DNA from: Cyclobacteriaceae bacterium
GTDB taxonomy: Bacteria; Bacteroidota; Bacteroidia; Cytophagales; Cyclobacteriaceae
Direction of reading: 5' to 3'
Assembly (NCBI GenBank): GCA_012033595.1
Contig: JAAUQL010000009.1
Location: forward strand, 1-64,000
DNA: 64,000 bases
Position numbers and translations under genes: made by a program. The notes under the pieces are model-generated. The model searched no databases. It worked only from the letters and a program-made list of their open reading frames with translations, and was not told where the DNA came from. Of the stretch, positions 1 through 64,000 are shown one piece after another. How positions within the stretch are numbered: the first letter of the stretch is position 1; the number at the start of each line of letters is the position of its first letter.

Positions 1-365
1 TTTCTAACTTTATTACTAATTTGATCTCAGGACTTATTGCTTATTCCTTCATGCCAAAAAAGCCGACAATCAAATATGAGAGTGTCACAACGGATCAAAT
101 CGCACTGTTTTAAAATCGAACTCAGGTTAATACATGCGATAAGCCACCATACTCCGGCAAGCTGTACAATGCCACCACCAAGTCCAACGAAGACTTTTAC
201 TACAGCTTCAGCGATGGCGATACAAAGCTGGAAATATCGGGATTGACACCCGGTGAATTATGCCTGAACACCAAGTGGCTCATCGATGCTTTTGAGAGCG
301 ATTACCTCATATTGAAAGGCAGCGAAGGCTTTTGGGTCAATTACAGGGTGAAACTGGCACGCTAA
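1..365 (+). pseudogene. Remnant or gene tail interrupted by an in-frame stop
   Basis: One reading frame is open from the window edge to a TAA at 111-113, then open again from 114 to a TAA at 363-365. The second part (about 83 codons) has no ATG and reads like a real protein (for example LEISGLTPGELCLNTKWLID near its middle). The first part is more hydrophobic and ends in KPTIKYESVTTDQIALF. The frame ends two bases before the end of the convergent oxidoreductase. It may be one gene with a nonsense codon, or two unrelated tails; the 5' end lies outside the window. I do not recognise the family. Confidence 0.3.
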
Positions 366-367
366 CC

Positions 368-1456
368 TTATTGGCGGAGTTTGCTCCTGAAATACGCGAG
401 ATGAGTGGCCGTATCCCGCACGAGCCGCTGCACTGCCAGACCATGGTCGATATCGGCATTAAAGGCCAGCGCATCATTTCCCGTAAGGAAAATATAATGC
501 GCATGAATCATGGAACGGAGCCAGCCGGCAGGTACATGCCCTGATGGAAAACTCGTGACCGGGGCATAATTGCTGCCCACAGGCTGTTTCACCCAATGCC
601 CGCTTTCTTCCAGGTAGTACTCAAAATAATCTGCCTGCTGCGAATTGAAGCGGATGGCCCCTTTTTCGGCAAACAGTTCAAAATATACCCAATCGCCTGT
701 GCCGGAGCTCACCCTGCTGGCCGACATGTGGCCAACGGCCTGTGTTTTGCGCTCAAGGAGCGACAAGGTGCTGAACAAATCGGAATCTGCGGGTACATCA
801 CCGAAGCTGCCCGACTGCATGGCTCCGGTCACCTGCAAATCTGCACCCAAAAAGGCGATGAGCATGCTGAGTCCATGCGATCCCAAATCAGCCATGGCTC
901 CACCATCGGGCGCCGGAGTGAGTCGTGTTTTGCGCTTGTCGCGATAGGCCTGATGCAGGTAGTCTCCATGATAATATTTCAGGTCGAAATGGATCGGCTT
1001 GCCCAGCACACCCGATTGGTAAAAAACAAGGGCTTCGCGTACGGCTGGCGTTTGCAAAAACTGAAAACCGACCTGTATTTTTGGAGTATTAACCGATTTT
1101 TGCACCAGTTTTCTGATGTTTTCTTCTTCAGATTCCGACGAGCACACGGGCTTTTCCAAATAGATGTGAGAGACATTGGGCATGCCCATCGCCATTTCAA
1201 AATGGTCGAAATGCGTATGGTTTGGGCCGAGAATAAACACGGTGTCTATAGCACCGTTGGTGCCAAATTCATTGAGGCTTTGCGCCTGGGCGAATTGGTA
1301 CTTTTGAGCAAAGCTTACTCTGCTCGCTTCGCGCGAAGAAGCAACGGAAACCAGATTGATCTGAGGTGAATCATTGTAAAAATACCTTAGTGCACTGAGC
1401 GAAAAAGCATGTGCCCGTGCTATCCCGCCGGCACCGATAAAACCAATATTTGTCAT
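368..1456 (-). CDS. Gfo/Idh/MocA family NAD(P)-dependent oxidoreductase
   Basis: A cytoplasmic sugar- or cyclitol-type dehydrogenase of about 362 residues, the normal size for the family. The N-terminal Rossmann dinucleotide site is visible as GFIGAGGIARAH at residues 4-15, and the family EKP motif appears as YLEKPVCSS near residue 105. A C-terminal GFO_IDH_MocA alpha/beta domain follows, with a conserved DLGSHGLSML segment. I start at the ATG at 1456; the ORF track begins two codons earlier at a TTG. The substrate cannot be told from sequence. It stands alone, convergent with the remnant at the left edge and separated by about 530 bases from the next minus-strand gene upstream. Confidence 0.88.
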   Translation of the reverse strand: MTNIGFIGAGGIARAHAFSLSALRYFYNDSPQINLVSVASSREASRVSFAQKYQFAQAQSLNEFGTNGAIDTVFILGPNHTHFDHFEMAMGMPNVSHIYLEKPVCSSESEEENIRKLVQKSVNTPKIQVGFQFLQTPAVREALVFYQSGVLGKPIHFDLKYYHGDYLHQAYRDKRKTRLTPAPDGGAMADLGSHGLSMLIAFLGADLQVTGAMQSGSFGDVPADSDLFSTLSLLERKTQAVGHMSASRVSSGTGDWVYFELFAEKGAIRFNSQQADYFEYYLEESGHWVKQPVGSNYAPVTSFPSGHVPAGWLRSMIHAHYIFLTGNDALAFNADIDHGLAVQRLVRDTATHLAYFRSKLRQ

Positions 1457-1890
1457 AATCAAAAATTTGATGCTACACCTTTAAGATCGAAAGGAAATAA
1501 AAAATGGTAGCAATGGAAAGGATGCGCACCATTTTTCGCTTTGGGCAACCATATTGTGGTTAGCGAGAAGCAGATTGATCCGTATTCGTGGAGATGGCAA
1601 AACGCCAACGCCAGCGACGTGGCTATCTCTGTCTATTTGCCACAACCCAGTTATTGCGGAATCCCGCTACCCCACTTTTTGGAAAAGGTGGAGGAGCCAA
1701 TAGCGTGCATTTCTGAAAATTTGCCGGTTTGAAACGCTCGAATAAAGAGGCTAATTAATTTGATCAATAAAGCCGGAAAAATGAAAAGAGCCATTCCCTG
1801 CTAATAAAGGGTTAGGGGGTTTGATTCCAAAAAGCCAGCTATTTTCGCAGGTGCAACTTAAGTTCGCCCCCTTTTTGGCGCCTATCGAGT

Positions 1891-1977
1891 TGAGCGCAGG
1901 CCTGACAAAACAGCAGGGGTGGGCTGGGATAGTGCGTGGAAGCATTGTGTTGTCTTGATTTTTCTTTGCTTACTTTC
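1891..1977 (+). repeat. Dispersed intergenic repeat, copy 1 (truncated at 3' end)
   Basis: It begins TGAGCGCAGGCCTGACAAAA and contains the core TGGAAGCATTGTGTTGTCTT followed by GATTTTTCTTTGC. The same core occurs at about 23293-23420 and 30497-30630. This copy lacks the terminal ACCGAA...AACTAA segment of the other two. It lies in a 533-base gene-free stretch (1457-1989). In the rest of that stretch I see only short ORFs without family character (1541-1732 plus; 1751-1945 minus, which merely reads through the repeat). Confidence 0.7.
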
Positions 1978-1989
1978 TAAGTATTGGAG

Positions 1990-3377
1990 CTATTCAGTTG
2001 GCACTAAGGATAGCTTCATTAAATCTCTGTGCTTCCACAGTTCATAGCCCATGATCGCGTACACAGGGACATATTCTAAAAGAAGCACCCAAAAATGCTC
2101 CTGAAAACCGGTACCGGAATAGCCGATGTATGACAGAAAAATCGTAAAAGACCAAATGAGCGGAAACCGATACCGGGAGAAAATGCTAAAGGCGACCAGT
2201 GGCACAGCGTACCATGGATGTATGATAGACGCAAAAGCGAAATAGATAAAAAACGGCCACAGAAATATACCGGGAAGATTTTGTTTCCGGACATTGGCCA
2301 ACATGGACAAGGCCACTATCATCAGAGCGCTGCACAGGGCCATCCAAAAAGAAGCCACCTGAATGATGTCCCACCCTTTGACCCAAAAGCCTATCGCTCT
2401 CACGATGTAAAATATACTTGCGTTAAACTCAAATTTCTGGAAGTACAGACCAAGGCTGGAACCCATTCCATGTATCAGCGCCGGACTGATAAAAGGCCAG
2501 AAGGTAGCAGCGGCAAAGATGCCCGTCAATGCATAAAAAATCCAGAGACGCGCAAACCGGATACGTCTGAAAAAAATGGCAACAGGATTAGCGGCGTCAG
2601 TTTGGTGGCTATAGCAAGGGCAAAGGCCATGGAGGCAAACCAAAGTTGATCCTTATGCAAAAAGTACACAGCCAACAGTACAAAAAATACCATGATGCCA
2701 TCGAAGTGGAGGTTGCCTGTGAGCTCGATGACAACCAGTGGGTTGAGGACATAATAATAAATATACTCGCGCTTGAGGTGGTGGAGACTGAGCAATTTTA
2801 TGATCATGAAAATACTTCCAAGCTCAGCCGCAAACACGAATATTTTCATGATGAACACGGCAATGTGGAGGCTACCCCCGGCAAAGTAAGTCGCCAGCCA
2901 GAAAACAAATTGGCTAACCGGTGGATACACGCTGAAATAGTCGGGAGAATTGAGCGCGGCAAATAACCTGACGTTTAGCTCGGGCAGGTTGATCAATGGG
3001 TTTTCGACGATTTCGCGCGGCGTGTACATAAACGGGTTTACCTGGTGTTTGGTCAGGATGCCATCCCAAACGAAACGGAAGAAATCGTCGGATAAGCTGG
3101 GGATGGAAAAAACAAAAAGTAGCCGGAATGCAATGCCAAAACCAATTAGATATTTGTAGCTGAGAATAGAGCGGGTCAGCAGCCAATACATTAAAAACAA
3201 TGCACTGTAGCTGCTTATTAATATGAGCGTATCCGTTCGCCGGGTAAAAAATGCAATTTGTGTGTATAGTGCAATAGACAAAAAGACCATGGCCAAAGAA
3301 AACAATTGCCCCGGCCGGCGTGTGGTGAGTTCGGTGATCCAGACCCTGAGGCCTACATATATTTTGCTATCGTCCAT
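1990..3377 (-). CDS. Polytopic membrane mannosyltransferase-like protein (GT87/DUF2029 type), frameshifted
   Basis: Two overlapping ORFs form one hydrophobic protein of about 460 residues with roughly 10-12 membrane spans. The N-terminal part ends ...KLTPLILLPFF and the C-terminal part resumes FRRIRFARLWIFYAL. One extra T in the coding-strand T-run (plus-strand A-run 2570-2576) joins them. The region around SLSDDFFRFVWDG with acidic residues in an early loop, the tract NPFMYTPREIVE and the motif NLHFDGIMVFF fit integral-membrane GT-C enzymes that use polyprenyl-phosphate sugars. I start at MDDSKIY (3377), overlapping the upstream GT2 gene by 25 bases. Coupling to that gene suggests joint lipid- or cell-surface glycan synthesis. 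The exact sugar is unknown. Confidence 0.75.
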
Positions 3378-4057
3378 AGGATTTTGTAGCCAGCCATTAT
3401 GGTACCTTTTACCGTGCCCGATACTTTGGAAACACCGATGCGCCTTCGGTAATCTACCGGCACCTCCGTGCATTTCAGTCCGCCTTTTGCTGCCTTCACC
3501 TGCATTTCCACCGTCCAGCCATAGGTCTTGTCCTGCATATTTATGGCGATCAGTTGATCGTACCTGATGGCCCTGAATGGCCCCAGGTCAGTGAAATTTA
3601 TCTTGTAAATCAGTCGCATGAGCGAGGTGGCCAGCCAATTGCCAAAAAGCTGTTGTGGTGTCATGGCACCTTTTTGCCGTGCTCCCAACGCCCTGGATCC
3701 TATAACCAGGTCAGCCTCGCCGGTCTGGATTGGTCTCACTAATTTATACATTTCTTCCGGGTAATCGGAATAGTCGGCATCGATAAATACGACAATCTCG
3801 TGGCCGGTCAGCGCTTTGTTGCGCAAATGGCCGATGCCTTTCAGGCAAGCATTGCCATAGCCCTTTCTCGGTTCGTCGAGTACGGTGGCGCCGCAAGCCA
3901 ACGCTTGCTGCGCGGTATGGTCGGTAGAGCCGTTGTTTACCACAATGGTTTCGCTCACCAGGTCTTTGGGGATGTCGGCAAGCACCTTGCAAACGGCATG
4001 CTGCTCGTTGAAGGCCGGGATGATCACGAAAACTGATGGCTGATACGGAGGCGTCAT
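3353..4057 (-). CDS. Glycosyltransferase family 2 (dolichyl-phosphate-mannose synthase-like)
   Basis: A 234-residue GT-A fold enzyme. The nucleotide-sugar site starts VIIPAFNEQ at about residue 12. NNGSTDHT and the metal-binding DXD-type VFIDADYSDYPE near residue 90 follow, then the acceptor-loop segment DLGPFRAIRYDQL. There is no C-terminal membrane domain, as in the soluble, single-domain DPM1 class that glycosylates a polyprenyl phosphate at the membrane. The overlapping downstream gene is a polytopic GT-C-like protein, so this enzyme may supply its lipid-linked sugar donor. The operon logic is inference; the fold assignment is firm. Confidence 0.88.
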   Translation of the reverse strand: MTPPYQPSVFVIIPAFNEQHAVCKVLADIPKDLVSETIVVNNGSTDHTAQQALACGATVLDEPRKGYGNACLKGIGHLRNKALTGHEIVVFIDADYSDYPEEMYKLVRPIQTGEADLVIGSRALGARQKGAMTPQQLFGNWLATSLMRLIYKINFTDLGPFRAIRYDQLIAINMQDKTYGWTVEMQVKAAKGGLKCTEVPVDYRRRIGVSKVSGTVKGTIMAGYKILWTIAKYM

Positions 4058-4276
4058 TGGAAAATCTCAGTTGAAAAAAGCAATTTACTAACAAAGGAAC
4101 AATATATATTTTGGATAACAAGAAGCAAAACGCAGTAGTCATGGTAGGGCGTGCCTATTTGCCGGTACAGGTTTGTTCAGCAGATTACGCATAGATTAGC
4201 ATTGCCTTTGGGGATGCGAACAGATACGGCATGATGCTGATGCGGTGTGGTGGCCAGGTCGTCGTGCCATTACCTG

Positions 4277-5694
4277 CTAACAATCCGGAAAGCTCACGGG
4301 GATATTGAGCGCCAGACCGCCTTCGCTGGTTTCTTTGTATTTGGAGTTCATGTCTTCGGCGGTGTTCCACATGGTTTTGATCACCTCGTCGAGCGAAACT
4401 TTGGCAAAGCCAGGATCACTGGCCAGGGCGATCTGCGACGCGGTGATGGCCTTCATGGCTCCCATGGCATTGCGCTCGATGCAGGGCACCTGCACCAGTC
4501 CGCCGATGGGGTCGCACGTAAGACCAAGGTGATGCTCCATGGCAATCTCCGCGGCCATCAGTACCTGCTCTACAGTACCCCCCTGCACATGCGTGAGCGC
4601 TCCGGCAGCCATAGCGGCTGAAACGCCGATTTCGGCCTGGCAACCTCCCATGGCCGCAGAGATGGTTGCCCCTTTTTGAAAATACTGCCCAGCTCTGCGG
4701 CGACAAGTAAAAAACCATAAAGGTCATCACTAAGGGCCTCGTTGCAAAAGCACAAATAGTACATCATCACCGCCGGGATTACACCGGCAGCGCCATTGGT
4801 AGGTGCAGTAACGACCCGGCCGAAAGCAGCATTTTCTTCATTTACTGCCAAAGCAAAGCAACTCACCCAGTTGAGTGTTTCCTTAAAGGAGTGATCTGCC
4901 TCCCTGATCATTTGCATCCATGCATCTTTATTTTCGTACTGGGTGCTGGCGATCAGTTTGTCGTTTTGGTACGATGCACGTCGCTTTACGTTCAATCCTC
5001 CCGGGAGCAGGCCTGTAGAGTGACAACCTTTGTACACACTGGCCTGCATGGTATCGATAATCTGCCTGAGCTGATCCCTGATTTGTAGTTCATTTCGCCA
5101 TACAAGTTCGTTTTTCATTACTATATCGGCAATGGCGCATCGCTCTTGCCTGCACCATTTTAGCAGATCTGCCGCCTTTTCTATGGGAAAGGGAAGCGCC
5201 ACGGACGGCGCCTCATCATTTGCCGGACCTTTCACTACAAATCCCCCTCCTATGGAGTAAAAGATGTCTTCATACAGCCATGCTTCGCCATGGTTAATAA
5301 GCACTTTGAGTGCGTTGGAGTGAAATGGCAACTGCTCGTTTTTTTGAAAAATGATATTTTGCTGAGGGCAGAATGCAATCAGGTGGCGACCAAGGATATT
5401 GATTCGGCGAGATGATTTCACCTCATCAATGTACTCGTTGATCCGTTCACAATCTATCGTAACCGGATCAAAACCCAAAATTCCGAGTACTATCGCTTTG
5501 TTGGTGCCATGACCCGGCCCGGTCTTGGCCAATGAACCAAAAAGTTGAACCTCAATGGACTGGATGGATTGCAGGGGATGCAATTGTTGAAATTCCTCCA
5601 GGCATTGCTGCACCGCCCGCCACGGACCCAGCGTGTGGGAACTCGATGGGCCGATACCAATTTTTAAGATATCGAATACGCTGATGCTTTCCAT
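4277..5694 (-). CDS. sdaA: L-serine ammonia-lyase (iron-sulfur L-serine dehydratase), frameshifted
   Basis: This enzyme deaminates L-serine to pyruvate and ammonia with a [4Fe-4S] cluster. The product is a single-chain form of about 472 residues with fused beta and alpha domains. It starts [21 protein letters not shown], the usual N-terminus, and has the motif [13 protein letters not shown]. The cluster-binding segment [15 protein letters not shown] lies in the C-terminal part. The ORF breaks at coding-strand AAAAAGGGG (plus 4669-4677). One more G restores [16 protein letters not shown], the family sequence. The gene is monocistronic as far as I can see, with about 220 bases to the next minus-strand gene downstream. 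Confidence 0.9.
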
Positions 5695-5875
5695 GCGGTT
5701 TTTTTTGTGATGGAATACAATTTATAAAAATTATTATGAAGTTGGATGCTGTCAATGGTGCTTACCATCGCATGTTTTTGCCGGGGCGGAGTAGATGTTT
5801 TTTGTAGAAGGAAGGGTGAAGATGGCTTGATTAAAGCGATTAGCTATAATGTTGCCTGGGTTATGCCCCTTTACA

Positions 5876-6394
5876 TCATCCTCCAAACACCTGGCTCAGG
5901 TTAAAAAGACCCAGGGAAGATTTGTAGCCTTTGAACAAATTGACCATATAGGTGTGATACAATACGGAAAGCGATTCCATCATTTTGGTTTTAATGACCG
6001 GGTGCCCTTCAAAAATCTCATGGATATTTACCTTGGGCAATACATACAATTCGGCGCGCTCCGAATGCACGATAGCCGTATAAATGCGGTTAGAAACCGT
6101 CAGCAGGGCACTTTCTCCAAAAGACTCCCCAGATTTAATGACCGAAAGCTGTTCGAATTCCTCATCGATATCTATATTCACCGATATCTTGCCGCTTTTT
6201 ACCAGATAAAGGGCATTGCCAGGATCATTTCTAAAGAAGACCACCTCGTTCATTTTATATTCGCGCAAATAAAAATATGGCAAAAAATAAGACATCTCTT
6301 TGTAGTCGAGGCGCTCAAACAAGGGTATTCTTGATAAAAAACGAAAAGTGTTGAGTTCTTTGGAGGTATATGATTTTTTAAAGGGGTTGATCAT
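5876..6394 (-). CDS. Cyclic-nucleotide-binding-domain protein without a DNA-binding domain
   Basis: A 172-residue protein with one cNMP-binding beta-barrel. The segment GNALYLVKSGKISVNI and the phosphate-binding-cassette-like GESFGESALLTVSNRIYTA (about residues 89-107) are clear, and the residue after SALL is not the canonical R of cAMP binders. There is no helix-turn-helix after the barrel, so it is not a Crp/Fnr regulator; the tail is short and helical. It overlaps the 3' end of tilS by 17 bases, so the two are probably cotranscribed and translationally coupled. Ligand and partner are unknown. Confidence 0.82.
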   Translation of the reverse strand: MINPFKKSYTSKELNTFRFLSRIPLFERLDYKEMSYFLPYFYLREYKMNEVVFFRNDPGNALYLVKSGKISVNIDIDEEFEQLSVIKSGESFGESALLTVSNRIYTAIVHSERAELYVLPKVNIHEIFEGHPVIKTKMMESLSVLYHTYMVNLFKGYKSSLGLFNLSQVFGG

Positions 6395-7719
6395 GGGTAG
6401 CTTGATTAATAATCAAAAGAGCGTTTTTGGTTTTTTCACTGATTTTAAACCGGTCGTCCATACGAAAGCCAATCACCCAAAGCACATGCTCGCCGGCACA
6501 CAACACACGCACACGCGATTTCAAGTTTAGGGGAATTTTCTCATCAATCATAAAATCACTCAGCTTTTTTTGTGCTTCATGCCCAGGGGCATAAACCAGT
6601 CTCCAGCACGCCAAGGCCTTATTTTTAAAGGAAATTCAAGGGTGTCGGCATCTACAAATATCCGATTTTTATCCAGGTCAAAACGCACCTGCTGCACATT
6701 GATTTTTCGAAAACAAGTCCGCCAACCGCCCAGTCTAGTTTCAGATCTTCCGCTACTATCGTTATTTCATCGCTGTGTTTTGGGCTGGCAGCATGCACAA
6801 ATACATATTCACGATCTATAATGAGCCGGTATGTCGATGACAAAAACGATGTTCCGGGCTGGCTGTCGAGGTTTTGACATATTTCTCTGCATTGGTGATA
6901 ATTGAATCCCAGAGGTTCCAATATTTCGAAGAGCACCAAGGTGGCCTCCGGGCACTGCTGCAATTGATATTTTGATATGCCAAAACCATCGGAATTTGGC
7001 GTTATAAGATCCTTTTTCAGCTTTTCCATCGCCAGGCGGAATATCCGTTCGGCAGCGGCGATTTTTTCCAGCGACTGGGCAAGGGTGTTTTCCAGCGAGG
7101 GGTTTATTTTTTTTAGTTCGGGGACCACCTGGTGTCTGATCAGGTTGCGGTGGTACTTTATGGTGCTGTTCGACTTGTCCTCCCTCCAGTTCAATTGTTG
7201 CTCCCGGGCATAGTGTTCGATCATTTCGCGTGAAGCAAACATCAGCGGGCGAATATACCGTTGGTGGTGGGGCAATATGCCTTTGAGGCCTGCTATGCCT
7301 GTGCCTTTGGCCAGGTTGAAAAGTACGGTCTCTAAGGCGTCGTTGAGATGATGTGCCGTGGCAACTGAAGCATAGTGTTCTTGTTGGCACAAAGCCTCGA
7401 ACCATTCGCGTCGCAGCTCCCTGGCGGCCATTTGTATCGATACGCCGTGCTCATGAGCGTAGCCAAGGGTGTCGAAAGATTTGATATGGCAGGGGATATG
7501 CTCATTGGCGGCAAACGAAAACACAAACTGCTGATCGCCATCAGACTCCTCTCCTCTAAGGCCAAAGTTGCAATGTGCTATGGCTATAGGAAAAGACGCA
7601 CGGGAAAAAAGATGCGCCATTACCATGGAATCTATGCCGCCACTCACCGCCAAAAGGATTTTTTCCTCCTCTCGGATCAATATTTTTGTGGAAATAAAGT
7701 TGAGAAACTGATTGAGCAT
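6378..7719 (-). CDS. tilS: tRNA(Ile)-lysidine synthase, with two frameshifts
   Basis: This enzyme attaches lysine to C34 of the CAU-anticodon tRNA(Ile), changing its decoding from AUG to AUA. The PP-loop ATPase motif LLAVSGGIDSMVMAHL is at residues 22-37 and the second motif ATAHHLNDALETVLFNLAKGTG follows near residue 120. The ORF track shows the first 345 or so codons and a C-terminal piece. Coding-strand GAAAAATC (plus 6703-6707) needs one more A to read EKINVQQVRFDLDKN. An A-run (plus 6565-6571) needs one more to read MKHKKKLSDFMIDEKIP, the family C-terminal domain. The repaired protein is about 447 residues, the normal length. Confidence 0.9.
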
Positions 7720-7951
7720 AGATTCTTAAAAAAAAGTTTGTCTGAGATGTGGGGTGCGTTTGAGAAAACAACCCTTATCAGGATACTTAACTTCAATCCG
7801 GCAACCGACCGTGTCGATATCCCGGCAATACTGGCAGATAAGATATCATTCAAAGAATTGAAATTTATTTGTTTTTTTGGAGTTTGTCATATGTGATTTA
7901 TATTTTCTACAGTTGCCCTCCATATTGACAGACTTTAAATAGCAATTTCAC

Positions 7952-7959
7952 TAGCTTTG
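7952..7959 (+). promoter_or_regulatory. Bacteroidetes -7 box (TAGCTTTG) upstream of the OstA-like gene
   Basis: TAGCTTTG matches the Bacteroidetes TAnnTTTG element and lies 18 bases before the TTG start codon at 7978. A -33 candidate TTG at 7925-7927 has loose spacing (24 bases). It implies a very short leader. Confidence 0.45.
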
Positions 7960-7977
7960 CACCGAAAAATTTGAGTT

Positions 7978-9609
7978 TTGAAACACGCAATAAAGGTAAT
8001 ATTAGTTTTATTATTTCTTCATCAACTCCTGGTGCTTCCTGTTCGGGCTCAAAATCCCATGATATTGAACTATGAAGCCAAATCTCATGTGGGGGGCACC
8101 AAAGATGGCCTGAGTTACCACAAATTGGTGGGCGATGTGAAATTTACCCAGAAAAACACCATCATTTATTGCGACACCGCCATGTTCTACGATCTGTCCA
8201 ACTCGTTGGAAGCTTTTGGTAACGTTCGCATTGAAGATATGGACGACTCCGTCACCATCACCTCAGACAAACTATACTACCAGGGCAACGACAAAGTAGC
8301 CAAGCTTCGCGGAGATGTGGTATATGTAGATGATTCGATCAGGCTCTATACCGACCATCTCAACTATGACATGATCAACAAATCTGCAAAATATGAGCAA
8401 GGGGGTAAAATAATCGATGGTGTAAATGTATTGGAAAGCATCTACGGCAACTACGACACAGAAGGTAAAATGATGATGTTCAGAGATTCTGTGAAACTGA
8501 TCACCCCGGATTATACCCTGGAAAGCGATGATCTTATTTATAATATGATTACAAAAAAGGCCAGGGCAAGCAGCGAAAACACCATTACCACCAAAGATGG
8601 CAAAGTGTTGAAATCCTATCAGGGGAGCGAATTTGATACCGGTCGAAATTCATACGCATTTTTGGTTGGCGAGATCGATACCGATAAATATTTTCTGAAG
8701 GGCGACGAACTGTATTTCGATGATCAATTGGGCTCTTACTCCGCTATAGGCAATGTCTATCTGTTGGCCAAGCAAGACAGCATAGTGATCACCGGAAATA
8801 CGGCGCATTTTTGGCAAGATCAGGGACTTGCCAAAGTATATGGCGAACCCTTGCTGAAAAAGCAAGTAGGCATAGACACCCTCTATCTCAGGGCCGATAC
8901 GCTCGTGTCCATTGACGACAGCCTGGAAGCCAACAAGCGCCTTTTGGCATACAACCATGTAAAAATTTTTAAGGCAGACCTGCAAGGCAAAGCAGACTCA
9001 TTGGCCTATTTTCTTTCCGATTCGTCCATGACCTTTTATAATGATCCCGTTTTGTGGAATGAAGGCAGCCAGATTACCGCAGATACCATCAATATCATCG
9101 TAAAATCAGGAAGTATAGAAAAACTGGAGGCAGGCAAAAACTCATTTATCATTTCCGAAGACTCTACCAGCAACTACAACCAGATCAAAGGTCGCCGCAT
9201 GACGGCCTACTTCGAGGGAAAGAATATCTCCAATGTCGATGTATTGGGAAATGGAGAAACCATATACTTTGTCGCTGACGATGAGAACAAAAAGATACTC
9301 ATAGGCATGAATAAAATCGTTTGTTCCAATATGAATATCCGCTTCAAAGAAAACCAGGTAAATGATATTCGCTTTTATACCAAGCCGGACGGCAGTATTG
9401 TGCCGCCTCACGAACTAAAAGACGACCAGAAAAAACTGGATGGCTTTAGCTGGCGCATTGCCGAAAGGCCCACAAAAAGAGAAATATTGACCGCTCCGTC
9501 AGAAATAGAGCGCAAGACCCGGCAAGTAGAGGAAATGATAGAAGCAGAGCAACACGACCAGCCAGAACCTGAAGAACCCGATCGGCAAGCTGCAGAAGCC
9601 CCGCAATAA
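7978..9609 (+). CDS. OstA/LptA-like organic-solvent-tolerance domain protein
   Basis: A 543-residue exported protein with a Sec signal peptide (VILVLLFLHQLLVLPVRAQ). It carries a long run of beta-strand repeats of the LptA/OstA type, such as VGDVKFTQKNTIIYCDTAMF and LEAFGNVRIEDMDDSV, each describing a periplasmic jellyroll that shields lipid A acyl chains. Several OstA units in tandem and an acidic tail ending EEPDRQAAEAPQ make it longer than enterobacterial LptA, as is usual in Bacteroidota. The likely role is LPS transport to the outer membrane. The start is a TTG; there is no ATG before the signal peptide. It begins the housekeeping run hpt-adk-obg, but hpt has its own promoter box. Confidence 0.82.
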   Translation: MKHAIKVILVLLFLHQLLVLPVRAQNPMILNYEAKSHVGGTKDGLSYHKLVGDVKFTQKNTIIYCDTAMFYDLSNSLEAFGNVRIEDMDDSVTITSDKLYYQGNDKVAKLRGDVVYVDDSIRLYTDHLNYDMINKSAKYEQGGKIIDGVNVLESIYGNYDTEGKMMMFRDSVKLITPDYTLESDDLIYNMITKKARASSENTITTKDGKVLKSYQGSEFDTGRNSYAFLVGEIDTDKYFLKGDELYFDDQLGSYSAIGNVYLLAKQDSIVITGNTAHFWQDQGLAKVYGEPLLKKQVGIDTLYLRADTLVSIDDSLEANKRLLAYNHVKIFKADLQGKADSLAYFLSDSSMTFYNDPVLWNEGSQITADTINIIVKSGSIEKLEAGKNSFIISEDSTSNYNQIKGRRMTAYFEGKNISNVDVLGNGETIYFVADDENKKILIGMNKIVCSNMNIRFKENQVNDIRFYTKPDGSIVPPHELKDDQKKLDGFSWRIAERPTKREILTAPSEIERKTRQVEEMIEAEQHDQPEPEEPDRQAAEAPQ

Positions 9610-9708
9610 AGACTGCCACCAGACCTCTATGCTACCGCCGATACAGGTTGCACGGCATGCTGACCGTCATTTTTAATTGTTCTCTTTCAATTCAATGGAT
9701 TAAAACCT

Positions 9709-9716
9709 TATATTTG
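9709..9716 (+). promoter_or_regulatory. Bacteroidetes -7 box (TATATTTG) upstream of hpt
   Basis: TATATTTG is a full match to TAnnTTTG, 36 bases before the hpt ATG at 9753. This supports the internal ATG rather than the longer ORF-track start at 9648, which lies upstream of the promoter. No convincing -33 element is seen. Confidence 0.55.
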
Positions 9717-9752
9717 CGCCCCATTTCCAATGTCATTTTTTATATTTATGTC

Positions 9753-10280
9753 ATGCGCATTGTCGATCAAGATTTTGAGGTTTTTATAGATAAGGAAACG
9801 ATCAAAAAACGGGTTGAAGAAATGGCTGCCCAAATCAATGCGGACTATCAGGAACTAAACCCATTGTTCCTTTCCATACTCAATGGGGCATTTGTTTTCA
9901 CCGCCGATTTGTTCAGACAAATCACCATTCCGGCCGAAATATCATTTATCAAACTGAAGTCCTATCGCAAAATGGAATCCAGTGGTAAAGTGAAAGAATT
10001 GCTCGGGCTGGAGCACAACATTTTTAACAGGAATATTATCATCGTAGAAGACATTGTGGATACCGGCAAAACGCTGAGTCACATCCTGGAAGAATTTGGC
10101 GAGCTAGGAGCCAAATCCATAGAGATACTGACCATGCTCCATAAGCCAGAAGCCAGCTTGAAGCCGATAAGCCTCAAATATGTAGGCTTCCGAATCCCCA
10201 ATAAATTTGTAGTTGGCTATGGCCTCGACTACGATGGCTACGGTCGTAATTTACCCGACCTTTATAAAATAGTGGAATAA
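9753..10280 (+). CDS. hpt: Hypoxanthine phosphoribosyltransferase
   Basis: This cytoplasmic purine-salvage enzyme transfers the phosphoribosyl group of PRPP to hypoxanthine or guanine. The PRPP-binding motif IIIVEDIVDTGKTLSHIL is near residue 95, preceded by the catalytic-loop region KSYRKMESSGKVKELLG and followed by KFVVGYGLDYDGYGRNLPDL, which closes over the base. At 175 residues from MRIVDQDF it has family length. I reject the ORF-track start because its 35 extra residues lack conservation and the promoter box falls inside them. adk follows 13 bases downstream. Confidence 0.93.
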   Translation: MRIVDQDFEVFIDKETIKKRVEEMAAQINADYQELNPLFLSILNGAFVFTADLFRQITIPAEISFIKLKSYRKMESSGKVKELLGLEHNIFNRNIIIVEDIVDTGKTLSHILEEFGELGAKSIEILTMLHKPEASLKPISLKYVGFRIPNKFVVGYGLDYDGYGRNLPDLYKIVE

Positions 10281-10293
10281 TTTTTTTAATTTA

Positions 10294-10875
10294 ATGAGCA
10301 TGTTGAATATCATTTTGTTCGGCCCTCCGGGTGCAGGTAAGGGAACGCAGAGCGAAAAAATAATCGAAAAGTACGATTTGTTCCATATTTCGACCGGAGA
10401 CTTGTTTCGAAAGCATATGGGTGAGGGCACCGATCTGGGAAAGCTGGCTCAGGAATATATCGATGAAGGCAATCTGGTGCCCGATGAGCTGGTGATCAAA
10501 ATGGTAAAAGTAAAAATACAATCGCACGAAAATGCCAAGGGTTTTATTTTCGATGGCTTTCCGCGGACTGTCGCCCAGGCCGTCGCTCTAGATGAGATGC
10601 TTACCAGTCAGGGTCTTAACATCAGCGGCATGCTGGCCCTGGAGGTAGAAGATGAAGAATTGCGCTCTCGCATCCGGCTCAGAGGCAAAACCAGCGGACG
10701 TGCCGACGACCAAAATGACGAACGCATCAACAACAGAATAAAAATATACAAACAAGAAACCCTACCGGTGGCCGATCACTACGCCATGAAGGGCAAATAC
10801 CATGGAATAAATGGCACAGGAAGTATTGATGAAATATTTAACCATATTTGCATGGTCATAGACCTCATTAAATAA
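10294..10875 (+). CDS. adk: Adenylate kinase (short form)
   Basis: This enzyme catalyses ATP + AMP = 2 ADP in the cytoplasm. The P-loop [15 protein letters not shown] is at residues 10-24, the AMP-binding segment [13 protein letters not shown] follows, and the signature [13 protein letters not shown] is near residue 88. The LID is short, with the segment [20 protein letters not shown] and no zinc cysteines, giving 193 residues in total. This is the usual small Bacteroidota form. It is packed between hpt (13 bases) and obgE (7 bases), so the three genes are likely cotranscribed. Confidence 0.95.
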
Positions 10876-10882
10876 AAGCGTT

Positions 10883-11875
10883 TTGTCTTCCGTCAACTTT
10901 ATTGATTACGTAAAATTTTGCTCCAGATCCGGAAAGGGTGGGGCTGGCTCGGCGCATTTCAGGCGCGAAAAATTTGTACCCAAAGGTGGTCCCGATGGTG
11001 GCGATGGTGGCCGCGGAGGACACATCATCCTCAAAGGCAACAAGCAATTGTGGACGCTGCTGCACCTGAAATATAAAAAGCATGTGATCGCCAGCAATGG
11101 CAAACCTGGTGAAGGCGGGCGCAAATCCGGACTCGACGGCAAGGATGTGGTGTTGGAAGTGCCCCTGGGTACCATAGCCAAAAATGCCGAGACCAATGAG
11201 ATATTGTTTGAAATAACGGAAGAAGGCCAGGAAGTCATTCTCACGCCCGGAGGCAAAGGCGGTCTGGGCAACGACCACTTTAAGTCGCCTACCAACCAAA
11301 CCCCCCGATATGCCCAACCCGGTGAGCCGGGTATAGAAGAGTGGATCATTCTGGAACTGAAGGTGCTGGCCGATGTAGGCCTGGTTGGGTTTCCCAATGC
11401 CGGCAAGTCCACCCTGCTGTCGGTGATATCGGCAGCGCGACCCGAAATAGCCGATTATCCGTTTACCACCATCGTGCCCAACCTGGGGGTAGTGAGCTAT
11501 CGCGACTATCGCTCATTCGTAGTGGCCGATATACCCGGCCTGATAGAAGGCGCCGCAGAAGGCAAAGGCCTGGGACATCGCTTTTTGAGGCACATCGAAC
11601 GAAATGCCATCTTGCTGTTCATGGTCGCCGCCGATAGTGCCAACATCAAAAAAGATTTTTCCATTCTTATGGAAGAACTAAAAAAGTACAACCCTCAATT
11701 GCTGGATAAAAAGCGCATTTTGGCCGTTACCAAATCAGACTTGCTCGACGATGAATTAATATCGGAAATGGCAGGCGAGCTTCCGGAAGGTATTCAGGCA
11801 GTTTTTATTTCTTCCGTCACCGGACAGGGCATCGAAGCATTGAAGGATGTGCTTTGGCACGCGATCGACAAGTAA
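10883..11875 (+). CDS. obgE: Obg family GTPase (ribosome assembly, stress)
   Basis: A 330-residue GTPase that associates with the 50S subunit. The glycine-rich Obg fold is at residues 1-160 ([18 protein letters not shown], then [14 protein letters not shown]). The G domain has G1 [11 protein letters not shown], the switch segment [13 protein letters not shown]3 DIPGLIEGA and G4 TKSD. There is no C-terminal OCT domain, as in other Bacteroidota. The start is a TTG at 10883, seven bases after adk. No ATG precedes the conserved NFIDYVKFC segment, so the TTG is required. Confidence 0.95.
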
Positions 11876-11948
11876 AGTGCCAATATGTCATATCTGCAAC
11901 GATTGGCAAAGTGATTGTTAAATTGAAGTTTCAAAATAAGTAATACAT

Positions 11949-12557
11949 ATGTCAAAGGATATAGATAAGGAAATTGTGGAGCAGCCAGACGATGCTGCGG
12001 CAGAAAGACAAGAAAATCAGGAGCAGGAGCAGGCCGATGTGGCAGAGATGGAAGTAAACGACCAGGAAGAAACAGATGAAGCGGCAGATACCGCCGGAGA
12101 GGCCGGCGAAATAGAAAAGCTGAGGGCTGAAGTGCAGGAATCCAAAGACAAATACCTGCGATTGTATTCTGAGTTCGAAAATTTCAGAAGGCGGACGGCT
12201 AAAGAAAAACTCGACCTCATAAAGACAGCCAATCAGGATCTGATGACGGCCCTGATACCAGTGATCGACGATTTTGAAAGAGCTCAAAAAGCACTGGAAG
12301 AATCAGAAGACCACACCACTTCCAAAGAAGGATTTGAGTTGATCTACAATAAGTTCAACAATATTCTTAAGCAAAAAGGGCTTAAAGCAATGCAGGACGA
12401 GACCGGATCGGAGTTCAACACTGAATTTCATGAAGCCATCAGCCAGGTGCCGGTCGACAAACGAGATTTGAAAGGGAAGATAATAGATGTTGTAGAAAAG
12501 GGATATTATCTGGATGATAAAGTCATCCGGTTTGCAAAAGTAGTTTTAGGAGCATAG
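11949..12557 (+). CDS. grpE: Nucleotide exchange factor GrpE
   Basis: The cochaperone releases ADP from DnaK. About 60 acidic, low-complexity residues (glutamate and glutamine rich) come first. A long coiled coil from about residue 55 ([20 protein letters not shown]) and the signature [20 protein letters not shown] follow, then the beta-wing domain ending [20 protein letters not shown]-like sequence. At 202 residues the length is normal. The stop codon is one base from the dnaJ ATG, so grpE-dnaJ form a tight operon; dnaK is not in the window. Confidence 0.94.
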
Positions 12558-12558
12558 C

Positions 12559-13680
12559 ATGGCAAAGAGGGATTATTACGAAATATTAGGTGTTGGCAAA
12601 TCGGCAACCAAGGAAGAACTGAAAAAGGCATATCGTAAAATTGCCATCAAATACCATCCTGACAAAAACCCCGACAATCCTGAGGCGGAAGAGAAATTTA
12701 AAGAAGCCGCAGAAGCCTACGAAGTATTGTACGACGACCAAAAGAGAGCGCAATACGACCGCTTCGGCCACGAAGGAATTCGTGGTGGCGGTGGAGGCTA
12801 CGGAGGAGGCATGTCCATGGATGATATCTTCTCTCAATTTGGCGATATCTTTGGCGGTCATAATCCATTCGAGAGTTTCTTTGGTGGCGGTGGTGGAGGC
12901 GCACGTCGCGGAGGCGGGCGCAAAGGTTCCAACCTCAGAATAAAGATAAAACTGACCCTGGACGAAATAGCCCATGGTGCCGAAAAGAAAATAAAAGTCA
13001 ACAGGCTTGTAGTGGCAGAGGGTGTCACCTACCAAGATTGTAAAACCTGTGGCGGTACTGGCCAAATGCGTAAGGTGGTCAATACCATGCTTGGGCAAAT
13101 GGTATCTGCATCAACCTGCCACACCTGCAACGGCTCGGGCAAAATTATCGATAAGAGACCTCCGGGAGTGGACAACAGCGGATTGCTGCAAAAAGAAGAG
13201 GTATTAGATATAAAGATACCCGGTGGTGTGGGTGAAGGCATGCAACTGTCTATGTCGGGCAAAGGCAACTACGGACCCAATGGAGGCCCTCCCGGTGATT
13301 TGCTGATTTTGATTGAAGAAAAACCGGATGAATTGCTCAAGCGCGATGGCAACAATGTGGTTTTCGACCTCTACCTCAACTTTGTGGATGCGGTGCTGGG
13401 TACCTCGGTAGAAGTGCCCACCATAGATGGCAAAGTGAAAATAAAAATAGAAGCCGGTACCCAATCGGGCAGAATATTGCGCCTCCGCGGCAAAGGCATT
13501 CAGGATATCAATGGCTATGGCGTGGGCGATCAACTGATCCATGTGAACATTTGGACTCCGAAACAGGTATCGAAAGAAGAACAGGAGATATTAGAAAAGC
13601 TGAAAGATTCGCCTAATTTTTCCCCATCTCCGGGCAAAAACGACCGCTCGTTTTTCGAGAGGATGAAAGAATTCTTTTAG
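12559..13680 (+). CDS. dnaJ: Chaperone DnaJ with a reduced zinc region
   Basis: A 373-residue Hsp40 that delivers clients to DnaK and stimulates its ATPase. The J domain has the HPD motif in [17 protein letters not shown] (about residue 34). A long glycine-rich linker (residues 74-120) follows, then the substrate-binding domains. The zinc region holds only two CxxCxGxG motifs, CKTCGGTG and CHTCNGSG, instead of the four of E. coli DnaJ, leaving one zinc site. I believe this two-motif form occurs in other Bacteroidota. It ends the operon, with a strong terminator 50 bases downstream. Confidence 0.94.
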
Positions 13681-13702
13681 TCCGGCGCAAGATCATATAT
13701 CA

Positions 13703-13772
13703 GAGATAAATTTTTTTATCTCACCTATCAGCCACTATTCCATTGCAAACCGCATCGGATAGTGGCTTTTTT
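13703..13772 (+). terminator. Tandem hairpins and intrinsic terminator after dnaJ
   Basis: A first hairpin pairs GAGATAAA (13703-13710) with TTTATCTC (13715-13722). The second pairs GCCACTAT (13731-13738) with ATAGTGGC (13759-13766) and is followed by six T. It separates the grpE-dnaJ operon from fecR. Confidence 0.8.
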
Positions 13773-13885
13773 ATGCATGAAAGATCCTACTCAATGCTCA
13801 GCCAGGCATAACCATTAAAAAAAATTTCGATCCCATTTGGGGGTGAAAGCCAGAAGTCTGGTTTTCTCTCTTAATAAACGGAATT

Positions 13886-14887
13886 ATGGAAAATTACCAG
13901 CAACTTGTTGATAAGGAACTCACCGGCAATATAAGCGAAGTGGAAAAAGCCACGCTGGAGACCTGGCGCAAAAAATCCGCCACGAATGAAAGGGCTTATC
14001 GCAGGTTGCACAATGTCTGGCACAATGCACAGCCCTCGATAAGCATAAAGGGGCAAAAAGCCTCCTGGGAAAAACTTTCGCACAGGATAGACTTTTCAGA
14101 TCACCCTTTGATAGAAGAATACAAAAAAGATCCGTTCCGTTTCAGATCGCTATTCAAATATGCCGCAGCCATAGCCCTCGCCATTTCTACATTTTATATT
14201 ATAGCATATTTTAATGCTTCTCCCGAGACTACTGTGGCCACCTCGCAAAACGAGTGGGTGATCAAAAACAATCCGGCAGGACAAAAAAGTGGCATCAACC
14301 TGCCCGATGGCTCGGTTTGCTGGCTCAACTCCGAAAGCGAAATCAGATACCTTTCCAACTTTACAGATAGCGCACGCGATATTTATTTGGTAGGCGAAGC
14401 CTATTTCGAAGTCGCCAAGGATAAATCGAAGCCCTTTAAGGTGAGCACTGCATCTATGGAAGTGGTGGCATTGGGCACGGTGTTCAACATAAGTTCCTTT
14501 CCCGAAGATCTGGCCGAAACAGTGGCTTTGGTAGAAGGCAAAATAGCCGTCGAATACAAAGGGGAGCATGTCGAAGTGATGCCCGGTGAATCAGTGAAGT
14601 TTGATAAAACCCGTGAGACATTGGAAAAGGCTACTATCGATGTTCAAGAAACCATCGCCTGGAAAAATGGTACACTGCAATTCAACGAAGAAACCTATGA
14701 AACGATTTTCTCAAAACTCGAACGATGGTATGGGGTGAACATTACCATATCAGGCGATATGCCTTCCAGGCTCAGGTATAAAAGTAAATTTAAAGACGAG
14801 TCGCTGGAAAATGTGTTGGAAAGCATCCGATATGGCCACGACTTCCAATATGAATTGAATGGAAAAGATGTTGAAATTATGTTTTAA
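13886..14887 (+). CDS. FecR-family anti-sigma factor, no sigma gene beside it
   Basis: An inner-membrane regulator of 333 residues. The cytoplasmic N-terminal domain has the family pattern NISEVEKATLETWRKKSATN at about residues 14-33. One membrane span (YAAAIALAISTFYIIAYF, near residue 95) precedes the periplasmic FecR domain with INLPDGSVCWLNSESEIRYL and LVGEAYFEVAKDKSKPF. A C-terminal STN-like DUF4974 segment (LENVLESI) ends it. In the known system such proteins receive a signal from the STN domain of the SusC transporter and release an ECF sigma factor. Here susC follows after about 125 bases, but no sigma factor gene is present upstream, where dnaJ ends. Confidence 0.92.
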   Translation: MENYQQLVDKELTGNISEVEKATLETWRKKSATNERAYRRLHNVWHNAQPSISIKGQKASWEKLSHRIDFSDHPLIEEYKKDPFRFRSLFKYAAAIALAISTFYIIAYFNASPETTVATSQNEWVIKNNPAGQKSGINLPDGSVCWLNSESEIRYLSNFTDSARDIYLVGEAYFEVAKDKSKPFKVSTASMEVVALGTVFNISSFPEDLAETVALVEGKIAVEYKGEHVEVMPGESVKFDKTRETLEKATIDVQETIAWKNGTLQFNEETYETIFSKLERWYGVNITISGDMPSRLRYKSKFKDESLENVLESIRYGHDFQYELNGKDVEIMF

Positions 14888-14922
14888 AAATAAGTTGCCT
14901 ATGACCTAAAAAAACTTTGACC

Positions 14923-15000
14923 AAAAAACCGGCAGCTACCAACTGCCGGTCTAAAGCACCAGAATTACCAGTTCTGGAAAACTTTCATTTTGTTAATAAA
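14923..15000 (-). ncRNA. Candidate cis-antisense small RNA in the susC leader
   Basis: Read on the minus strand, two hairpins stand in tandem: CCAGAA-ctggtaa-TTCTGG (14977-14959), then CCGGCAG-ttggtag-CTGCCGG (14949-14929) followed directly by TTTTTT. The second is a textbook intrinsic terminator for minus-strand transcription, although no minus-strand gene exists here. Both 7-base loops share TGGTA. A weak minus-strand promoter (TTG at 15037-15035, then TAATTTTA at 15013-15006) would give an RNA of about 75-80 bases ending just upstream of susC. Known cis-antisense RNAs of Bacteroides PULs sit in the same place. On the plus strand the hairpin lacks a T-tract. Confidence 0.4.
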
Positions 15001-15013
15001 ACTCTTTAAAATT

Positions 15014-18000
15014 ATGAAAAACAAAATTCTACAGCAATTAATTATGCTATCGAAATTGATTATTTACGGTACTTTTCTACAGTGTATGTTCATGGGAGTG
15101 TTGTTGGCTTCCAATACCAATGCACAAAAGATCAAAACCGTCCGCGAAGTGTATATTAAACTTGAGTCTTCTAAAGTACCCGTCAAGGAGATTTTCAGGG
15201 AAATTGAATCCACCACCAATTTTCTATTTTCCTTCTATCCCGGTGACTTCAACGAAGATCAATTGATCTCTATCAGCAACAAAAAACAGCTGATTAGTGA
15301 TGTGCTCTTGCAGGTCAGCAAAGAGACTAACCTTTCGTTCAGGCAAATCAACAACAATATCAACGTCAGAAAAAAGGAAGACAGCAAGCCCGAAAGCACC
15401 ATTGAAGTCATCATTGAAGGCATTAAAATAACGGGCAAGGTCGTCTCTGGCGATGACAATGAAGGCCTCCCCGGAGTCAATGTGATCGTGAAAGGCACCA
15501 CGCAGGGCACCGTTACCGATGTGGAAGGAAATTATGAGCTTCAGGTGCCAGACGAAAATTCTATTTTGGTATTCAGCTCGGTGGGCTTTATTTCAGAAGA
15601 AGTGGCTTTGTCAGGAAGGTCTGTGGTAGATATGATGCTCACCCCAGATATCACTGCGTTGGAAGAAATTGTGGTGATAGGCTACGGCTCAAGGTCGAAA
15701 CGCGATATCACTACTTCCATTTCCAACATCCAGTCAGAGGAGATCACCAAGTCGATTGGCATGTCACCTGAGCTCTCGATGCAAGGCCGTATGACCGGTG
15801 TGCAGGTGAGCGGCAACGATGGCAATCCCATGTCGAGACCAACTGTTCGCATCCGGGGTGTCAATACCTGGGGTGTTTCCAGCCCGCTGTACGTCATCGA
15901 TGGTATTCCCATCACAGAATATGGTTCGGGCATTGAAGGACAGGAAGATGCACGTGCTTCAGATGTACGTGGCCCACTCAACATTATGTCGATGATCGAC
16001 CCCAATGATATCGAGTCGATGTCGGTGCTCAAAGATGCTTCTGCCGCTGCCATCTATGGCGTTAGGGCTGCCAATGGCGTTATCCTGATCACCACCAAAA
16101 AGGGCAGGGGCGACACTCCCAAAGTGGAGTTCTCTGGCAGGTTTGGAATCCAGAATGTTACTCAGGAAATTGATGTACTCAATACCAGTCAATATACCCA
16201 GCATGTACAGAATGTGTATGCTTCCGATCCAACAGAGTCGCGCCCGGTCGAAAATGAAGGTTTGTTCGATCCCAATAGCGATAAATATCTCGGCAACAGC
16301 CCTACATATAATTGGCAAGATGCCCTGAAAAACAAAAATGCTCCCGTACAGGATTATTCCATCAGGATTTCTGGCGGCACAGAAAAGACCGATTATTACG
16401 TTTCTGCCGGCTATGCAAGTACCGAAGGAACAATGATTGGCAACTATTTGAACAGGTATTCTGGTTCTTTCAAAATGAACACCCAGATCAACAAGTACAT
16501 TAAGGCTGGTGTAAACTATAGAATAGCTACCGCCGAAGGTTCCGATATCTGGAGTTTCAATTTTTGGCAATCAGCCCAGACTCCACCATGGCAACCCATC
16601 ACTGATTCAATTGGCCCCGGTGGTTATGCCCCGGTAGTAGGTGGACTGGGAGCCGATGGTGTATATCGAAGTGACAAGTTGTATGGGGTAGGCACCCGTA
16701 TCAATGGGATTGGAAGGAACGAATTTACTGATGTTACCTACAAATCTCTTCGAAACATTGGGGTGGCTTATGTAGAATTGGAGCCGGTTTTGGGTCTGAA
16801 GATCAAAGGCTCAGTGAGCCTCGACACCTACTCAAATACCCGTTTCAATTTCTTTAATTTCAAAGGCAACGTATTCGATTATACCCGTGGTGACCCAAGG
16901 TCTTTCGGAGGAGGAACTTCCGTTGGCACGTATGAAGAAAGAGATACCTACAATAATAACCTGATCAAAGAACTGACCATCAACTATCAGAAATCGATCA
17001 AAGATCATAATTTCGATGTGCTGCTTAGTGTTATGGATCAGCAATACAACAGCAAATACAAGGCTGGTTCTACGGAGTATATGACCTCAGTGAAGGAAGA
17101 ATTGCGCAAACTGGGCGGAGAAAATAAATTTACCAATGTGCAATCAGATATGGGAAGATGGGCTTTGGTTGGCCAGTTGGCAAGGATTGGGTACAATTAC
17201 CAGTCAAAGTACTATCTTGATGCCACTGTACGCAGAGATGGAAGTGCACGTTTTGCTCCGGAAAACAGATGGGGTATTTTCCCATCGGTTTCAGGTGCCT
17301 ATCGTATCAGCAATGAGTCTTTCTTTGCTATCCCATGGATTTCAGACTTAAAAATAAGAGCAGGATGGGGTAAACTGGGTAATCAGGAAGTGCGCGACCT
17401 GGCCTACCTGTCGCCTATTGACACACGTCCATCTTTTGCCTGGGGCAACAATGATAACAACGGTTATGGATTCTATAATACAGCTGCCGCTATCTATGGC
17501 ATAGCAAACTCTGATTTGGTTTGGGAATCTACTGCTACCAGCAATGTGGGCTTTGATGCCGTTTTGTTCGATGGTCTCAACATGTCATTTGAATATTATA
17601 ATAAAATTACGGAAGGTATATTACAAGAAGTGACCATACCTACATCTGTGGGTGTTATCGATCAACCTGTCGCCAACATTGCTTCGGTACGCAATTCCGG
17701 TTTTGAGCTTTCGCTAAATTATACCAAAAATATTGGCGATTTTATTTTCAATGTTGGGGGCAATTTTACCACAGTGAAAAACAGTGTAGAAAAAACTTAT
17801 AATGATATTCCTCTGTGGACTATTGAAGAAGGATATCCGATCAACTATATCCGTGGGTTTAAAAAGGTTGGCACATTCCAAACTCAGGAAGAAGTGGACG
17901 AATGGCTTGCAAACTATAAGGACGACAGTTATCAAAGTGCCAAAGTGGCTCCTGGTGATTTTTATTTTGAAGATGTACGCAGCGCACCAGAAGGAGAAAA

Positions 18001-18526
18001 TGAATTTTACTCTGATAAGCAGGATTCTTTGATCAGTTTTTACGATCAGGTTTATTTAGGCAAGACCATACCCGGCTTCTTTTATGGCATCAATCTGGGT
18101 GCACAATGGAAAGGTTTTGACTTCACGGCACAATTTACCGGTGTTGGCGATGTACAAAAATACAATGAGGTAAAAGCCGCCATGGAATATACCCCCGGAA
18201 TGGGCAACAACCTGTCAACGACCATCTTGGGTTCATGGACGGCAGAAAATCCAAATACAGACTTGCCCCGCGTAATAGCGGGAGATCCGGCTAATAATTT
18301 CCGCAGATCAGATCATTTTGTGGAGAGCGGTGCTTATTTCAGAGCGTCTTACATGGCTCTCGGCTATACTTTTCCACAAATCGAGTCGTTGGGTATTTCC
18401 AACTTGCGCATGTATGTAGGTTCGTCTAACCTGTTCACCATCACCCCCTATTCAGGGCTTGATCCGGAAAGCGATAACTATCCGACCCCACAGGCCTTCT
18501 TTATGGGAGTTAATCTGAGATTTTAA
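15014..18526 (+). CDS. susC: SusC/RagA-family TonB-linked outer-membrane transporter with STN domain
   Basis: An outer-membrane beta-barrel of 1170 residues that imports oligosaccharides using TonB energy. After a signal peptide come a secretin/TonB short N-terminal (STN) domain (PVKEIFREIESTTNFLFSFY), a carboxypeptidase-regulatory-like domain (ITGKVVSGDDNEGLPGVNV), a TonB-box/plug segment (LEEIVVIGYGSRSKRDITTS), the plug and the barrel, ending MGVNLRF. The STN domain is the part known to signal to FecR, encoded just upstream. I start at MKNKILQQ; the ORF track starts eight codons earlier. susD follows after 30 bases. The GH9 enzyme downstream suggests beta-1,4-glucan fragments as substrate. 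Confidence 0.96.
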   Translation: MKNKILQQLIMLSKLIIYGTFLQCMFMGVLLASNTNAQKIKTVREVYIKLESSKVPVKEIFREIESTTNFLFSFYPGDFNEDQLISISNKKQLISDVLLQVSKETNLSFRQINNNINVRKKEDSKPESTIEVIIEGIKITGKVVSGDDNEGLPGVNVIVKGTTQGTVTDVEGNYELQVPDENSILVFSSVGFISEEVALSGRSVVDMMLTPDITALEEIVVIGYGSRSKRDITTSISNIQSEEITKSIGMSPELSMQGRMTGVQVSGNDGNPMSRPTVRIRGVNTWGVSSPLYVIDGIPITEYGSGIEGQEDARASDVRGPLNIMSMIDPNDIESMSVLKDASAAAIYGVRAANGVILITTKKGRGDTPKVEFSGRFGIQNVTQEIDVLNTSQYTQHVQNVYASDPTESRPVENEGLFDPNSDKYLGNSPTYNWQDALKNKNAPVQDYSIRISGGTEKTDYYVSAGYASTEGTMIGNYLNRYSGSFKMNTQINKYIKAGVNYRIATAEGSDIWSFNFWQSAQTPPWQPITDSIGPGGYAPVVGGLGADGVYRSDKLYGVGTRINGIGRNEFTDVTYKSLRNIGVAYVELEPVLGLKIKGSVSLDTYSNTRFNFFNFKGNVFDYTRGDPRSFGGGTSVGTYEERDTYNNNLIKELTINYQKSIKDHNFDVLLSVMDQQYNSKYKAGSTEYMTSVKEELRKLGGENKFTNVQSDMGRWALVGQLARIGYNYQSKYYLDATVRRDGSARFAPENRWGIFPSVSGAYRISNESFFAIPWISDLKIRAGWGKLGNQEVRDLAYLSPIDTRPSFAWGNNDNNGYGFYNTAAAIYGIANSDLVWESTATSNVGFDAVLFDGLNMSFEYYNKITEGILQEVTIPTSVGVIDQPVANIASVRNSGFELSLNYTKNIGDFIFNVGGNFTTVKNSVEKTYNDIPLWTIEEGYPINYIRGFKKVGTFQTQEEVDEWLANYKDDSYQSAKVAPGDFYFEDVRSAPEGENEFYSDKQDSLISFYDQVYLGKTIPGFFYGINLGAQWKGFDFTAQFTGVGDVQKYNEVKAAMEYTPGMGNNLSTTILGSWTAENPNTDLPRVIAGDPANNFRRSDHFVESGAYFRASYMALGYTFPQIESLGISNLRMYVGSSNLFTITPYSGLDPESDNYPTPQAFFMGVNLRF

Positions 18527-18556
18527 TTGAAGTTGAATAACTAAAACTTAGAAAAG

Positions 18557-20155
18557 ATGAAAAACAATAAATATATATTCACCCTGCTGGCATTTTGCGG
18601 CATCATGTTGTTGAATGCTTGTGAAGAAAACCTGGAGATAAAACCAGCCAAGGAATTGGCTAGCAATTACTTTGAAACTGAAGACCAAATGATGCGCGCT
18701 GTTGGCGGTATTTACGCTTCGCTCGCAGAAATTTACGGCCCGCAGCTCAATGACGCCACACAATATCCTATGTGGTTGCTCCCAGGCGACGATCTCACTT
18801 CCGACGGTTCCGGAAATACATTTGAAACATTTTCCGGACTCAACGGATCCAATGGCCGGGTAGAAGGAATGTGGAAAAGGTATTATCAGACGGTAGCGAG
18901 AGCAAACGTGGTGTTGGAAAAAATTAACACTCCGGAAGTTTCGGCAATATTTACGACACCCGGTCTACGGAATGCCAATGAAGGCGAAGCATTGTTTTTG
19001 AGGTCTTGGGTATTTTACAACCTTTGGGATAAATATCGAAAAGCCCCTGTTCAGGATGAGAGGATTGAATTGATCAGTGATGCCATTTTACCCCCATCAG
19101 AAGATTTTGAATTGTTGGACAACGCGATAGCTTCATTAGAGAAAGCAGCAGAATTGTTGCCAGCTTCATGGGATCAGAATAACCTGGGAAGGATCACCAA
19201 AGATGGCGCTTATGGCCTGCTGGTAAAATGCTATGTGCTGCGAGCCTGCTACAATGGCAAAAATAACGAGGATTATGGCAAAGCAATTGCGGCATTCAAC
19301 AAAATTTCAGAAAGCCGTCAATTGGTCAACTTTGGTGAGAATTTCGACTACCGATACGAAAACAATGCAGAGTCCCTATTCGAATATCAGGCAAGTCATG
19401 CTCCTGCACAAGACAATGCCTGGCTGCCCAACAGCTTTGGTGGAGATGTCGGACAAATGGGTGCCTTTTACCATTACTATAATACCCACTGGGGAAACTA
19501 CAGCTCAGGTATAATAGGCCCAACACAGAAATTGGTTGGCGCTTTTGAAGAAGGCGATCCTCGAATAGCAGAGACATTGACCGACAATGCCGACAACCTA
19601 AATTGGAAGCTTTGGTGGGTTGCGCCTACCTGGGACAAATTCAATGGTTATCAAATGGTCAAATACATCAAAGGCGAGCGTGGCAATTTATATGACAAGA
19701 CCTGGAAAGTTTCATCAGGCAATAACCCACGTATATTGCGTCTTGGTGATGTGAAACTGGCCGTAGCCGAAGCATACCTTGCTACCGGCGATGCTGGAAA
19801 TGCCCTGAAGCAAGTTAACGACATCAGGGAAAGGGCACGGAAATCTACCCCGGACGGCGTGGAATCGGCTGTACCCGCTGCGCTTGGCGCGGTGACCATG
19901 CAAGATATCATGGATGAACGATTAGTGGAACTTGCCGGTGAAGAAGGACATCGCTGGACAGATTTGCGCAGGTGGCATGCCGCCGGCTATATCAACCTGG
20001 CCTCATGGTCAGCCACTGATTTTGGCTTCCCTTCGAAATACGATGCCAGTTTGTTCAAGTTTGATGTGAACAAACACCTCTTGTATCCCATACCGGTGTC
20101 TGAGCTGAATAGCAACCCGGAAATGGCAGCTTCAGGCAATAACCCTGGATATTGA
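18557..20155 (+). CDS. susD: SusD/RagB-family surface glycan-binding lipoprotein
   Basis: A 532-residue lipoprotein. The signal peptide ends LLNACEEN, with the lipobox cysteine near residue 22. A TPR-rich SusD fold follows, with the SusD-like N-terminal pattern NYFETEDQMMRAVGGIYASL and the RagB C-terminal segments LGDVKLAVAEAYLATGDAG and EERLVELAGEEGHRW-like sequence (DERLVELAGEEGHRWTDLRR). It caps the SusC barrel and delivers bound oligosaccharide. It is cotranscribed with susC (30-base gap), and a strong terminator follows. Confidence 0.96.
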   Translation: MKNNKYIFTLLAFCGIMLLNACEENLEIKPAKELASNYFETEDQMMRAVGGIYASLAEIYGPQLNDATQYPMWLLPGDDLTSDGSGNTFETFSGLNGSNGRVEGMWKRYYQTVARANVVLEKINTPEVSAIFTTPGLRNANEGEALFLRSWVFYNLWDKYRKAPVQDERIELISDAILPPSEDFELLDNAIASLEKAAELLPASWDQNNLGRITKDGAYGLLVKCYVLRACYNGKNNEDYGKAIAAFNKISESRQLVNFGENFDYRYENNAESLFEYQASHAPAQDNAWLPNSFGGDVGQMGAFYHYYNTHWGNYSSGIIGPTQKLVGAFEEGDPRIAETLTDNADNLNWKLWWVAPTWDKFNGYQMVKYIKGERGNLYDKTWKVSSGNNPRILRLGDVKLAVAEAYLATGDAGNALKQVNDIRERARKSTPDGVESAVPAALGAVTMQDIMDERLVELAGEEGHRWTDLRRWHAAGYINLASWSATDFGFPSKYDASLFKFDVNKHLLYPIPVSELNSNPEMAASGNNPGY

Positions 20156-20175
20156 TAGTATGTTGAAATAATTTT

Positions 20176-20213
20176 AATAACAAGAGGCGGCATGACTGCC
20201 TCTTGTTATTTTT
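20176..20213 (+). terminator. Intrinsic terminator after susD
   Basis: A perfect 13-base stem, AATAACAAGAGGC (20176-20188) with GCCTCTTGTTATT (20198-20210), ends in a T-run. It separates susCD from the GH9 gene, which starts 35 bases later, so the GH9 gene is either read through or has its own promoter. Confidence 0.9.
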
Positions 20214-20247
20214 ACCTTGATGTAAAGGATATTACAAAACACCCCTT

Positions 20248-23235
20248 ATGATGAAACCATTGACTAAAGCAAACTTTTTCTTGTGTCTGGCAGCCCTTGT
20301 TGTGCTGTTTTCATGCGTTTATGCAAAAGCATCTGATGTGGTCGAAGTCAGGCCGCTCACCAATCAGATTATTATGGTGCATTTCGACGATGGATATGCC
20401 ACTTACCATAAAATGGGTCAAAAAAGATCAAACGAAACGGTAACCGTAATACCTCTCGACCAAAGCAAAGCGTCACTGGCAGCAAGTTACAGTATCACAA
20501 GCCCCGATGATCCTGCTTTTTCCTCAGCCGCCAACCCTACCCAGGTAGCCAGAAAGACGAAGGGAACCGAGTTTACCTGGATATGTGAATGGGATGCTAG
20601 TGTGAACGGATGTGTGAATAAAGTCCATGACCATGTCAAAGAACACTGGGTGTATATTACGTTGCCAAATCCCATGAAATCCGGCAAAACCTACCTCATT
20701 CAAACCGGGTCGCTGGCCGGAAACGGCAACTCCTGGACTATCGACTACAATGATCATAGCACCCGGTCAGATGCGGTGCATGTAAACATACTGGGTTACA
20801 ATCCATCGGCACCGGCCAAGTTTGGCTACGTCTATCAATGGATGGGTGATGGGGGAGGTCTCGATCTGTCTTCCTTTGCCAACAATGATTTTTATCTGGT
20901 TAATCAAGCCACCGGGTCAGTGGACTTTTCAGGCAAGATAGCCTTCAGAAAATCCGCAAGCAACGACGAAACATCACAGACTGGCGACACACCTGACAAT
21001 AATTTCCTAGGTGCAGAAGTATATGAATGTGATTTTAGTACTTTCAATACAGAAGGAGAATATGTCCTCTCTGTTCAGGACATTGGCTGCTCTTTACCTT
21101 TCAAAATAAAAAATGATGTATTGCGCGATGCACACTACAATGCTGCCCGGGCTCTCTTCCACAACCGCTCCGGCATAGCCCTCGCACAACCCTATACCGA
21201 TTTTACCCGACCGGCACCCCACAATCCAAACAGCACGCCGGGATTTGCCGGAAAGCTTAAATATACCAGTTCTCGCTTTGTGGACTGGAAAAGTGAAGAC
21301 CATAGCGCCGAAGACAAGCCTGCCATAGAAGCGGGTATCAAAGGCGAATTGCCCACCTGGGGATGGTACCAGGATGCAGGCGATTGGGATGGATATTTTT
21401 CGCATCTGCGTGTGCCGGTATTGCTTATGCTCAGCTATGAACTCACACCCGAACACTATGCCGATGGCGACCTCAATATTCCTGAAAGCAACAACGGACT
21501 TTCTGATATGCTGGACGAAGCCCGCTGGTTGATACACTATTTCCAGCGTACCCGTAAGTTGATCAAAGACCAGGGTTATGGTACGGGTGGTATTGGCGCA
21601 CGGGTGGCTGGGGATTGGTTTGGCAGCGATACAGGTCCACAAGACGTAGGCACACCCTCATACAAAGATACAGACCGTACCTGGATTGTCTCTGGCGAAG
21701 ACCCATTCACCACCTATTTCTATGCCGGCTTATCAGCGCATTTTGCCACCATGCTCAAGAAGGCAGGAGCATCAGACCCGGACGGTATCAATTGGGAAAC
21801 CGAAGCCAGAGAAGCTTTTATATGGGCGGAAAATAATCTAAAGCCTGACGACACCAATCCGGACAAGGTTCATGGGCTGCGAATTTCAAACTACAGATTG
21901 TATGCAGCCGCGGCCTTATTCAGGTTGACAGGCGAGCAGGCCTTTCATGACCAGTTTGCCCTCGATGCTTCCGGCATCAGCAATGCTTCCGTATTTGCAG
22001 AAGACCAGCGTTGGGGAGCCTATGTCTATGCCCTGTTGCCCGATTCGCTACGTACCAATACAAGCTTACATAGCAAAATCGTGAATGCTGCACTGTCGTC
22101 AGCTGACCAAAAAACCGTCAAAAGCATCGAAGCACGAGCCTGCAGGTTTGCTGGCGATTTCTCTTTCCCCATGCTGATCGGTCAGGCTACCACCCCCTGG
22201 GTTTTTGAAGCAATGGTAGGCTACAAACTTGCCCTGGATAATGATCCGGCAAAAGCGGAGGAGTATCTGAAAAACATTCACACCACTGCCGATTATTTTC
22301 TTGGATGCAATCCGCTAAATATGGTATGGATGACCGGAGTGGGCGTGAAAAACCCGGGTCGAATTTTCCACATGGACTCCTGGTATAATGGCCGGAAAAA
22401 TGAAATGGTGCCGGGTATCACGCCCTATGGCCCCTGGCGCGATCAGCCCACCAGTGCCCTGGGACCGTGGGATGTGCAGTGGCCGTACAAAACCATCAGC
22501 CCGACACAAATCAACAAATGGCCAGGACATGAGCGCTGGTTTGGCAACTATACCTGCCCACTCAATGCAGAGTTTACCATTCATCAAAACACGGTGTACA
22601 GCGCCATTACCTATGGATTTTTGTCAGCGGTATCTGATGGGAGTTTCCAGGCCAATCGCCGGCCTACAGTAACCATTAAAACCCCAACACAAGGTGGCAC
22701 CACAGCAGACACGGTCGATATTACCGTGCAGGCTCAAGATCCCAATGGCGTAGCTGATATTGCCTGGGTGGAATACTATGATGGTTGGCACAAGATCGGA
22801 GAAAGTACCAGCGCGCCTTTTTCATTCCAATGGACTCAAGCCCCCAATGGCAACATAAAGCTGAATGCCAGGATTATGGACAAACGTGGGATGGTGAATT
22901 ATTCCGATACGGTAACTTTCAGTAATACCTCGGTGATCACCGGCTTCCACGTGGTACCAGTCGATGAATTTGACTTAAAAGTTTACCCAAACCCCGCAGA
23001 TCAAAAGCTGGTTTTTGACTATCAACTGCAATCTGAATCAGAGGTAAAAATCATCTTGTACGATATGTCGGGGAGTGTGGTCAGTGCACATGACATTATA
23101 AATATGCCGGGTAAAAACCAATACCACTATCATTTGCCGACGCCCTTGCGGCAGGGGATGTACATTTATAAGTTCAGTGCCAAATCCGAAGGAGAGTCCA
23201 CGGACAAAACCGGAAAAGTGGTTTTTTTGCGCTAG
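20248..23235 (+). CDS. Secreted GH9 endoglucanase with T9SS sorting domain
   Basis: A 995-residue modular enzyme predicted to cleave beta-1,4-glucan (cellulose-type or mixed-linkage). After a signal peptide comes a CelD_N immunoglobulin-like domain (HVNILGYNPSAPAKFGYVYQ, about residue 180). The GH9 (alpha/alpha)6 barrel has the catalytic-base motif QDAGDWDGYFSHLRV near residue 375 and the C-terminal acid segment CPLNAEFTIHQNTVYSAITY near residue 770. A second Ig-like domain follows (TPTQGGTTADTVDITVQAQD). A type A T9SS sorting domain (LKVYPNPADQKLVFDYQL) closes the protein at about residue 910. It is therefore exported through the Por system, of which PorD is encoded 4 kb away, and completes the fecR-susCD locus. 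Confidence 0.93.
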   Translation: MMKPLTKANFFLCLAALVVLFSCVYAKASDVVEVRPLTNQIIMVHFDDGYATYHKMGQKRSNETVTVIPLDQSKASLAASYSITSPDDPAFSSAANPTQVARKTKGTEFTWICEWDASVNGCVNKVHDHVKEHWVYITLPNPMKSGKTYLIQTGSLAGNGNSWTIDYNDHSTRSDAVHVNILGYNPSAPAKFGYVYQWMGDGGGLDLSSFANNDFYLVNQATGSVDFSGKIAFRKSASNDETSQTGDTPDNNFLGAEVYECDFSTFNTEGEYVLSVQDIGCSLPFKIKNDVLRDAHYNAARALFHNRSGIALAQPYTDFTRPAPHNPNSTPGFAGKLKYTSSRFVDWKSEDHSAEDKPAIEAGIKGELPTWGWYQDAGDWDGYFSHLRVPVLLMLSYELTPEHYADGDLNIPESNNGLSDMLDEARWLIHYFQRTRKLIKDQGYGTGGIGARVAGDWFGSDTGPQDVGTPSYKDTDRTWIVSGEDPFTTYFYAGLSAHFATMLKKAGASDPDGINWETEAREAFIWAENNLKPDDTNPDKVHGLRISNYRLYAAAALFRLTGEQAFHDQFALDASGISNASVFAEDQRWGAYVYALLPDSLRTNTSLHSKIVNAALSSADQKTVKSIEARACRFAGDFSFPMLIGQATTPWVFEAMVGYKLALDNDPAKAEEYLKNIHTTADYFLGCNPLNMVWMTGVGVKNPGRIFHMDSWYNGRKNEMVPGITPYGPWRDQPTSALGPWDVQWPYKTISPTQINKWPGHERWFGNYTCPLNAEFTIHQNTVYSAITYGFLSAVSDGSFQANRRPTVTIKTPTQGGTTADTVDITVQAQDPNGVADIAWVEYYDGWHKIGESTSAPFSFQWTQAPNGNIKLNARIMDKRGMVNYSDTVTFSNTSVITGFHVVPVDEFDLKVYPNPADQKLVFDYQLQSESEVKIILYDMSGSVVSAHDIINMPGKNQYHYHLPTPLRQGMYIYKFSAKSEGESTDKTGKVVFLR

Positions 23236-23292
23236 TAGCTCGTAGATTCATCAGTCGCTTATTGAGGTTAAGTCTATAATCGTAATTTTTAT

Positions 23293-23420
23293 ATGATTAA
23301 GCCAAGGGAAAATGAGCGCAGGCCCGGCAAAACAACGGGGCTGCGATGGGAAGTGCCTGGAAGCATTGTCTTATCTTGATTTTTCTTTGGCTTTCTTTTC
23401 ATCACCGAAAAGAAACTAAC
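23293..23420 (+). repeat. Dispersed intergenic repeat, copy 2
   Basis: This copy starts ATGATTAAGCCAAGGGAAAA, carries TGAGCGCAGGCCCGGC and the core GGAAGTGCCTGGAAGCATTG, and ends in a perfect 9-base inverted repeat TTTCTTTTC (23392-23400) / GAAAAGAAA (23407-23415) followed by CTAAC. It is followed by about 390 bases to the next gene in which I see nothing beyond short ORFs and a T9 homopolymer near 23603. Confidence 0.75.
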
Positions 23421-23809
23421 AACCGTGGCCTTTTAATGAAGTTTTGGTTGGCAAGTAGCTGACTGGCTCGCAGCTTGTGTAAAATGATTCGCTTCTCTTC
23501 ACCGGTTCCAGCGCAAGCTTTAGTAGCCTTAAGTACGAATATCCGTTCTAAAAAACAGATATCACCGCAACACAAGTCTCTGTTGTCTTACAGCTGCGAT
23601 GTTTTTTTTTCACACATCCACAATACAAATTTGCGATTAGGTGTTATGTATCTAAATTCGAAAAATACAAAAACACCGATAGGAGCATATCCAAGACTAG
23701 AGAGGTTATGTGCATCACAGAGGAAATGGATGTGCTTTTTATCTGTATTTTTTCTTTGTTTAGATTGTCTCCAATTATAATTTTGAAACATTCTGAAAAT
23801 AAGCATACT

Positions 23810-24448
23810 ATGAAAAATACCAATTTTAGTCTTGTGCTGATATTCTCGTTGTGGGTGCTTGCCATATCCGTACACGGACAAACAGATACAGCCACTGAAA
23901 CCACGACTGACCCTTCCCTGAAAAGTCAATTTCAGGAAATGATTGATAAAGCTGAATCTTATACAGAATATAAAGTGATAAAGCGCACAACGCTCAATGA
24001 ATTTTACGGGTCTGTACAGGATTCTTTGTCAGCCAATCGAAGCGAAATTGGCTCGCTCAATAATCAGGTTGCTGATCAAAAAAGCCAGATAAAACAATTG
24101 AGCGATCGAATCACCTCATTAGAAGAGCAACTGGCCAAAAGTGAAGAGTTGCGCGAAAGTCTTTCTTTTTTGGGCTTGAATCTCAATAAGACCACCTATC
24201 ATTGGATCGTATGGATACTAATCTTAGGACTGGCCATCTTTGGTTTCTTCGCCTACACCAGTTTTGTGCGCAGCAATGCGATTACTAACAAAACAAAAAA
24301 AGAATACACCACCCTGGAAACGGAATTTGACGAACATAAAAAAAGCAGCCACGAGAAGCAAATCAAAATTGCCAGAGAATTGCAAACAGAACGCAATACC
24401 GTGGAAGAGTTGAAGGGTAAGCTCAAAGCCAAAACAGCCGGAAAGTAG
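23810..24448 (+). CDS. Membrane-anchored coiled-coil protein of unknown function
   Basis: A 212-residue protein from MKNTNFSLVL. A signal peptide (LIFSLWVLAISVHGQ) leads into an extracytoplasmic region with a heptad coiled coil (IGSLNNQVADQKSQIKQLSD, continuing to about residue 115). One membrane span follows (TYHWIVWILILGLAIFGFFA, about residue 133), then a charged cytoplasmic coiled coil (KIARELQTERNTVEELKGKL). Close relatives are often labelled as a tRNA methyltransferase, but nothing here supports that. The ORF-track start adds 34 residues that lack a signal peptide at the N-terminus; I use the internal ATG. It stands alone between the PUL and bamD. Confidence 0.75.
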   Translation: MKNTNFSLVLIFSLWVLAISVHGQTDTATETTTDPSLKSQFQEMIDKAESYTEYKVIKRTTLNEFYGSVQDSLSANRSEIGSLNNQVADQKSQIKQLSDRITSLEEQLAKSEELRESLSFLGLNLNKTTYHWIVWILILGLAIFGFFAYTSFVRSNAITNKTKKEYTTLETEFDEHKKSSHEKQIKIARELQTERNTVEELKGKLKAKTAGK

Positions 24449-24632
24449 TCACAACAAAGCCCTGGGAAGTGACGTATGATATGAATTGGAAATTAAAGCT
24501 AATTGCTTATTCTAAATATGGTTTGTCTGAGGTGATGCTAGACGGGGTAAAACCCGGGTTTGGAATGAATAGAGCATACCTCAAAATATTAATTACGGAA
24601 AATGCCCCGGCTCCTTTCTGAAATAAATAAAA

Positions 24633-24663
24633 TTGTTTATTAGCACTCACACGGTTATATTTG
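24633..24663 (+). promoter_or_regulatory. Bacteroidetes-type promoter of bamD (TTG - 20 - TATATTTG)
   Basis: A -33 TTG at 24633-24635 and a -7 TATATTTG at 24656-24663 are separated by 20 bases, the expected spacing. The bamD ATG follows seven bases later, so the transcript is nearly leaderless. It is the best promoter match in the window and probably serves bamD-rpoZ-coaBC-porD. Confidence 0.7.
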
Positions 24664-24670
24664 CCCCCTC

Positions 24671-25486
24671 ATGATGAAAATTGCGGTAAAAAGTACGTTA
24701 ATTATTTCGCTATTAGTCCTTTATGTCGGCTGTTCGGAGTTTCGCAAGATCCAAAAAAGCGACGACTGGAAGATGAAATATGATGCTGCCCTCAACTATT
24801 ATGAAAAAAAGGATTACTACCGGGCAGTCATCCTCTTCGACCAGATCATGCCCTATATTAGAGGTAGCGCAGAGGCCGAACTGGTACAGTTTTATTATGC
24901 CTATGCGCATTACTATCAAAAGCAGTATCTACTGGCATCGCATTATTTCAAGACTTTTCACGATACCTACAACAGGAGCGAATATGCCGAAGAAGCATAT
25001 TATATGTATGGATACTCGCTTTATAAGCAATCGCCCGTTTATAATCTGGAGCAATCGAGTACGGTAGAAGCCATCACTGCATTGCAAACTTTTTTGAACA
25101 GGTACCCCAATAGTGAATACCGCTCCGAGGCCACCAATATACAGGCTGCATTACGACTAAAGCTGGAAAAAAAGGCCTATGAAGATGCCAAACTATATTA
25201 CACCCTGGGTGAGCTGAATTCGGCTTTGATATCACTGGACAATTTCAGGAAAGATTTTCCTGATTCCATGCTGGCCGAAGAAGCAGCCTACCTGCTGGTG
25301 AAGGCCTCGTACAAGTATGCCAAAGAAAGTATTTACTCCAGGCAAAAAGAGCGCTACTACGATTGTATAGAGCATTACGAACAATTTATTGACGACTATC
25401 CCGATAGCGAATACATCAAAGATATTCAGGACTATTATTCCTCAAGTATCGACCAGATAGAAAAATTTAAAGAAGAAACACTATAA
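24671..25486 (+). CDS. bamD: Outer-membrane assembly lipoprotein BamD
   Basis: A 271-residue lipoprotein of the BAM complex that folds beta-barrel proteins into the outer membrane. The signal peptide ends VLYVGCSEF with the lipobox cysteine at residue 21. It is followed by TPR-like helical pairs: YYEKKDYYRAVILFDQIMPY, YHYFKTFHDTY-like (ASHYFKTFHDTYNRSEYAEE) and the repeated FxxxYPxSEY pattern (FLNRYPNSEYRSEA, FIDDYPDSEYIKD). Size and architecture match the family. It heads a tight run with rpoZ (4 bases), coaBC and porD, an arrangement that I believe recurs in Bacteroidota. Confidence 0.93.
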   Translation: MMKIAVKSTLIISLLVLYVGCSEFRKIQKSDDWKMKYDAALNYYEKKDYYRAVILFDQIMPYIRGSAEAELVQFYYAYAHYYQKQYLLASHYFKTFHDTYNRSEYAEEAYYMYGYSLYKQSPVYNLEQSSTVEAITALQTFLNRYPNSEYRSEATNIQAALRLKLEKKAYEDAKLYYTLGELNSALISLDNFRKDFPDSMLAEEAAYLLVKASYKYAKESIYSRQKERYYDCIEHYEQFIDDYPDSEYIKDIQDYYSSSIDQIEKFKEETL

Positions 25487-25490
25487 TATT

Positions 25491-25814
25491 ATGGCTGCAG
25501 ATCCATCAATCATTACCAGAGACCTTAATACACTGGCCAAAGACACACAAAATGTGTACGAGTCGGTATCGATTATTTCTAAAAGGGCTCGACAAATCTC
25601 GGCACAGGTAAAAGAAGAGCTGAGCTCAAAACTGGCCGAATTTGCCACCACGGTAGACAACCTCGAAGAAATTTTCGAAAACAGGGAGCAAATAGAGATC
25701 TCCAGGTTTTACGAAAGAATGCCAAAATCCACAGTGGTTGCGGTAGAGGAATTCATCAACGGTGAATTGAGCTACAGGTATCCTGAGGAAGATCCTAAAC
25801 CTGACTTCTTTTAG
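25491..25814 (+). CDS. rpoZ: RNA polymerase omega subunit (Bacteroidota type)
   Basis: A 107-residue protein with the omega core NVYESVSIISKRARQISAQV at about residues 22-41, which corresponds to the segment that wraps the beta-prime C-terminus. The C-terminal half (FYERMPKSTVVAVEEFINGE) is typical of the Bacteroidota form and is not found in E. coli RpoZ. It sits between bamD and coaBC. Omega next to coaBC is a common pairing across bacteria, which supports the call. Confidence 0.88.
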   Translation: MAADPSIITRDLNTLAKDTQNVYESVSIISKRARQISAQVKEELSSKLAEFATTVDNLEEIFENREQIEISRFYERMPKSTVVAVEEFINGELSYRYPEEDPKPDFF

Positions 25815-25823
25815 ATCCAACAC

Positions 25824-27044
25824 ATGCTCCGCGAAAAAAATATTTTGGTCGGAGTTACGGGTAGTATAGCGGCATACAAATCGGCTATGCTTATACGGCT
25901 GTTTGTAAAAGAGGGTGCCAACGTAAAGGTGGTAATGACACCCTCCGCCACCGAATTCATCAGCCCGCTTACCCTGTCCACACTTTCCAAAAATCCGGTG
26001 CTCATTGATTTCTTCAACTCCCAATCAGGAGAATGGACAAGTCATGTCGAGTTGGGTCTGTGGGCCGATGCGTACATTATAGCGCCGGCTACGGCCAACA
26101 GTATCGCCAAGTTTGCCAACGGCATTTGCGAAGATCTGCTTGCAGCAGTGTACCTCTCGGCCAGGTGCCCGGTGTTTGTGGCGCCGGCCATGGATCTGGA
26201 TATGTACAGACACCAGGCCACTACCAAAAATATAGAGACTTTAAAAGCTTTCGGAAACACCATCATAGATGCTGACCATGGCGAATTGGCAAGTGGGCTG
26301 ATCGGGGAGGGAAGGATGGCCGAACCGGAGCAGATACTTGGGCTTCTAAAAAGTATTTTCCATAATTCCCTTACCCTTAGCGGGAAAAGTGCCTTGGTAA
26401 GCGCAGGACCGACCTACGAAGCCCTGGATCCGGTAAGGTTTATCGGCAACCATTCTTCGGGAAAAATGGGCTATCAGATTGCCGAAGAGCTGGCCGCAAG
26501 AGGGGCTCAGGTAACGCTGGTGAGCGGGCCTAGCCAATTAAAAACCCTCAACAGGCACATCACAGTGCATCGGGTGGTATCAGCCGAAGAAATGCATGAC
26601 AAATGTAGTAGCGTGTTCGATCGCTCGGATATTGTGGTGCTGGCTGCCGCAGTGGCAGACTACAAAGCCGCAAAGCCTGCTACGTCAAAAATTAAAAAAA
26701 CGACCGCTGAAACAGGTAATGAGCAACCAATGCAACTGGAGTTAGTGAAAACGGTGGACATCGCCGAGAGCCTTGGCAGTCGCAAACAGGCAGGGCAGCT
26801 TATCGTCGGCTTTGCGCTGGAAACCGACCAGGAATTGGAAAACGCCAAAAAGAAAATTAGAAGAAAGAATTTCGACCTTATCGTGTTGAACTCCCTCAAC
26901 GATCGGGGAGCGGGCTTTGGTTACGATACCAATAAAGTGACCATTATAGATGCAGGGGGCAAAGCAAAAGCTTATGACCTGAAAAGCAAAAAAGAAGTGG
27001 CGTCAGATATTGTCGACGAAATAGAACATAGGATCAATGTATAG
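25824..27044 (+). CDS. coaBC: Bifunctional phosphopantothenoylcysteine decarboxylase / phosphopantothenate-cysteine ligase
   Basis: This 406-residue cytoplasmic enzyme performs two steps of coenzyme A synthesis. The N-terminal CoaC flavoprotein begins ILVGVTGSIAAYKSAMLIR and has the decarboxylase segments ATANSIAKFANGICEDLL and PAMDLDMYRHQAT, the latter with D in place of N of the common PxMNxxMW motif. The CoaB ligase begins ALVSAGPTYEALDPVRFIGN and has NHSSGKMGYQIAEELAARGA and the lysine-rich KIRRKNFDLIVLNSL. It overlaps porD by eight bases. Confidence 0.94.
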   Translation: MLREKNILVGVTGSIAAYKSAMLIRLFVKEGANVKVVMTPSATEFISPLTLSTLSKNPVLIDFFNSQSGEWTSHVELGLWADAYIIAPATANSIAKFANGICEDLLAAVYLSARCPVFVAPAMDLDMYRHQATTKNIETLKAFGNTIIDADHGELASGLIGEGRMAEPEQILGLLKSIFHNSLTLSGKSALVSAGPTYEALDPVRFIGNHSSGKMGYQIAEELAARGAQVTLVSGPSQLKTLNRHITVHRVVSAEEMHDKCSSVFDRSDIVVLAAAVADYKAAKPATSKIKKTTAETGNEQPMQLELVKTVDIAESLGSRKQAGQLIVGFALETDQELENAKKKIRRKNFDLIVLNSLNDRGAGFGYDTNKVTIIDAGGKAKAYDLKSKKEVASDIVDEIEHRINV

Positions 27045-27933
27045 GCTCTTACTGGCATTTGCCATGCTATTTTTTAGTCATTTGCTCGCCGGGCAGGAAC
27101 TCAATTGCCAGGTGACCGTTAATGATGAGCGGGCCAATACCTCAGACAGGCAAGTGTTCCGCGATATGGAAAAGGCATTTGCCCGATTTATGAACGACAG
27201 GAAGTGGACAGAAAATAATTACCTGCCCGAAGAACGAATAGATTGCAGCATGGCCATTACCATAGAATCCATGCCCGCCGTTGGGGTGTTCAATGCCACA
27301 GTACAAATACAATCATCGAGGCCTGTTTATAATTCCAGCTATTTTTCACTCTTACTCAACTTTGCCGACCGCGATTGGCAATTTGAATACATAGAATCTA
27401 CTCCTTTGGATTATGGAGACAATATTTACACCAGCAACCTCACTTCTATCCTGGCATTTTATGCGTATATCATCATCGGTTTAGACAATGATACCTTTTC
27501 TGAATTTGGTGGTGAAAACCAGTTTAAAAAGGCTCTGGATATTGTCAATCTTGCCCAACAGTCAGACAGGGTCGGCTGGCAGGCCTTCCAGAGCAACCGC
27601 AACAGATACTGGCTTTCGGAGAATCTGAACAACCAGGATCTGCGCCCCATACGCAAAGGGCTCTATACCTACCATCGCCTTGGCCTCGACCAGTTTGAAG
27701 CTAAGCCGGACGAGTCGAGAGAGTTGATTCTTGGTGTGCTTAAGGATATTCAGGCGGCAAACCGCAATATTCCCAATAGCATACTCAAAATCTCCTTCTT
27801 CGATACAAAAAAAAGTGAGTTGTCCAAAATTTTTGAAAAGGGAAACCCCGCCACCAGAAAGGAAGCGTACAACTTGTTGATCAATCTCGATCCCACCAAT
27901 ACAGAAAGTTATAAAAGCATTATTGGAAATTGA
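27037..27933 (+). CDS. porD: PorD/DUF4835 family protein, type IX secretion
   Basis: A 298-residue exported protein (signal peptide LLLAFAMLFFSHLLAGQ) beginning its mature part with ELNCQVTVNDERANTSDRQV. It matches the DUF4835 family, including the conserved central tract DYGDNIYTSNLTSILAFYAY. PorD was identified genetically as needed for T9SS function; its biochemical role is unclear. The ATG lies inside the end of coaBC, so the genes are translationally coupled. It shares the window with a T9SS cargo, the GH9 enzyme. Confidence 0.88.
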   Translation: MYRLLLAFAMLFFSHLLAGQELNCQVTVNDERANTSDRQVFRDMEKAFARFMNDRKWTENNYLPEERIDCSMAITIESMPAVGVFNATVQIQSSRPVYNSSYFSLLLNFADRDWQFEYIESTPLDYGDNIYTSNLTSILAFYAYIIIGLDNDTFSEFGGENQFKKALDIVNLAQQSDRVGWQAFQSNRNRYWLSENLNNQDLRPIRKGLYTYHRLGLDQFEAKPDESRELILGVLKDIQAANRNIPNSILKISFFDTKKSELSKIFEKGNPATRKEAYNLLINLDPTNTESYKSIIGN

Positions 27934-27987
27934 TTCTAGGCTTTACTTTTATAATTGTTTGCCCGCTTTATTTCGAATGAAAAAATC

Positions 27988-29639
27988 ATGATCAAAAGTT
28001 TGCTCATAAAAAATTATGCCCTTATCCAACAGCTCAAAATGGATCCTTCGCCGCATTTCAATACCGTGACGGGAGAGACTGGTGCCGGCAAGTCCATTAT
28101 GCTTGGCGCCCTCGGCATGCTATTGGGCAACCGTGCAGATACCAGGGTATTGTTTGAAGAAGACGAGAAGTGCGTGATCGAAGGCACCTTTGAGCTCAGC
28201 CAGCAAAATTTGCAAAATTTGTTTTCTGCCCTCGACCTGGACTATGCCAACGAGTCTATTATCCGACGTGAAATAAGCCCTGCAGGCAAATCCAGGGCTT
28301 TTGTCAACGATACACCAGTCACGCTGGATGTCCTCAAGTCCATAGGCAGCTTCCTGGTAGATGTCCACTCCCAAAGAGACACCTACCTCCTTGGCGCATC
28401 GAGCTATCAGCTCCGCATGATCGATGGCTATGCTCAAAATACCGACCTGGTTGAAGCGTATAAAACAATTTATAAGAATTTCAGAAAACTCGAATCAGCA
28501 TACCAGGAGCTGAGGCAGCAATCGGAGGGATTGAACAAAGAGTCGGACTATAACCATTTTTTGCTCGATGAACTTGAAAAAGCGGCACTAAAATCAGGAG
28601 AGCTTGAAGCGCTCGAAGAAGAACAAAAGATCATAGAACATGCCGAAGAGATAAAAAGCAGACTTTTTGAAAGTCAGGAACTACTCGACAACGCCGAATT
28701 TTCTATTAATAGTAGTTTACAGCAAGTTTTTAAGAACATAAGCCAGGTAAGCCAGTATGCCGAACATTTTAGTCCGCTGAAGTCCCGCATAGAGAGTTGC
28801 CTGCTCGAACTCAAAGATATAACTAAAGAAATAGACGCGGAAGCCCAAAAAGTCGAATTTGACCCGGAAAGACAAGAAATCGTACAAAACAGACTGGGTT
28901 TGCTCTTTCAACTGTTGCAAAAGCACCACGTGCAAAACGACGAAGAACTGCTGAAAATTGCCACTGAGCTAAGGGAAAAGGTCAATAAAGTATCGAATAT
29001 CGATGCTGAACTGGAGCAGGCAAAACATGAAATGGACAGGGTACATTCAGCATTGATGCAAGCCGGGGAAAAGCTCAGTAAATCCAGGTCAGTCGTGTTT
29101 GCTTCTTTCCAAAAAGAATTGCAGGCCTTGCTCAAAGAGCTGGCGATGCCATTTGCCAAAATTGACATCCAACACCAGCGGATCGAGCCATCTGAAAATG
29201 GACTGGACAAAATAGTACTTATGTTTAGTGCCAATGCCGGGGTAGTGCCTGATGAACTGAAAAATGTAGCATCGGGAGGCGAATTTTCCAGATTGATGTT
29301 TTGTATTAAATATATGCTGGCCGGCAAAACCTCGCTCCCCACCATATCTTCGATGAGATAGATACCGGTATTTCGGGAGAAATCGCCCTGAAAATGGTGG
29401 CCATGATGAAAGAGATGGCACAACGGCATCAGGTGGTGGCCATTACCCACCTACCTCAAATCGCCGCCAGTGGCAATGAGCATTATTTTGTTTACAAAGA
29501 AAATCTGAAAGGCAAGTCCTTGTCCAAAATCAGAAAACTACAACATGAGGAGCGTGAAACGGAAATAGCAAAGATGATAGGGGGCGATCATCCATCGGCC
29601 GCTGCCCTGCAAAGCGCCCGCGAGCTGCTGAATAGGTAA
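27988..29639 (+). CDS. recN: DNA repair protein RecN, frameshifted near the C-terminus
   Basis: An SMC-like ATPase of about 550 residues for double-strand-break repair. The start MIKSLLIKNYALIQQL and Walker A TVTGETGAGKSIML are at residues 1-16 and 29-42, and long coiled coils occupy the middle. The ABC signature VASGGEFSRLMFCIKYML and the Walker B LPTIxFDEIDTGISGEIALK lie near the end. The ORF breaks inside Walker B: plus-strand 29341-29350 needs one more base to read through into the 29394-29639 ORF. Walker B and the H-loop region AITHLPQIAASG are otherwise intact, which argues for a sequence error. The upstream ORF-track start (27955) lacks conservation. Confidence 0.92.
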
Positions 29640-29833
29640 TTCACTGCCGGGCTCGGGCCTTCGGCTTCGATCAACTTGAGATAACATAGCATCGCCCGTT
29701 TTTTGCAGAAAGGCTTTCGCGGTCAATGAATTGATGGCTGACGGGGCTCATGTCATACCACCATCAGGTAACGCGCATCACATTGAGGGAAAATTAATGA
29801 CTTTAACTTGCCCCCTATTCATCTAAAAAAGCA

Positions 29834-29841
29834 TATATTTG
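29834..29841 (+). promoter_or_regulatory. Bacteroidetes -7 box (TATATTTG) upstream of flavodoxin
   Basis: TATATTTG lies 43 bases before the flavodoxin ATG; a TTG at 29808-29810 may be the -33 element with slightly long spacing (23). The 245 bases between recN and this gene otherwise show nothing. Confidence 0.5.
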
Positions 29842-29884
29842 CTTTTACCGTTTAATTTTTGATCGTTTTTAATATTAATTCACT

Positions 29885-30388
29885 ATGGGAAAAATTGGAA
29901 TTTTTTACGGCTCAACAGAGGGCAATACCGAAGAAGTAGCCGAAAAAGTACAAAAAGCTTTGGGCAATGCCGATGTTCACAATGTAGATTCAGCCAGCGC
30001 TGACGACCTTGCCGAATATGATACCTTAATTCTGGCCGCTTCGACCTGGGAAATTGGCGAGCTGCAGGAGGACTGGGAGTCGTTTATAGATGTTCTCGAC
30101 GACGTGGACTTCAAAGGTAAGAAGGTAAGTTACATTGGTGTGGGCGATGCCGATGGATATCCCGATACATTTGTTGATGCCATTGGCATTATACATGAAA
30201 AAATAGCAGACTCAGGAGCCGAATTTTTTGGTGCATGGCCTACCGAAGAATACACATTTGATGAATCAAAAGGTGTAGTCAATGGAAAATTCCTTGGCCT
30301 GGTAATCGATGAAGATAATGAATCCAATAAAACCGATGGCCGCATTGCTGCCTGGGTGAAGCAGATCAAAGGCGAATTGGGCTTGTAG
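29885..30388 (+). CDS. fldA: Long-chain flavodoxin
   Basis: A 167-residue FMN electron carrier of the cytoplasm. The phosphate loop IFYGSTEGNTEEVAEKV is at residues 6-22. The FMN-flanking loops are represented by AASTWEIGELQEDWESFID (W residue near 58) and by GVGDADGYPDTFVDAIG, and the long-chain insertion is present (FGAWPTEEYTFDESKGVVNG). It may replace ferredoxin under iron limitation. It lies about 550 bases upstream of the Rnf operon, whose natural partner is ferredoxin or flavodoxin. It is monocistronic, with its own promoter box and terminator. Confidence 0.94.
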   Translation: MGKIGIFYGSTEGNTEEVAEKVQKALGNADVHNVDSASADDLAEYDTLILAASTWEIGELQEDWESFIDVLDDVDFKGKKVSYIGVGDADGYPDTFVDAIGIIHEKIADSGAEFFGAWPTEEYTFDESKGVVNGKFLGLVIDEDNESNKTDGRIAAWVKQIKGELGL

Positions 30389-30407
30389 TCCAAAACAAAA
30401 AATATTC

Positions 30408-30449
30408 AAAAGGCTGTTGGAACCGATACCGGTCAAACAGCCTTTTTTT
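30408..30449 (+). terminator. Intrinsic terminator after fldA
   Basis: AAAAGGCTGTT (30408-30418) pairs with AACAGCCTTTT (30436-30446), with an inner ACCG/CGGT pairing in the loop, and a T-run follows. Confidence 0.88.
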
Positions 30450-30496
30450 GTTTATATGCTTAGATCGGGCTCAGCTTAAACACCTAAAATTTTGTG

Positions 30497-30630
30497 ATGA
30501 TTAAACGGAAGGGCATGAGCGATGACCCAACTACACTTCGGGGGCGGGAAGGGAAGTGCCTGGAAGCATTGTGTGGTCTTGATTTTTATTTTGTTCGAAC
30601 ACCGAAGTCCGAATTCGGAACTAAAACGTG
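30497..30630 (+). repeat. Dispersed intergenic repeat, copy 3
   Basis: This copy starts ATGATTAAACGGAAGGGCAT, has the core GGAAGTGCCTGGAAGCATTG and GTCTTGATTTTT, then ACCGAAGTCCGAATTCGGAA, which contains the 12-base palindrome TCCGAATTCGGA (30608-30619), and ends AACTAAAACG. It aligns with copy 2 from the ATGATTAA start to the AACTAA end. The remaining roughly 300 bases before rseC are AT-rich with no gene I can support. Confidence 0.75.
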
Positions 30631-30942
30631 ATGCTCGAAGTTTAAATCGCGGTATAAAGAGGTCATTGGTGAATTTTCTTTGGTCATAAGAGCTATCCCG
30701 GTAGATTTCAATTAGAATAAAAGCAGTATCATTTTTTTTCTAACCATGCATTTCGCCAACAATTCGTCTGATAAGCGGTCTGAGTGAATCATTTTTTTAC
30801 AAAGCAGTCTTCTGCTCTTTTTTTTTAACAGTATTAAAATTAAAGTGGATTTTTTAAGGTATTTTTTAGAAAGCTGATAATTGTCAATTTTTTTCAGTTT
30901 CAGTCTACATACATTTACAGCCTTATTTTGAGGTAGAGGGTA

Positions 30943-31383
30943 ATGACTACAGAGACAATAAGTAGTTCCATAGAACATTGGGGAGTAATAAAGGAAATTA
31001 CACCGAAAACAATAAAGGTGAGCCTGCTCAACGTGTCCGGCTGTGCCTCTTGCCATACCAAATCCACCTGCGCCGTTTCCGACATCGACAACAAAGTAAT
31101 TGATGTCATCAACCTGGGCGGAACATACCAAACCGGCGAAAAAGTAAAAGTAGCTTTCGAAAAATCATTGGGACCCCTGGCGCTTGGGCTTGGGTATCTC
31201 CTGCCTTTTTTCGTTTTTTTTATAGTGCTAATGATCTCATGGTCAGCGACAAAGGACGAAGTTTTTTCCGGCCTCGCTTCATTAGTTTCTACCGGCACCT
31301 ATTATTTGATTTTATCACTGTTCAGAAAAAAACTAAAAGACACTTTCACTTTTAGAATACTAAAAGACCAAAAAATGCTATGA
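30943..31383 (+). CDS. rseC: RseC/MucC-family membrane protein, first gene of the rnf operon
   Basis: A 146-residue protein. The N-terminal small domain carries the family cysteine pattern SGCASCHTKSTCAVSDI (about residues 33-49). Two membrane spans follow (LGYLLPFFVFFIVLMISW, then a second near residue 110). RseC proteins can bind or deliver an Fe-S cluster and are encoded with Rnf/Rsx systems. Its last codons overlap the rnfB start (ATGA), so it is translationally coupled. The molecular role here is inferred from the family and position. Confidence 0.88.
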   Translation: MTTETISSSIEHWGVIKEITPKTIKVSLLNVSGCASCHTKSTCAVSDIDNKVIDVINLGGTYQTGEKVKVAFEKSLGPLALGLGYLLPFFVFFIVLMISWSATKDEVFSGLASLVSTGTYYLILSLFRKKLKDTFTFRILKDQKML

Positions 31384-32378
31384 GTCAGACGATTCTTTTT
31401 ACCATTGGATCCATCACTATCCTGGGCTTTCTGGCTGCTGCTATTCTGTATTTTATAGCCAGCAAGTTCAAAGTTTATGAAGACCCAAAAATCGATGAGG
31501 TAGAAGCTGCCCTGCCCAAGACCAACTGTGGCGGATGTGGCCACCCCGGCTGTCGTGCCTTTGCTGAGGCCTGTGTGAAAGCCGACGACCTCGCCGACCT
31601 CCATTGCCCCGTTGGTGGCAATCCCACCATGAAATCGGTCGCCGAAATCCTGGGTATGGAAGTGGAGGAGCGCGATCCTTACGTAGCCGTGGTTCGCTGT
31701 TCGGGGTCTTTCGAATACCGCGAAAAAGTAAATGTATATGACGGTTCGCCCAATTGTACCATCGCCCACAATCTCTACGGGGGCGATACCGGATGTCAGT
31801 ATGGCTGTCTGGGTTTTGGCGAATGTGTGGATGCCTGCGACTTTGAAGCCATGTATATGGACGAAAAGACCGGCCTGCCCGTGGTCATTCAGGACAAATG
31901 TACAGCCTGCAATGCTTGTGTCACCGCCTGCCCAAGGGATATCCTTGAGCTTCGACCCATGGGTCGCAAAAACAGAAGAATATTTGTGTCGTGTATAAAT
32001 ATCGACAAGGGTGGTGCAGCCAAAAAAGCTTGCGAGGTAGCTTGCACCGGTTGCAGCAAATGCGAAAGTGAATGTAAGTACGACGCCATTACCATAGTCA
32101 ACTACCTGGCCTATATCGATGCGGACAAATGTAAACTCTGCCGTAAATGCGCGCCGGTATGCAAGTCTAATTCTATCCATGAAATCAATTTCCCGCCCAG
32201 AAAAGAAAAGGAAGAAAAAGAAGAGCGAGTGAAAAAAGAACGACCTGAAAGGGTAAAAAAGGATGACGCTATCGAAACGGCCACACTCAATTCTCCGGTG
32301 GAGGTAGATGTGATCGAGATGGTGAAAAAGGCCAACGAAGGAGAAAGTAATGAACCCGACTCAGACGATAAAGCATAG
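31380..32378 (+). CDS. rnfB: Rnf complex subunit RnfB, polyferredoxin
   Basis: A 332-residue membrane-anchored iron-sulfur protein, the presumed entry point for ferredoxin electrons. An N-terminal membrane helix (TIGSITILGFLAAAILYFIA) is followed by the RnfB 4Fe-4S motif TNCGGCGHPGCRAFAEAC. Several ferredoxin-type clusters come next (CTACNACVTACPRDI, CTGCSKCESECKYDAITI, CKLCRKCAPVCKSNSIHEI). A highly charged, lysine- and glutamate-rich C-terminal tail ends it. The length agrees with Bacteroidota RnfB. Six bases or fewer separate it from rnfC. Confidence 0.95.
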   Translation: MSQTILFTIGSITILGFLAAAILYFIASKFKVYEDPKIDEVEAALPKTNCGGCGHPGCRAFAEACVKADDLADLHCPVGGNPTMKSVAEILGMEVEERDPYVAVVRCSGSFEYREKVNVYDGSPNCTIAHNLYGGDTGCQYGCLGFGECVDACDFEAMYMDEKTGLPVVIQDKCTACNACVTACPRDILELRPMGRKNRRIFVSCINIDKGGAAKKACEVACTGCSKCESECKYDAITIVNYLAYIDADKCKLCRKCAPVCKSNSIHEINFPPRKEKEEKEERVKKERPERVKKDDAIETATLNSPVEVDVIEMVKKANEGESNEPDSDDKA

Positions 32379-32384
32379 AAATTG

Positions 32385-33740
32385 ATGAGTTTAACCATAA
32401 ATCAAACCAAAACTTTTCCGATGGGTGGTGTGCATCCCGACGAAAACAAATTCACCGCCGACAAGCCTATACAAAGGTTGGAAACACCCGGTGAAGTCGC
32501 CATTCCCATTTCGCAACATATTGGAGCTCCTGCCAAGCCCATAGTAGAGCAAAGGGAAAAAGTGAAAATAGGCCAGGTAATTGCCAGCAGCGGTGGATTT
32601 GTATCTGCCAATATTCATGCTTCCATCTCGGGTATCGTCGCCAAGATCGACAAAGTGATGGATTCGACAGGGTACAAGCGCGATGCCATCATCATTAAGG
32701 CCGGCAAAGACGAGCAGGAATGGGCGGAAGGCATAGACCTGAGTCCTGAACTAGTCACCACCATTTCCCTGGATCAGGAAGGCATCATAAAGAAAATCGC
32801 CGAAGCAGGCATAGTCGGATTGGGTGGAGCCACCTTTCCGTCGCATGTGAAACTATCGGTGCCAAAAGGTAAAAGTGCTGAATTCCTCATTTTGAACGGA
32901 GTGGAGTGTGAACCATACCTTACGGCAGACCACCGACTGATGGTGGAAAAAAGCGCCGAGATCGTGGTTGGAGCTAAAATACTTATGAAAGCTCTGGGCG
33001 TGACCAAGACCATAATAGGCATAGAAAACAACAAGCCGGACGCCATTCAAAAAATGGCCGAACTGGTGGCTACAGAGGTCGGAATGTCTGTTCAGCCCTT
33101 AAAGGTGCAATATCCACAGGGTGGTGAAAAACAATTGATACGGGCCGCCATTCAGCGCGAAGTTCCTTCGGGCGGGTTGCCCATAGATGTAGGAGCTGTA
33201 GTGCACAATGTCGGGACTGCCTTTGCGGTGTATGAAGCAGTACAAAAAAACAAACCATTGATAGAGCGGGTGGTAACCGTGACCGGAAAAGATATAAAAA
33301 ATCCTTCCAACTTTCTGGTGAGGATAGGCACGCCGGTTGGCGAGCTCATCGAAGCGGCCGGGGGCATCCCCGAAAATACCGGTAAGGTAATCAGTGGCGG
33401 CCCCATGATGGGAAAAGCCCTCAATGCTGTGGATATTCCAATAGCCAAAGGTACCTCAGGCATACTGCTGATCCCCAACGAAGAGTCCAGGCGTGGAAAA
33501 ATGAAGGCTTGCATTCGCTGTAGCCAGTGCGTGACGGTATGTCCCATGGGTTTGGAGCCATATTTACTCATGACACTTACACAAAAGGAATACTTTGAAC
33601 GGCTGGAAAGTGACAAGGTGATGGACTGCATCGAATGCGGCTCATGCTCCTTTACCTGTCCGTCCGACCGCCCACTTTTAGATTATATCCGCTTAGGAAA
33701 GAAAACTGTTGCATCATTGATCAGGGAAAGAAATAACTAA
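32385..33740 (+). CDS. rnfC: Rnf complex subunit RnfC, NADH-binding iron-sulfur protein
   Basis: A 451-residue peripheral subunit resembling the NADH/FMN-binding Nqo1 fold. It begins with the RnfC barrel-sandwich region (PMGGVHPDENKFTADKPIQR). The SLBB/FMN-binding part contains GLGGATFPSHVKL and LILNGVECEPYLTADHRLM. Two C-terminal 4Fe-4S clusters follow, CIRCSQCVTVCP and CIECGSCSFTCPSD. The ATG at 32385 directly follows a TTG used by the ORF track. The stop overlaps the rnfD start (TAATG). Confidence 0.95.
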   Translation: MSLTINQTKTFPMGGVHPDENKFTADKPIQRLETPGEVAIPISQHIGAPAKPIVEQREKVKIGQVIASSGGFVSANIHASISGIVAKIDKVMDSTGYKRDAIIIKAGKDEQEWAEGIDLSPELVTTISLDQEGIIKKIAEAGIVGLGGATFPSHVKLSVPKGKSAEFLILNGVECEPYLTADHRLMVEKSAEIVVGAKILMKALGVTKTIIGIENNKPDAIQKMAELVATEVGMSVQPLKVQYPQGGEKQLIRAAIQREVPSGGLPIDVGAVVHNVGTAFAVYEAVQKNKPLIERVVTVTGKDIKNPSNFLVRIGTPVGELIEAAGGIPENTGKVISGGPMMGKALNAVDIPIAKGTSGILLIPNEESRRGKMKACIRCSQCVTVCPMGLEPYLLMTLTQKEYFERLESDKVMDCIECGSCSFTCPSDRPLLDYIRLGKKTVASLIRERNN

Positions 33741-34732
33741 TGAGCACTCCATTTTTAACTGTATCTCCGTCGCCCCACATTCATTCCGATGCCTCAGTGC
33801 AAAAGTTGATGTATGGGGTCATTATCGCTATGATTCCGGCTATGGCGGTATCTTTTTATGTCTTTGGTATTGGTGCGTTGTTCGTCACATTGCTTTCGGT
33901 AGTTAGTTGTGTGGTTGTCGAATTTGCGCTAAGCAAATACCTGTTGAAAAAAGAACCAACCATAGTAGATGGTTCTGCAGTGATCACCGGTATTTTGCTT
34001 GCATTCAACGTGCCCAGCAACCTGCCCTGGTGGGCGGTGATTATAGGCAGTATTGTCGCTATTGGCATTGGCAAGTCTGCCTTTGGCGGACTGGGAAATA
34101 ACCCATTTAATCCGGCCCTTGTAGGCCGGGTGTTTTTGCTCATTTCCTTTCCGGTGCAAATGACCAGTTGGCCGGTGCCCTTTGTTTCCAGGTTTCAGTT
34201 TTTAGATGCCACTACCGGGGCTACGCCACTTGGCGAATTAAAAGAAGGAATAAGTGCCGGCAGTCCTGTTTCGGATCTGATGAGCGAAGTGCCTTCCTAT
34301 CTCTACCTGTTGGCAGGAGGCATGGCAGGCTCTGTTGGTGAAATATCAGCTTTAGCACTCATTGTGGGCTTTCTTTATATGTTGTGGAAAAAAATAGTGA
34401 CCTGGCATACACCGGTGGCTATGTTGGCAAGCATCGTTGTGTTTTCCGGCATGCTTTGGATGATCGATCCCACCCGCTTTGTTGATCCGGTTTTCCATTT
34501 GCTCACCGGCGGCATCATGCTTGGTGCCCTTTTTATGGCTACTGATTATGTCACTTCGCCCATGACACACAAGGGCATGTTGATCTACGGTGCAGGTATT
34601 GGCATACTCACCATAGTAATCAGAACCTGGGGCGCATACCCCGAAGGGGTTTCTTTTGCGATACTCATCATGAATGGGGTAGTGCCCTTGATGAACAAAT
34701 ACATCAAACCAAAACGATTCGGAATCAAGTAA
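33740..34732 (+). CDS. rnfD: Rnf complex subunit RnfD
   Basis: A 330-residue polytopic membrane protein of the NqrB/RnfD family with about nine or ten helices. The motif for covalent FMN attachment to threonine is visible as DATTGATPLGELKEG (about residue 155). Other conserved segments are FGGLGNNPFNPALVGR and MATDYVTSPMTHKGMLIYG. It is overlapped by rnfC and followed after one base by rnfG. It forms part of the ion-translocating core with RnfA, E and G. Confidence 0.95.
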   Translation: MSTPFLTVSPSPHIHSDASVQKLMYGVIIAMIPAMAVSFYVFGIGALFVTLLSVVSCVVVEFALSKYLLKKEPTIVDGSAVITGILLAFNVPSNLPWWAVIIGSIVAIGIGKSAFGGLGNNPFNPALVGRVFLLISFPVQMTSWPVPFVSRFQFLDATTGATPLGELKEGISAGSPVSDLMSEVPSYLYLLAGGMAGSVGEISALALIVGFLYMLWKKIVTWHTPVAMLASIVVFSGMLWMIDPTRFVDPVFHLLTGGIMLGALFMATDYVTSPMTHKGMLIYGAGIGILTIVIRTWGAYPEGVSFAILIMNGVVPLMNKYIKPKRFGIK

Positions 34733-34733
34733 C

Positions 34734-35315
34734 ATGGCACAGAAAGAATCAACACTTTTTAACATGATTAGCAGCCTGGTGGTGGTGACGCTGATCGCCT
34801 CTACCGCACTGGGATATGTCTATGAGCTGACCAAGGGGCCCATTGCCGAAGCAAAGCTCGCCAAGAAGCTAAAGGCGATAGACGAGGTGGTGCTGGAGTA
34901 TAACAATAAGCCTGTGGAAGAAATGTACAAAATTCCCATAGAGGGTTCTGCTGATAGTCTCGAAGTGTACCCGGCCAAAAAGGAGGGCAAACTTGTGGCC
35001 AGCGCCATCCGAACCTATTCTCCTAAAGGATATGGGGGCAATGTTTGGCTTATGGTAGGCATGCTTCCCGATGGCAGTATTCACAATATCTCCGTTTTGG
35101 AGCACCACGAAACCCCTGGTCTTGGCACTAAGATGGCCGATGATGCTTTCAAAAATCAGTTTTTAGGCAAAAATCCAGCATCATTTGATCTTAGCGTAAA
35201 AAAAGACGGTGGTAACATAGATGCCCTAAGTGGTGCTACCATTTCGTCGAGGGCTTTTGGTCATGCGGCACAGTTGGCATTTGATACCTATATGAAAGGA
35301 GGAAAGCATGAATAA
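34734..35315 (+). CDS. rnfG: Rnf complex subunit RnfG, covalent FMN protein
   Basis: A 193-residue subunit with one N-terminal membrane helix (LVVVTLIASTALGYVYELT) and a periplasmic FMN_bind domain. The FMN-phosphothreonine motif is DALSGATISSRAFGHA near residue 162. HHETPGLGTKMADDAFKNQF is a second family marker. It overlaps rnfE by eight bases. Confidence 0.95.
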   Translation: MAQKESTLFNMISSLVVVTLIASTALGYVYELTKGPIAEAKLAKKLKAIDEVVLEYNNKPVEEMYKIPIEGSADSLEVYPAKKEGKLVASAIRTYSPKGYGGNVWLMVGMLPDGSIHNISVLEHHETPGLGTKMADDAFKNQFLGKNPASFDLSVKKDGGNIDALSGATISSRAFGHAAQLAFDTYMKGGKHE

Positions 35316-35892
35316 CGCAATGAATTTTTCGAAGGGCTTTTTTAGAGAAAACCCGGTATTTGTCCAGTTGCTGGGCATGTGCCCGACACTGGGGGTCACT
35401 TCTACGGCCATCAATGGTCTGGGCATGGGGTTGGCAACCACTTTTGTGTTGCTGATGTCAAATATTTCCATTTCCCTGGTCAAGAATCTCATCCCCGACA
35501 AAGTGCGGATACCCGCTTATATTGTCATCATCGCTTCCTTTGTCACGGTGGTCGATCTGGTCATGGCCGGGTTCCTGCCTGCCTTGCATGCGCAGCTAGG
35601 CTTGTTTATCCCGCTCATCGTGGTCAACTGCATTGTACTTGGGCGTGCCGAAGCATTTGCCTCCAAAAATGGTGTGGCAGATTCTATTTTCGATGGCTTG
35701 GGCATGGGTCTGGGCTTTGCCATGGCACTTACCATGCTGGGGTCAGTGAGGGAGTTGTTTGGCAGTCTGTCCCTTTTTGGGTTCAAACTGGTAGAAGCAG
35801 ATGGCATTTTGCTTTTTATTCTGCCTCCCGGTGCATTTATAGCCCTTGGGTTTTTAATAGCTTTTATCAATCATTTTAGAAAAACGGCCTGA
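35308..35892 (+). CDS. rnfE: Rnf complex subunit RnfE
   Basis: A 194-residue polytopic membrane protein homologous to RnfA and NqrD. Paired repeats include NPVFVQLLGMCPTLGVTSTA and LFIPLIVVNCIVLGRAEAFA, the latter with the conserved cysteine near the centre of the membrane that helps hold an Fe-S cluster. It is followed after five bases by rnfA. Confidence 0.95.
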   Translation: MNNAMNFSKGFFRENPVFVQLLGMCPTLGVTSTAINGLGMGLATTFVLLMSNISISLVKNLIPDKVRIPAYIVIIASFVTVVDLVMAGFLPALHAQLGLFIPLIVVNCIVLGRAEAFASKNGVADSIFDGLGMGLGFAMALTMLGSVRELFGSLSLFGFKLVEADGILLFILPPGAFIALGFLIAFINHFRKTA

Positions 35893-35897
35893 GTATC

Positions 35898-36469
35898 ATG
35901 GAATATTTTATAATCGTATTTGGAGCGATCTTCGTCAACAACATAGTACTGAATCAGTTTCTTGGTATATGTCCTTTTTTGGGTGTTTCCACCAAGGTAT
36001 CTACCGGACTGGGCATGACTGGCGCCGTCACCTTCGTGATGGCCATCGCTACTACCGTTACCTATCTCATCCAGCAATATGTGTTGGTTCCGCTGGAAAT
36101 CACCTACCTGCAGACTATATCTTATATTCTCATTATCGCCGCTCTGGTGCAATGGTAGAGATTATTTTGAAAAAGGTAAGTCCGTCATTATATCAGGCTT
36201 TGGGGGTATATTTGCCACTGATCACCACCAACTGTGCAATATTAGGGGTGGCCATTTTGGTTATCCAAAATGAGTTCAACCTTATCGAAAGTGTGTTGTT
36301 TGCCGTGGCCAATGCAGTCGGTTTTGGACTGGCACTGGTTATTTTTGCCGGTATCCGAGAGCAAATGGAACTGGTGGATTTGCCAAAGGGAATGCGCGGA
36401 GTTCCTACATCACTGGTGATAGCCGGTTTGCTCTCTATGGCCTTTATGGGTTTTGCGGGACTGGTTTAG
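35898..36469 (+). CDS. rnfA: Rnf complex subunit RnfA, frameshifted
   Basis: A polytopic membrane protein of about 190 residues. The first ORF ends ...IIAALVQW at a TAG, and the second continues with MVEIILKKVSPSLYQALGVY. One missing A in plus-strand CAATGG (36150-36153) restores QMVEIILKK, the family sequence. RnfA markers are NNIVLNQFLGICPFLGVSTK and YLPLITTNCAILGVAIL, with the conserved cysteine in the second. It ends the operon rseC-rnfBCDGEA, and no terminator hairpin is clear after it. Confidence 0.93.
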
Positions 36470-36474
36470 GGCAA

Positions 36475-36591
36475 GGGGCTGGGTACTTGGTTCCAGGTGC
36501 TGGGTGCTGGGTGTTTGTTGCCACAACAAAAAATGTGTACAATAAAGCTTGAGGCTGGTAGCTAAGAGCTTAAAGCTTAATTTTAAAAACT
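36475..36591 (+). repeat. Low-complexity GCTGGGT and AGCTT-rich spacer
   Basis: Between rnfA and the DHODH-like gene, imperfect direct repeats of GGTGCTGGGT are followed by an AAGCTTGAGGCTGG / AGCTAAGAGCTTAAAGCTTA tract with several AAGCTT or AGCTTA words. It is the only such spacer in the window. Function unknown. Confidence 0.45.
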
Positions 36592-37575
36592 ATGGTAAAT
36601 CTGGCCACAAAATACATGGGGTTGAATTTGAAAAACCCGATCATCGTTTCGAGTTGTAGCCTTACGCACAGCGCAGATGGTGTGAAGCGATGTGCCGATG
36701 CCGGTGCCGGTGCAGTGGTGCTGAAGTCACTTTTTGAAGAGCAGATCAATGCAGATGTGAAAGCGCTGGCCAACAGCACGGTTACTCAATTTCATGCTGA
36801 AGAGTGGGATTACATCCAGCGTATGGGCCTCGATATGAATGCCGACGAATACCTCACCATTATTGAGGAGTCGAAGGCGAGAGTGGATATACCGGTAATC
36901 GCCAGTCTCAACTGCATATCGGGCGACCGATGGACGGAATTTGCCAAATATATTGAAAAAGTTGGGGCTGATGCCATAGAACTCAATATCGCCGTAATGC
37001 CCCGGGAGTTTGATGAAGACCCGGAAAAAATCGAAAAGCATATCTACAGCATAATTTCGAATGTAAAAAAGGAGGTGAATATCCCGATCGCCGTCAAGTT
37101 GGGGCCCTACTTCACTTCAATGCCAAGAGTGGCCAAAGGTGCCCGCAAAGCCGGTGCTTCGGGATTGGTGCTCTTTAATCGCTTTTACCAAACCGATATC
37201 GACATCAACAAGCTGTCGCACGAATCCAAAAACAAATACAGCAGTCCGGCCGAAATGTCAAACACGCTGCGTTGGATATCACTGTTGTACCAACAGGTCG
37301 GTTGCTCGCTGGTGGGCAACACGGGCATTCACGACGGGGAAGCGGTGATCAAGCAATTGCTGGTCGGCGCCAAAGCGGTGGAGATTTGCTCCACCTTGTT
37401 TGTGAATGGCATGGGTCAGATCAACCTGATGCTGGAAGATTTGTCGTATTGGATGCAGGAGCATGGCTACGAAACCATTGACGACTTCCGTGGGCGCATG
37501 AGCCACAAAAATTCCAAACAACCTGAATACTTCGAAAGGCAACAATACATCAGGGCACTGGTAGGGGTTGATTGA
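36592..37575 (+). CDS. Dihydroorotate-dehydrogenase-like flavoprotein
   Basis: A 327-residue TIM-barrel FMN protein of the class 1 DHODH superfamily. It begins LATKYMGLNLKNPIIVSSC, has the barrel segments IPVIASLNCISGD and IPIAVKLGPYFTS, and the phosphate-binding end LVGNTGIHDGEAVIKQLLVGA. In true PyrD a catalytic Cys or Ser base lies near residue 130 in a conserved NPCTG-like loop; here the corresponding loop reads NIAVMPREFDED, so I do not call it pyrD. Relatives are often linked to ferredoxin- or pyruvate-oxidising genes. Here it follows the Rnf operon by about 120 bases. Confidence 0.82.
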   Translation: MVNLATKYMGLNLKNPIIVSSCSLTHSADGVKRCADAGAGAVVLKSLFEEQINADVKALANSTVTQFHAEEWDYIQRMGLDMNADEYLTIIEESKARVDIPVIASLNCISGDRWTEFAKYIEKVGADAIELNIAVMPREFDEDPEKIEKHIYSIISNVKKEVNIPIAVKLGPYFTSMPRVAKGARKAGASGLVLFNRFYQTDIDINKLSHESKNKYSSPAEMSNTLRWISLLYQQVGCSLVGNTGIHDGEAVIKQLLVGAKAVEICSTLFVNGMGQINLMLEDLSYWMQEHGYETIDDFRGRMSHKNSKQPEYFERQQYIRALVGVD

Positions 37576-37692
37576 GAATGGATTTTTGATTGTAAGGCAG
37601 GGTATTAATAAGCTTTATCGTGTGAATAGTTATACATGCCCTTCTCCTCTTTATTGCATAGCTGTGTTTTTGTATTGGCGGCCATTCTATTC

Positions 37693-37751
37693 GTGTTTTT
37701 CGGCTGATTAGATTAGTATCAAATAACCGAAAAGCTAAGGTTGAAAAACAC
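37693..37751. terminator. Inverted repeats between convergent genes
   Basis: TTTTCGG (37697-37703) can pair with CCGAAAA (37727-37733), and the overlapping GTGTTTTTC (37693-37701) with GAAAAACAC (37743-37751). The structure lies between the plus-strand DHODH-like gene and the minus-strand dehydrogenase end, so it may act as a bidirectional terminator. Loops are long, so confidence is modest. Confidence 0.35.
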
Positions 37752-39072
37752 TAAGGCTTGATAGCAGTAACCCGCCAGATGGCATTACCCACATCGTCAG
37801 CCACCAGCAAGGCACCATACTTATCATTCACAACTCCCACAGGCCGACCCATTGCATCACCATTTTCCAGGACAAAACCTGTCAGGACGTTGATCGATTC
37901 CCCGGCCGGACTCCCTCGGCAAACGGCACAAAAATGACTTTATATCCACTGCGCGGTTTGCGGTTCCATGAGCCATGTTGGCCTATAAACATTCCATTTT
38001 CGAATCGGGCAGGCAGCGCAGTACCTTGCGAAGAAGCGAGGCCAAGGGAGGCCGTGTGCGATCCCAGGGCATAATCGGGCACCACCGCCTTGGACACCAA
38101 GTCCAGATTCTGTGGCTTTACACGGGCATCGAGGATAGAGCCAAAATAGCTGTATGGCCAGCCATAAAAAGCACCTTCCTGAACGGAAGTCATGTAATCA
38201 GGCACCAGGTCATTGCCCAGTTCATCACGTTCGTTTACTGCTACCCAAAGTGCGTTGGTATGTGGCTCCCACGCCATACCTACAGGGTTTCTCAGGCCGG
38301 AAGCAAAAATTCGGTAGCTGCCTGTTTGCGGATTAACTTCCAATATAGCTGCGCGCTCTTTTTCTGCATCCATACCCCTCTCGCCCACGTTGCTATTAGA
38401 TCCAACACCTACATACAATTTTGAGCCATCGGGAGAAGCCACAAGACTTTTGGTCCAATGGCGGTTGATCGGCCCGGCCGGAAGATCCGTGACTTTAGTG
38501 GCCTGCGCAGTTATTTCTGTTTGCCCTGCTGCATAAGGGAAGCTTACCAGTGCATCGGTATTGGCCACATAAAATTGGGTACCAACCAGCGCCATGCCAA
38601 AGGGGGAGTTCAGCCCCGACAAGAATATTTTTCTAATTTCTGCAATACCATCGCCGTCAGCATCGCGCAGTAAGGTAATTCGATTCGCACTCGGTACCGC
38701 TCCACCGGCTTTTTTCTGAAAAAGTTTAAACAACCAACCTTTAATTCCCTTTCCATTTTTTGGCCTTTTGGGGGCATTGGTCTCTGCCACCAGCACGTCA
38801 CCATTTGGGAGGACATACAGCCAGCGCGGGTGGTCGAGATCACGGGCAAATGCATTGACTTCCAAACCCTCTGCCGCTACTGGTTTATGGTCATCTTTCC
38901 AGCCTTTGGCATCTACAACGTTTACCATCGGAATCAGCGATGTTTTGGGCGCTGGCAGCACCGGATTTTTGCCTATGCCGCTCGAAATCGGGAGGTGCTT
39001 TTTGCTGGCACACCCAACAAACCCTGCTATCAGTAGCGATAGTAATAAATATTGAAAGCTTGAGTAAATCAT
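37751..39072 (-). CDS. Glucose/sorbosone dehydrogenase-type beta-propeller lipoprotein, frameshifted at the C-terminus
   Basis: A lipoprotein of about 440 residues ([16 protein letters not shown]) with a six-bladed PQQ-type propeller: [56 protein letters not shown] and [20 protein letters not shown]. The ORF track ends early at [13 protein letters not shown]. One more base in the coding-strand GGGG run (plus 37900-37903) gives [20 protein letters not shown] and a natural end IWRVTAIKP at 37751. Relatives are called L-sorbosone dehydrogenases, but the substrate is not established. I start at MIYSSFQY (39072), 20 residues inside the ORF-track start. Confidence 0.85.
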
Positions 39073-39820
39073 TTTAAATTCCTTTGGCGTCTTCAAAAAG
39101 TTTAGCTGGTCGTTTTTTGATTTGCTGATCAAAATACACCTGTATCTTTTTTTATGTTAAACAAAACTATTAAAAAATTATTTTTTGGCTGGATCAACTT
39201 TAAAATTGTTCCAAGCAAAAAAGTAGTTATTGCCGGAGTACACGCCCCGGTTCTCTGATTTCTTATTTTAGTTTTTAATTAAAAAATTAAATAAGGATTA
39301 TAATATAGAAATATTGCAAATGCTAAGTCAAGCAGATGGAGCATTATGGAGATTGGGCATGTGATATTGATATACAAAAAATTGGGGAGTTGTCAGGTGC
39401 AAAACCGACAGTGATATGTTGTTCTTTGATGATATTTGCCCTCAGGCATGTCCAAATTGTACTGCCCGGTAACGAAATTTGGAGTAAGCCATGTTTTTGG
39501 GCAATATGGATATTCGCTTCATGAAAATGAAGTATTTTGGATGGACAGATGAGCATTTGAAGCGAAAATGATACGAAATACTGTTAAAAAAGCTATCCAC
39601 CTTTCGGCGGATTTAATTCAACACGCAGGAGACGTAAACCGGGCGGTGAAGGTAAATCCAACTTTTGTACATTTACTAAAAAATTGTAACGTTTTGATAC
39701 GTTTGAGCATTGATTTGCCGGCATACATATATTGCCACCGATGTGTAAAAGCAAATTGCTCAATATTGCTTTCAAAGAATCTATTATTCAGGAAATGATT
39801 TAAACGAAATTAAAAATAAT
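39073..39820. other. AT-rich gene-free stretch upstream of the rhamnosidase
   Basis: About 750 bases with clearly lower GC than neighbouring genes. It contains short ORFs (39336-39524 and 39508-39570 plus) whose translations I cannot place. They may be debris of a degraded gene. I see no promoter box that fits the rhamnosidase start. Confidence 0.4.
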
Positions 39821-42207
39821 ATGAAAATTAAATGCAAACTTTTTTTACTACTAGTTTTAAGCACTTTTTGGCACACTCAAATATTTGCTCAACATGCTAC
39901 TGAGATATCTCCAAAATTGGTTCGTGAAAAGTGGGATGCTAAATGGATAGCTCATCCACGAAGTAATGAACAATTTGGCGTGTATAATTTTCGTAAAGCA
40001 TTCGAGCTAAAACAGGCACCCAAAAAATTCATTATTCACATATCTGCCGATAACAGGTATTGGTTATACATAAATGGAAAACGCATCTGTACAGGTCCTG
40101 CAAAAGGCGATGTTGCCAATTGGAATTTTGAGAGTTTGGAAATATCAGGTCATTTAAGAAAAGGAACTAATGTTTTGGCTGTTACTGTATGGAATCAAGG
40201 AGATTACAGGGCGGCATGGCAACAGACTTATAAAACAGGATTGGTGGTACAGGGAAACTCATCGGTCGAAGCCATTTTAAATACAAATGAGACGTGGAAG
40301 GTGGCTGAAAATAACGCATACTACCCGTTGTACGATGGGTATAAATTCATAGGAGCCAGAGAGGCATTTTTGCAGTAAAATTTCCATTTGGATGGGAAAA
40401 ACCAGATGCTGATGAGAGTTATTTTGTCAAGGCTGTTGTGTCGGAAGATGCAGTTCCTTCGGGGTTTAGCGGTAATTATGCCAGAAAACTGATTCAAAGT
40501 ACCATTCCATTACCCGAAGAAAAACATCAGCGTTTTGCCTCGATAAGGAAAATGGAAAACATTAATTATTCAGACAATTTTATTAAAGGAAACGGAGATT
40601 TAGAAATATATCCCTGGGGGAAGATAACAATCTTAATTGACCAGGAACATCTGACAACCGCTTATCCCGAGTTATTGTTGAGTGGCGGGAAAGGTTCAAG
40701 AATAACTCTAACCTATATGGAAGCCCCATTTATCGACGTTGACAAGGAATATAAAGGCAACAGAAATGAAATAGAAGGAAAAAAGATTCATGGCTATTTT
40801 GACATAATTTATCCAAACGGTGATAGCAATATCCTTTATCGCCCCTTGTATTACCGGACATTTCGCTATGTGCAAGTTGACATTGAAAACTACCTTCAAC
40901 CACTCATTATCCACGATTTTTCTTCAAAGTTTACAGGGTATCCTTTTAAAAAAATAGCACACTTTCAAAGCAGTGATTCCACACTAGCAGATATATGGAA
41001 TACTGGTTGGCGTACTGCCAGACTATGCGCTTACGACAGCTATATGGACTGCCCGTACTATGAACAGCTACAGTATATTGGCGATACCCGCATTCAGGCA
41101 TTAATTTCATTATATATGACGGGAGATGACCGTTTGATGAGAAATGCTATTAGTCAATTTCATAATTCACAAATTGATGAGGGGCTTACTCAAAGTCGCT
41201 ATCCTGGCATTTTTAAGCAGGTAATACCTCCTTTCTCCTTGTTTTGGACACTAATGGTTCACGATTATTGGATGCATAAACAAGATGATGCATTTGTTAA
41301 GCAATTTCTCAAGGGGATTTTAGACGTTTTGGAATGGCATAAAAGCAAGATTGATGAGGAATCGGGTATGTTGGGCAAGTTGGATTTCTGGAATTTTGTT
41401 GACTGGCCAAAAGAATGGCCATGGCTGGGTTACGATGAGGTTAGTGGACTGCCCAAGGGTTCGAGCAATGGTAATTCCGCTATTCATACCTTACAATATG
41501 TTTATGCCATCAATCAATTAGTTGAGATGTTTGATGCTTTTGGTATGTCTGAAGAGGCAAATGAGTATAAAAAAATTGCCTCGTCACTAAAGGAGAATAC
41601 CTACCGACTATGTTGGGACAACCAAAGAATGATGATGGCTAGCTTACCTAATAAAAACGAATTTAGCCAGCATGCAAATGTTTTGTCTGTTCTATCCGGA
41701 ATCCCTGATAATATTGATGCAAAAGATTTATTGACACGCACAATTAATGACACAAGCCTTGTTGAATGTACGGTGTATTACCGGTTTTATTTAAACCAAG
41801 CATTGAGGCAGGCAGGGATGGGGGATAAATACATTGAAATGTTAAGTCCCTGGCGAGATATGTTGTCGATTGGTCTAACCACTTTTGCCGAAAAACCTGA
41901 GCCAAGCCGGTCTGATTGCCATGCATGGAGCGCCAGTCCAAATTATGATTTACTAGCCACCGTTTTAGGGGTGCGGCCAGGGAGTCCCGGTTTTAAGACA
42001 GTAAAGATTGAACCGCACCTGGGAGCACTTTCATTTGCTAAAGGGAAGGTGCCTTGTCCACAAGGTATAATTGAGATTAAAATTGAAAGGCAAAATGAAA
42101 AAAAGATGGAAGCCCTTATTAAAATTCCTAAAGGGATGCATGGCACATTTTTATGGAATGGAGAGCTAATCCCTATTTCGGAAGGAGAGCAGATAGTTAC
42201 GAGATAA
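39821..42207 (+). CDS. Exported alpha-L-rhamnosidase-like enzyme (GH78), frameshifted
   Basis: A protein of about 795 residues predicted to release terminal alpha-L-rhamnose. A signal peptide (LFLLLVLSTFWHTQIFAQ) is followed by the rhamnosidase N-terminal carbohydrate-binding fold (ISADNRYWLYINGKRICTGP). The six-hairpin barrel has the family segment DSYMDCPYYEQLQYIGDTRI (about residue 405 after repair) and the C-terminal segment RPGSPGFKTVKIEPHLG. The ORF breaks at TTTTT (40367-40371); one more T reads AFFAVKFPFGWEKPDADESY. Codons are notably A/T-ending compared with neighbours, and long non-coding AT-rich flanks lie on both sides, which suggests horizontal acquisition. There is no T9SS tail and no susCD nearby. 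Confidence 0.85.
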
Positions 42208-42414
42208 AAGAAAGTGCGACAATGTCAATCTATAATAAGCGGTATAAAATACAGAAGTTTAGGTAGTTATGCATAAAACATCACTCGCATCAAAGGTCGT
42301 TGCACCTTGATATTAAGGGAGCTCTAATTGCCCAATTTCATGCCGCTGAGCGTTGTGGGCATGCCGATCACGATAACAAGCAACCGAATAATGATTGAAT
42401 AACAGGAATCGTAT

Positions 42415-42654
42415 TCAAATGCAAAGGAAATATTTGGTACTCCCAATGATTGAGCAGATTTCATTTTGGCTTCTCTCTGGTCTGGCTCCGCTTGCTGCAT
42501 TTTCGCCGGTATTGACCACCGTTACTTCAAAATATTGCTACTCTACTTCATAGATCAATTCTTGTTCACTTAGTCCATCTATGGAACTGAAATAAATGAC
42601 AGCGGAGGCGATGGCTGCCAACGCAATAGCCGAAATGATGATGCTCTTTTTTAT
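42415..42654 (-). pseudogene. Remnant of an RND/HlyD-type membrane-fusion protein
   Basis: Read on the minus strand, an 80-codon frame starts with ATA where ATG would be expected (ATA AAA AAG AGC) and encodes a lysine start, a hydrophobic helix (SIIISAIALAAIASAVIYFS) and LIYEVE-stop-QYFEVTVVNTGE. A helix followed by a short YEVxxGxFEVxVxxTGE-like strand is the N-terminus of periplasmic adaptor subunits. A TAG interrupts it at codon 39, and after SGARPERSQNE it loses similarity and stops. The rest of the gene is absent. The identification rests on about 55 residues. Confidence 0.45.
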
Positions 42655-42865
42655 GTTATGGGTTTATAATACCATTCAGACCTGAGCCCGAAACAAAAAA
42701 ATGTCTGGAGAGCCAAATGGTAATAAGGAACAGATATGGTCAAATTTACTCAAATACCAGATGCCTGGCAATGAGTGGAAAGTAGAAAATGGACTAACTA
42801 TAATAGCCCAAAAATGGAAACAGACGGTATAAAACCGCCTGTTTACCCTATCAAATGAAGAGGAG

Positions 42866-42893
42866 TATCCTTCAACCTGTTAATTGAAGGATA
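42866..42893. other. Nine-base hairpin in a 795-base gap
   Basis: TATCCTTCA (42866-42874) pairs perfectly with TGAAGGATA (42885-42893), with no T-run on the plus side. Just upstream, CAGACGGT/ACCGCCTG (42821-42841) forms another imperfect hairpin after a 43-codon ORF (42701-42832) that I cannot assign. The gap 42208-43002 holds these and the adaptor remnant. Confidence 0.35.
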
Positions 42894-43002
42894 AAATAAG
42901 GTAAACAAGCAAAGGATCGGGATTTATTTTACCTCTAACTAATTAAATCTGATTTCTGAAACAAATTAAGAAATTGATCGCCTTGCTTGTTACCTTATAT
43001 CT

Positions 43003-43710
43003 TTATAGATGCAGCCCGCATTCGGTTTTTACCGTTTGAGCCCACCTGCCTTTTCTTTTTTTTCCTTTCAATGTACAATGTTTACACCCTATCGATTCAT
43101 AGCCTAGAGGTTTGAGCGGATGCATTGGCAAATTGTTTTTTTCTATTACACCAAGAGCCTCTTCTTCGCTCACATCAAGGATAGGGTAAAACTTGATGAC
43201 CCCCTTTTTTACTTCAAAAATATTCAGATTTTCCCTGTGGCTGCTTTGCCAGGACATCAATCCTGAAATCCAAACTTCATACTTGTCGCGGATTTTTTCA
43301 AAAGGTTCCACCTTGTTTATATGGCAACATTGGTCAGGGTCGTAACGCCACAATTCACCTATTCTGGAATATTCGTTTTGATCTATATCCGGTGTAATGC
43401 TAATTACATTTAGGTCGAACAAGTTAGTAAGTTTTTCTTTATAATCCAGCGTTTCCTGGAAATGATATGTAGTATCGATGAAATGAACCGGTTGTTTGAT
43501 GCCCGCCTGGTGAAAAAGAAACAATTGGTAAACTGCCGTTGTGCCAAATGAGGAAGTCAACAATACCTTGTCAAAATCTTTGTAGATCTCCTGTATTCGC
43601 TCCACCGGGGTGAGCTTTTTGTACTTTTCGTTCAGCTCGTCCAAATCAGGTTCTGATCCGGTCGCTGAGGTATATTTGGCGGGTACGTTATCTTGCAGTG
43701 CTGCTGGCAT
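43003..43710 (-). CDS. cysH: Phosphoadenylyl/adenylyl-sulfate reductase (Fe-S type)
   Basis: A 235-residue enzyme that reduces APS or PAPS to sulfite. The PP-loop-like segment LLTSSFGTTAVYQLFL and the substrate-binding HFIDTTYHFQETLDY are near residues 50 and 75. The pair DQCCHINKVEPF and the later GCKHCTLKG supply four cysteines for a [4Fe-4S] cluster, which points to the APS-reductase type. The C-terminal catalytic motif is KTECGLHL at the very end. I start at MPAALQDN, immediately after the met8 stop; the ORF-track start lies inside met8. It is the last gene of the operon. Confidence 0.92.
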   Translation of the reverse strand: MPAALQDNVPAKYTSATGSEPDLDELNEKYKKLTPVERIQEIYKDFDKVLLTSSFGTTAVYQLFLFHQAGIKQPVHFIDTTYHFQETLDYKEKLTNLFDLNVISITPDIDQNEYSRIGELWRYDPDQCCHINKVEPFEKIRDKYEVWISGLMSWQSSHRENLNIFEVKKGVIKFYPILDVSEEEALGVIEKNNLPMHPLKPLGYESIGCKHCTLKGKKRKGRWAQTVKTECGLHL

Positions 43711-43711
43711 G

Positions 43712-44302
43712 TTACGTCGTTGTTTTTTTTGATAAAAACGAAGCGGTAAGCTCGTTGAGGGCATTTACCTTTAGCTGGAAATCTCCTTTTAGCCCATTGC
43801 GATAATTGTGCAGGTTGTCGATCAGTTCCTGAAGGTTTTCCGGAAGAACATCTTCGAGAAATTCCCGAAATCGTTTTGCAAAAGTCGGGGACTTGCCGTT
43901 GGTGCTGATGCCGATTTTAAGATCGCCCTTTTGCACCACCGATCCCAGGTAGAAGTCGCAGAGATCTGGTGTATCTGCCACATTGGTCAATATCCGCTTT
44001 TTACGTGCTTCCACTTTGATGCGCTCATGTAGTTGGCGGTCGTCAGTGGCTAGTATCAGCAGGTCAAACCCCTCCAGATCGCTGGTAAAAAACTTTCGCA
44101 ACAGCAGTTTAATGTTGCTGTTTGCTGCGGCAAGTCGCACTATTTCATCACATATGCGGTCGGCTATGATGGTGACCCTGGCTGCAGGGCTGCTTTTGAG
44201 CAAGGCCTCCAACTTTTCCAAACCAACATTGCCCCCACCCACCAGCAGGGTGTGCAGGTTTTCCAGTTTTAGAAATATCGGATAAAGTTTGTTCTGTCCC
44301 AT
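43712..44302 (-). CDS. Precorrin-2 dehydrogenase / sirohydrochlorin ferrochelatase (Met8/CysG N-terminal type)
   Basis: A 196-residue enzyme performing the last steps of siroheme synthesis. The NAD-binding motif LLVGGGNVGLEKLEALL is at residues 18-34, and the family segments VADTPDLCDFYLGSVVQKGD and GISTNGKSPTFAKRFREFLE follow. The residue corresponding to the catalytic aspartate is in NVADTPDLCDF. It lies eight bases downstream of cobA and directly upstream of cysH. It makes the cofactor for the sulfite reductase in the same operon. Confidence 0.9.
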   Translation of the reverse strand: MGQNKLYPIFLKLENLHTLLVGGGNVGLEKLEALLKSSPAARVTIIADRICDEIVRLAAANSNIKLLLRKFFTSDLEGFDLLILATDDRQLHERIKVEARKKRILTNVADTPDLCDFYLGSVVQKGDLKIGISTNGKSPTFAKRFREFLEDVLPENLQELIDNLHNYRNGLKGDFQLKVNALNELTASFLSKKTTT

Positions 44303-44310
44303 CGTGGTTG

Positions 44311-45081
44311 TTATTGGATATATTCACTTAGCAGATGAGCAAAAGCATCTTTTTTAGTATGTCTCACAATTTCGCCAATCACTATGATGGCCGGCGAGCT
44401 CAAACCCAATATTTTTGCCTCTTCTGAAATCGTAGAAACAGTCCCCAGACCCAACTTTTCGTCAGGCCGGGAACCGTTTTGTACGATAGCTACAGGAGTG
44501 TTGTGTTTGTTCAAATCCCTAAATACGTTCAGGATTTCTTCCAGTTTTTTCATGCCCATCAATATGACTATGGTGGCGCTCGACTGCGCTGCCAGGTGGA
44601 GATCGTGGGTGAGCCTGCCAGATCGCGTAGTGCCTGTCACCACCCAAAAGCTTTCGGCCACACCCCGATGCGTGAGCGGTATATGCTGCATGGCAGGCAC
44701 CGCAAGTGCACTACTGATACCCGGCACAAATGCCGTGGCGATGCCATGGTGTTGAGCCACTTCCATTTCTTCCAGCCCGCGCCCAAAGACGAAAGGGTCG
44801 CCGCCTTTGAGGCGCACTACATGGCCGTGGCTCCTGGTATATTTTACGATAAGGCTGTTTATTTCTTCTTGCTGCGCACTATGCATACCGGCACGCTTGC
44901 CCACAAATAGCCTGAGCGCCCTGTCGGGCACATACGAAAGCAGAGCCTCATTGACGAGGGCATCGTACAATACCACATCGGCATCGGCAAGGGCTTTGAT
45001 GGCTTTTACCGTGATGAGTTCTTCATCGCCGGGGCCTGCTCCTACCAGGGTAAGTTTGGGTATGCGTTCCTTTTGTTCCAT
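44311..45081 (-). CDS. cobA: Uroporphyrinogen-III C-methyltransferase
   Basis: A 256-residue SAM-dependent methyltransferase that converts uroporphyrinogen III to precorrin-2, the branch point to siroheme. It has the family motifs LTLVGAGPGDEELITVKAIK, VVRLKGGDPFVFGRGLEEME and VPGISSALAVPAMQHIPLTH, and the end SPAIIVIGEIVRH. It overlaps the sulfite reductase stop by one base (the ATG shares it) and precedes the ferrochelatase gene, so the siroheme pathway is complete from uroporphyrinogen III within two genes. Confidence 0.95.
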   Translation of the reverse strand: MEQKERIPKLTLVGAGPGDEELITVKAIKALADADVVLYDALVNEALLSYVPDRALRLFVGKRAGMHSAQQEEINSLIVKYTRSHGHVVRLKGGDPFVFGRGLEEMEVAQHHGIATAFVPGISSALAVPAMQHIPLTHRGVAESFWVVTGTTRSGRLTHDLHLAAQSSATIVILMGMKKLEEILNVFRDLNKHNTPVAIVQNGSRPDEKLGLGTVSTISEEAKILGLSSPAIIVIGEIVRHTKKDAFAHLLSEYIQ

Positions 45082-47203
45082 TAAACCGCTTTTTCGGTCT
45101 GACTTTCCCGCACTTCTTTTATTTGATTTAGAAAGCCCTTCGCCCTTTGATAAAATGTATTGGCAAAATCTTGGTCCGGCTCGTGTTTGTTGATCTGCAA
45201 CACATGTTCTTTAAAACTGCCTTCTGCGAATTTGAAGGTGCCAGGCTCAACAAATATTCTGTCAAAATCCTGGATCACACTCATTTGAGAGCTGTTTTTA
45301 ACATTTTCGCCCAATAGCATCGCTTTGGCGCTATTCACAAATACGTTGTAGCTGTGGTAGATGGAGTCGGCATAGTTGCCATTTTCCAAGGCCATTGCAG
45401 ACCAGCCGAGTTTCTCTTCGGAGTCGAACAGCAAGGTAGAAACCAGGTCGATAATCACTCCCGCGCATTCCCCAACCGCCGTTTCCACAGCAAAATCTTC
45501 ATTTTTCCCCAGTCGATATAGTCAGAAGGCGTTACCGTGCTCAATTCTGCAAGCGGTTTCAGCAGGGTGTAAAAATACATTTTACCTTGTCGCTTAAAAT
45601 AGTCCTTGTAGTATTCACCATCCAGGCTGTTGCTGTCGTAGTCGTCGAGTAGAGAACGGAGCACTTCCGGTCCTCTTTTGCTGGGCACTTTTATTACCCT
45701 GTCGGCTACTTCACCTTCGCCATCGGTATTGACTCCACCACCGAGCATCACCTGAATAGCAGGCAATACATGCTCGCCATTTTTGATGGAGCTGCCATGC
45801 AATCCTATGGCCGCCATACCGTGCTGACCGCAAGAATTGGGGCAACCGCTTATTTTAATTTTGATGTCCTGGTTGTGGATCAGATCAGGATACTCGTTTC
45901 TGATCACGTCTTCCAGGGCTTTGGCTATGCCTGTACTGCTGGAAATACCCAGGTTGCAGGTGTCGGTGCCCGGGCAGGCGGTGATGTCTGCTGTAGAGTC
46001 GAAGCCCGGCTCTGCCAGACCTGCCGCATTCAGTTCGTTGAAGAGCGGCTTCAGCGCTTCTTTGGTAACGAACTTGAGCAAATAGCCTTGGTTGACCGTG
46101 ACCCGGATGTCGTTTCCGGCGTATTTCTCGGCAATGTCAGCAAATGTTCTGGCCAGATCAGACGACATGTCGCCCAACAGCAACTTTACATACACGCCGT
46201 AGTAGCCTTTTTGCTTTTGTTCGAACACATTGGTTTGATACCATTGATCAAATTTTTTGACATCGTGCACCTCCACCTGGCCATAGTCCGCATGAGCTGG
46301 CAAAGCAGGAATGGCATCAAAAGACTCATGATCTATTGTGTATGTTTTTACCTTCAGGGCTTTTTGTTCTTCGGCTACCAGTCGCAGCAGTTCTTGAAGC
46401 CCCAGGTCATTCAGTAAAAATTTCAATCGTGCCTTTTGTCTTCGCGCACGCTCACCATAGCGGTCGAAAACACGCAACAGGCCTTCGGTAAAGGGGATAA
46501 GTTGGTCTTCGGGCAAAAAGTCATAGGCCAGTTGCGCCAGGAAGGGCTGGGCTCCCAGCCCACCTCCCACATAAACTTTGAACCCGCGGACTTCTTTGCC
46601 ATCGATGGTTTTTATCTTTGGAATTGCGCCCACATCATGTATGAAAGCAAAAGCAGAATCTTCGGTGCTTGACGAAAGGGCGATTTTGAATTTGCGCCCC
46701 ATTTCCTGGCAAACGGGATTGCGCAAGAAATATTCGAAAACGGCATGGGCGTATGGGCTTACGTCAAATGGCTCGTTGGGGTCGATGCCAGCTTTGTCTG
46801 AGGCCGTGACGTTGCGAACGGTATTGCCGCAGGCTTCACGGATGGTGATGTTGTCTTGTTCCAGTTTGGCCCATAGTTCCGGCGTTTTATCCAGGCTTAC
46901 GTAGTGGATTTGTATGTCCTGCCGGGTAGTAGCGTGCAATTTGCTGCTGGCAAATTCATCGGACAGATCGGCGATTTTTCGCAATTGTCTGAAGGTCATT
47001 TTGCCGTAAGGGATTTTGATGCGGACCATCTGCACCCCGGGTTGTCGCTGGCCATATACCCCCCTGGCCAGGCGAATACTCCTAAATTTCTCATCGTCGA
47101 TTTGCAGGTTGCGAAATTGCGATATCTTGTTGGCCAGATCGATAATATCGTTTTCGACCACCGGATTTTCCAAATTTTCTAATTCACTTCTAAAGCTAAG
47201 CAT
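45081..47203 (-). CDS. Siroheme sulfite/nitrite reductase with C-terminal HEPN domain, frameshifted
   Basis: A protein of about 708 residues. The reductase part has ferredoxin-like half domains (RIKIPYGKMTFRQLRKIADL), a siroheme/[4Fe-4S] cysteine set CPGTDTCNLG and KISGCPNSCGQHGMA, and the ATTRQDIQIHYV segment. The ORF track splits it at 45455-45488. One more A in coding-strand AAAAA (plus 45502-45506) reads DWGKNEDFAVETAVGECAGV and fuses on a helical HEPN-type domain of about 140 residues (SIYHSYNVFVNSAKAMLLGE). Operon context with cysH makes sulfite the likely substrate. I start at MLSFRSEL; an earlier ATG (47227) abuts the leader terminator. Confidence 0.9.
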
Positions 47204-47227
47204 GGTTCTTTTGATTTTTTGGGACAT

Positions 47228-47260
47228 AAAAAAGCCTTCCCCCGATTTTGAGAAAGGCTA
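47228..47260 (-). terminator. Intrinsic terminator directly before the sulfite reductase gene (attenuator)
   Basis: On the minus strand AGCCTTTCTC pairs with GGGGGAAGGCT (ten pairs counting two G-U), with a loop of about seven bases, followed by TTTTTT. It ends at the first possible start codon of the sulfite reductase. No gene lies just upstream in this direction except Fur, about 330 bases away, so a role as a regulated leader terminator is more likely than ending Fur transcription. Confidence 0.65.
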
Positions 47261-47470
47261 GAGATACATCTATTTTTTTTGATTCTAATACTAAAACATT
47301 AGAGAAATAAACCTTCATAACCTTTCCCGGAAAATGGCATAGGACAACACCAGTACCAGCAGGCACATCGCTTAGATGCTGAGATTTTTTGATTTACGGG
47401 ATCAATAATAAGGTTCATTGGATGATTTTTCTACAATCGAATTGCAATTTTACAGCAATAAAAATTTAAT
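47261..47470 (-). promoter_or_regulatory. Structured leader of the sulfate-reduction operon, unidentified
   Basis: The minus strand contains a hairpin CATC-taagc-GATG, then GGTACTGGTGTTGTCC and TTTTCCGGGAAAGGTTATG, and AACCTT at the 5' side that can pair with AAGGTT at the 3' side to close a junction. The 3' part resembles the P4/P1 end of SAM-I leaders, but the conserved GGCAACC core and GAGGG segment are absent. I therefore do not name a riboswitch class. Confidence 0.4.
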
Positions 47471-47586
47471 TGCAATAATACCTACGATTAATTTGTTTTA
47501 CGGTATAATATTTTGGCGAAATTATGAATATTAAATGATTCTTTTGTCGGCTCAATGACTATGTGACATGGGTCACAAACCAAAAA

Positions 47587-48048
47587 TCAATATTGATCAC
47601 CACTTTTCTTGGGTACGTTCAATTTACCATAGAAATATAGCGAATGGCTGGACACGGTAAAGTTGAACGTTTCCTCTACAAGTTTCTGAATCTCCATTAC
47701 CCTCGGGTCACAAAACTCAAATATCTGGCCGGTATCGGTACAGATTACATGGTCGTGCTGCCTGAAACCGTGCGACTTTTCGTATAGCGACAGGTTCTTG
47801 CCAAATTGGTGTCTTTTTACCAATTCACATTCCAACAGCAAATCCAGGGTGTTGTAAACGGTGGCACGACTCACACGATAATTTTTGTTTTTCATATTGA
47901 TGTAGAGCGATTCTACATCGAAGTGGCCTTGATTGGTATATATTTCCTCAAGAATGGCAAAGCGCTCCGGTGTTTTGCGCAATTCCTTTTCTTCCAAATA
48001 TTTTCGGAACAGTTCCTTTATTTCTTCAAACTTGTCTGGGGCAATCAT
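47587..48048 (-). CDS. fur: Fur-family metal-dependent transcriptional regulator
   Basis: A 153-residue repressor. The winged-helix N-terminal domain has [20 protein letters not shown] and the recognition helix region [20 protein letters not shown]. The C-terminal metal and dimer domain has [20 protein letters not shown]. It has no CxxC zinc pair at the C-terminus. Fur/Zur/PerR subtype cannot be told with confidence. It lies upstream of, and in the same direction as, the sulfate operon, separated by that operon's leader. Confidence 0.88.
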
Positions 48049-48320
48049 GCTGTCTTTATTAGGCTTTTTAGGCTGTCAAACATCAAAATTAGTTTTTTAA
48101 TATCTGAGCTAATAGCGATTCATGCTAATTGTTGGAATTCACCAATGTATATAATCATTTTATGGTCTTTATGTTTGAGGTTTTAAGTGGTAAACTGCCT
48201 GCCACTGTTCCCCTGCCGGTTTGAGATCGCGACAGATTTTAGTATCCTTGCTTAGGTACTTTATCATTTAAAAAGATAAAAGCGGGTATATTGCAGGATC
48301 AACGAACATTATACTTCGCT

Positions 48321-48572
48321 ATGATAAAACGTGCGATATCCGGCATGCTCATTGGTTTGGTCAGATTTTATCAGGGCGCGATTTCGCCCTTGTTTCCCAG
48401 CACCTGCCGCTATACGCCTACTTGCTCGCAATACATGGTCGAAGCAATTAAAATCCATGGACCGGGCAGGGGCTTTATATTAGGCATCAGGCGATTTGGT
48501 CGTTGCCACCCCTGGGGCGGCAGTGGCTATGATCCGGTACCACACAAAAATCACCATCATGACAAAAAATAA
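48321..48572 (+). CDS. yidD: Membrane protein insertion efficiency factor YidD
   Basis: An 83-residue protein from MIKRAISGM. It has the signature [20 protein letters not shown] and [20 protein letters not shown], with the invariant cysteines. YidD aids YidC-dependent insertion of inner-membrane proteins. The ORF-track TTG start ten codons upstream is unneeded. The tail (NHHHDKK) overlaps the next gene by 14 bases. Confidence 0.94.
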
Positions 48573-49512
48573 GATTCCCGTCACCATTGTCACAGGTTTT
48601 CTCGGAGCCGGAAAAACCACCTTGCTCAATGGCCTGATAGAAGCACATCCTCAAACAAAATTTGCCATTATTGAAAATGAGTTTGGCGATATTCCCATAG
48701 ACCAGGAGTTGGTGATCAATGCTAAAGACGGCATATTCGAGATGTCGAATGGTTGTATTTGTTGTTCGCTCAATACCGAGCTGGGAGAATTGCTGCGAAA
48801 GTTATCTGATGATGCCTATCAATTTGACCACCTCATCATTGAGACTACGGGCATAGCTGAGCCAGATGGCATTGCGGCGGCTTTTGTTGGTGCCAACAAA
48901 GCCACCCGTTTTTACCTTGATGGAACCATTTGCCTGGCCGATGCCCGGGATATTGTTAAAAACCTGCAAGAGCGCGGCGAAGCAATCAAGCAAGTCTCTT
49001 TTGCTGACCTCATAGTACTGAACAAGACGGATCTGGTAGATATGCCGGAAAGGGAAATGGCCATCGCACACATAAAAAAATTCAACGCAGAAGCGCCTGT
49101 TATCGAAACACAGTATGGGAAATTGCCGCCGGAAAGCTTGAAACTCCAGGCCTATGATGGCCTTAAGCTGGAAAACACACTGCTCAACCCACAACATCAC
49201 CATCACCACAACGAACTCGTCGCGCACAGTTTCGAATTTGGAGCGCCTCTACTTGCCGACAAGTTCGAGCATTGGATAAATATGTTGCTATTTTTAAGCG
49301 GATATCAGATTTATCGGATCAAGGGAATACTTCAGTTGGAAGGAGAAAGCCACAAAGTGGTTTTTCAATCGGTACGTTCCAACAGCAAAATAGATTTGGG
49401 GAGTCAGTGGCAGCCTGGAGAAATCCGCAAAAGCAAAATTGTATTTATTGGCCACAACATCAAAAAGGAGCCATTGGAGAAAGGCCTTAAAGGATGCATG
49501 AAGCGGACTTGA
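48559..49512 (+). CDS. CobW/COG0523-family metallochaperone GTPase
   Basis: A 317-residue P-loop GTPase from MTKNKIPVT. Walker A is [18 protein letters not shown], the metal-binding motif CxCC is [16 protein letters not shown], and Walker B-like [11 protein letters not shown] and NKTD (VLNKTDLVD) follow. A histidine-rich loop ([11 protein letters not shown]) near residue 215 and a CobW_C domain complete it. Family members move zinc or other metals to target enzymes. The start overlaps yidD. No Zur box or zinc-target gene is visible beside it, so the metal is unknown. Confidence 0.92.
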
Positions 49513-49583
49513 TACAAGATGGCGCAAACGCCGTACCTCCTGCAACACACCGGTCGGGAGCGATGGCGCCTCTATGCGTGGGC

Positions 49584-49775
49584 TTATTCTTCGGTATCGG
49601 GACTTACCTTTTTATTGATCCAAAACGGAGCGGTGGCAAACCAAATGACCATGGAAAAGGCCATAATATTTTTATTCATCTGCAGGTCTAAATCTCCAAA
49701 AAATACGAGCAGGGAAGGTACGATGGTACCCGATAAGGCCAGATAAGAAATTATTTTTAATATAGCATGTTTCAT
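49584..49775 (-). CDS. Small two-helix membrane protein
   Basis: A 63-residue protein with two membrane helices (ISYLALSGTIVPSLLVFFG and MAFSMVIWFATAPFWI). Its ATG overlaps the stop of the upstream NCS1 transporter (ATGA), which implies coupled translation and supports it as a real gene. The overlapping plus-strand ORF (49519-49746) is a shadow. Function unknown; a transporter accessory is possible. Confidence 0.65.
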   Translation of the reverse strand: MKHAILKIISYLALSGTIVPSLLVFFGDLDLQMNKNIMAFSMVIWFATAPFWINKKVSPDTEE

Positions 49776-51179
49776 GATAGTACAGTCGGAGGTGAAAGCC
49801 TGGATTGATATAATTTACTGACCACGATATAAATGGCCGATGCGATAAACCAGCCAGGAAGGCCAAGAAAAAACACCTCTACGCCCAGCAGCAAATTCAG
49901 AAGCAAGCCAATGGCAAGGGTTACGATCCAGGCTATGGCGGCTGCCCAATTTATGTTGCTATGCGTCTTTTCGGAATAGAAATCAGACAATCCCAAGCGC
50001 TTCAATACATAGAAATCTATGAAAATGACCGCACCCATAGGCATAAGGAGAAACCCATACAGGGCCACAAAATCGAGCAGGTTCATGACCAATGCCGGAA
50101 AACATGCAGCCATGGTGGTCACCAAACCGGTGATTAGGGTCACCTTCCAGGTTTTCGACCTGGGAGCCAAAGATTGAAACGCCAGACCTGCACGGTAAAT
50201 GGTAGGGTTGGCCGTGGTCCATCCGGCTATGATCACACAGACAGCACCGGCGATGCCGGCCGCATTGAAGGCCACCACACCAGGCGCAAATTCGGCGCTG
50301 TTGTTGGATTGCTGAAGGAATAGTGCATATAAAATGCCGGACGAAAGCCAGGCAAAGTAATGTCCTATGTACATGCCAGTGGCAGTGGAAAAACCGTATT
50401 GCCATTTTTTGCATATCGAAATATCGAGAGATCAGACATTCCGATGTGCATGGCCATATTAACAAACCACCCAAAGAACATGACATGCCAAAAAGTAAAC
50501 TGACTTTGGCCGGGTAAGGGAATGCCACTCCATATCTTCTCATTGGCTACTGTCCAAAAATCCGACAGAGAATTTACCCCAAGTCTGGGCAACACCGCTA
50601 TGGCCGCCGCAAAAAAAATGAGAATCATCCAGGGCGCGGCGATATTTGCAAATTTCGATACTTGTTGATAGCCAAACATGGCCACCACTGTGGTGAACGA
50701 ACCGATGATAAACACGGTGACAATCCAGCCAAAACTATTGGGCAACATATCGCTGAGTGAGGGCATTTCCAATCCGAAAGGAATGCCAATGGCTGTGGCC
50801 GAAACGGCGATCATGGAGCCTGCCAGAAAACAGAACATGACGCCATTGACCAGGTTATAGCTTTTCACCAGTATGGGGCCACATATTTTTCAAGCTGATA
50901 ATACAAGGTCATCCGGTTCTTCACGGCTATGGGAGCAGTAAGGAATGCCCAGCTCAATACAGCCAAAAAATTTCCTACCAACAGACCAACAATGAGATCG
51001 AATGCCGTGACCCCGTGGGCGACAAAAAGTGGCCCGATCACAAATTCGGTGCCTGCCGTGTGCTCACCGGCATACATACCGATAAAGCTTCTGAGGTTTT
51101 TGAGCTTGGATGGGGGAATGGGTTGACGCTCGTATTCATTGACCGAATCGAGCTTGGCAACAAGGCCATTTGTTTTCAT
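49772..51179 (-). CDS. NCS1-family nucleobase/allantoin-type permease, two frameshifts
   Basis: A polytopic transporter of about 469 residues with some 12 helices, assembled from three ORFs (51179-50865, 50868-50365, 50374-49772). One C missing in coding-strand GGCCCCATA (near plus 50878) and one A missing in the run at plus 50405-50410 join them, giving RYAKKWQYGFSTATGMYIGH at the second joint. Family markers include SFIGMYAGEHTAGTEFVIGP near the start and FGYQQVSKFANIAAPWMI in the middle, and its symporter mechanism uses Na+ or H+. The exact nucleobase-like substrate is unknown. Confidence 0.82.
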
Positions 51180-51428
51180 ATTTTGGGGATTTTCTAAAAA
51201 ATGTCAGGTTCAGTTTTGTCTTGGTGCAATATAGAAAAAAATGACATTGGCCGGCCTATGCGAATCAATAATCATAAATTCATCGTGATAGCGGATGCTG
51301 TGCACTTATTTTTTAAATGAATATTTGATAATTTGTGTTAATTGCCAGATGTATATTTGATTGCCTGAAAAAGATTGATCGCCTCCATAGGTTTTTATGA
51401 TGATGTTGTACAATAATCTGACGACAAA

Positions 51429-52765
51429 ATGATGCGCACAGCCAAGTTTATATTCATTGCAGGCCTTATGCTTTCCTGCATTCCTGGTTTTGGTCAATAC
51501 AAGATCGTGACAATTGCCAGCGACCGTGCCGATGGTATCGGTCCTTGCCAGCCCAGTATATTTATCAATCCCAAATCGCCCAATATGATGGTGGCAAGTT
51601 TTGTGAGCGAAAAAACCATGCAGACCAGTGGCACCAAAACCCGTCACAACAAAATATACTATTCACAGGACTTTGGCCACACCTGGAATACAAAGAACAT
51701 AAAATCAAGGTACGGTGACTTCGGCGACCCCTGCATCATTGCAGACAATGAGGGTATCTTTTATTATTTTCATCTCTCCGACCCCAAAAAATGGGATGGG
51801 AAGGCCAGATGGTGATGGATCGCATTGTATGCCAGCGATCTGGCAATGGCAAATCATGGAATAGTGGTACCTTTATGGGGACTGAATCCACCCAAAAAAA
51901 ATGAAAAAGCCTGGGCGACATTTGATGAAACATCAGGATATATTTATGCCACCTGGACCCATTACGACAACTATGCCTCATCAAATCCGCAAGACAGTGC
52001 GCATATTATGCTGTCTTTTTCTACTGACCGCGGACTTAACTGGTCTCCGGCCATGCGCATCAACCAGTTCGGCGGTAATTGTCTCGGTGAATCAGGTACG
52101 CCTCTTGGCGCCATACCTGTGGCGGGTCCGGAGCAGGAAGTGTACGTGACCTGGGCCAATAATGGAAAAATTTATTTTGACCGTTCGGCTGATGGCGGAG
52201 TCACCTGGCAAAAAAGGATGCAATAGTAGCAGAGCAGATCGGTGGCTGGCATTTGAACGTGCCCGGGTTTGGCAAAGCGTCGGGAGCGCCCGTGAGTGCA
52301 TGCGATATCAGCTATGGCGATCGGCACGGTACAATATACGTTAGCTGGTCTGACCAGCGCAATGGTGAAAACAATACCGATGTGTGGTTGGCCAAATCTG
52401 CGGACAAAGGCAATACCTGGTCGGATCCCATCAGGGTGAACGATGATGAAGTGACGATGATGGGCCGGCACCAGTGCTACAATTGGATGTCCGTTGACCC
52501 GGTGAGCGGCAATATCTACCTCGTATTTTATGATCGCAGAGAACATGAAGGCCTGGAGACAGACGTGTATATGGCCATATCTACAGATGGGGGACAGACT
52601 TTCAGCAATGAAAAGATCAGCGATCAGCCTTTTGAGCCCGACAACAATATCTACATGGGCGATTATATCAATATTGCCGCCTATGCCGGCTATGTGCGAC
52701 CAATTTGGACGACCTATGAAAATGGCGTTTTGTCCATTAAAACCGCGCTTATAGATGTACGCTGA
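51429..52765 (+). CDS. Exported BNR/sialidase-fold protein, three frameshifts
   Basis: About 445 residues after repair, with a signal peptide (FIFIAGLMLSCIPGFGQ). At least five Asp-box motifs of the sialidase propeller are visible: SQDFGHTW, STDRGLNW, SADGGVTW, SADKGNTW and STDGGQTF. The three ORFs join as follows: one A missing in AAAAAA (near 51786-51791, giving KKMGWEGQMVMDR), one extra base in the A-run at 51893-51900 (giving QKNEKAWATFDETSG), and one A missing in CAAAAAAGG (near 52208-52214, giving WQKKDAIVAEQIGG). The fold is clear; true sialidase activity is not, and the arginine triad cannot be confirmed by eye. Confidence 0.78.
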
Positions 52766-53032
52766 GACCACTGCATAAATTAATACCAACAGCAGCCGGT
52801 TTCATGGCCGTTTTGGTGCCTTCAAGTTTATCTCAGTAAAGTTGCGTGATGCATGTTGATGAAAACTAACTGCGCTATCATGCTCGGCAGCAATCATTTA
52901 TTCATTTTTTTCATTATCAGCAATGCAATTGTTTTAGTCAGATTTTCGGCTGTAAAAATAATTTGAACCTGCATCGTAGTTTGGCGTTATTTATTATGAT
53001 ATCAAAATAATATCATAATAAATTAACTAATC

Positions 53033-53886
53033 ATGAAAAAAGAAGTTTTGTTGAAACCTAAAAGCGGCTATCCCTTTTTGCTGCTCGTGGTGCTTATTTT
53101 GGCAGGAGCCGTCTTTGCTATCATCCAAGCTCAAATACTTGCTGCATTGGCTCTATTCCTGTTTTTTCTTCTGGTACTCAAAGGCTTTTACATTGTGTAT
53201 CCCAATCATTCCAAGGCGATGGTGCTTTTTGGCGCTTACAAAGGCACGGTAAAGGAAAACGGTTTTTTTGGATCAATCCATTTTTTGGCTACCGGTCTAT
53301 TTCATTGCGCGCCCGCAATTTCGACAGTGAGCGTGTGAAGGTCAACGACATGGTGGGCAACCCCATTCTGATCAGCGTCATATTGGTTTGGCGTGTGCAA
53401 GAGACCTACCGGGCTGCATTTGAAGTAGATGATTATGCGCAATTTGTGAAGGTGCAGACCGATGCGGCGGTGAGAAAACTTGCCGGTTCTTATCCTTACG
53501 ACAATTTTGATGAGCATGTCCATGAAATTACTTTGCGCTCCGGCGTAAAGGAAGTAAACGAAGCGCTTGAAAAAGAGCTGGATGAGCGTCTGACCATGGC
53601 GGGTATCCATGTAATGGAAGCGCGGATCGGATACCTGGCCTATGCCCCGGAGATTGCTCAAGCCATGCTGCGCCGCCAACAGGCAACGGCCATCGTTGCG
53701 GCAAGATTCAAAATAGTGGAAGGCGCAGTAGGCATGGTAGAAAGCGCCCTCGAAATGCTATCACAAAAGAGCATCATCAATCTGGACGAAGAGCGAAAAG
53801 CTGCTATGGTTAGCAATCTTATGGTGGTGCTGTGTGGCGACAGAGATGCTCACCCCGTCATCAACACCGGTACCTTACATCAATAA
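53033..53886 (+). CDS. SPFH/band 7 domain membrane protein, frameshifted
   Basis: About 285 residues. Two hydrophobic segments near the N-terminus ([39 protein letters not shown]) precede the SPFH domain ([20 protein letters not shown]) and an alanine-rich coiled region ([20 protein letters not shown]). The ORF breaks in the T-run 53263-53269; one more T gives [24 protein letters not shown] proteins scaffold membrane microdomains or proteases. Two tiny genes follow on the same strand and probably form an operon with it. Confidence 0.85.
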
Positions 53887-53892
53887 ATAGTG

Positions 53893-54060
53893 ATGGAAGA
53901 ATATAAACTACTGAAACAAAAGTTCTTTGAAGGAACTGCGAAGTTTGAAAAAAGAATTAATGAAACCTGCCAGCAAGGCTGGAAGCCGGTTTCATTGACA
54001 TCTGATCATGGTAGTGCCATGGTGCTGTTGCAAAAAGTGGATAAGTTTCACGAAGAATGA
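53893..54060 (+). CDS. Small protein, DUF4177-like
   Basis: A 55-residue protein, too short for the ORF track. It reads MEEYKLLKQKFFEG at the start and QGWKPVSLTSDHGSAMVLLQ in the middle, matching the DUF4177-type alpha/beta pattern (YK-hxxx...GWxxVS). The ATG is six bases after the SPFH stop, and codon usage fits its neighbours. Function unknown; it probably works with the SPFH protein. Confidence 0.7.
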   Translation: MEEYKLLKQKFFEGTAKFEKRINETCQQGWKPVSLTSDHGSAMVLLQKVDKFHEE

Positions 54061-54213
54061 TCAACAGACCGATGCTGCTCCAGAAAGCGAGAAAATAAAC
54101 CCATTGCACTAAATGACCCGGCAACTGAGCGGTTCAACATAGTTGGCCTTCAGAGCCGGATGGTGCCTTGGAAGACAATTCAAATTAGAATGAAATAAAA
54201 TTGCTATTGATTT

Positions 54214-54381
54214 ATGCCAAAGAAAAAGCCGTTTGTATTGAGAATGGATCCGGAAGTGCTGAAAGCGGTAGAGAAATGGGCTGTGGATGATTTTCGCAGC
54301 AGCAACGGGCAAATCGAGTGGATAATCCATGAAGCACTGCTCAAAGCCGGGCGGCTGCCCCAAACAAATGCCGGGCAATAG
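54214..54381 (+). CDS. Small Arc-like ribbon-helix-helix protein
   Basis: A 55-residue protein, absent from the ORF track. KPFVLRMDPEVLKAVEKWA is a typical Arc/CopG beta strand followed by helix 1, and DFRSSNGQIEWIIHEALLKA supplies helix 2 with the conserved SxNxxIExxLxxAL pattern. It ends RLPQTNAGQ. Arc-like proteins bind DNA as dimers, so it may autoregulate the SPFH operon. It is closed by a strong terminator at 54414-54440. Confidence 0.75.
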   Translation: MPKKKPFVLRMDPEVLKAVEKWAVDDFRSSNGQIEWIIHEALLKAGRLPQTNAGQ

Positions 54382-54413
54382 CAAACATTTTTATTTACAA
54401 TTTGTCTAGTATT

Positions 54414-54440
54414 GGAGGATGGAACATCCTCCTTTTCTTT
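54414..54440 (+). terminator. Intrinsic terminator after the SPFH operon
   Basis: GGAGGATG (54414-54421) pairs with CATCCTCC (54425-54432) around a GAA loop, followed by TTTTCTTT. It isolates the SPFH operon from map, which starts 20 bases later. Confidence 0.85.
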
Positions 54441-54460
54441 AAAACCATCCGCAGTATTTA

Positions 54461-55231
54461 ATGTCATTGATTAAAAAGCCAAATTTTTCAAAAACAGACA
54501 AGGAAATAGCCGGACTACGAAAATCAGGTAAAATTGTAGCCACTGTGCTGTGGGAAATGATCAACGCGATCAGGCCTGGCATGACTACCCAGCGACTAGA
54601 TGAAATAGCCGGATATTATCTTAAAAAAATGGAGGCAAGTTCTGCGCCCCGCCTGGAAGGCTTCCCGGGCAATACCTGCATAAGTGTGAATGAAATCATC
54701 GCTCATGGCATACCGGGTAAGCGGATATTGCGTTGCGGCGACAAAGTAAATATAGATGTCTCTGCTGCGCACAAAGGGTTTTTTGGAGATGTCGGCTACA
54801 CCATAATTCTTGGAGGTCTTACGCACAGCAGCAACCAGTTATTGGAATGCGCAAAGCAATCAACCCTGACCGCCGTTACCATGTCAACAGCCGGAACGCC
54901 TGTAAATCAAATAGCGAGGGCCATAGAAGAGCAGACCAGAACATGCGGGTACACCATCATCAAAAACCTTTGCAGCCATGGTGTAGGCAAGAGCCTCCAT
55001 GCTTGTCCACAGAATATTCTAAATTATTACCACCCAGAGGAAACCCTGGCGCTCGAACCTGGCATGGTGATCGCCTGGGAACCCTACATTTCTACCGGCG
55101 CCACACGAGCACAGGAATCGTGCAACGAATGGAACCTGACCACGCATAACCACAGCGATGTGGCGCAATTTGAGCACACCGTATTGGTGACCGATGGCAA
55201 GCCCGAGATATTGACCGTCATCGATTTTTAA
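54461..55231 (+). CDS. map: Methionine aminopeptidase, type I
   Basis: A 256-residue metallopeptidase that removes the initiator methionine. The five metal ligands can be seen: D in VNIDVSAAHKGFFGDVGYT (both aspartates), H in NLCSHGVGKSLHACPQ, E in VIAWEPYIS and E in DVAQFEHTVLV. In type I enzymes of this phylum map usually lies in the ribosomal-protein cluster, so this isolated gene is probably a second copy. It starts between two terminators. Confidence 0.92.
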   Translation: MSLIKKPNFSKTDKEIAGLRKSGKIVATVLWEMINAIRPGMTTQRLDEIAGYYLKKMEASSAPRLEGFPGNTCISVNEIIAHGIPGKRILRCGDKVNIDVSAAHKGFFGDVGYTIILGGLTHSSNQLLECAKQSTLTAVTMSTAGTPVNQIARAIEEQTRTCGYTIIKNLCSHGVGKSLHACPQNILNYYHPEETLALEPGMVIAWEPYISTGATRAQESCNEWNLTTHNHSDVAQFEHTVLVTDGKPEILTVIDF

Positions 55232-55244
55232 CCTGTCCTTTTCA

Positions 55245-55271
55245 GGAATAAAAAAGCGTTATTCCCTTTTT
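55245..55271 (+). terminator. Intrinsic terminator after map
   Basis: GGAATAA (55245-55251) pairs with TTATTCC (55259-55265), followed by CTTTTTA, 13 bases after the map stop codon. Confidence 0.7.
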
Positions 55272-55387
55272 ATCAGCATACAATATACGGACTGCATTCA
55301 TCATACAGCGCAAGGTTACGCAATGTTGCGATATGGAAAATAATAAATTAGACAAGGCTAAATATGTATTTATACCAATCTAATTTA

Positions 55388-55395
55388 TATATTTG
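55388..55395 (+). promoter_or_regulatory. Bacteroidetes -7 box (TATATTTG) upstream of the TonB receptor
   Basis: TATATTTG lies 29 bases before the ATG at 55425, in an AT-rich stretch. No clear -33 element. It supports the ATG start over the upstream GTG used by the ORF track, which falls within the promoter. Confidence 0.5.
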
Positions 55396-55424
55396 TGTTG
55401 TATAAAAAAACAAGTAACATTCCC

Positions 55425-57685
55425 ATGAACCGGCCAGTCCTCTTTCTACTATTTTGCTTTTCGGTACAACTCAACTGCCTCGCCCAGGGTTCCGTCAGGG
55501 GCAGGATAAGTGATGGCACCGAGCCGCTTTCGTTTGTACATATTGGCATATCGGGTCAAAAAACCGGCGTTTTTTCAGATGACCAGGGGTATTTTTTCCT
55601 GGACAAAGTACCCGCAGGTACCCTTACTTTGCATTGCTCTTATGTCGGCTACCAAAGCAAAGAAATACCTGTAATGGTGCGATCCGGTGAAGAAAGTTTT
55701 GTTTCCATTTCCATGGATCGGTCTTTTCCGAACTCGATGAGGTAGTGGTGACAGGGGCGCGGATGGGACAAAAAAGAACAGAATCTCCGGTGGTTGTGGG
55801 GCTCATCGACAAAAAAACGCTGGACAATACCCAGGCCAATACACTTGCCGATGGGCTCAACTTTCAGTCTGGTCTGCGGATGGAAACCGACTGCCAGACC
55901 TGTGGATATTCCCAGTTGAGGATGAACGGCCTTGGGGGTGCCTATTCGCTAATCCTTATCGATAGCAGGCCGATTTTCAGCAGTATGATGGGCTTGTACG
56001 GATTGGAGCAAATACCTGCAAGTACCATAGAGCGGATTGAAGTAATACGCGGTGGCAGCTCGGCAGTATATGGAAGCAACGCCATAGCCGGTACGGTAAA
56101 TGTTATTACGAGAGAGCCTGAATCCGATTTGATAGATATTGGTGTTTCAACGCATTTTATTGGTGCGCAATCGTGGGAAAGTAAGGTAGATGCCGTCGCA
56201 TCTAAGGTATTTGCCAGGTCGGGCATTACCTTGAATATAAGCCAGAACAACCGGGAAGCATATGATGCCAATAAAGATGGATTTTCTGAACTTCCCAAAT
56301 TGGAGGGAACAAATTTTGGCCTGAACAGCTATTATAAAATAGGCAAATACACCAAACTGGGGTTTAATCTGAATGGAATTAATGAATACCGCCGTGGTGG
56401 AAATAGCATCGAGGCAGCCCCGCACAAAGCCGATCAGGCCGAAGAAAGGGCGGCTAATATCATTATGGGTGGGCTTACCCTCAACACCAGCCTGCCTGCG
56501 CTCAACAGTTCGGCAAGCTTCTATTTCGCCGGTCAATACTTAAAGCGCAAACATTATACAGGCATAGACCATGCAGATGCATACGGCAACACCTTTGGGC
56601 AAACTGCCATGAGTGGTGTTCAATACCACTATTTTGCCTACAAACATACCTTCACGGTGGGAGCCGAATATATTGCGGATGGCATCCAGGACTATATTCC
56701 ACTGTACACGTACGAGGTCGATCAGCAAACCAGCCAATTTGGGGCTTTTGCCCAGGATGAATGGAAGATCAGCGATAAATTTACGTTGCTGGCCGGGTTG
56801 CGAATGGACAGCCACAACATGATCGACAAGCTGGTATTCAACCCCAGGGCTAATCTGCTCTATAAACCGCTGGACTTTGCACAGGTACGGCTTAGCTATG
56901 CTTCCGGATTTCGCGCCCCTCAGGCATTCGATACCGACCTGCATATCGCCTTTGCAGGTGGAGGCGTATCGCGCGTACAGCTCGATCCCGATCTTAATAA
57001 AGAAACCTCAGAAAGCTATTCGTTTTCCATCAACTACGACCGACCCGGCGAAAGGGCTATTTATGGATTTACGATAGAAACATTTCATACCCGGCTTTTC
57101 GATGCATTTGTGTTGGAAGATCGCGGGGACGATGGTCTGGGGAACATGATTTTGTTGAAAAAAAATGGAGGAGGATCTACAGTGCAGGGTCTGTCGATGG
57201 AGGGGCGGATCAACTACAACGATGTGGTGGAATGGAGTATGGGAATGACCTTGCAGACCAGCCTGTATGATGATCCGGTACAATGGTCTTCTGATATCGA
57301 AGCCAAAAGCCAGTATCTCCGCACCCCCAATGATTATGGATTTTATATGCTCGACATTCAGCCCCTAAAAGGCCTCGCCATTTCGCTGGCAGGGGTATAT
57401 TCCGGTGCCATGCTTGTGCCACACTATGGTGGAGCTCCGGGTGTGCCGGCCGATGAATTGATCACATCAAAACGTTTTTTTGATCAGCAGATCAAAGTGA
57501 GCTATACCCTGCAACTTAAATCCATCGGCCAGGGATTGCAATTTTTTGGCGGTATCAAAAACATTTCCGATGCCTATCAAAATGATTTTGATACCGGTCC
57601 GTATCGCGATTCCAATTTTGTGTACGGGCCGGCCAGGCCAAGAACTTTTTTCTTTGGTGTCAGGCTGGCAACATCAGGCGAATGA
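55425..57685 (+). CDS. TonB-dependent outer-membrane receptor (BtuB/siderophore type), frameshifted
   Basis: About 753 residues. A signal peptide (LFLLFCFSVQLNCLAQG) is followed by a carboxypeptidase-regulatory-like domain (VRGRISDGTEPLSFVHIG), then a TonB box and plug (LDEVVVTGARMGQKRTESPV after repair; MNGLGGAYSLILIDSRPIFS; EVIRGGSSAVYGSNAIAGTV), and a 22-strand barrel ending TFFFGVRLATSGE. The break lies near 55725-55745: one T missing in TCTTTTCC gives RSFSELDEVVV. Unlike SusC it has no STN domain and no susD, so it probably imports a metal chelate or cobalamin. Confidence 0.9.
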
Positions 57686-57726
57686 CCAGCATGAACGAAT
57701 GATGAAAAAAAACATGTCGTACCCGA

Positions 57727-58563
57727 TCATTTCCCTTCTTCAATCAGCTTGACCAATTCGCTAGGATGCATATGGTATTCGGAAGCGATTTCTTTGAGCG
57801 ATTGTGACGGCGAAGCCTGGATTTGATGGGCTTTTAATGTGCTGATCACCGTTTCCGGCTCCAGTCCCATATCGGCAGCCACTTCTTCTATGGTCATTCT
57901 GCCGTAGCCTTTTCCCGAACCTCCTTGACGTGGCTGCCCTACATGACCTTGTGCCGGTACCAGAATGGCATAGAGCTGTGCCGGCGACTTCCCATTTTTT
58001 TGAGCCACGTCCTTGAGCAACTGTTCTTTGCCCTCTACCTGGATACCTACGACACGGAGCGTTTCTATTAGCTCCTCAGCTTCCTGCTTTAAATATTTTT
58101 GGGCTACCTCATCCAGGCTTAGGTTTTCCATATGAGGTATGGGGGCAGCTTTTTGTTTTTCTTCCCAGCTAAAGCCGATGGTTTCGCCGAGATCATAAAA
58201 ACTACTGAAAGGCGGGAGTTGCAAATGTGTGCCCATCAGCACGCCAAGAAACACCAGTACAGCAAAGGCAAATTCTTTCTTTTTCCTCATTTGGCTGCTG
58301 CTTTTCAGCTTTACATAAGACCATAAGTTTCTCCAGTTCAGAAAGAAGATATGCCAAATAGTTAACAAAATAAAAAAATACGAAAAGAGGGTGTGCTGTG
58401 CCTGCCATTGTTCTTTGCTAAGACCCAGCAAGAGCCAGTGCTGCCAATGTGCTATTCTGCCCGGAGGCGATACATACAATACCGTGCCCGATACCAGCAA
58501 CCATACAATTGCAAAAAAAAGCCCAAAGGCTACAAAACTCCTGAAGTGAAAACGATTTGACAT
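57727..58563 (-). CDS. DUF4405 membrane protein with an internally repeated C-terminal domain
   Basis: A 278-residue protein. Residues 1-115 form about four membrane helices of the DUF4405 (cytochrome-b-like) kind, with histidines that could bind haem (HWQHWLL, QHTLFSY, TIWHIFF). The C-terminal half consists of two tandem units: residues about 148-201 (SLDEVAQKYLKQEAEELIET, GKSPAQLYAIL) and 223-278 (TIEEVAADMGLEPETVISTL, HMHPSELVKLI). They share the pattern LxEVA...L..L...I...LK-VA....SP-L. The linker is glycine-rich. Function unknown; a membrane redox role is inferred. It is convergent with the TonB receptor. Confidence 0.78.
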   Translation of the reverse strand: MSNRFHFRSFVAFGLFFAIVWLLVSGTVLYVSPPGRIAHWQHWLLLGLSKEQWQAQHTLFSYFFILLTIWHIFFLNWRNLWSYVKLKSSSQMRKKKEFAFAVLVFLGVLMGTHLQLPPFSSFYDLGETIGFSWEEKQKAAPIPHMENLSLDEVAQKYLKQEAEELIETLRVVGIQVEGKEQLLKDVAQKNGKSPAQLYAILVPAQGHVGQPRQGGSGKGYGRMTIEEVAADMGLEPETVISTLKAHQIQASPSQSLKEIASEYHMHPSELVKLIEEGK

Positions 58564-58665
58564 ACTTGTATATTTAAAAAATTTGGTTTATGAAAAAGTA
58601 GTTGAAATGCGCACGTAAAAGAAAACCAAAAGCCTGTTGGCTACGGTGACCGATATCACATGAAA

Positions 58666-59423
58666 TTAATGTACATAGCTGCCTGCGTTGATATCGAAGG
58701 TGCCACCTGTGGCATGGTCTGCAAGGCCACTAGCCAAAAAAGCAACAAACTGCGCCACGTCTTTGGGCTCGGTCAGTTGGTCGAGCGCCGAGTCTTGTAG
58801 TGCGTAGCCTTCACCGTATTTTTCGGTAAAAGCCCTGGCCATGTCGGTACGTACAAAACCCGGCGCCACCAAAAAAGCCCTGATGCCTTCCTTGCCATAT
58901 GCCCGGGCAATGGACCTTGTAAGTCCCACCAGGCCGGCCTTAGATGCGGCATATGCCATATAGTCACGGGTATCACCGCGAAAAGCCGCTCTTGAGGATA
59001 TGTTGATGATGATGCCCCCGCCATGCTCTTTGAAATGCTGTATTGATTTTTGCACAAAAGACCCACCGCATTCAGGTTGATATCCATGGTGAGCAACCAA
59101 TCATCTATCCATGAAATGTCGTCCTTATCCGGATCTGAACTAATGGCGATGCCCGCATTGTTTATGATCACATCCAATTTGCCAAAATCCTGGATCACTT
59201 TGTTGAAAAAGCTGCTTACTTCCAGCCCCTGGTCAAAATCGCACTGGTACAACGTGGCCTTTGGTGCCAGACTGTGCATAACTTTATCTGCCCTGTTCTT
59301 ATTTTTGCTGTAGTGAAGCGCCACATGCGCCCCACAGTCAACCAGTACTTCGGCTATACATTTGCCTATACCTCTGCTGGCGCCGGTAATCAGTATATTT
59401 TTATTCTTAAGATTGATATGCAT
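58666..59423 (-). CDS. Short-chain dehydrogenase/reductase, frameshifted
   Basis: About 252 residues, Rossmann fold. The NAD(P) site ILITGASRGIGKCIAEVL is at residues 10-27, NNAG (VIINNAGIAI) and the catalytic S-Y-K follow in IINISSRAAFRGDTRDYMAYAASKAG (S, YxxxK). The C-terminus is GGTFDINAGSYVH. The two ORFs join if one A is added to the coding-strand A-run near plus 59052-59056 (LLCKKSIQHFKEHGGG). It resembles FabG-type reductases, but the substrate is unknown. Confidence 0.88.
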
Positions 59424-59864
59424 GTCTGATACTTGTTCTTGGTTGATATGTACTTGAGTCCGACTTCAATAGAAATTGCCCTCTTTTGCGAACTAACCCG
59501 GCACCATAGCGCACTTACTGATTTCAATAAGTAAATCAACCAAAGCGTACTTGCACGAATGAGTCCGGCTTCCGGCAATTGAAGGCATTAATTTACCAGA
59601 ATTATTCGCAAATAAGATAAAAATGCAGGTAAAAATGAGCAGCTCTTACTGTCTTTGTTACAGTCAATTAAATAATTTAATAGTACAAAAAGCGACCTAT
59701 TTCATGCTCCGTTTTATACTTTTTATCGAAAAAATTGTAGGTTTTAAAGACAATGAGCCCGGCCTTGTCGATAATTTTTCACCTGGACTATCCCCGGGCG
59801 TATATATGCCTGAACATTAAGTCCGCTCCCAACCAGTATTATTTTTTAGGTCAATTATTATATT
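59424..59864. other. Gene-free stretch between the SDR and the small lipoprotein
   Basis: About 440 bases. A plus-strand ORF of 65 codons (59623-59820) lacks any family feature and I leave it out. No hairpin, promoter box or repeat is clear. Confidence 0.35.
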
Positions 59865-60062
59865 ATGAAAAGAGCAATTTTTTATTTGGCGGTTCTCACA
59901 CTTTCTTTTAGCATATTTTCTTGCGCCGGGTCTATTCCTCAGCATTGTCCTTCTTACCACAGTGCTTATGGCAAAGAAAAGTACAAAAAAACCAAAGGTG
60001 TAAATAAGAATGTATTTGCCAATGGTATAAAGGGCTCCCGGTATAAGGCAGACAGGTTTTAG
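59865..60062 (+). CDS. Small lipoprotein of unknown function
   Basis: A 65-residue protein. The signal peptide IFYLAVLTLSFSIFSCAGS contains an SPII lipobox with the cysteine at residue 20. A basic tail rich in K and Y follows (YGKEKYKKTKGVNKNVFANG). Small basic lipoproteins of this sort are common in Cytophagales. It is monocistronic and isolated between two long spacers. Confidence 0.6.
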   Translation: MKRAIFYLAVLTLSFSIFSCAGSIPQHCPSYHSAYGKEKYKKTKGVNKNVFANGIKGSRYKADRF

Positions 60063-60130
60063 CACCAGGGAGTACTAGAGGTTCTGGTATTTTAACAAGG
60101 CGCTTTGTTGCCGGGGAATTACCGGCACGC

Positions 60131-60164
60131 ACAAAAAAAACACCGGTCAGTAGCATCGGTGTTT
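60131..60164 (-). terminator. Intrinsic terminator after the DUF4136 gene
   Basis: On the minus strand AAACACCG pairs with CGGTGTTT (plus 60138-60145 with 60157-60164) and is followed by a run of T. It lies 26 bases after the DUF4136 stop. Confidence 0.8.
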
Positions 60165-60189
60165 CAATAGGAAAATGATGGGTCGCTGG

Positions 60190-60768
60190 CTATTGCTGAA
60201 GCGGATCTACCGGAAACCTTTTCATCAGTTCTTTCACCAGCCGGGGGATATTGCGCTCCCTGTTTTTTGGGTTTTCGTCAATTTCGCCTGAGATGGTGCC
60301 CTGCCAGATCAATTTTTTGGTTTCGGAGTCAAACACATCACAAACCAGGGTACCTACGTAGTAGTCGTACTCGCTGTAGCTGGTGGTATTGTAGCCCATA
60401 CCCCAACCCCATGCCGCACCATAGCCAAAGCCACCATAATACCCATAAGGGCCACCTGCGCCATAGTGAGAAGTATATGCCGTGGTGCCTGTCTTTTGAT
60501 CTACCACTATAAATAGGGACATAACGATATCGCCATTTCGGTCTGTTTTGTCCAGTCCCCTTTTTTCAAATTCTTCTGTAAAAGCCCTTTCAATTCTTTC
60601 TTTATCGAACCGGTTGAGAATTTTATCACTTTGCTCTGTCCAACCATAAAAACTCATGGTTTTGTATTTGCTAAAATCTACATCGCGATCTTTTTCGGAG
60701 TGAAATTGTACGGTGGAGCATGAGGCCATTGCCAACAAGGCCATTGCTAAAATAATGGAGCTTTTCAT
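60190..60768 (-). CDS. DUF4136 lipoprotein
   Basis: A 192-residue lipoprotein (IILAMALLAMASCSTVQFHS, lipobox cysteine at residue 17). It has the family segments DVDFSKYKTMSFYGW, NGDIVMSLFIVVDQKTGTTA and LVCDVFDSETKKLIWQGTIS. A glycine/tyrosine-rich loop (GAGGPYGYYGGFGYGAAWGW) lies in the middle. DUF4136 proteins are probably periplasmic outer-membrane-associated; the function is unknown. It is monocistronic with its own terminator. Confidence 0.85.
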   Translation of the reverse strand: MKSSIILAMALLAMASCSTVQFHSEKDRDVDFSKYKTMSFYGWTEQSDKILNRFDKERIERAFTEEFEKRGLDKTDRNGDIVMSLFIVVDQKTGTTAYTSHYGAGGPYGYYGGFGYGAAWGWGMGYNTTSYSEYDYYVGTLVCDVFDSETKKLIWQGTISGEIDENPKNRERNIPRLVKELMKRFPVDPLQQ

Positions 60769-60851
60769 GGGGTAGATTGTGGTTTTTAGTTAAGAACAAT
60801 TATAACAATACTTTCTGGCAATTACTCAATTTATCCATTCAATTAGCTGTG

Positions 60852-62545
60852 CTATAATTCTAGTTCGTGGGCTTCGGCAGCGCCTCTTGGGTATCTGATG
60901 TGCTCTACCAGTTCGCTGATCTCTTCCGGTGGGGCAGGGGTGAATGTCATCACCACCCAAGCCACAACAAAATTCAGGATCATACCGACAAAGCCGATGC
61001 CTTCCGGAGAAATGCCCAGCAGCCAGTCTTCGGCGGTGTTGGATGCCGGATCGAGAAATTTGAAGTTGATGATGTAGCCGCCTGTAAACAATAAGCCCGT
61101 TATCATACCCGAGATGGCACCTTCTTTATTCATTCTTTTATTGAATATGCCCATAATGATGACCGGAAAAAATGAAGAAGCAGCCAGGCCAAACGCAAAG
61201 GCCACCGTAGCTGCGACGTAGTCGGGGGGGTTGACACCAAAATAGCCGGCCAGAAGCACCGCCAATCCGGCTGCTACCCGCGCGATGACCAACTCGGCAT
61301 GGTCGCTGATATCCGGCTTCAATTGCTTTTTGATCAGGTCGTGAGAGATAGAGGCGGAAATCACCAGCAAAAGACCTGCTGCCGTGGATAGTGCCGCAGC
61401 CAGAGCACCTGCTGCCACAAGAGCAATCACCCAATTGGCAATTTGGCGATTTCTGGATTGGCCAGTACAATGATGTCATGGTCGATGGTGAGTTCATTCA
61501 GGTCTTTGTTGGCCACATATTGCACTTTGCCATCGCCATTTTTATCCTCAAATATTATAAGTCCGGTTTTTTCCCATTTGCCAAACCAGGCCGGGAGTTT
61601 TGAATAGGGCGTTTCGCTCACCGTCTCTATGAGATTGGTGCGGGCAAATACCGCTATGGCCGGAGCTGTTGTATAGAGAATGGCTATAAAAATCAAGGCG
61701 TACCCTGCCGAAAGCCGCGCATCCCTAACCCTGGGCACCGTAAAGAACCTCACGATAACGTGGGGCAGGCCAGCGGTACCTGCCATCAGCGCTCCGGTAA
61801 TGCAAAACATATCCCACATTCCCCTGGCTCCTTCGGTGTACCTGGCAAAGCCTAATTCCTCATGGAGTCCATCTAATTTATCGAGCAGATAGGTGCCATC
61901 GGCAAGCCTGGCTCCAAAGCCAAGCTGGGGAATGGCGTGGTCTGTAAGCAAAATAGAAATGAAAATGGCCGGAACCATAAAAGCGAAAATCAGAATGCAA
62001 TACTGCGCCACCTGGGTATAGGTGATGCCTTTCATACCACCCATGACGGCATAAAAAAATACGATGAACATACCAATGACAACTCCATAGTTGACCGGGA
62101 CTTCCAAAAAGCGCGAAAATACCACACCAACGCCTCGCATTTGGCCTGCTACATAAGTAAACGAAACAAAAAGGGCGCAAAATACGGCTACGGTACGGGC
62201 GGTTTGCGAATAGTAGCGATCTCCCACAAAATCGGGTACGGTAAATTTGCCAAACTTGCGCAGATAGGGCGCCAACAGCAACGCCAGCAGTACATAGCCG
62301 CCCGTCCAGCCGAGCAGGTACACCGAGCCATCGTAGCCTGCAAATGATATGATGCCCGCCATGCTGATAAACGAAGCAGCAGACATCCAATCTGCTGCGG
62401 TGGCCATGCCATTGGCGATGGGGTGCACCCCGCCGCCAGCTACATAAAATTCGCCTGTGGAGCCGGCTCGCGACCATATCGCTATGCCAATATAGAGGGC
62501 AAATGTAATTCCTACTATGATGTATGTCCAGATTTGAACGCTCAT
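60852..62545 (-). CDS. Sodium:solute symporter, acetate permease type, frameshifted
   Basis: About 565 residues, some 13 helices of the SSS family. N-terminal markers are [20 protein letters not shown] and [40 protein letters not shown] is in the second half. An insertion of about 50 residues with [20 protein letters not shown] sits between helices. One base missing in coding-strand TTGCCAATTGGG (near plus 61430) breaks the ORF; repair gives [19 protein letters not shown]. It is preceded by its small DUF4212 partner gene (40 bases), a two-subunit arrangement described for acetate/lactate-type carriers. The substrate is likely a short carboxylate. Confidence 0.88.
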
Positions 62546-62584
62546 GGAAATGTGGGGTGAATGTGTGGGTACAAAAGAGAAGGC

Positions 62585-62836
62585 TTATTTTTCGTCCAGA
62601 TCAAATTTTTTGTCCAGACGGTTCATAAGGAAGGTATATATGAAAATAATGACTATAAACCCATAAATGGCTCCTTGCTGTGCAAACCAAAAGCCGAGCT
62701 TGAAGCCGCCAAGTTTGATGGCATTGAGTTCGTTCACAAATAGTATTCCGCAGCCAAATGATATGCTAAACCATATCAAAAGCAATACAAAAAGATAAAG
62801 CAGGTTGCGCTTCCAATATTTTTTGAGGTGTTCCAT
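62585..62836 (-). CDS. DUF4212 small subunit of the sodium/substrate symporter
   Basis: An 83-residue membrane protein with two helices (LLYLFVLLLIWFSISFGCGI; AIYGFIVIIFIYTFLMNRLD). The motif FGCGILFVNELNAIKLGGFK-like and FWFAQQGAIYGF is the DUF4212 signature. It directly precedes the SSS symporter in transcription order and probably is its partner. Confidence 0.92.
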   Translation of the reverse strand: MEHLKKYWKRNLLYLFVLLLIWFSISFGCGILFVNELNAIKLGGFKLGFWFAQQGAIYGFIVIIFIYTFLMNRLDKKFDLDEK

Positions 62837-62997
62837 GGGTGATTATGTAGGTTCGATGGTTTCAGGATAATTTCCAATATAGGTTCATTGGGCGGACTTA
62901 TCCAAAGTTGGCGGGTAGTTTGTTTCAATTTCTCGCGGGTATGAGCCGGTATTCATCAAAAGCTGAGATAACATCGATGCAAGAAGGCAGGCAGACC

Positions 62998-63034
62998 AAA
63001 AACAGAAAAGGCCATCTGATGACGGCCTTTTCTG
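62998..63034 (-). terminator. Intrinsic terminator after xylA
   Basis: CAGAAAAGGCC (plus 63003-63013) pairs perfectly with GGCCTTTTCTG (63024-63034). On the minus strand it is followed by five T, as expected downstream of xylA, which ends at 63055. Confidence 0.9.
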
Positions 63035-63054
63035 TGAACGATTATACTTTTGAT

Positions 63055-64000
63055 CTAAATATACTGATTGATGATGTTCTCGAATTGCTCCTGCTTACCA
63101 CTGATCTGCTTTGGTTCGCCTACTTCAAGGGCATGAGCGCGGAGATCCTCCAGCTTGAGTTTGCCTTGTTCAAATTCGGCTCCTTTGCCACCGTCGAAAG
63201 ACGCGTAGCGCTCTTTGCGCAATTTTTTATAGTCTGATTTTTCCAATACATCTGTTGCGATGAGCAAACCGCGCGCAAAAGCGTCCATACCACCGATGTG
63301 AGCCAGGAATATATCTTCGAGGTCTGTGGAGTTTCTTCGGGTTTTTGCATCGAAATTGACCCCGCCGCTTCCAAAACCGCCTGCCTGCAATATCACCAGC
63401 ATGGTTTCGGCCAGTTCGCCTACGTTGGTTGGGAATTGGTCTGTGTCCCAGCCGTTTTGATAATCGCCCCGGTTGGCATCTATACTGCCCAGCATGCCGG
63501 CATCTGCGGCCACTTGTAGTTCGTGCTCAAAGGTGTGCCCGGCCAGGGTGGCATGGTTCACTTCTATATTCAGTTTAAAATCATTTTCCAATCCATTGGC
63601 TCTCAAAAAGCCGATCACGGTTTCTGAGTCGAAGTCGTACTGATGCTTGGTGGGTTCCATGGGTTTTGGTTCGATCAGGAAAGTTCCTTTAAAACCATTT
63701 TTTCGGGCATAGTCGCGCGCCATGGTGAGGAATTGCGCCAGGTGCTCTTTTTCCCGTTTCATATCGGTATTGAGTAGCGACATATAGCCTTCGCGTCCGC
63801 CCCAGAATACATAGTTTTCGCCGCCAAGTGCAATGGTAGCATCGATGGCATTTTTCACTTGCGTGCCCGCCCAGGCCACCGCATTGAAATCGGGGTTGGT
63901 AGAAGCACCATTCATATACCGTGGATTAGAAAAGACATTGGCAGTGCCCCAGAGCAGCTTCACTCCGGTTTCTTTTTGCTTAGCCAGGGCATAATCCACT
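63055..64000 (-). CDS. xylA: Xylose isomerase, 5' part beyond the window
   Basis: The C-terminal 315 or so codons of an enzyme of about 440 residues that interconverts D-xylose and D-xylulose. Visible active-site segments are [39 protein letters not shown], the metal-binding E in [18 protein letters not shown], the lysine-distal [19 protein letters not shown] and [20 protein letters not shown] with acidic ligands, and [18 protein letters not shown]. The N-terminal part with the catalytic histidine lies outside. Xylose catabolism fits the plant-polysaccharide theme of the window. Confidence 0.96.

Follow-up and report, generated by a model that had tools for sequence, protein, structure and literature searches.

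A predicted antisense RNA of about 80 bases, transcribed from a promoter in the start of susC, probably holds the transporter down and recurs at FecR-type susC genes of the Bacteroidota

Introduction

Whether an antisense RNA is encoded opposite the leader of a susC gene in a bacterium of the Cyclobacteriaceae lineage was the question raised by the locus described here. In Bacteroides, RNA-seq has revealed RNAs antisense to susC; how general they are and what they do is under debate. The window, which is the whole stretch of 64,000 nucleotides that was analysed (contig JAAUQL010000009.1), carried a gene of the FecR family of anti-sigma factors (13886..14887; Pfam FecR 57 bits, FecR_C 62 bits), a susC homologue for a TonB-dependent outer-membrane transporter (15014..18526; Pfam Plug 60.5 bits, CarbopepD_reg_2), a susD homologue (18557..20155; Pfam SusD_RagB 108 bits) and a gene for a glycoside hydrolase family 9 (GH9) protein with a secretion-sorting tail (20248..23235; Pfam Glyco_hydro_9, CelD_N, Por_Secre_tail), the substrate of which is likely beta-glucan. 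All of these neighbours were on the plus strand. An earlier note on the window had placed a possible DonS-type cis-antisense RNA opposite the 5' end of susC and had called the PUL FecR-controlled. Such control is presumed; no ECF sigma gene (fecI) adjoined the window's fecR (13681-13886), and the genes upstream were grpE and dnaJ, with dnaJ as the immediate neighbour. In most other fecR genes of the genome, a sigma gene was located about 1 kb upstream. The genome contained 31 FecR matches, 30 of them above the family cut-off, and 72 Plug matches.

Results

The minus strand between fecR and susC formed two successive hairpins, located 37-91 bases 5' of the susC ATG (15014), and their 7-base loops had TGGTA in common. 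The 5' hairpin of the predicted RNA (14977..14959, minus strand) had the form CCAGAA-CTGGTAA-TTCTGG. The hairpin downstream of it (14950..14928, minus strand; stem ACCGGCAG/CTGCCGGT, loop TTGGTAG) was followed directly after CTGCCGGT by six T (14928..14923), and together they made up an intrinsic terminator at 14923..14950. No minus-strand gene that could be terminated ended there, since both flanking genes were on the plus strand. In all of these points the description in the earlier note was borne out. A simple terminator scan made no call at 14950..14923, because its T-count began after A-T pairs that consumed two T. Together with the minus-strand promoter described below, the terminator would delimit an RNA some 80 bases long (15002..14923, minus strand), in agreement with the 75-80 bases from about 15000 to 14923 that had been proposed. 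Minimum-energy folding, suggested in the earlier note as a check, gave -33 kcal/mol (z -3.1) for 14910-15045 of the minus strand and -26.8 kcal/mol (z -3.9) for the predicted RNA itself, with none of 200 shuffled sequences equally stable. The plus strand also folded well (z -4.0), as expected of any inverted repeat, so that the strand could not be named from folding alone.

Every pair of the terminator helix was kept (100% paired) across five close homologues, and at three pairs a change on one side was compensated on the other. The 5' hairpin was 70% paired in a MAFFT alignment and its per-pair covariation was weak owing to misalignment, and it was intact by eye in the unaligned sequences of the window's subfamily; covariation support was counted for the terminator helix only. 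Neither the window nor 19 related loci contained an Rfam match at or above the gathering score of the family concerned. A match to manA-II was sub-threshold, and the rteR sRNA family (RF04181) was rejected as well: its weak match to 14924-15030 of the minus strand scored 24.4 bits (E 0.2), far below the 72 bits set as its gathering score.

A DNA search that used the leader as query brought up paralogous leaders, both elsewhere in this genome and among genus relatives. In these leaders the sequence of the stem varied between loci, while the A-run before it, which is the T-run of the minus strand, was kept. Loss of the hairpin or the T-run at orthologous loci had been named in the earlier note as evidence against the RNA; both were retained. 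A scan looked for stable hairpins with a T-run behind them, at most 150 bases from the susC ATG. It gave a minus-strand terminator at 22 of the 25 fecR-susC junctions of the genome and a plus-strand one at a single junction (1/25). The same scan gave 15 minus-strand and 26 plus-strand calls in 283 control genes, a mean of 0.9 and a maximum of 3 in shuffled leaders, and none at 19 TonB-plug genes without fecR. At five loci (L024, L031, L032, L036 and L041) the fecR or susC frames were broken near the start, which may reflect assembly errors or pseudogenes.

The primary sigma factor of Bacteroidota recognizes TTTG near -33 and TAnnTTTG at -7 (PMC7366714, PMC9723704), and a scan for sigma-70 promoters was discarded since that consensus is irrelevant for the phylum. 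On the minus strand of the window, a TTG (15037..15035), a 20-base spacer and the -7 box TAATTTTA (15014..15007) followed one another, with the -7 box over the susC start codon and the TTG in susC codon 8 (CAA). The earlier note had called this match weak, with a 21-base spacer; its TTG and box held, but the spacer was one base shorter and the match was better than described and weak only at the final position of the -7 box, which had A in place of the consensus G. Across the 80 junctions of the genus, the context YAAA(A/G)TTATG at the susC ATG was the minus-strand TAnnTTTR over the start codon. The box was present at 59 of these 80 junctions and at 3 of 283 other genes, with a p of about 6e-46 that, like the other p-values from this set, overstates independence because the junctions are paralogues from few genomes. 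Junctions and controls alike were treated by a first-ATG rule, which replaced a rule favouring AAAnnT and left the result unchanged.

The -33 element left its mark on the coding sequence. Where codon 8 of susC encoded Leu, CTA was used in 25 of 27 cases, as against 68 of 235 at neighbouring codons and 63 of 498 at codons 20-70 (p about 1e-10); where it encoded Gln, CAA was used in 25 of 25 cases and in 125 of 236 at later codons. On the minus strand, CTA and CAA alike give T(T/A)G; by this comparison codon 8 is under a synonymous constraint, against normal codon usage, that keeps the -33 TWG. Additionally, the two promoter elements varied together (17:6 and 6:17, p 0.003): TTG at -33 went with a final A in the -7 box and TAG with a final G. 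It looks as though a weaker -33 element were offset by a better -7 box and vice versa and the strengths were balanced. The promoter and the terminator co-occurred at junctions above chance (p 5e-6). The codon-8 signature was limited to the window's genus; Parabacteroides and Bacteroides did not show it.

A functional RNA stem tolerates G-U pairs, which turn into A-C mismatches when the opposite strand is read. The count covered stems with G-C pairs at their ends; G-U pairs numbered 44 on the minus strand and 5 on the plus strand in the genus, 17 and 2 in Parabacteroides faecis, 14 and 2 in Parachryseolinea and 14 and 0 in Pedobacter. The sum over the four groups was 89 against 9, compared with about 1.6 to 1 in shuffled sequence; a count without the G-C boundary gave 71 against 8, but the A-run had swollen it. 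This bias toward the minus strand argued that the hairpin is maintained as a minus-strand RNA. On the plus strand, an A-run of at least five bases lay upstream of the stem in 54 of 74 cases and a T-run of at least five downstream of it in 1 of 74. The minus-strand loops were rich in YUNR U-turns (44 of 91, against 23.8 +/- 3.9 in shuffled loops, in a post hoc test). YUNR has been reported as a loop motif through which antisense RNAs achieve loop-loop recognition (PMC4485353). Both window loops, TTGGTAG and CTGGTAA, contained YUNR, which accounted for their common TGGTA.

The same anatomy was found elsewhere in the phylum. The terminator and the exact -7 box were present at 15 and 14 of 18 fecR-susC junctions in Parabacteroides faecis, at 13 and 11 of 17 in Pedobacter insulae and, in two genomes of the genus Bacteroides, at 10 and 10 of 15 and at 12 and 7 of 15. 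Parachryseolinea silvisoli had the terminator at 9 and the -7 box at 6 of 14 junctions, Arenibacter had the same promoter and terminator anatomy at 4 of 5, and two Chitinophagaceae genomes had the same combination. This sample consisted of chosen SusC-type junctions, as the best FecR matches spread over the phylum were mostly not fecR-susC junctions. The comparison shows the same putative antisense switch, built into the gene, recurring across the phylum Bacteroidota. In several Bacteroides and Parabacteroides leaders (L355, L358, L379, L368 and L227), a second inverted repeat similar to GCTTGTTTGGCGACAAGC lay between the terminator and susC. The genomes of Parabacteroides faecis (G176) and G002 each contained about 80 FecR matches and had unusually many FecR-type PULs.

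Between fecR and the terminator, the plus strand of the window carried a GCCTATG motif (14897..14909) with a tiny ORF, ATG-ACC-TAA (14901-14909), and both the motif and the early in-frame stop were conserved across loci. Tiny ORFs were seen at the window, at L288, L113, L258-L277, L244 and L250 and at many loci of the genus. In the class with GC[CT]TATG, 38 of 41 cases had an in-frame stop no more than six codons on; the median was 1 codon, compared with medians of 13 and 16 in the other two frames (p 5e-10 and 5e-12). A second class encoded a peptide of 4-11 residues ending in [ND][ST][ST] at 25 of the 80 genus loci (0.04 in shuffles), with 25 different combinations of codons and stop in the 25 loci, that is, with synonymous variation. 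The two classes occurred 2 and 0 times among the 283 control genes. No description of a tiny ORF between fecR and susC was found in the open-licence papers searched, and the conserved ORF appears to be undescribed so far. At seven loci (L026, L130, L140, L144, L171, L177 and L179), GCCTATG lay inside the terminator stem (AGCCTATG...CATAGGCT), which would enable the antisense RNA to base-pair with this motif at its own or at other loci.

Discussion

The promoter, the terminator, the strand, the conservation and the specificity for fecR-type susC genes are supported, as predicted properties of this RNA, by the comparison of sequences. The RNA itself can be expected with considerable assurance to exist. 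In the mechanism that we propose, the primary sigma factor would direct transcription of a cis-antisense RNA of about 80 bases from a promoter within the start codon and the first eight codons of susC; transcription would head away from susC, cross the entire leader and end at the terminator just before fecR, and the RNA would fold as two hairpins with U-turn loops. The sense transcript of susC is assumed to overlap it. We infer that either the RNA pairs with the leader of the susC mRNA or antisense transcription collides with that of susC, and that susC-susD would be kept low until a FecR-type signal arrives, in analogy to DonS in Bacteroides fragilis. By this analogy the RNA probably holds the susC transporter down, and repression in cis is a reasonable, if less secure, expectation; it is not guaranteed, because some pairs of antisense RNA and PUL in B. 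thetaiotaomicron are positively correlated (PMC10994844). As a whole, a cis-antisense RNA that starts from the susC-embedded promoter and acts on susC-susD is the best explanation, and we hold it with good confidence.

The act of transcription, instead of the RNA, could be what matters, with polymerase leaving the susC start codon interfering and the terminator protecting fecR. A promoter on the start codon and a terminator before fecR form a layout that suits interference with insulation, and the stem sequence is free to drift; however, the structure exceeds what a terminator needs, since the window's subfamily has a second hairpin and U-turn loops are commoner than chance predicts, and this alternative is possible but unlikely. 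Bacteroidota commonly show pervasive antisense transcription (PMC9723704, PMC7366714), which favours the view that an AT-rich start merely resembles a promoter and yields a functionless transcript, as does the closeness of TAATTTTA to an A-rich translation start context. That context was rare elsewhere (3/283), though, codon 8 was synonymously constrained and the terminator was retained across orders of Bacteroidota, which makes transcriptional noise improbable.

It is very improbable that the hairpins serve the susC messenger, as a leader attenuator or a protein-binding site, and that symmetry alone accounts for the signs of a minus-strand RNA. Folding of the plus strand is just as good and the region lies within the presumed susC leader, but the A-run stands 5' of the stem (54/74) with a T-run 3' of it nearly absent (1/74), pairs other than Watson-Crick appear as G-U when the minus strand is read and as A-C when the plus strand is, and the hairpin co-occurs with the minus-strand promoter. 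Very little probability also falls to the conserved susC start being a target of trans-acting sRNAs like FopS, which bind susC translation starts in B. thetaiotaomicron (PMC11697453), and not a promoter: the conserved positions coincide with the -33 and -7 boxes, which are correctly spaced, offset each other in strength and point at a terminator.

More tentatively, and at somewhat less than an even chance, the FecR-type susC genes of the whole phylum may be controlled by one ancestral module that combines the start-codon antisense RNA with a minimal upstream ORF located between fecR and the antisense terminator. This ORF, either GCYUAUG and a stop 0-6 codons on or a 4-11-residue peptide ending in [N/D][S/T]S, would be translated and would couple to or sense susC translation. 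The tiny ORF may be an unrecognised control element. The signature, which consists of the -7 box on the start codon, the -33 box in codon 8, the terminator in the fecR-susC gap and the strand-biased G-U pairs, would allow such RNAs to be called from genome sequence alone throughout the phylum. It argues for selection on susC antisense RNAs and against noise, shows them, as predicted RNAs, in environmental glycan degraders, and lends itself to clean tests, as synonymous changes can take the promoter away.

Among known systems, the copy-control antisense RNA CopA of plasmid R1, in the CopA/tap/repA system, has a U-turn loop, and a tiny ORF for a leader peptide lies in the sense leader. The locus described here resembles it in both features. 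The genes are different, the tiny ORF of the window lies beyond the 3' end of the predicted antisense RNA, and coupling would be conjecture. FopS and GibS of Bacteroides are short, end in an intrinsic terminator and act on susC translation starts (PMC11697453), as the window RNA would; unlike the latter, which would be cis-encoded and fully complementary to the leader, they are encoded elsewhere and act in trans via a short seed (R1/R1'). FopS sRNAs of B. thetaiotaomicron bind the regions of susC translation starts (PMC11697453).

PUL-associated antisense RNAs are experimentally known in Bacteroides (PMC7366714, PMC10994844). In B. thetaiotaomicron 32 of them were mapped, with both negative and positive correlations with their PULs (PMC10994844), and DonS of Bacteroides fragilis is reported to repress its own PUL (PMC7366714). 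The DonS family is cis-encoded opposite the 5' end of susC, as is the window RNA (15002..14923, minus strand, against the susC ATG at 15014), and has a primary-sigma-type promoter and an intrinsic terminator, both of which are predicted for the window RNA. DonS-type RNAs are 78-128 nt long (PMC7366714), and the window RNA, with the end points and the length of 80 nt predicted from the promoter box and the T-run, would fit this type; the predicted lengths across the genus had a median of 87 and a range of 59-151. The window locus also has the same anatomy of terminator and -7 box as the fecR-susC junctions of the genus Bacteroides. It differs from DonS in its lineage, in the -33 element locked in codon 8 and in its GH9 PUL, which likely serves a plant or algal beta-glucan, whereas the PUL of DonS is for mucosal glycans. 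The DonS-type cis-antisense RNA proposed in the earlier note gains support from the conserved minus-strand promoter and terminator, their co-occurrence and the strand-specific G-U pairs. A kind of RNA experimentally known from Bacteroides would in this way be extended by sequence comparison to the Cyclobacteriaceae lineage, and the anatomy and position of the window RNA, set against the published description of DonS, support its assignment as a predicted DonS-type cis-antisense RNA outside Bacteroides.

Follow-up and report, generated by a model that had tools for sequence, protein, structure and literature searches.

The three intergenic repeats in the window (the whole stretch of 64,000 nucleotides of Cyclobacteriaceae DNA that was analysed) are the local representatives of a genome-wide family, and its members are probably non-autonomous mobile elements, MITE-like in the source genome and built on a conserved single-strand fold that combines a long-range stem (P1) with a triplex pseudoknot. 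A 27-base pattern, TGGAAGCATTGTNNNNTCTTGATTTTT, occurs at positions 1937, 23358 and 30561, always on the forward strand, and never in 100 shuffles of the window; the shared intergenic copies reported by an earlier, sequence-only reading are therefore real. That reading located the three sites correctly, although copies 2 and 3 reach past the ends it gave (to about 23266–23558, and from about 30468, respectively; Table 1). Its remark that all copies lie on the same strand holds for the window, but both strands are used across the source genome, and the uniform orientation of the trio is a local effect.

Copy 2 aligns by BLAST to positions 21–297 of the 298-nt consensus and matches the sequence profile with an E value of 1.1e-29; by direct reading, seven of its nine P1 pairs are left. 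Copy 1 matches the profile at 1881–1995 (E 8.6e-26, profile positions 15–128), its 5' flank is unlike those of copies 2 and 3, and it has lost the family hairpin, S2. The match of copy 3 (30496–30596, E 4.8e-19) covers only positions 5–105 of 143. A terminal inverted repeat had been proposed: the palindrome of copy 2 is indeed the conserved hairpin S2, whereas that of copy 3, TCCGAATTCGGA at about 30609–30620, falls in a 3' stretch that has diverged and is not matched by the family profile. A simple coding explanation is rejected, since the window copies have indels and most of their reading frames contain stops. Directly before the core, forms of GGCGC...TGCCTATCGA make up an alternative 5' module at source-genome loci L033:2763–2904, L046 and L049, and window copy 1 is among its carriers. 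Additionally, window positions 1600–1735 belong to a second dispersed repeat family (nine genome copies, 69–81% identical), which lies within about 160 bp of an element copy at three places (C202, C152 and C37).

Table 1. Positions of the element copies in the window and of the structural parts of copy 2
Feature	Position	Strand	Basis or remark
Copy 1, 5'-replaced and 3'-truncated	1888–1995	+	P1 and L1 kept; S2 3' strand lost
Copy 2, nearly full-length element	23266–23558	+	5' end GGTTAAG...; 3' end truncated
Copy 2, P1 5' strand GGCAAAACA	23326–23334	+	P1 established on 16 copies from relatives
Copy 2, P1 3' strand TGTCTTATC	23367–23375	+	P1 established on 16 copies from relatives
Copy 2, S1 5' strand TTGAT	23376–23380	+	Pairs with ATCA of the S2 loop; cross-phylum S1 covariation
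Copy 2, L1 pyrimidine strand TTTTCTTTG	23381–23389	+	Candidate third strand; parallel covariation of L1 and purine strand
Copy 2, S2 hairpin CTTTCTTTTC-ATCACC-GAAAAGAAA	23391–23415	+	Sequence and S2 covariation; S1 3' strand in loop
Copy 3, 5' end intact, 3' part diverged	30468–30591	+	Profile match and 5' boundary analysis

In the 5.75-Mb source genome the 11-mer core, TGGAAGCATTG, was counted 23 times, as against once for its reversed control, and by inspection 11 of these sites belong to element copies. A consensus search of the genome returned 41 places, and the genome-wide profile search that the sequence-only reading had proposed gave 62 matches at E<1e-3, so that the family comprises at least 62 copies (about 60) in this genome, with related families in many others. 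The guess of a genome-wide family is borne out: neither a family of three copies nor similarity limited to a short core, the outcomes named as contrary to it, was found. Most copies are decayed, being truncated or internally deleted, and are 71–94% identical to the consensus over the aligned part. The six congeners gave 2, 0, 1, 18, 0 and 0 profile matches, and a complete genome from another family, G040, gave 28; the 62 copies of the source genome represent a lineage-specific expansion.

In its full-length form, the source-genome element is about 390 bp and runs from GGGTCAGCTTAAAA to AGCA(A/G)ACCC, with short, imperfect terminal inverted repeats (GGGTCAGCTT... / ...AGCA(A/G)ACCC; motif GGGTCWGCT). 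Of 32 copies, 10 have the dinucleotide TA directly before the 5' end, and 6 of 11 copies have it directly after the 3' end; TA is rarely present at both flanks of one decayed copy and is also frequent at −6/−5 (15 of 32 copies), so that the exact element boundary is uncertain. It is these short inverted ends and TA-rich flanks that make the element MITE-like in the source genome. A congener, G004, carries a form of about 345 bp that starts with GGATCAGTCGG and ends with TTGATCC (GGATCA ends), and in G040, where many copies are nearly identical, conservation is limited to a core of about 140 bp and ends resembling GGGTCWGCT or GGATCA were not recognised. As the ends differ by lineage, a single transposase cannot explain everything.

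P1 is a 9-bp long-range stem of the core, found by comparing the cores of relatives. Its strands, GACAAAACA/TGTTTTGTC in the source genome and GGCTCAATA/TATTGAGCC, GAACAAACG/CGTTTGTTC and GAGCCAAAT/ATTTGGCTC elsewhere, diverge strongly among genomes, yet pairing is always kept: in 16 copies from relatives all 144 cells are paired, with both sides changed in six of the nine pairs. The covariation score is 0.628, compared with 0.127 for shuffled alignments (none of 500 as high) and at most 0.133 for slid controls. RNAalifold returned no structure for 30 source-genome copies because these are decayed and too alike; it was the comparison across genomes that revealed the fold. A GCCC/GGGC stem crossing P1 is plausible; on testing, no convincing support for this stem was found.

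Directly after P1 lies an H-type pseudoknot, with its parts in the order S1 5' strand, L1, S2 5' strand, S1 3' strand (in the loop) and S2 3' strand. L1 reads TTT(T)CTTTG, the two strands of S2 are [GC]TTACTTTCTTT.. and ..AAAGAAAGTAA[GC], and the foot of S2 is CTTTG[GC]TTAC. S2 has 12–13 bp, and is longer than its counterpart in the SAM-V and guanidine-III riboswitches. The search pattern specified L1 and the central part of S2 and left all other parts unconstrained. Among 144 instances, the unconstrained bases bracketing S2 are C/G in 76 and G/C in 66, with two exceptions, and the S2 loop is complementary to the bases 5' of L1, with a mean of 4.56 contiguous pairs compared with 3.46 when shuffled (maximum 3.77 of 200). 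S1 and S2 covary in pseudoknot order: in a gap-free alignment of 30 distinct instances the score is 0.262 against 0.084 shuffled (none of 500 as high), and the closing pairs of S2 are GC in 18 and CG in 12 without exception.

The sequence of L1 changes in step with that of the purine strand of S2, and the two match in parallel orientation. The purine–L1 pairs include AAAGAAA-TTTCTTT, AAAAGAAA-TTTTCTTT, AGAGAAA-TCTCTTT, AAGAAAA-TTCTTTT, AAAAAA-TTTTTT and AAAAAG-TTTTTC. The parallel match sum is 137, compared with a mean of 114 and a maximum of 127 in 1000 shuffles of the partners and with 121 for the antiparallel arrangement, and the observed value is lowered by the automatic parser, which misassigned S2 in a few rows (e.g. 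L054 and L082). On the diagonal of a table of T-run against A-run lengths, 85 and 28 of the 144 instances fall on 3/3 and 4/4, respectively. The parallel pattern is that expected of U.A-U and C+.G-C major-groove triples, and L1 is a candidate third strand of the folded strand, whether this be RNA or single-stranded DNA. Single mispairs within S2 are G.T in nine cases and A.C in none, which identifies the folding strand as the one carrying the pyrimidine L1. Recent copies in G040 have folding z-scores of −3.9 and −4.3.

The pseudoknot pattern was found in at least 120 stretches of GTDB species genomes. The matches listed include Burkholderiales, relatives of Lysobacter, Neisseria, Pseudomonas, Methylobacter, Desulfuromonadales, Selenomonadales, Clostridia, Lentisphaeria, Ignavibacteriae and Bacteroidota, and the pseudoknot alone occurs in Pseudomonadota, Bacteroidota, Bacillota and others. 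Exact pseudoknots number 274 in Burkholderia sp. Ac-20365, 43 in a Selenomonas MAG and 16 in Mucilaginibacter conchicola; the reversed pattern is absent from all 12 genomes counted. The Burkholderia pseudoknots are frequently arranged head to head in pairs, at a spacing of about 500 bp. A composite unit of about 680 bp from Burkholderia and Paraburkholderia (L151:5600–6280) has two outward-facing pseudoknots and further inverted sequence around a central palindrome, with at least 40 matching places per megaplasmid in several megaplasmids, and one Paraburkholderia unit (L351:13236–14906) is interrupted by an additional 1.1-kb segment that carries ORFs of IS30-like transposases. Carriage by phages is rejected, with only three exact matches among 2.9 million viral contigs.

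The setting of the copies was assessed from simple longest-ORF calls, not gene annotation, and the flanking-gene counts are to be read as such. Copies are intergenic and mostly adjoin the 3' ends of genes, and only 2 of 62 copies in three Bacteroidota genomes lie between divergent genes; with divergent promoter regions avoided, a riboswitch-like placement in the 5' leaders of a gene set was not observed. In the Selenomonas MAG (L356–L375 and L391–L395) the folded strand runs antisense to the two flanking genes at 21 of 23 co-directional sites, unlike the Bacteroidota copies, of which 14 are antisense and 22 sense; in the MAG, the distance from the 3' end of the pseudoknot to a stop codon on the opposite strand is often no more than about 150 nt. 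Within the source genome, 77.9% of the P1, S1 and S2 cells of 30 copies are paired, compared with 77.0% when shuffled, with no excess covariation. Pairing that is no better than shuffled among resident copies, together with a P1 that is unbroken between genomes, points to selection on the spreading lineage rather than on the copies in place, which is the behaviour of a mobile element and not of a locus-maintained regulator. We infer that a trans-acting enzyme would recognise the folded strand, either RNA or DNA that is single-stranded during replication or transposition, and would copy or move the element into gene-free DNA; after insertion the copies would decay, because the fold would serve spreading and not the adjacent host gene.

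The earlier guess of a REP/MITE-like family or a noncoding RNA has a basis in both of its halves, namely, the MITE-like ends and the conserved folded core. That the elements are structured noncoding RNA genes, or 3'-UTR or attenuator elements, related to TwoAYGGAY RNA and selected locus by locus, with the pseudoknot as a protein- or exonuclease-facing 3' domain, seems to us unlikely. TwoAYGGAY (RF01731) is listed as probably RNA, in gamma-Proteobacteria and Clostridiales (PMC2864571). In Psychromonas, the pseudoknot begins no more than about 10 nt beyond each of two Rfam matches to TwoAYGGAY (63.5 and 59 bits), once as the variant AGAGAAA/TCTCTTT, and a partial match lies directly upstream of a Pseudomonas pseudoknot copy; in the copies seen, the Rfam match stops before the pseudoknot. 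The adjacency to TwoAYGGAY favours an RNA, as do the retained G.T pairs, the folding of the recent G040 copies and the precedent of RNAs that fold into an H-type pseudoknot with a major-groove triplex (PMC6061858, PMC5696562). Against locus-by-locus selection stand the uncompensated decay in the source genome, the patchy occurrence among congeners, the varied neighbouring genes, the antisense orientation in Selenomonas and the 274 copies in a single genome.

Mobilisation of the REP/BIME kind, in which a RAYT (Y1/HUH) transposase works on single-stranded hairpins, would suit intergenic, palindromic copies, the paired arrangement in Burkholderia, which recalls BIMEs, and the finding that every tested genome has a Y1_Tnp match, but it is distinctly improbable: none of the Y1_Tnp genes in G000, G004, G040 and G352 adjoins a copy, the 274-copy genome has one weak match only (26.6 bits), no GTAG/CGTC tag was seen at the hairpin foot, and copies in G040 show no strand bias by contig half (+6/−7 and +6/−7, with the origin assumed near the contig start). 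Since, moreover, the element measures 150–390 bp and not the 20–40 nt of a tagged REP hairpin, a REP of the RAYT type, one form of the earlier guess, is not supported. An ordinary MITE of a TA-targeting transposase, with a captured structured passenger irrelevant to mobility, would account for the short inverted ends, the flanking TA and the GGATCA-ended form in G004; it is very unlikely, given that the core reaches high copy number without such ends in G040, Selenomonas and Burkholderia, that the structure is kept across phyla, and that the search for a partner transposase yielded none with matching ends.

Other mobilisers were sought. Reverse transcriptase fails as a universal candidate, none being detected in the 43-copy genome G356 or the 16-copy genome G363 (both drafts). 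IS630-type transposases are abundant in G040, but their ends there (AGTAAGAGTACACAATTAAG...) are unlike those of the element; the source genome has one, a DDE_3 locus without matching ends. No inverted pair of terminal motifs was found near a transposase in the draft source genome, where, with one mismatch allowed, the terminal motif is about as frequent as its control (47 compared with 45), and the interval between split copies on C88, considered as an autonomous element, holds host genes only. Collinear Paraburkholderia megaplasmids gave no clean empty site, the copies being shared or the regions replaced.

We retain the non-autonomous mobile element with a conserved single-strand fold as the probable explanation, and there is a substantial chance that it represents a new class. 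Against this reading count the failure to find an empty site, a target duplication at any single insertion or an autonomous partner, the lineage-specific ends and the strong antisense bias in Selenomonas. A broader proposal, which we hold possible rather than probable, is that of an undescribed cross-phylum class of mobile elements that move via a triplex-stabilised pseudoknot of one strand, with lineage-specific 5' domains (P1 in Bacteroidota, TwoAYGGAY in gamma-Proteobacteria) on the same 3' pseudoknot. A covarying fold present in up to hundreds of copies per genome and in several phyla would be a new class of mobile nucleic acid or else a missing half of the orphan TwoAYGGAY, and its compact sequence signature makes it searchable and testable. 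Short intergenic ORFs lying over the elements may be artefacts where they are annotated as hypothetical proteins. A search of paper texts for the motif sequence gave no relevant match in the open literature, and the element may already have been described under a different name.

Like REP/BIME elements with their RAYTs (PMC3733652, PMC2817692), the element is intergenic, palindromic and of high copy number, with inverted pairs in Burkholderia, but it is longer, pseudoknotted and without the tag motif or an adjoining Y1 gene. With bacterial MITEs (PMC10969869; for Bacteroidota, PMC4596501) it shares small size, non-coding sequence, dispersal and, in the source genome, short inverted ends and TA-rich flanks; it differs in its conserved cross-phylum structured core and in that no partner insertion sequence was found. 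An H-type pseudoknot with a major-groove triplex is known from the SAM-V (PMC6061858) and guanidine-III (PMC5696562) riboswitches, which share its order of parts (S1-L1-S2-S1'-S2') and likewise place L1 on S2 as a third strand, whereas the element is multi-copy, is not upstream of genes, decays in place and comes without evidence of a ligand. As to TwoAYGGAY, which is filed as cis-regulatory and not as a repeat, no Rfam match was found in the window and none to RF01731 in 23150–23650 at E<=5; the gathering score of that model was reached only in the Psychromonas and Pseudomonas relatives, no Rfam family covers the pseudoknot in the stretches scanned, and the 5' domain of the Bacteroidota copies (P1) differs. 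However, its matches in Psychromonas and Pseudomonas have the same pseudoknot directly on their 3' side, and the host ranges overlap. In Psychromonas (L254:1315–1720), two TwoAYGGAY RNAs stand in tandem, each with its own 3' pseudoknot, and this pair suggests that the Rfam model is short of a 3' domain.
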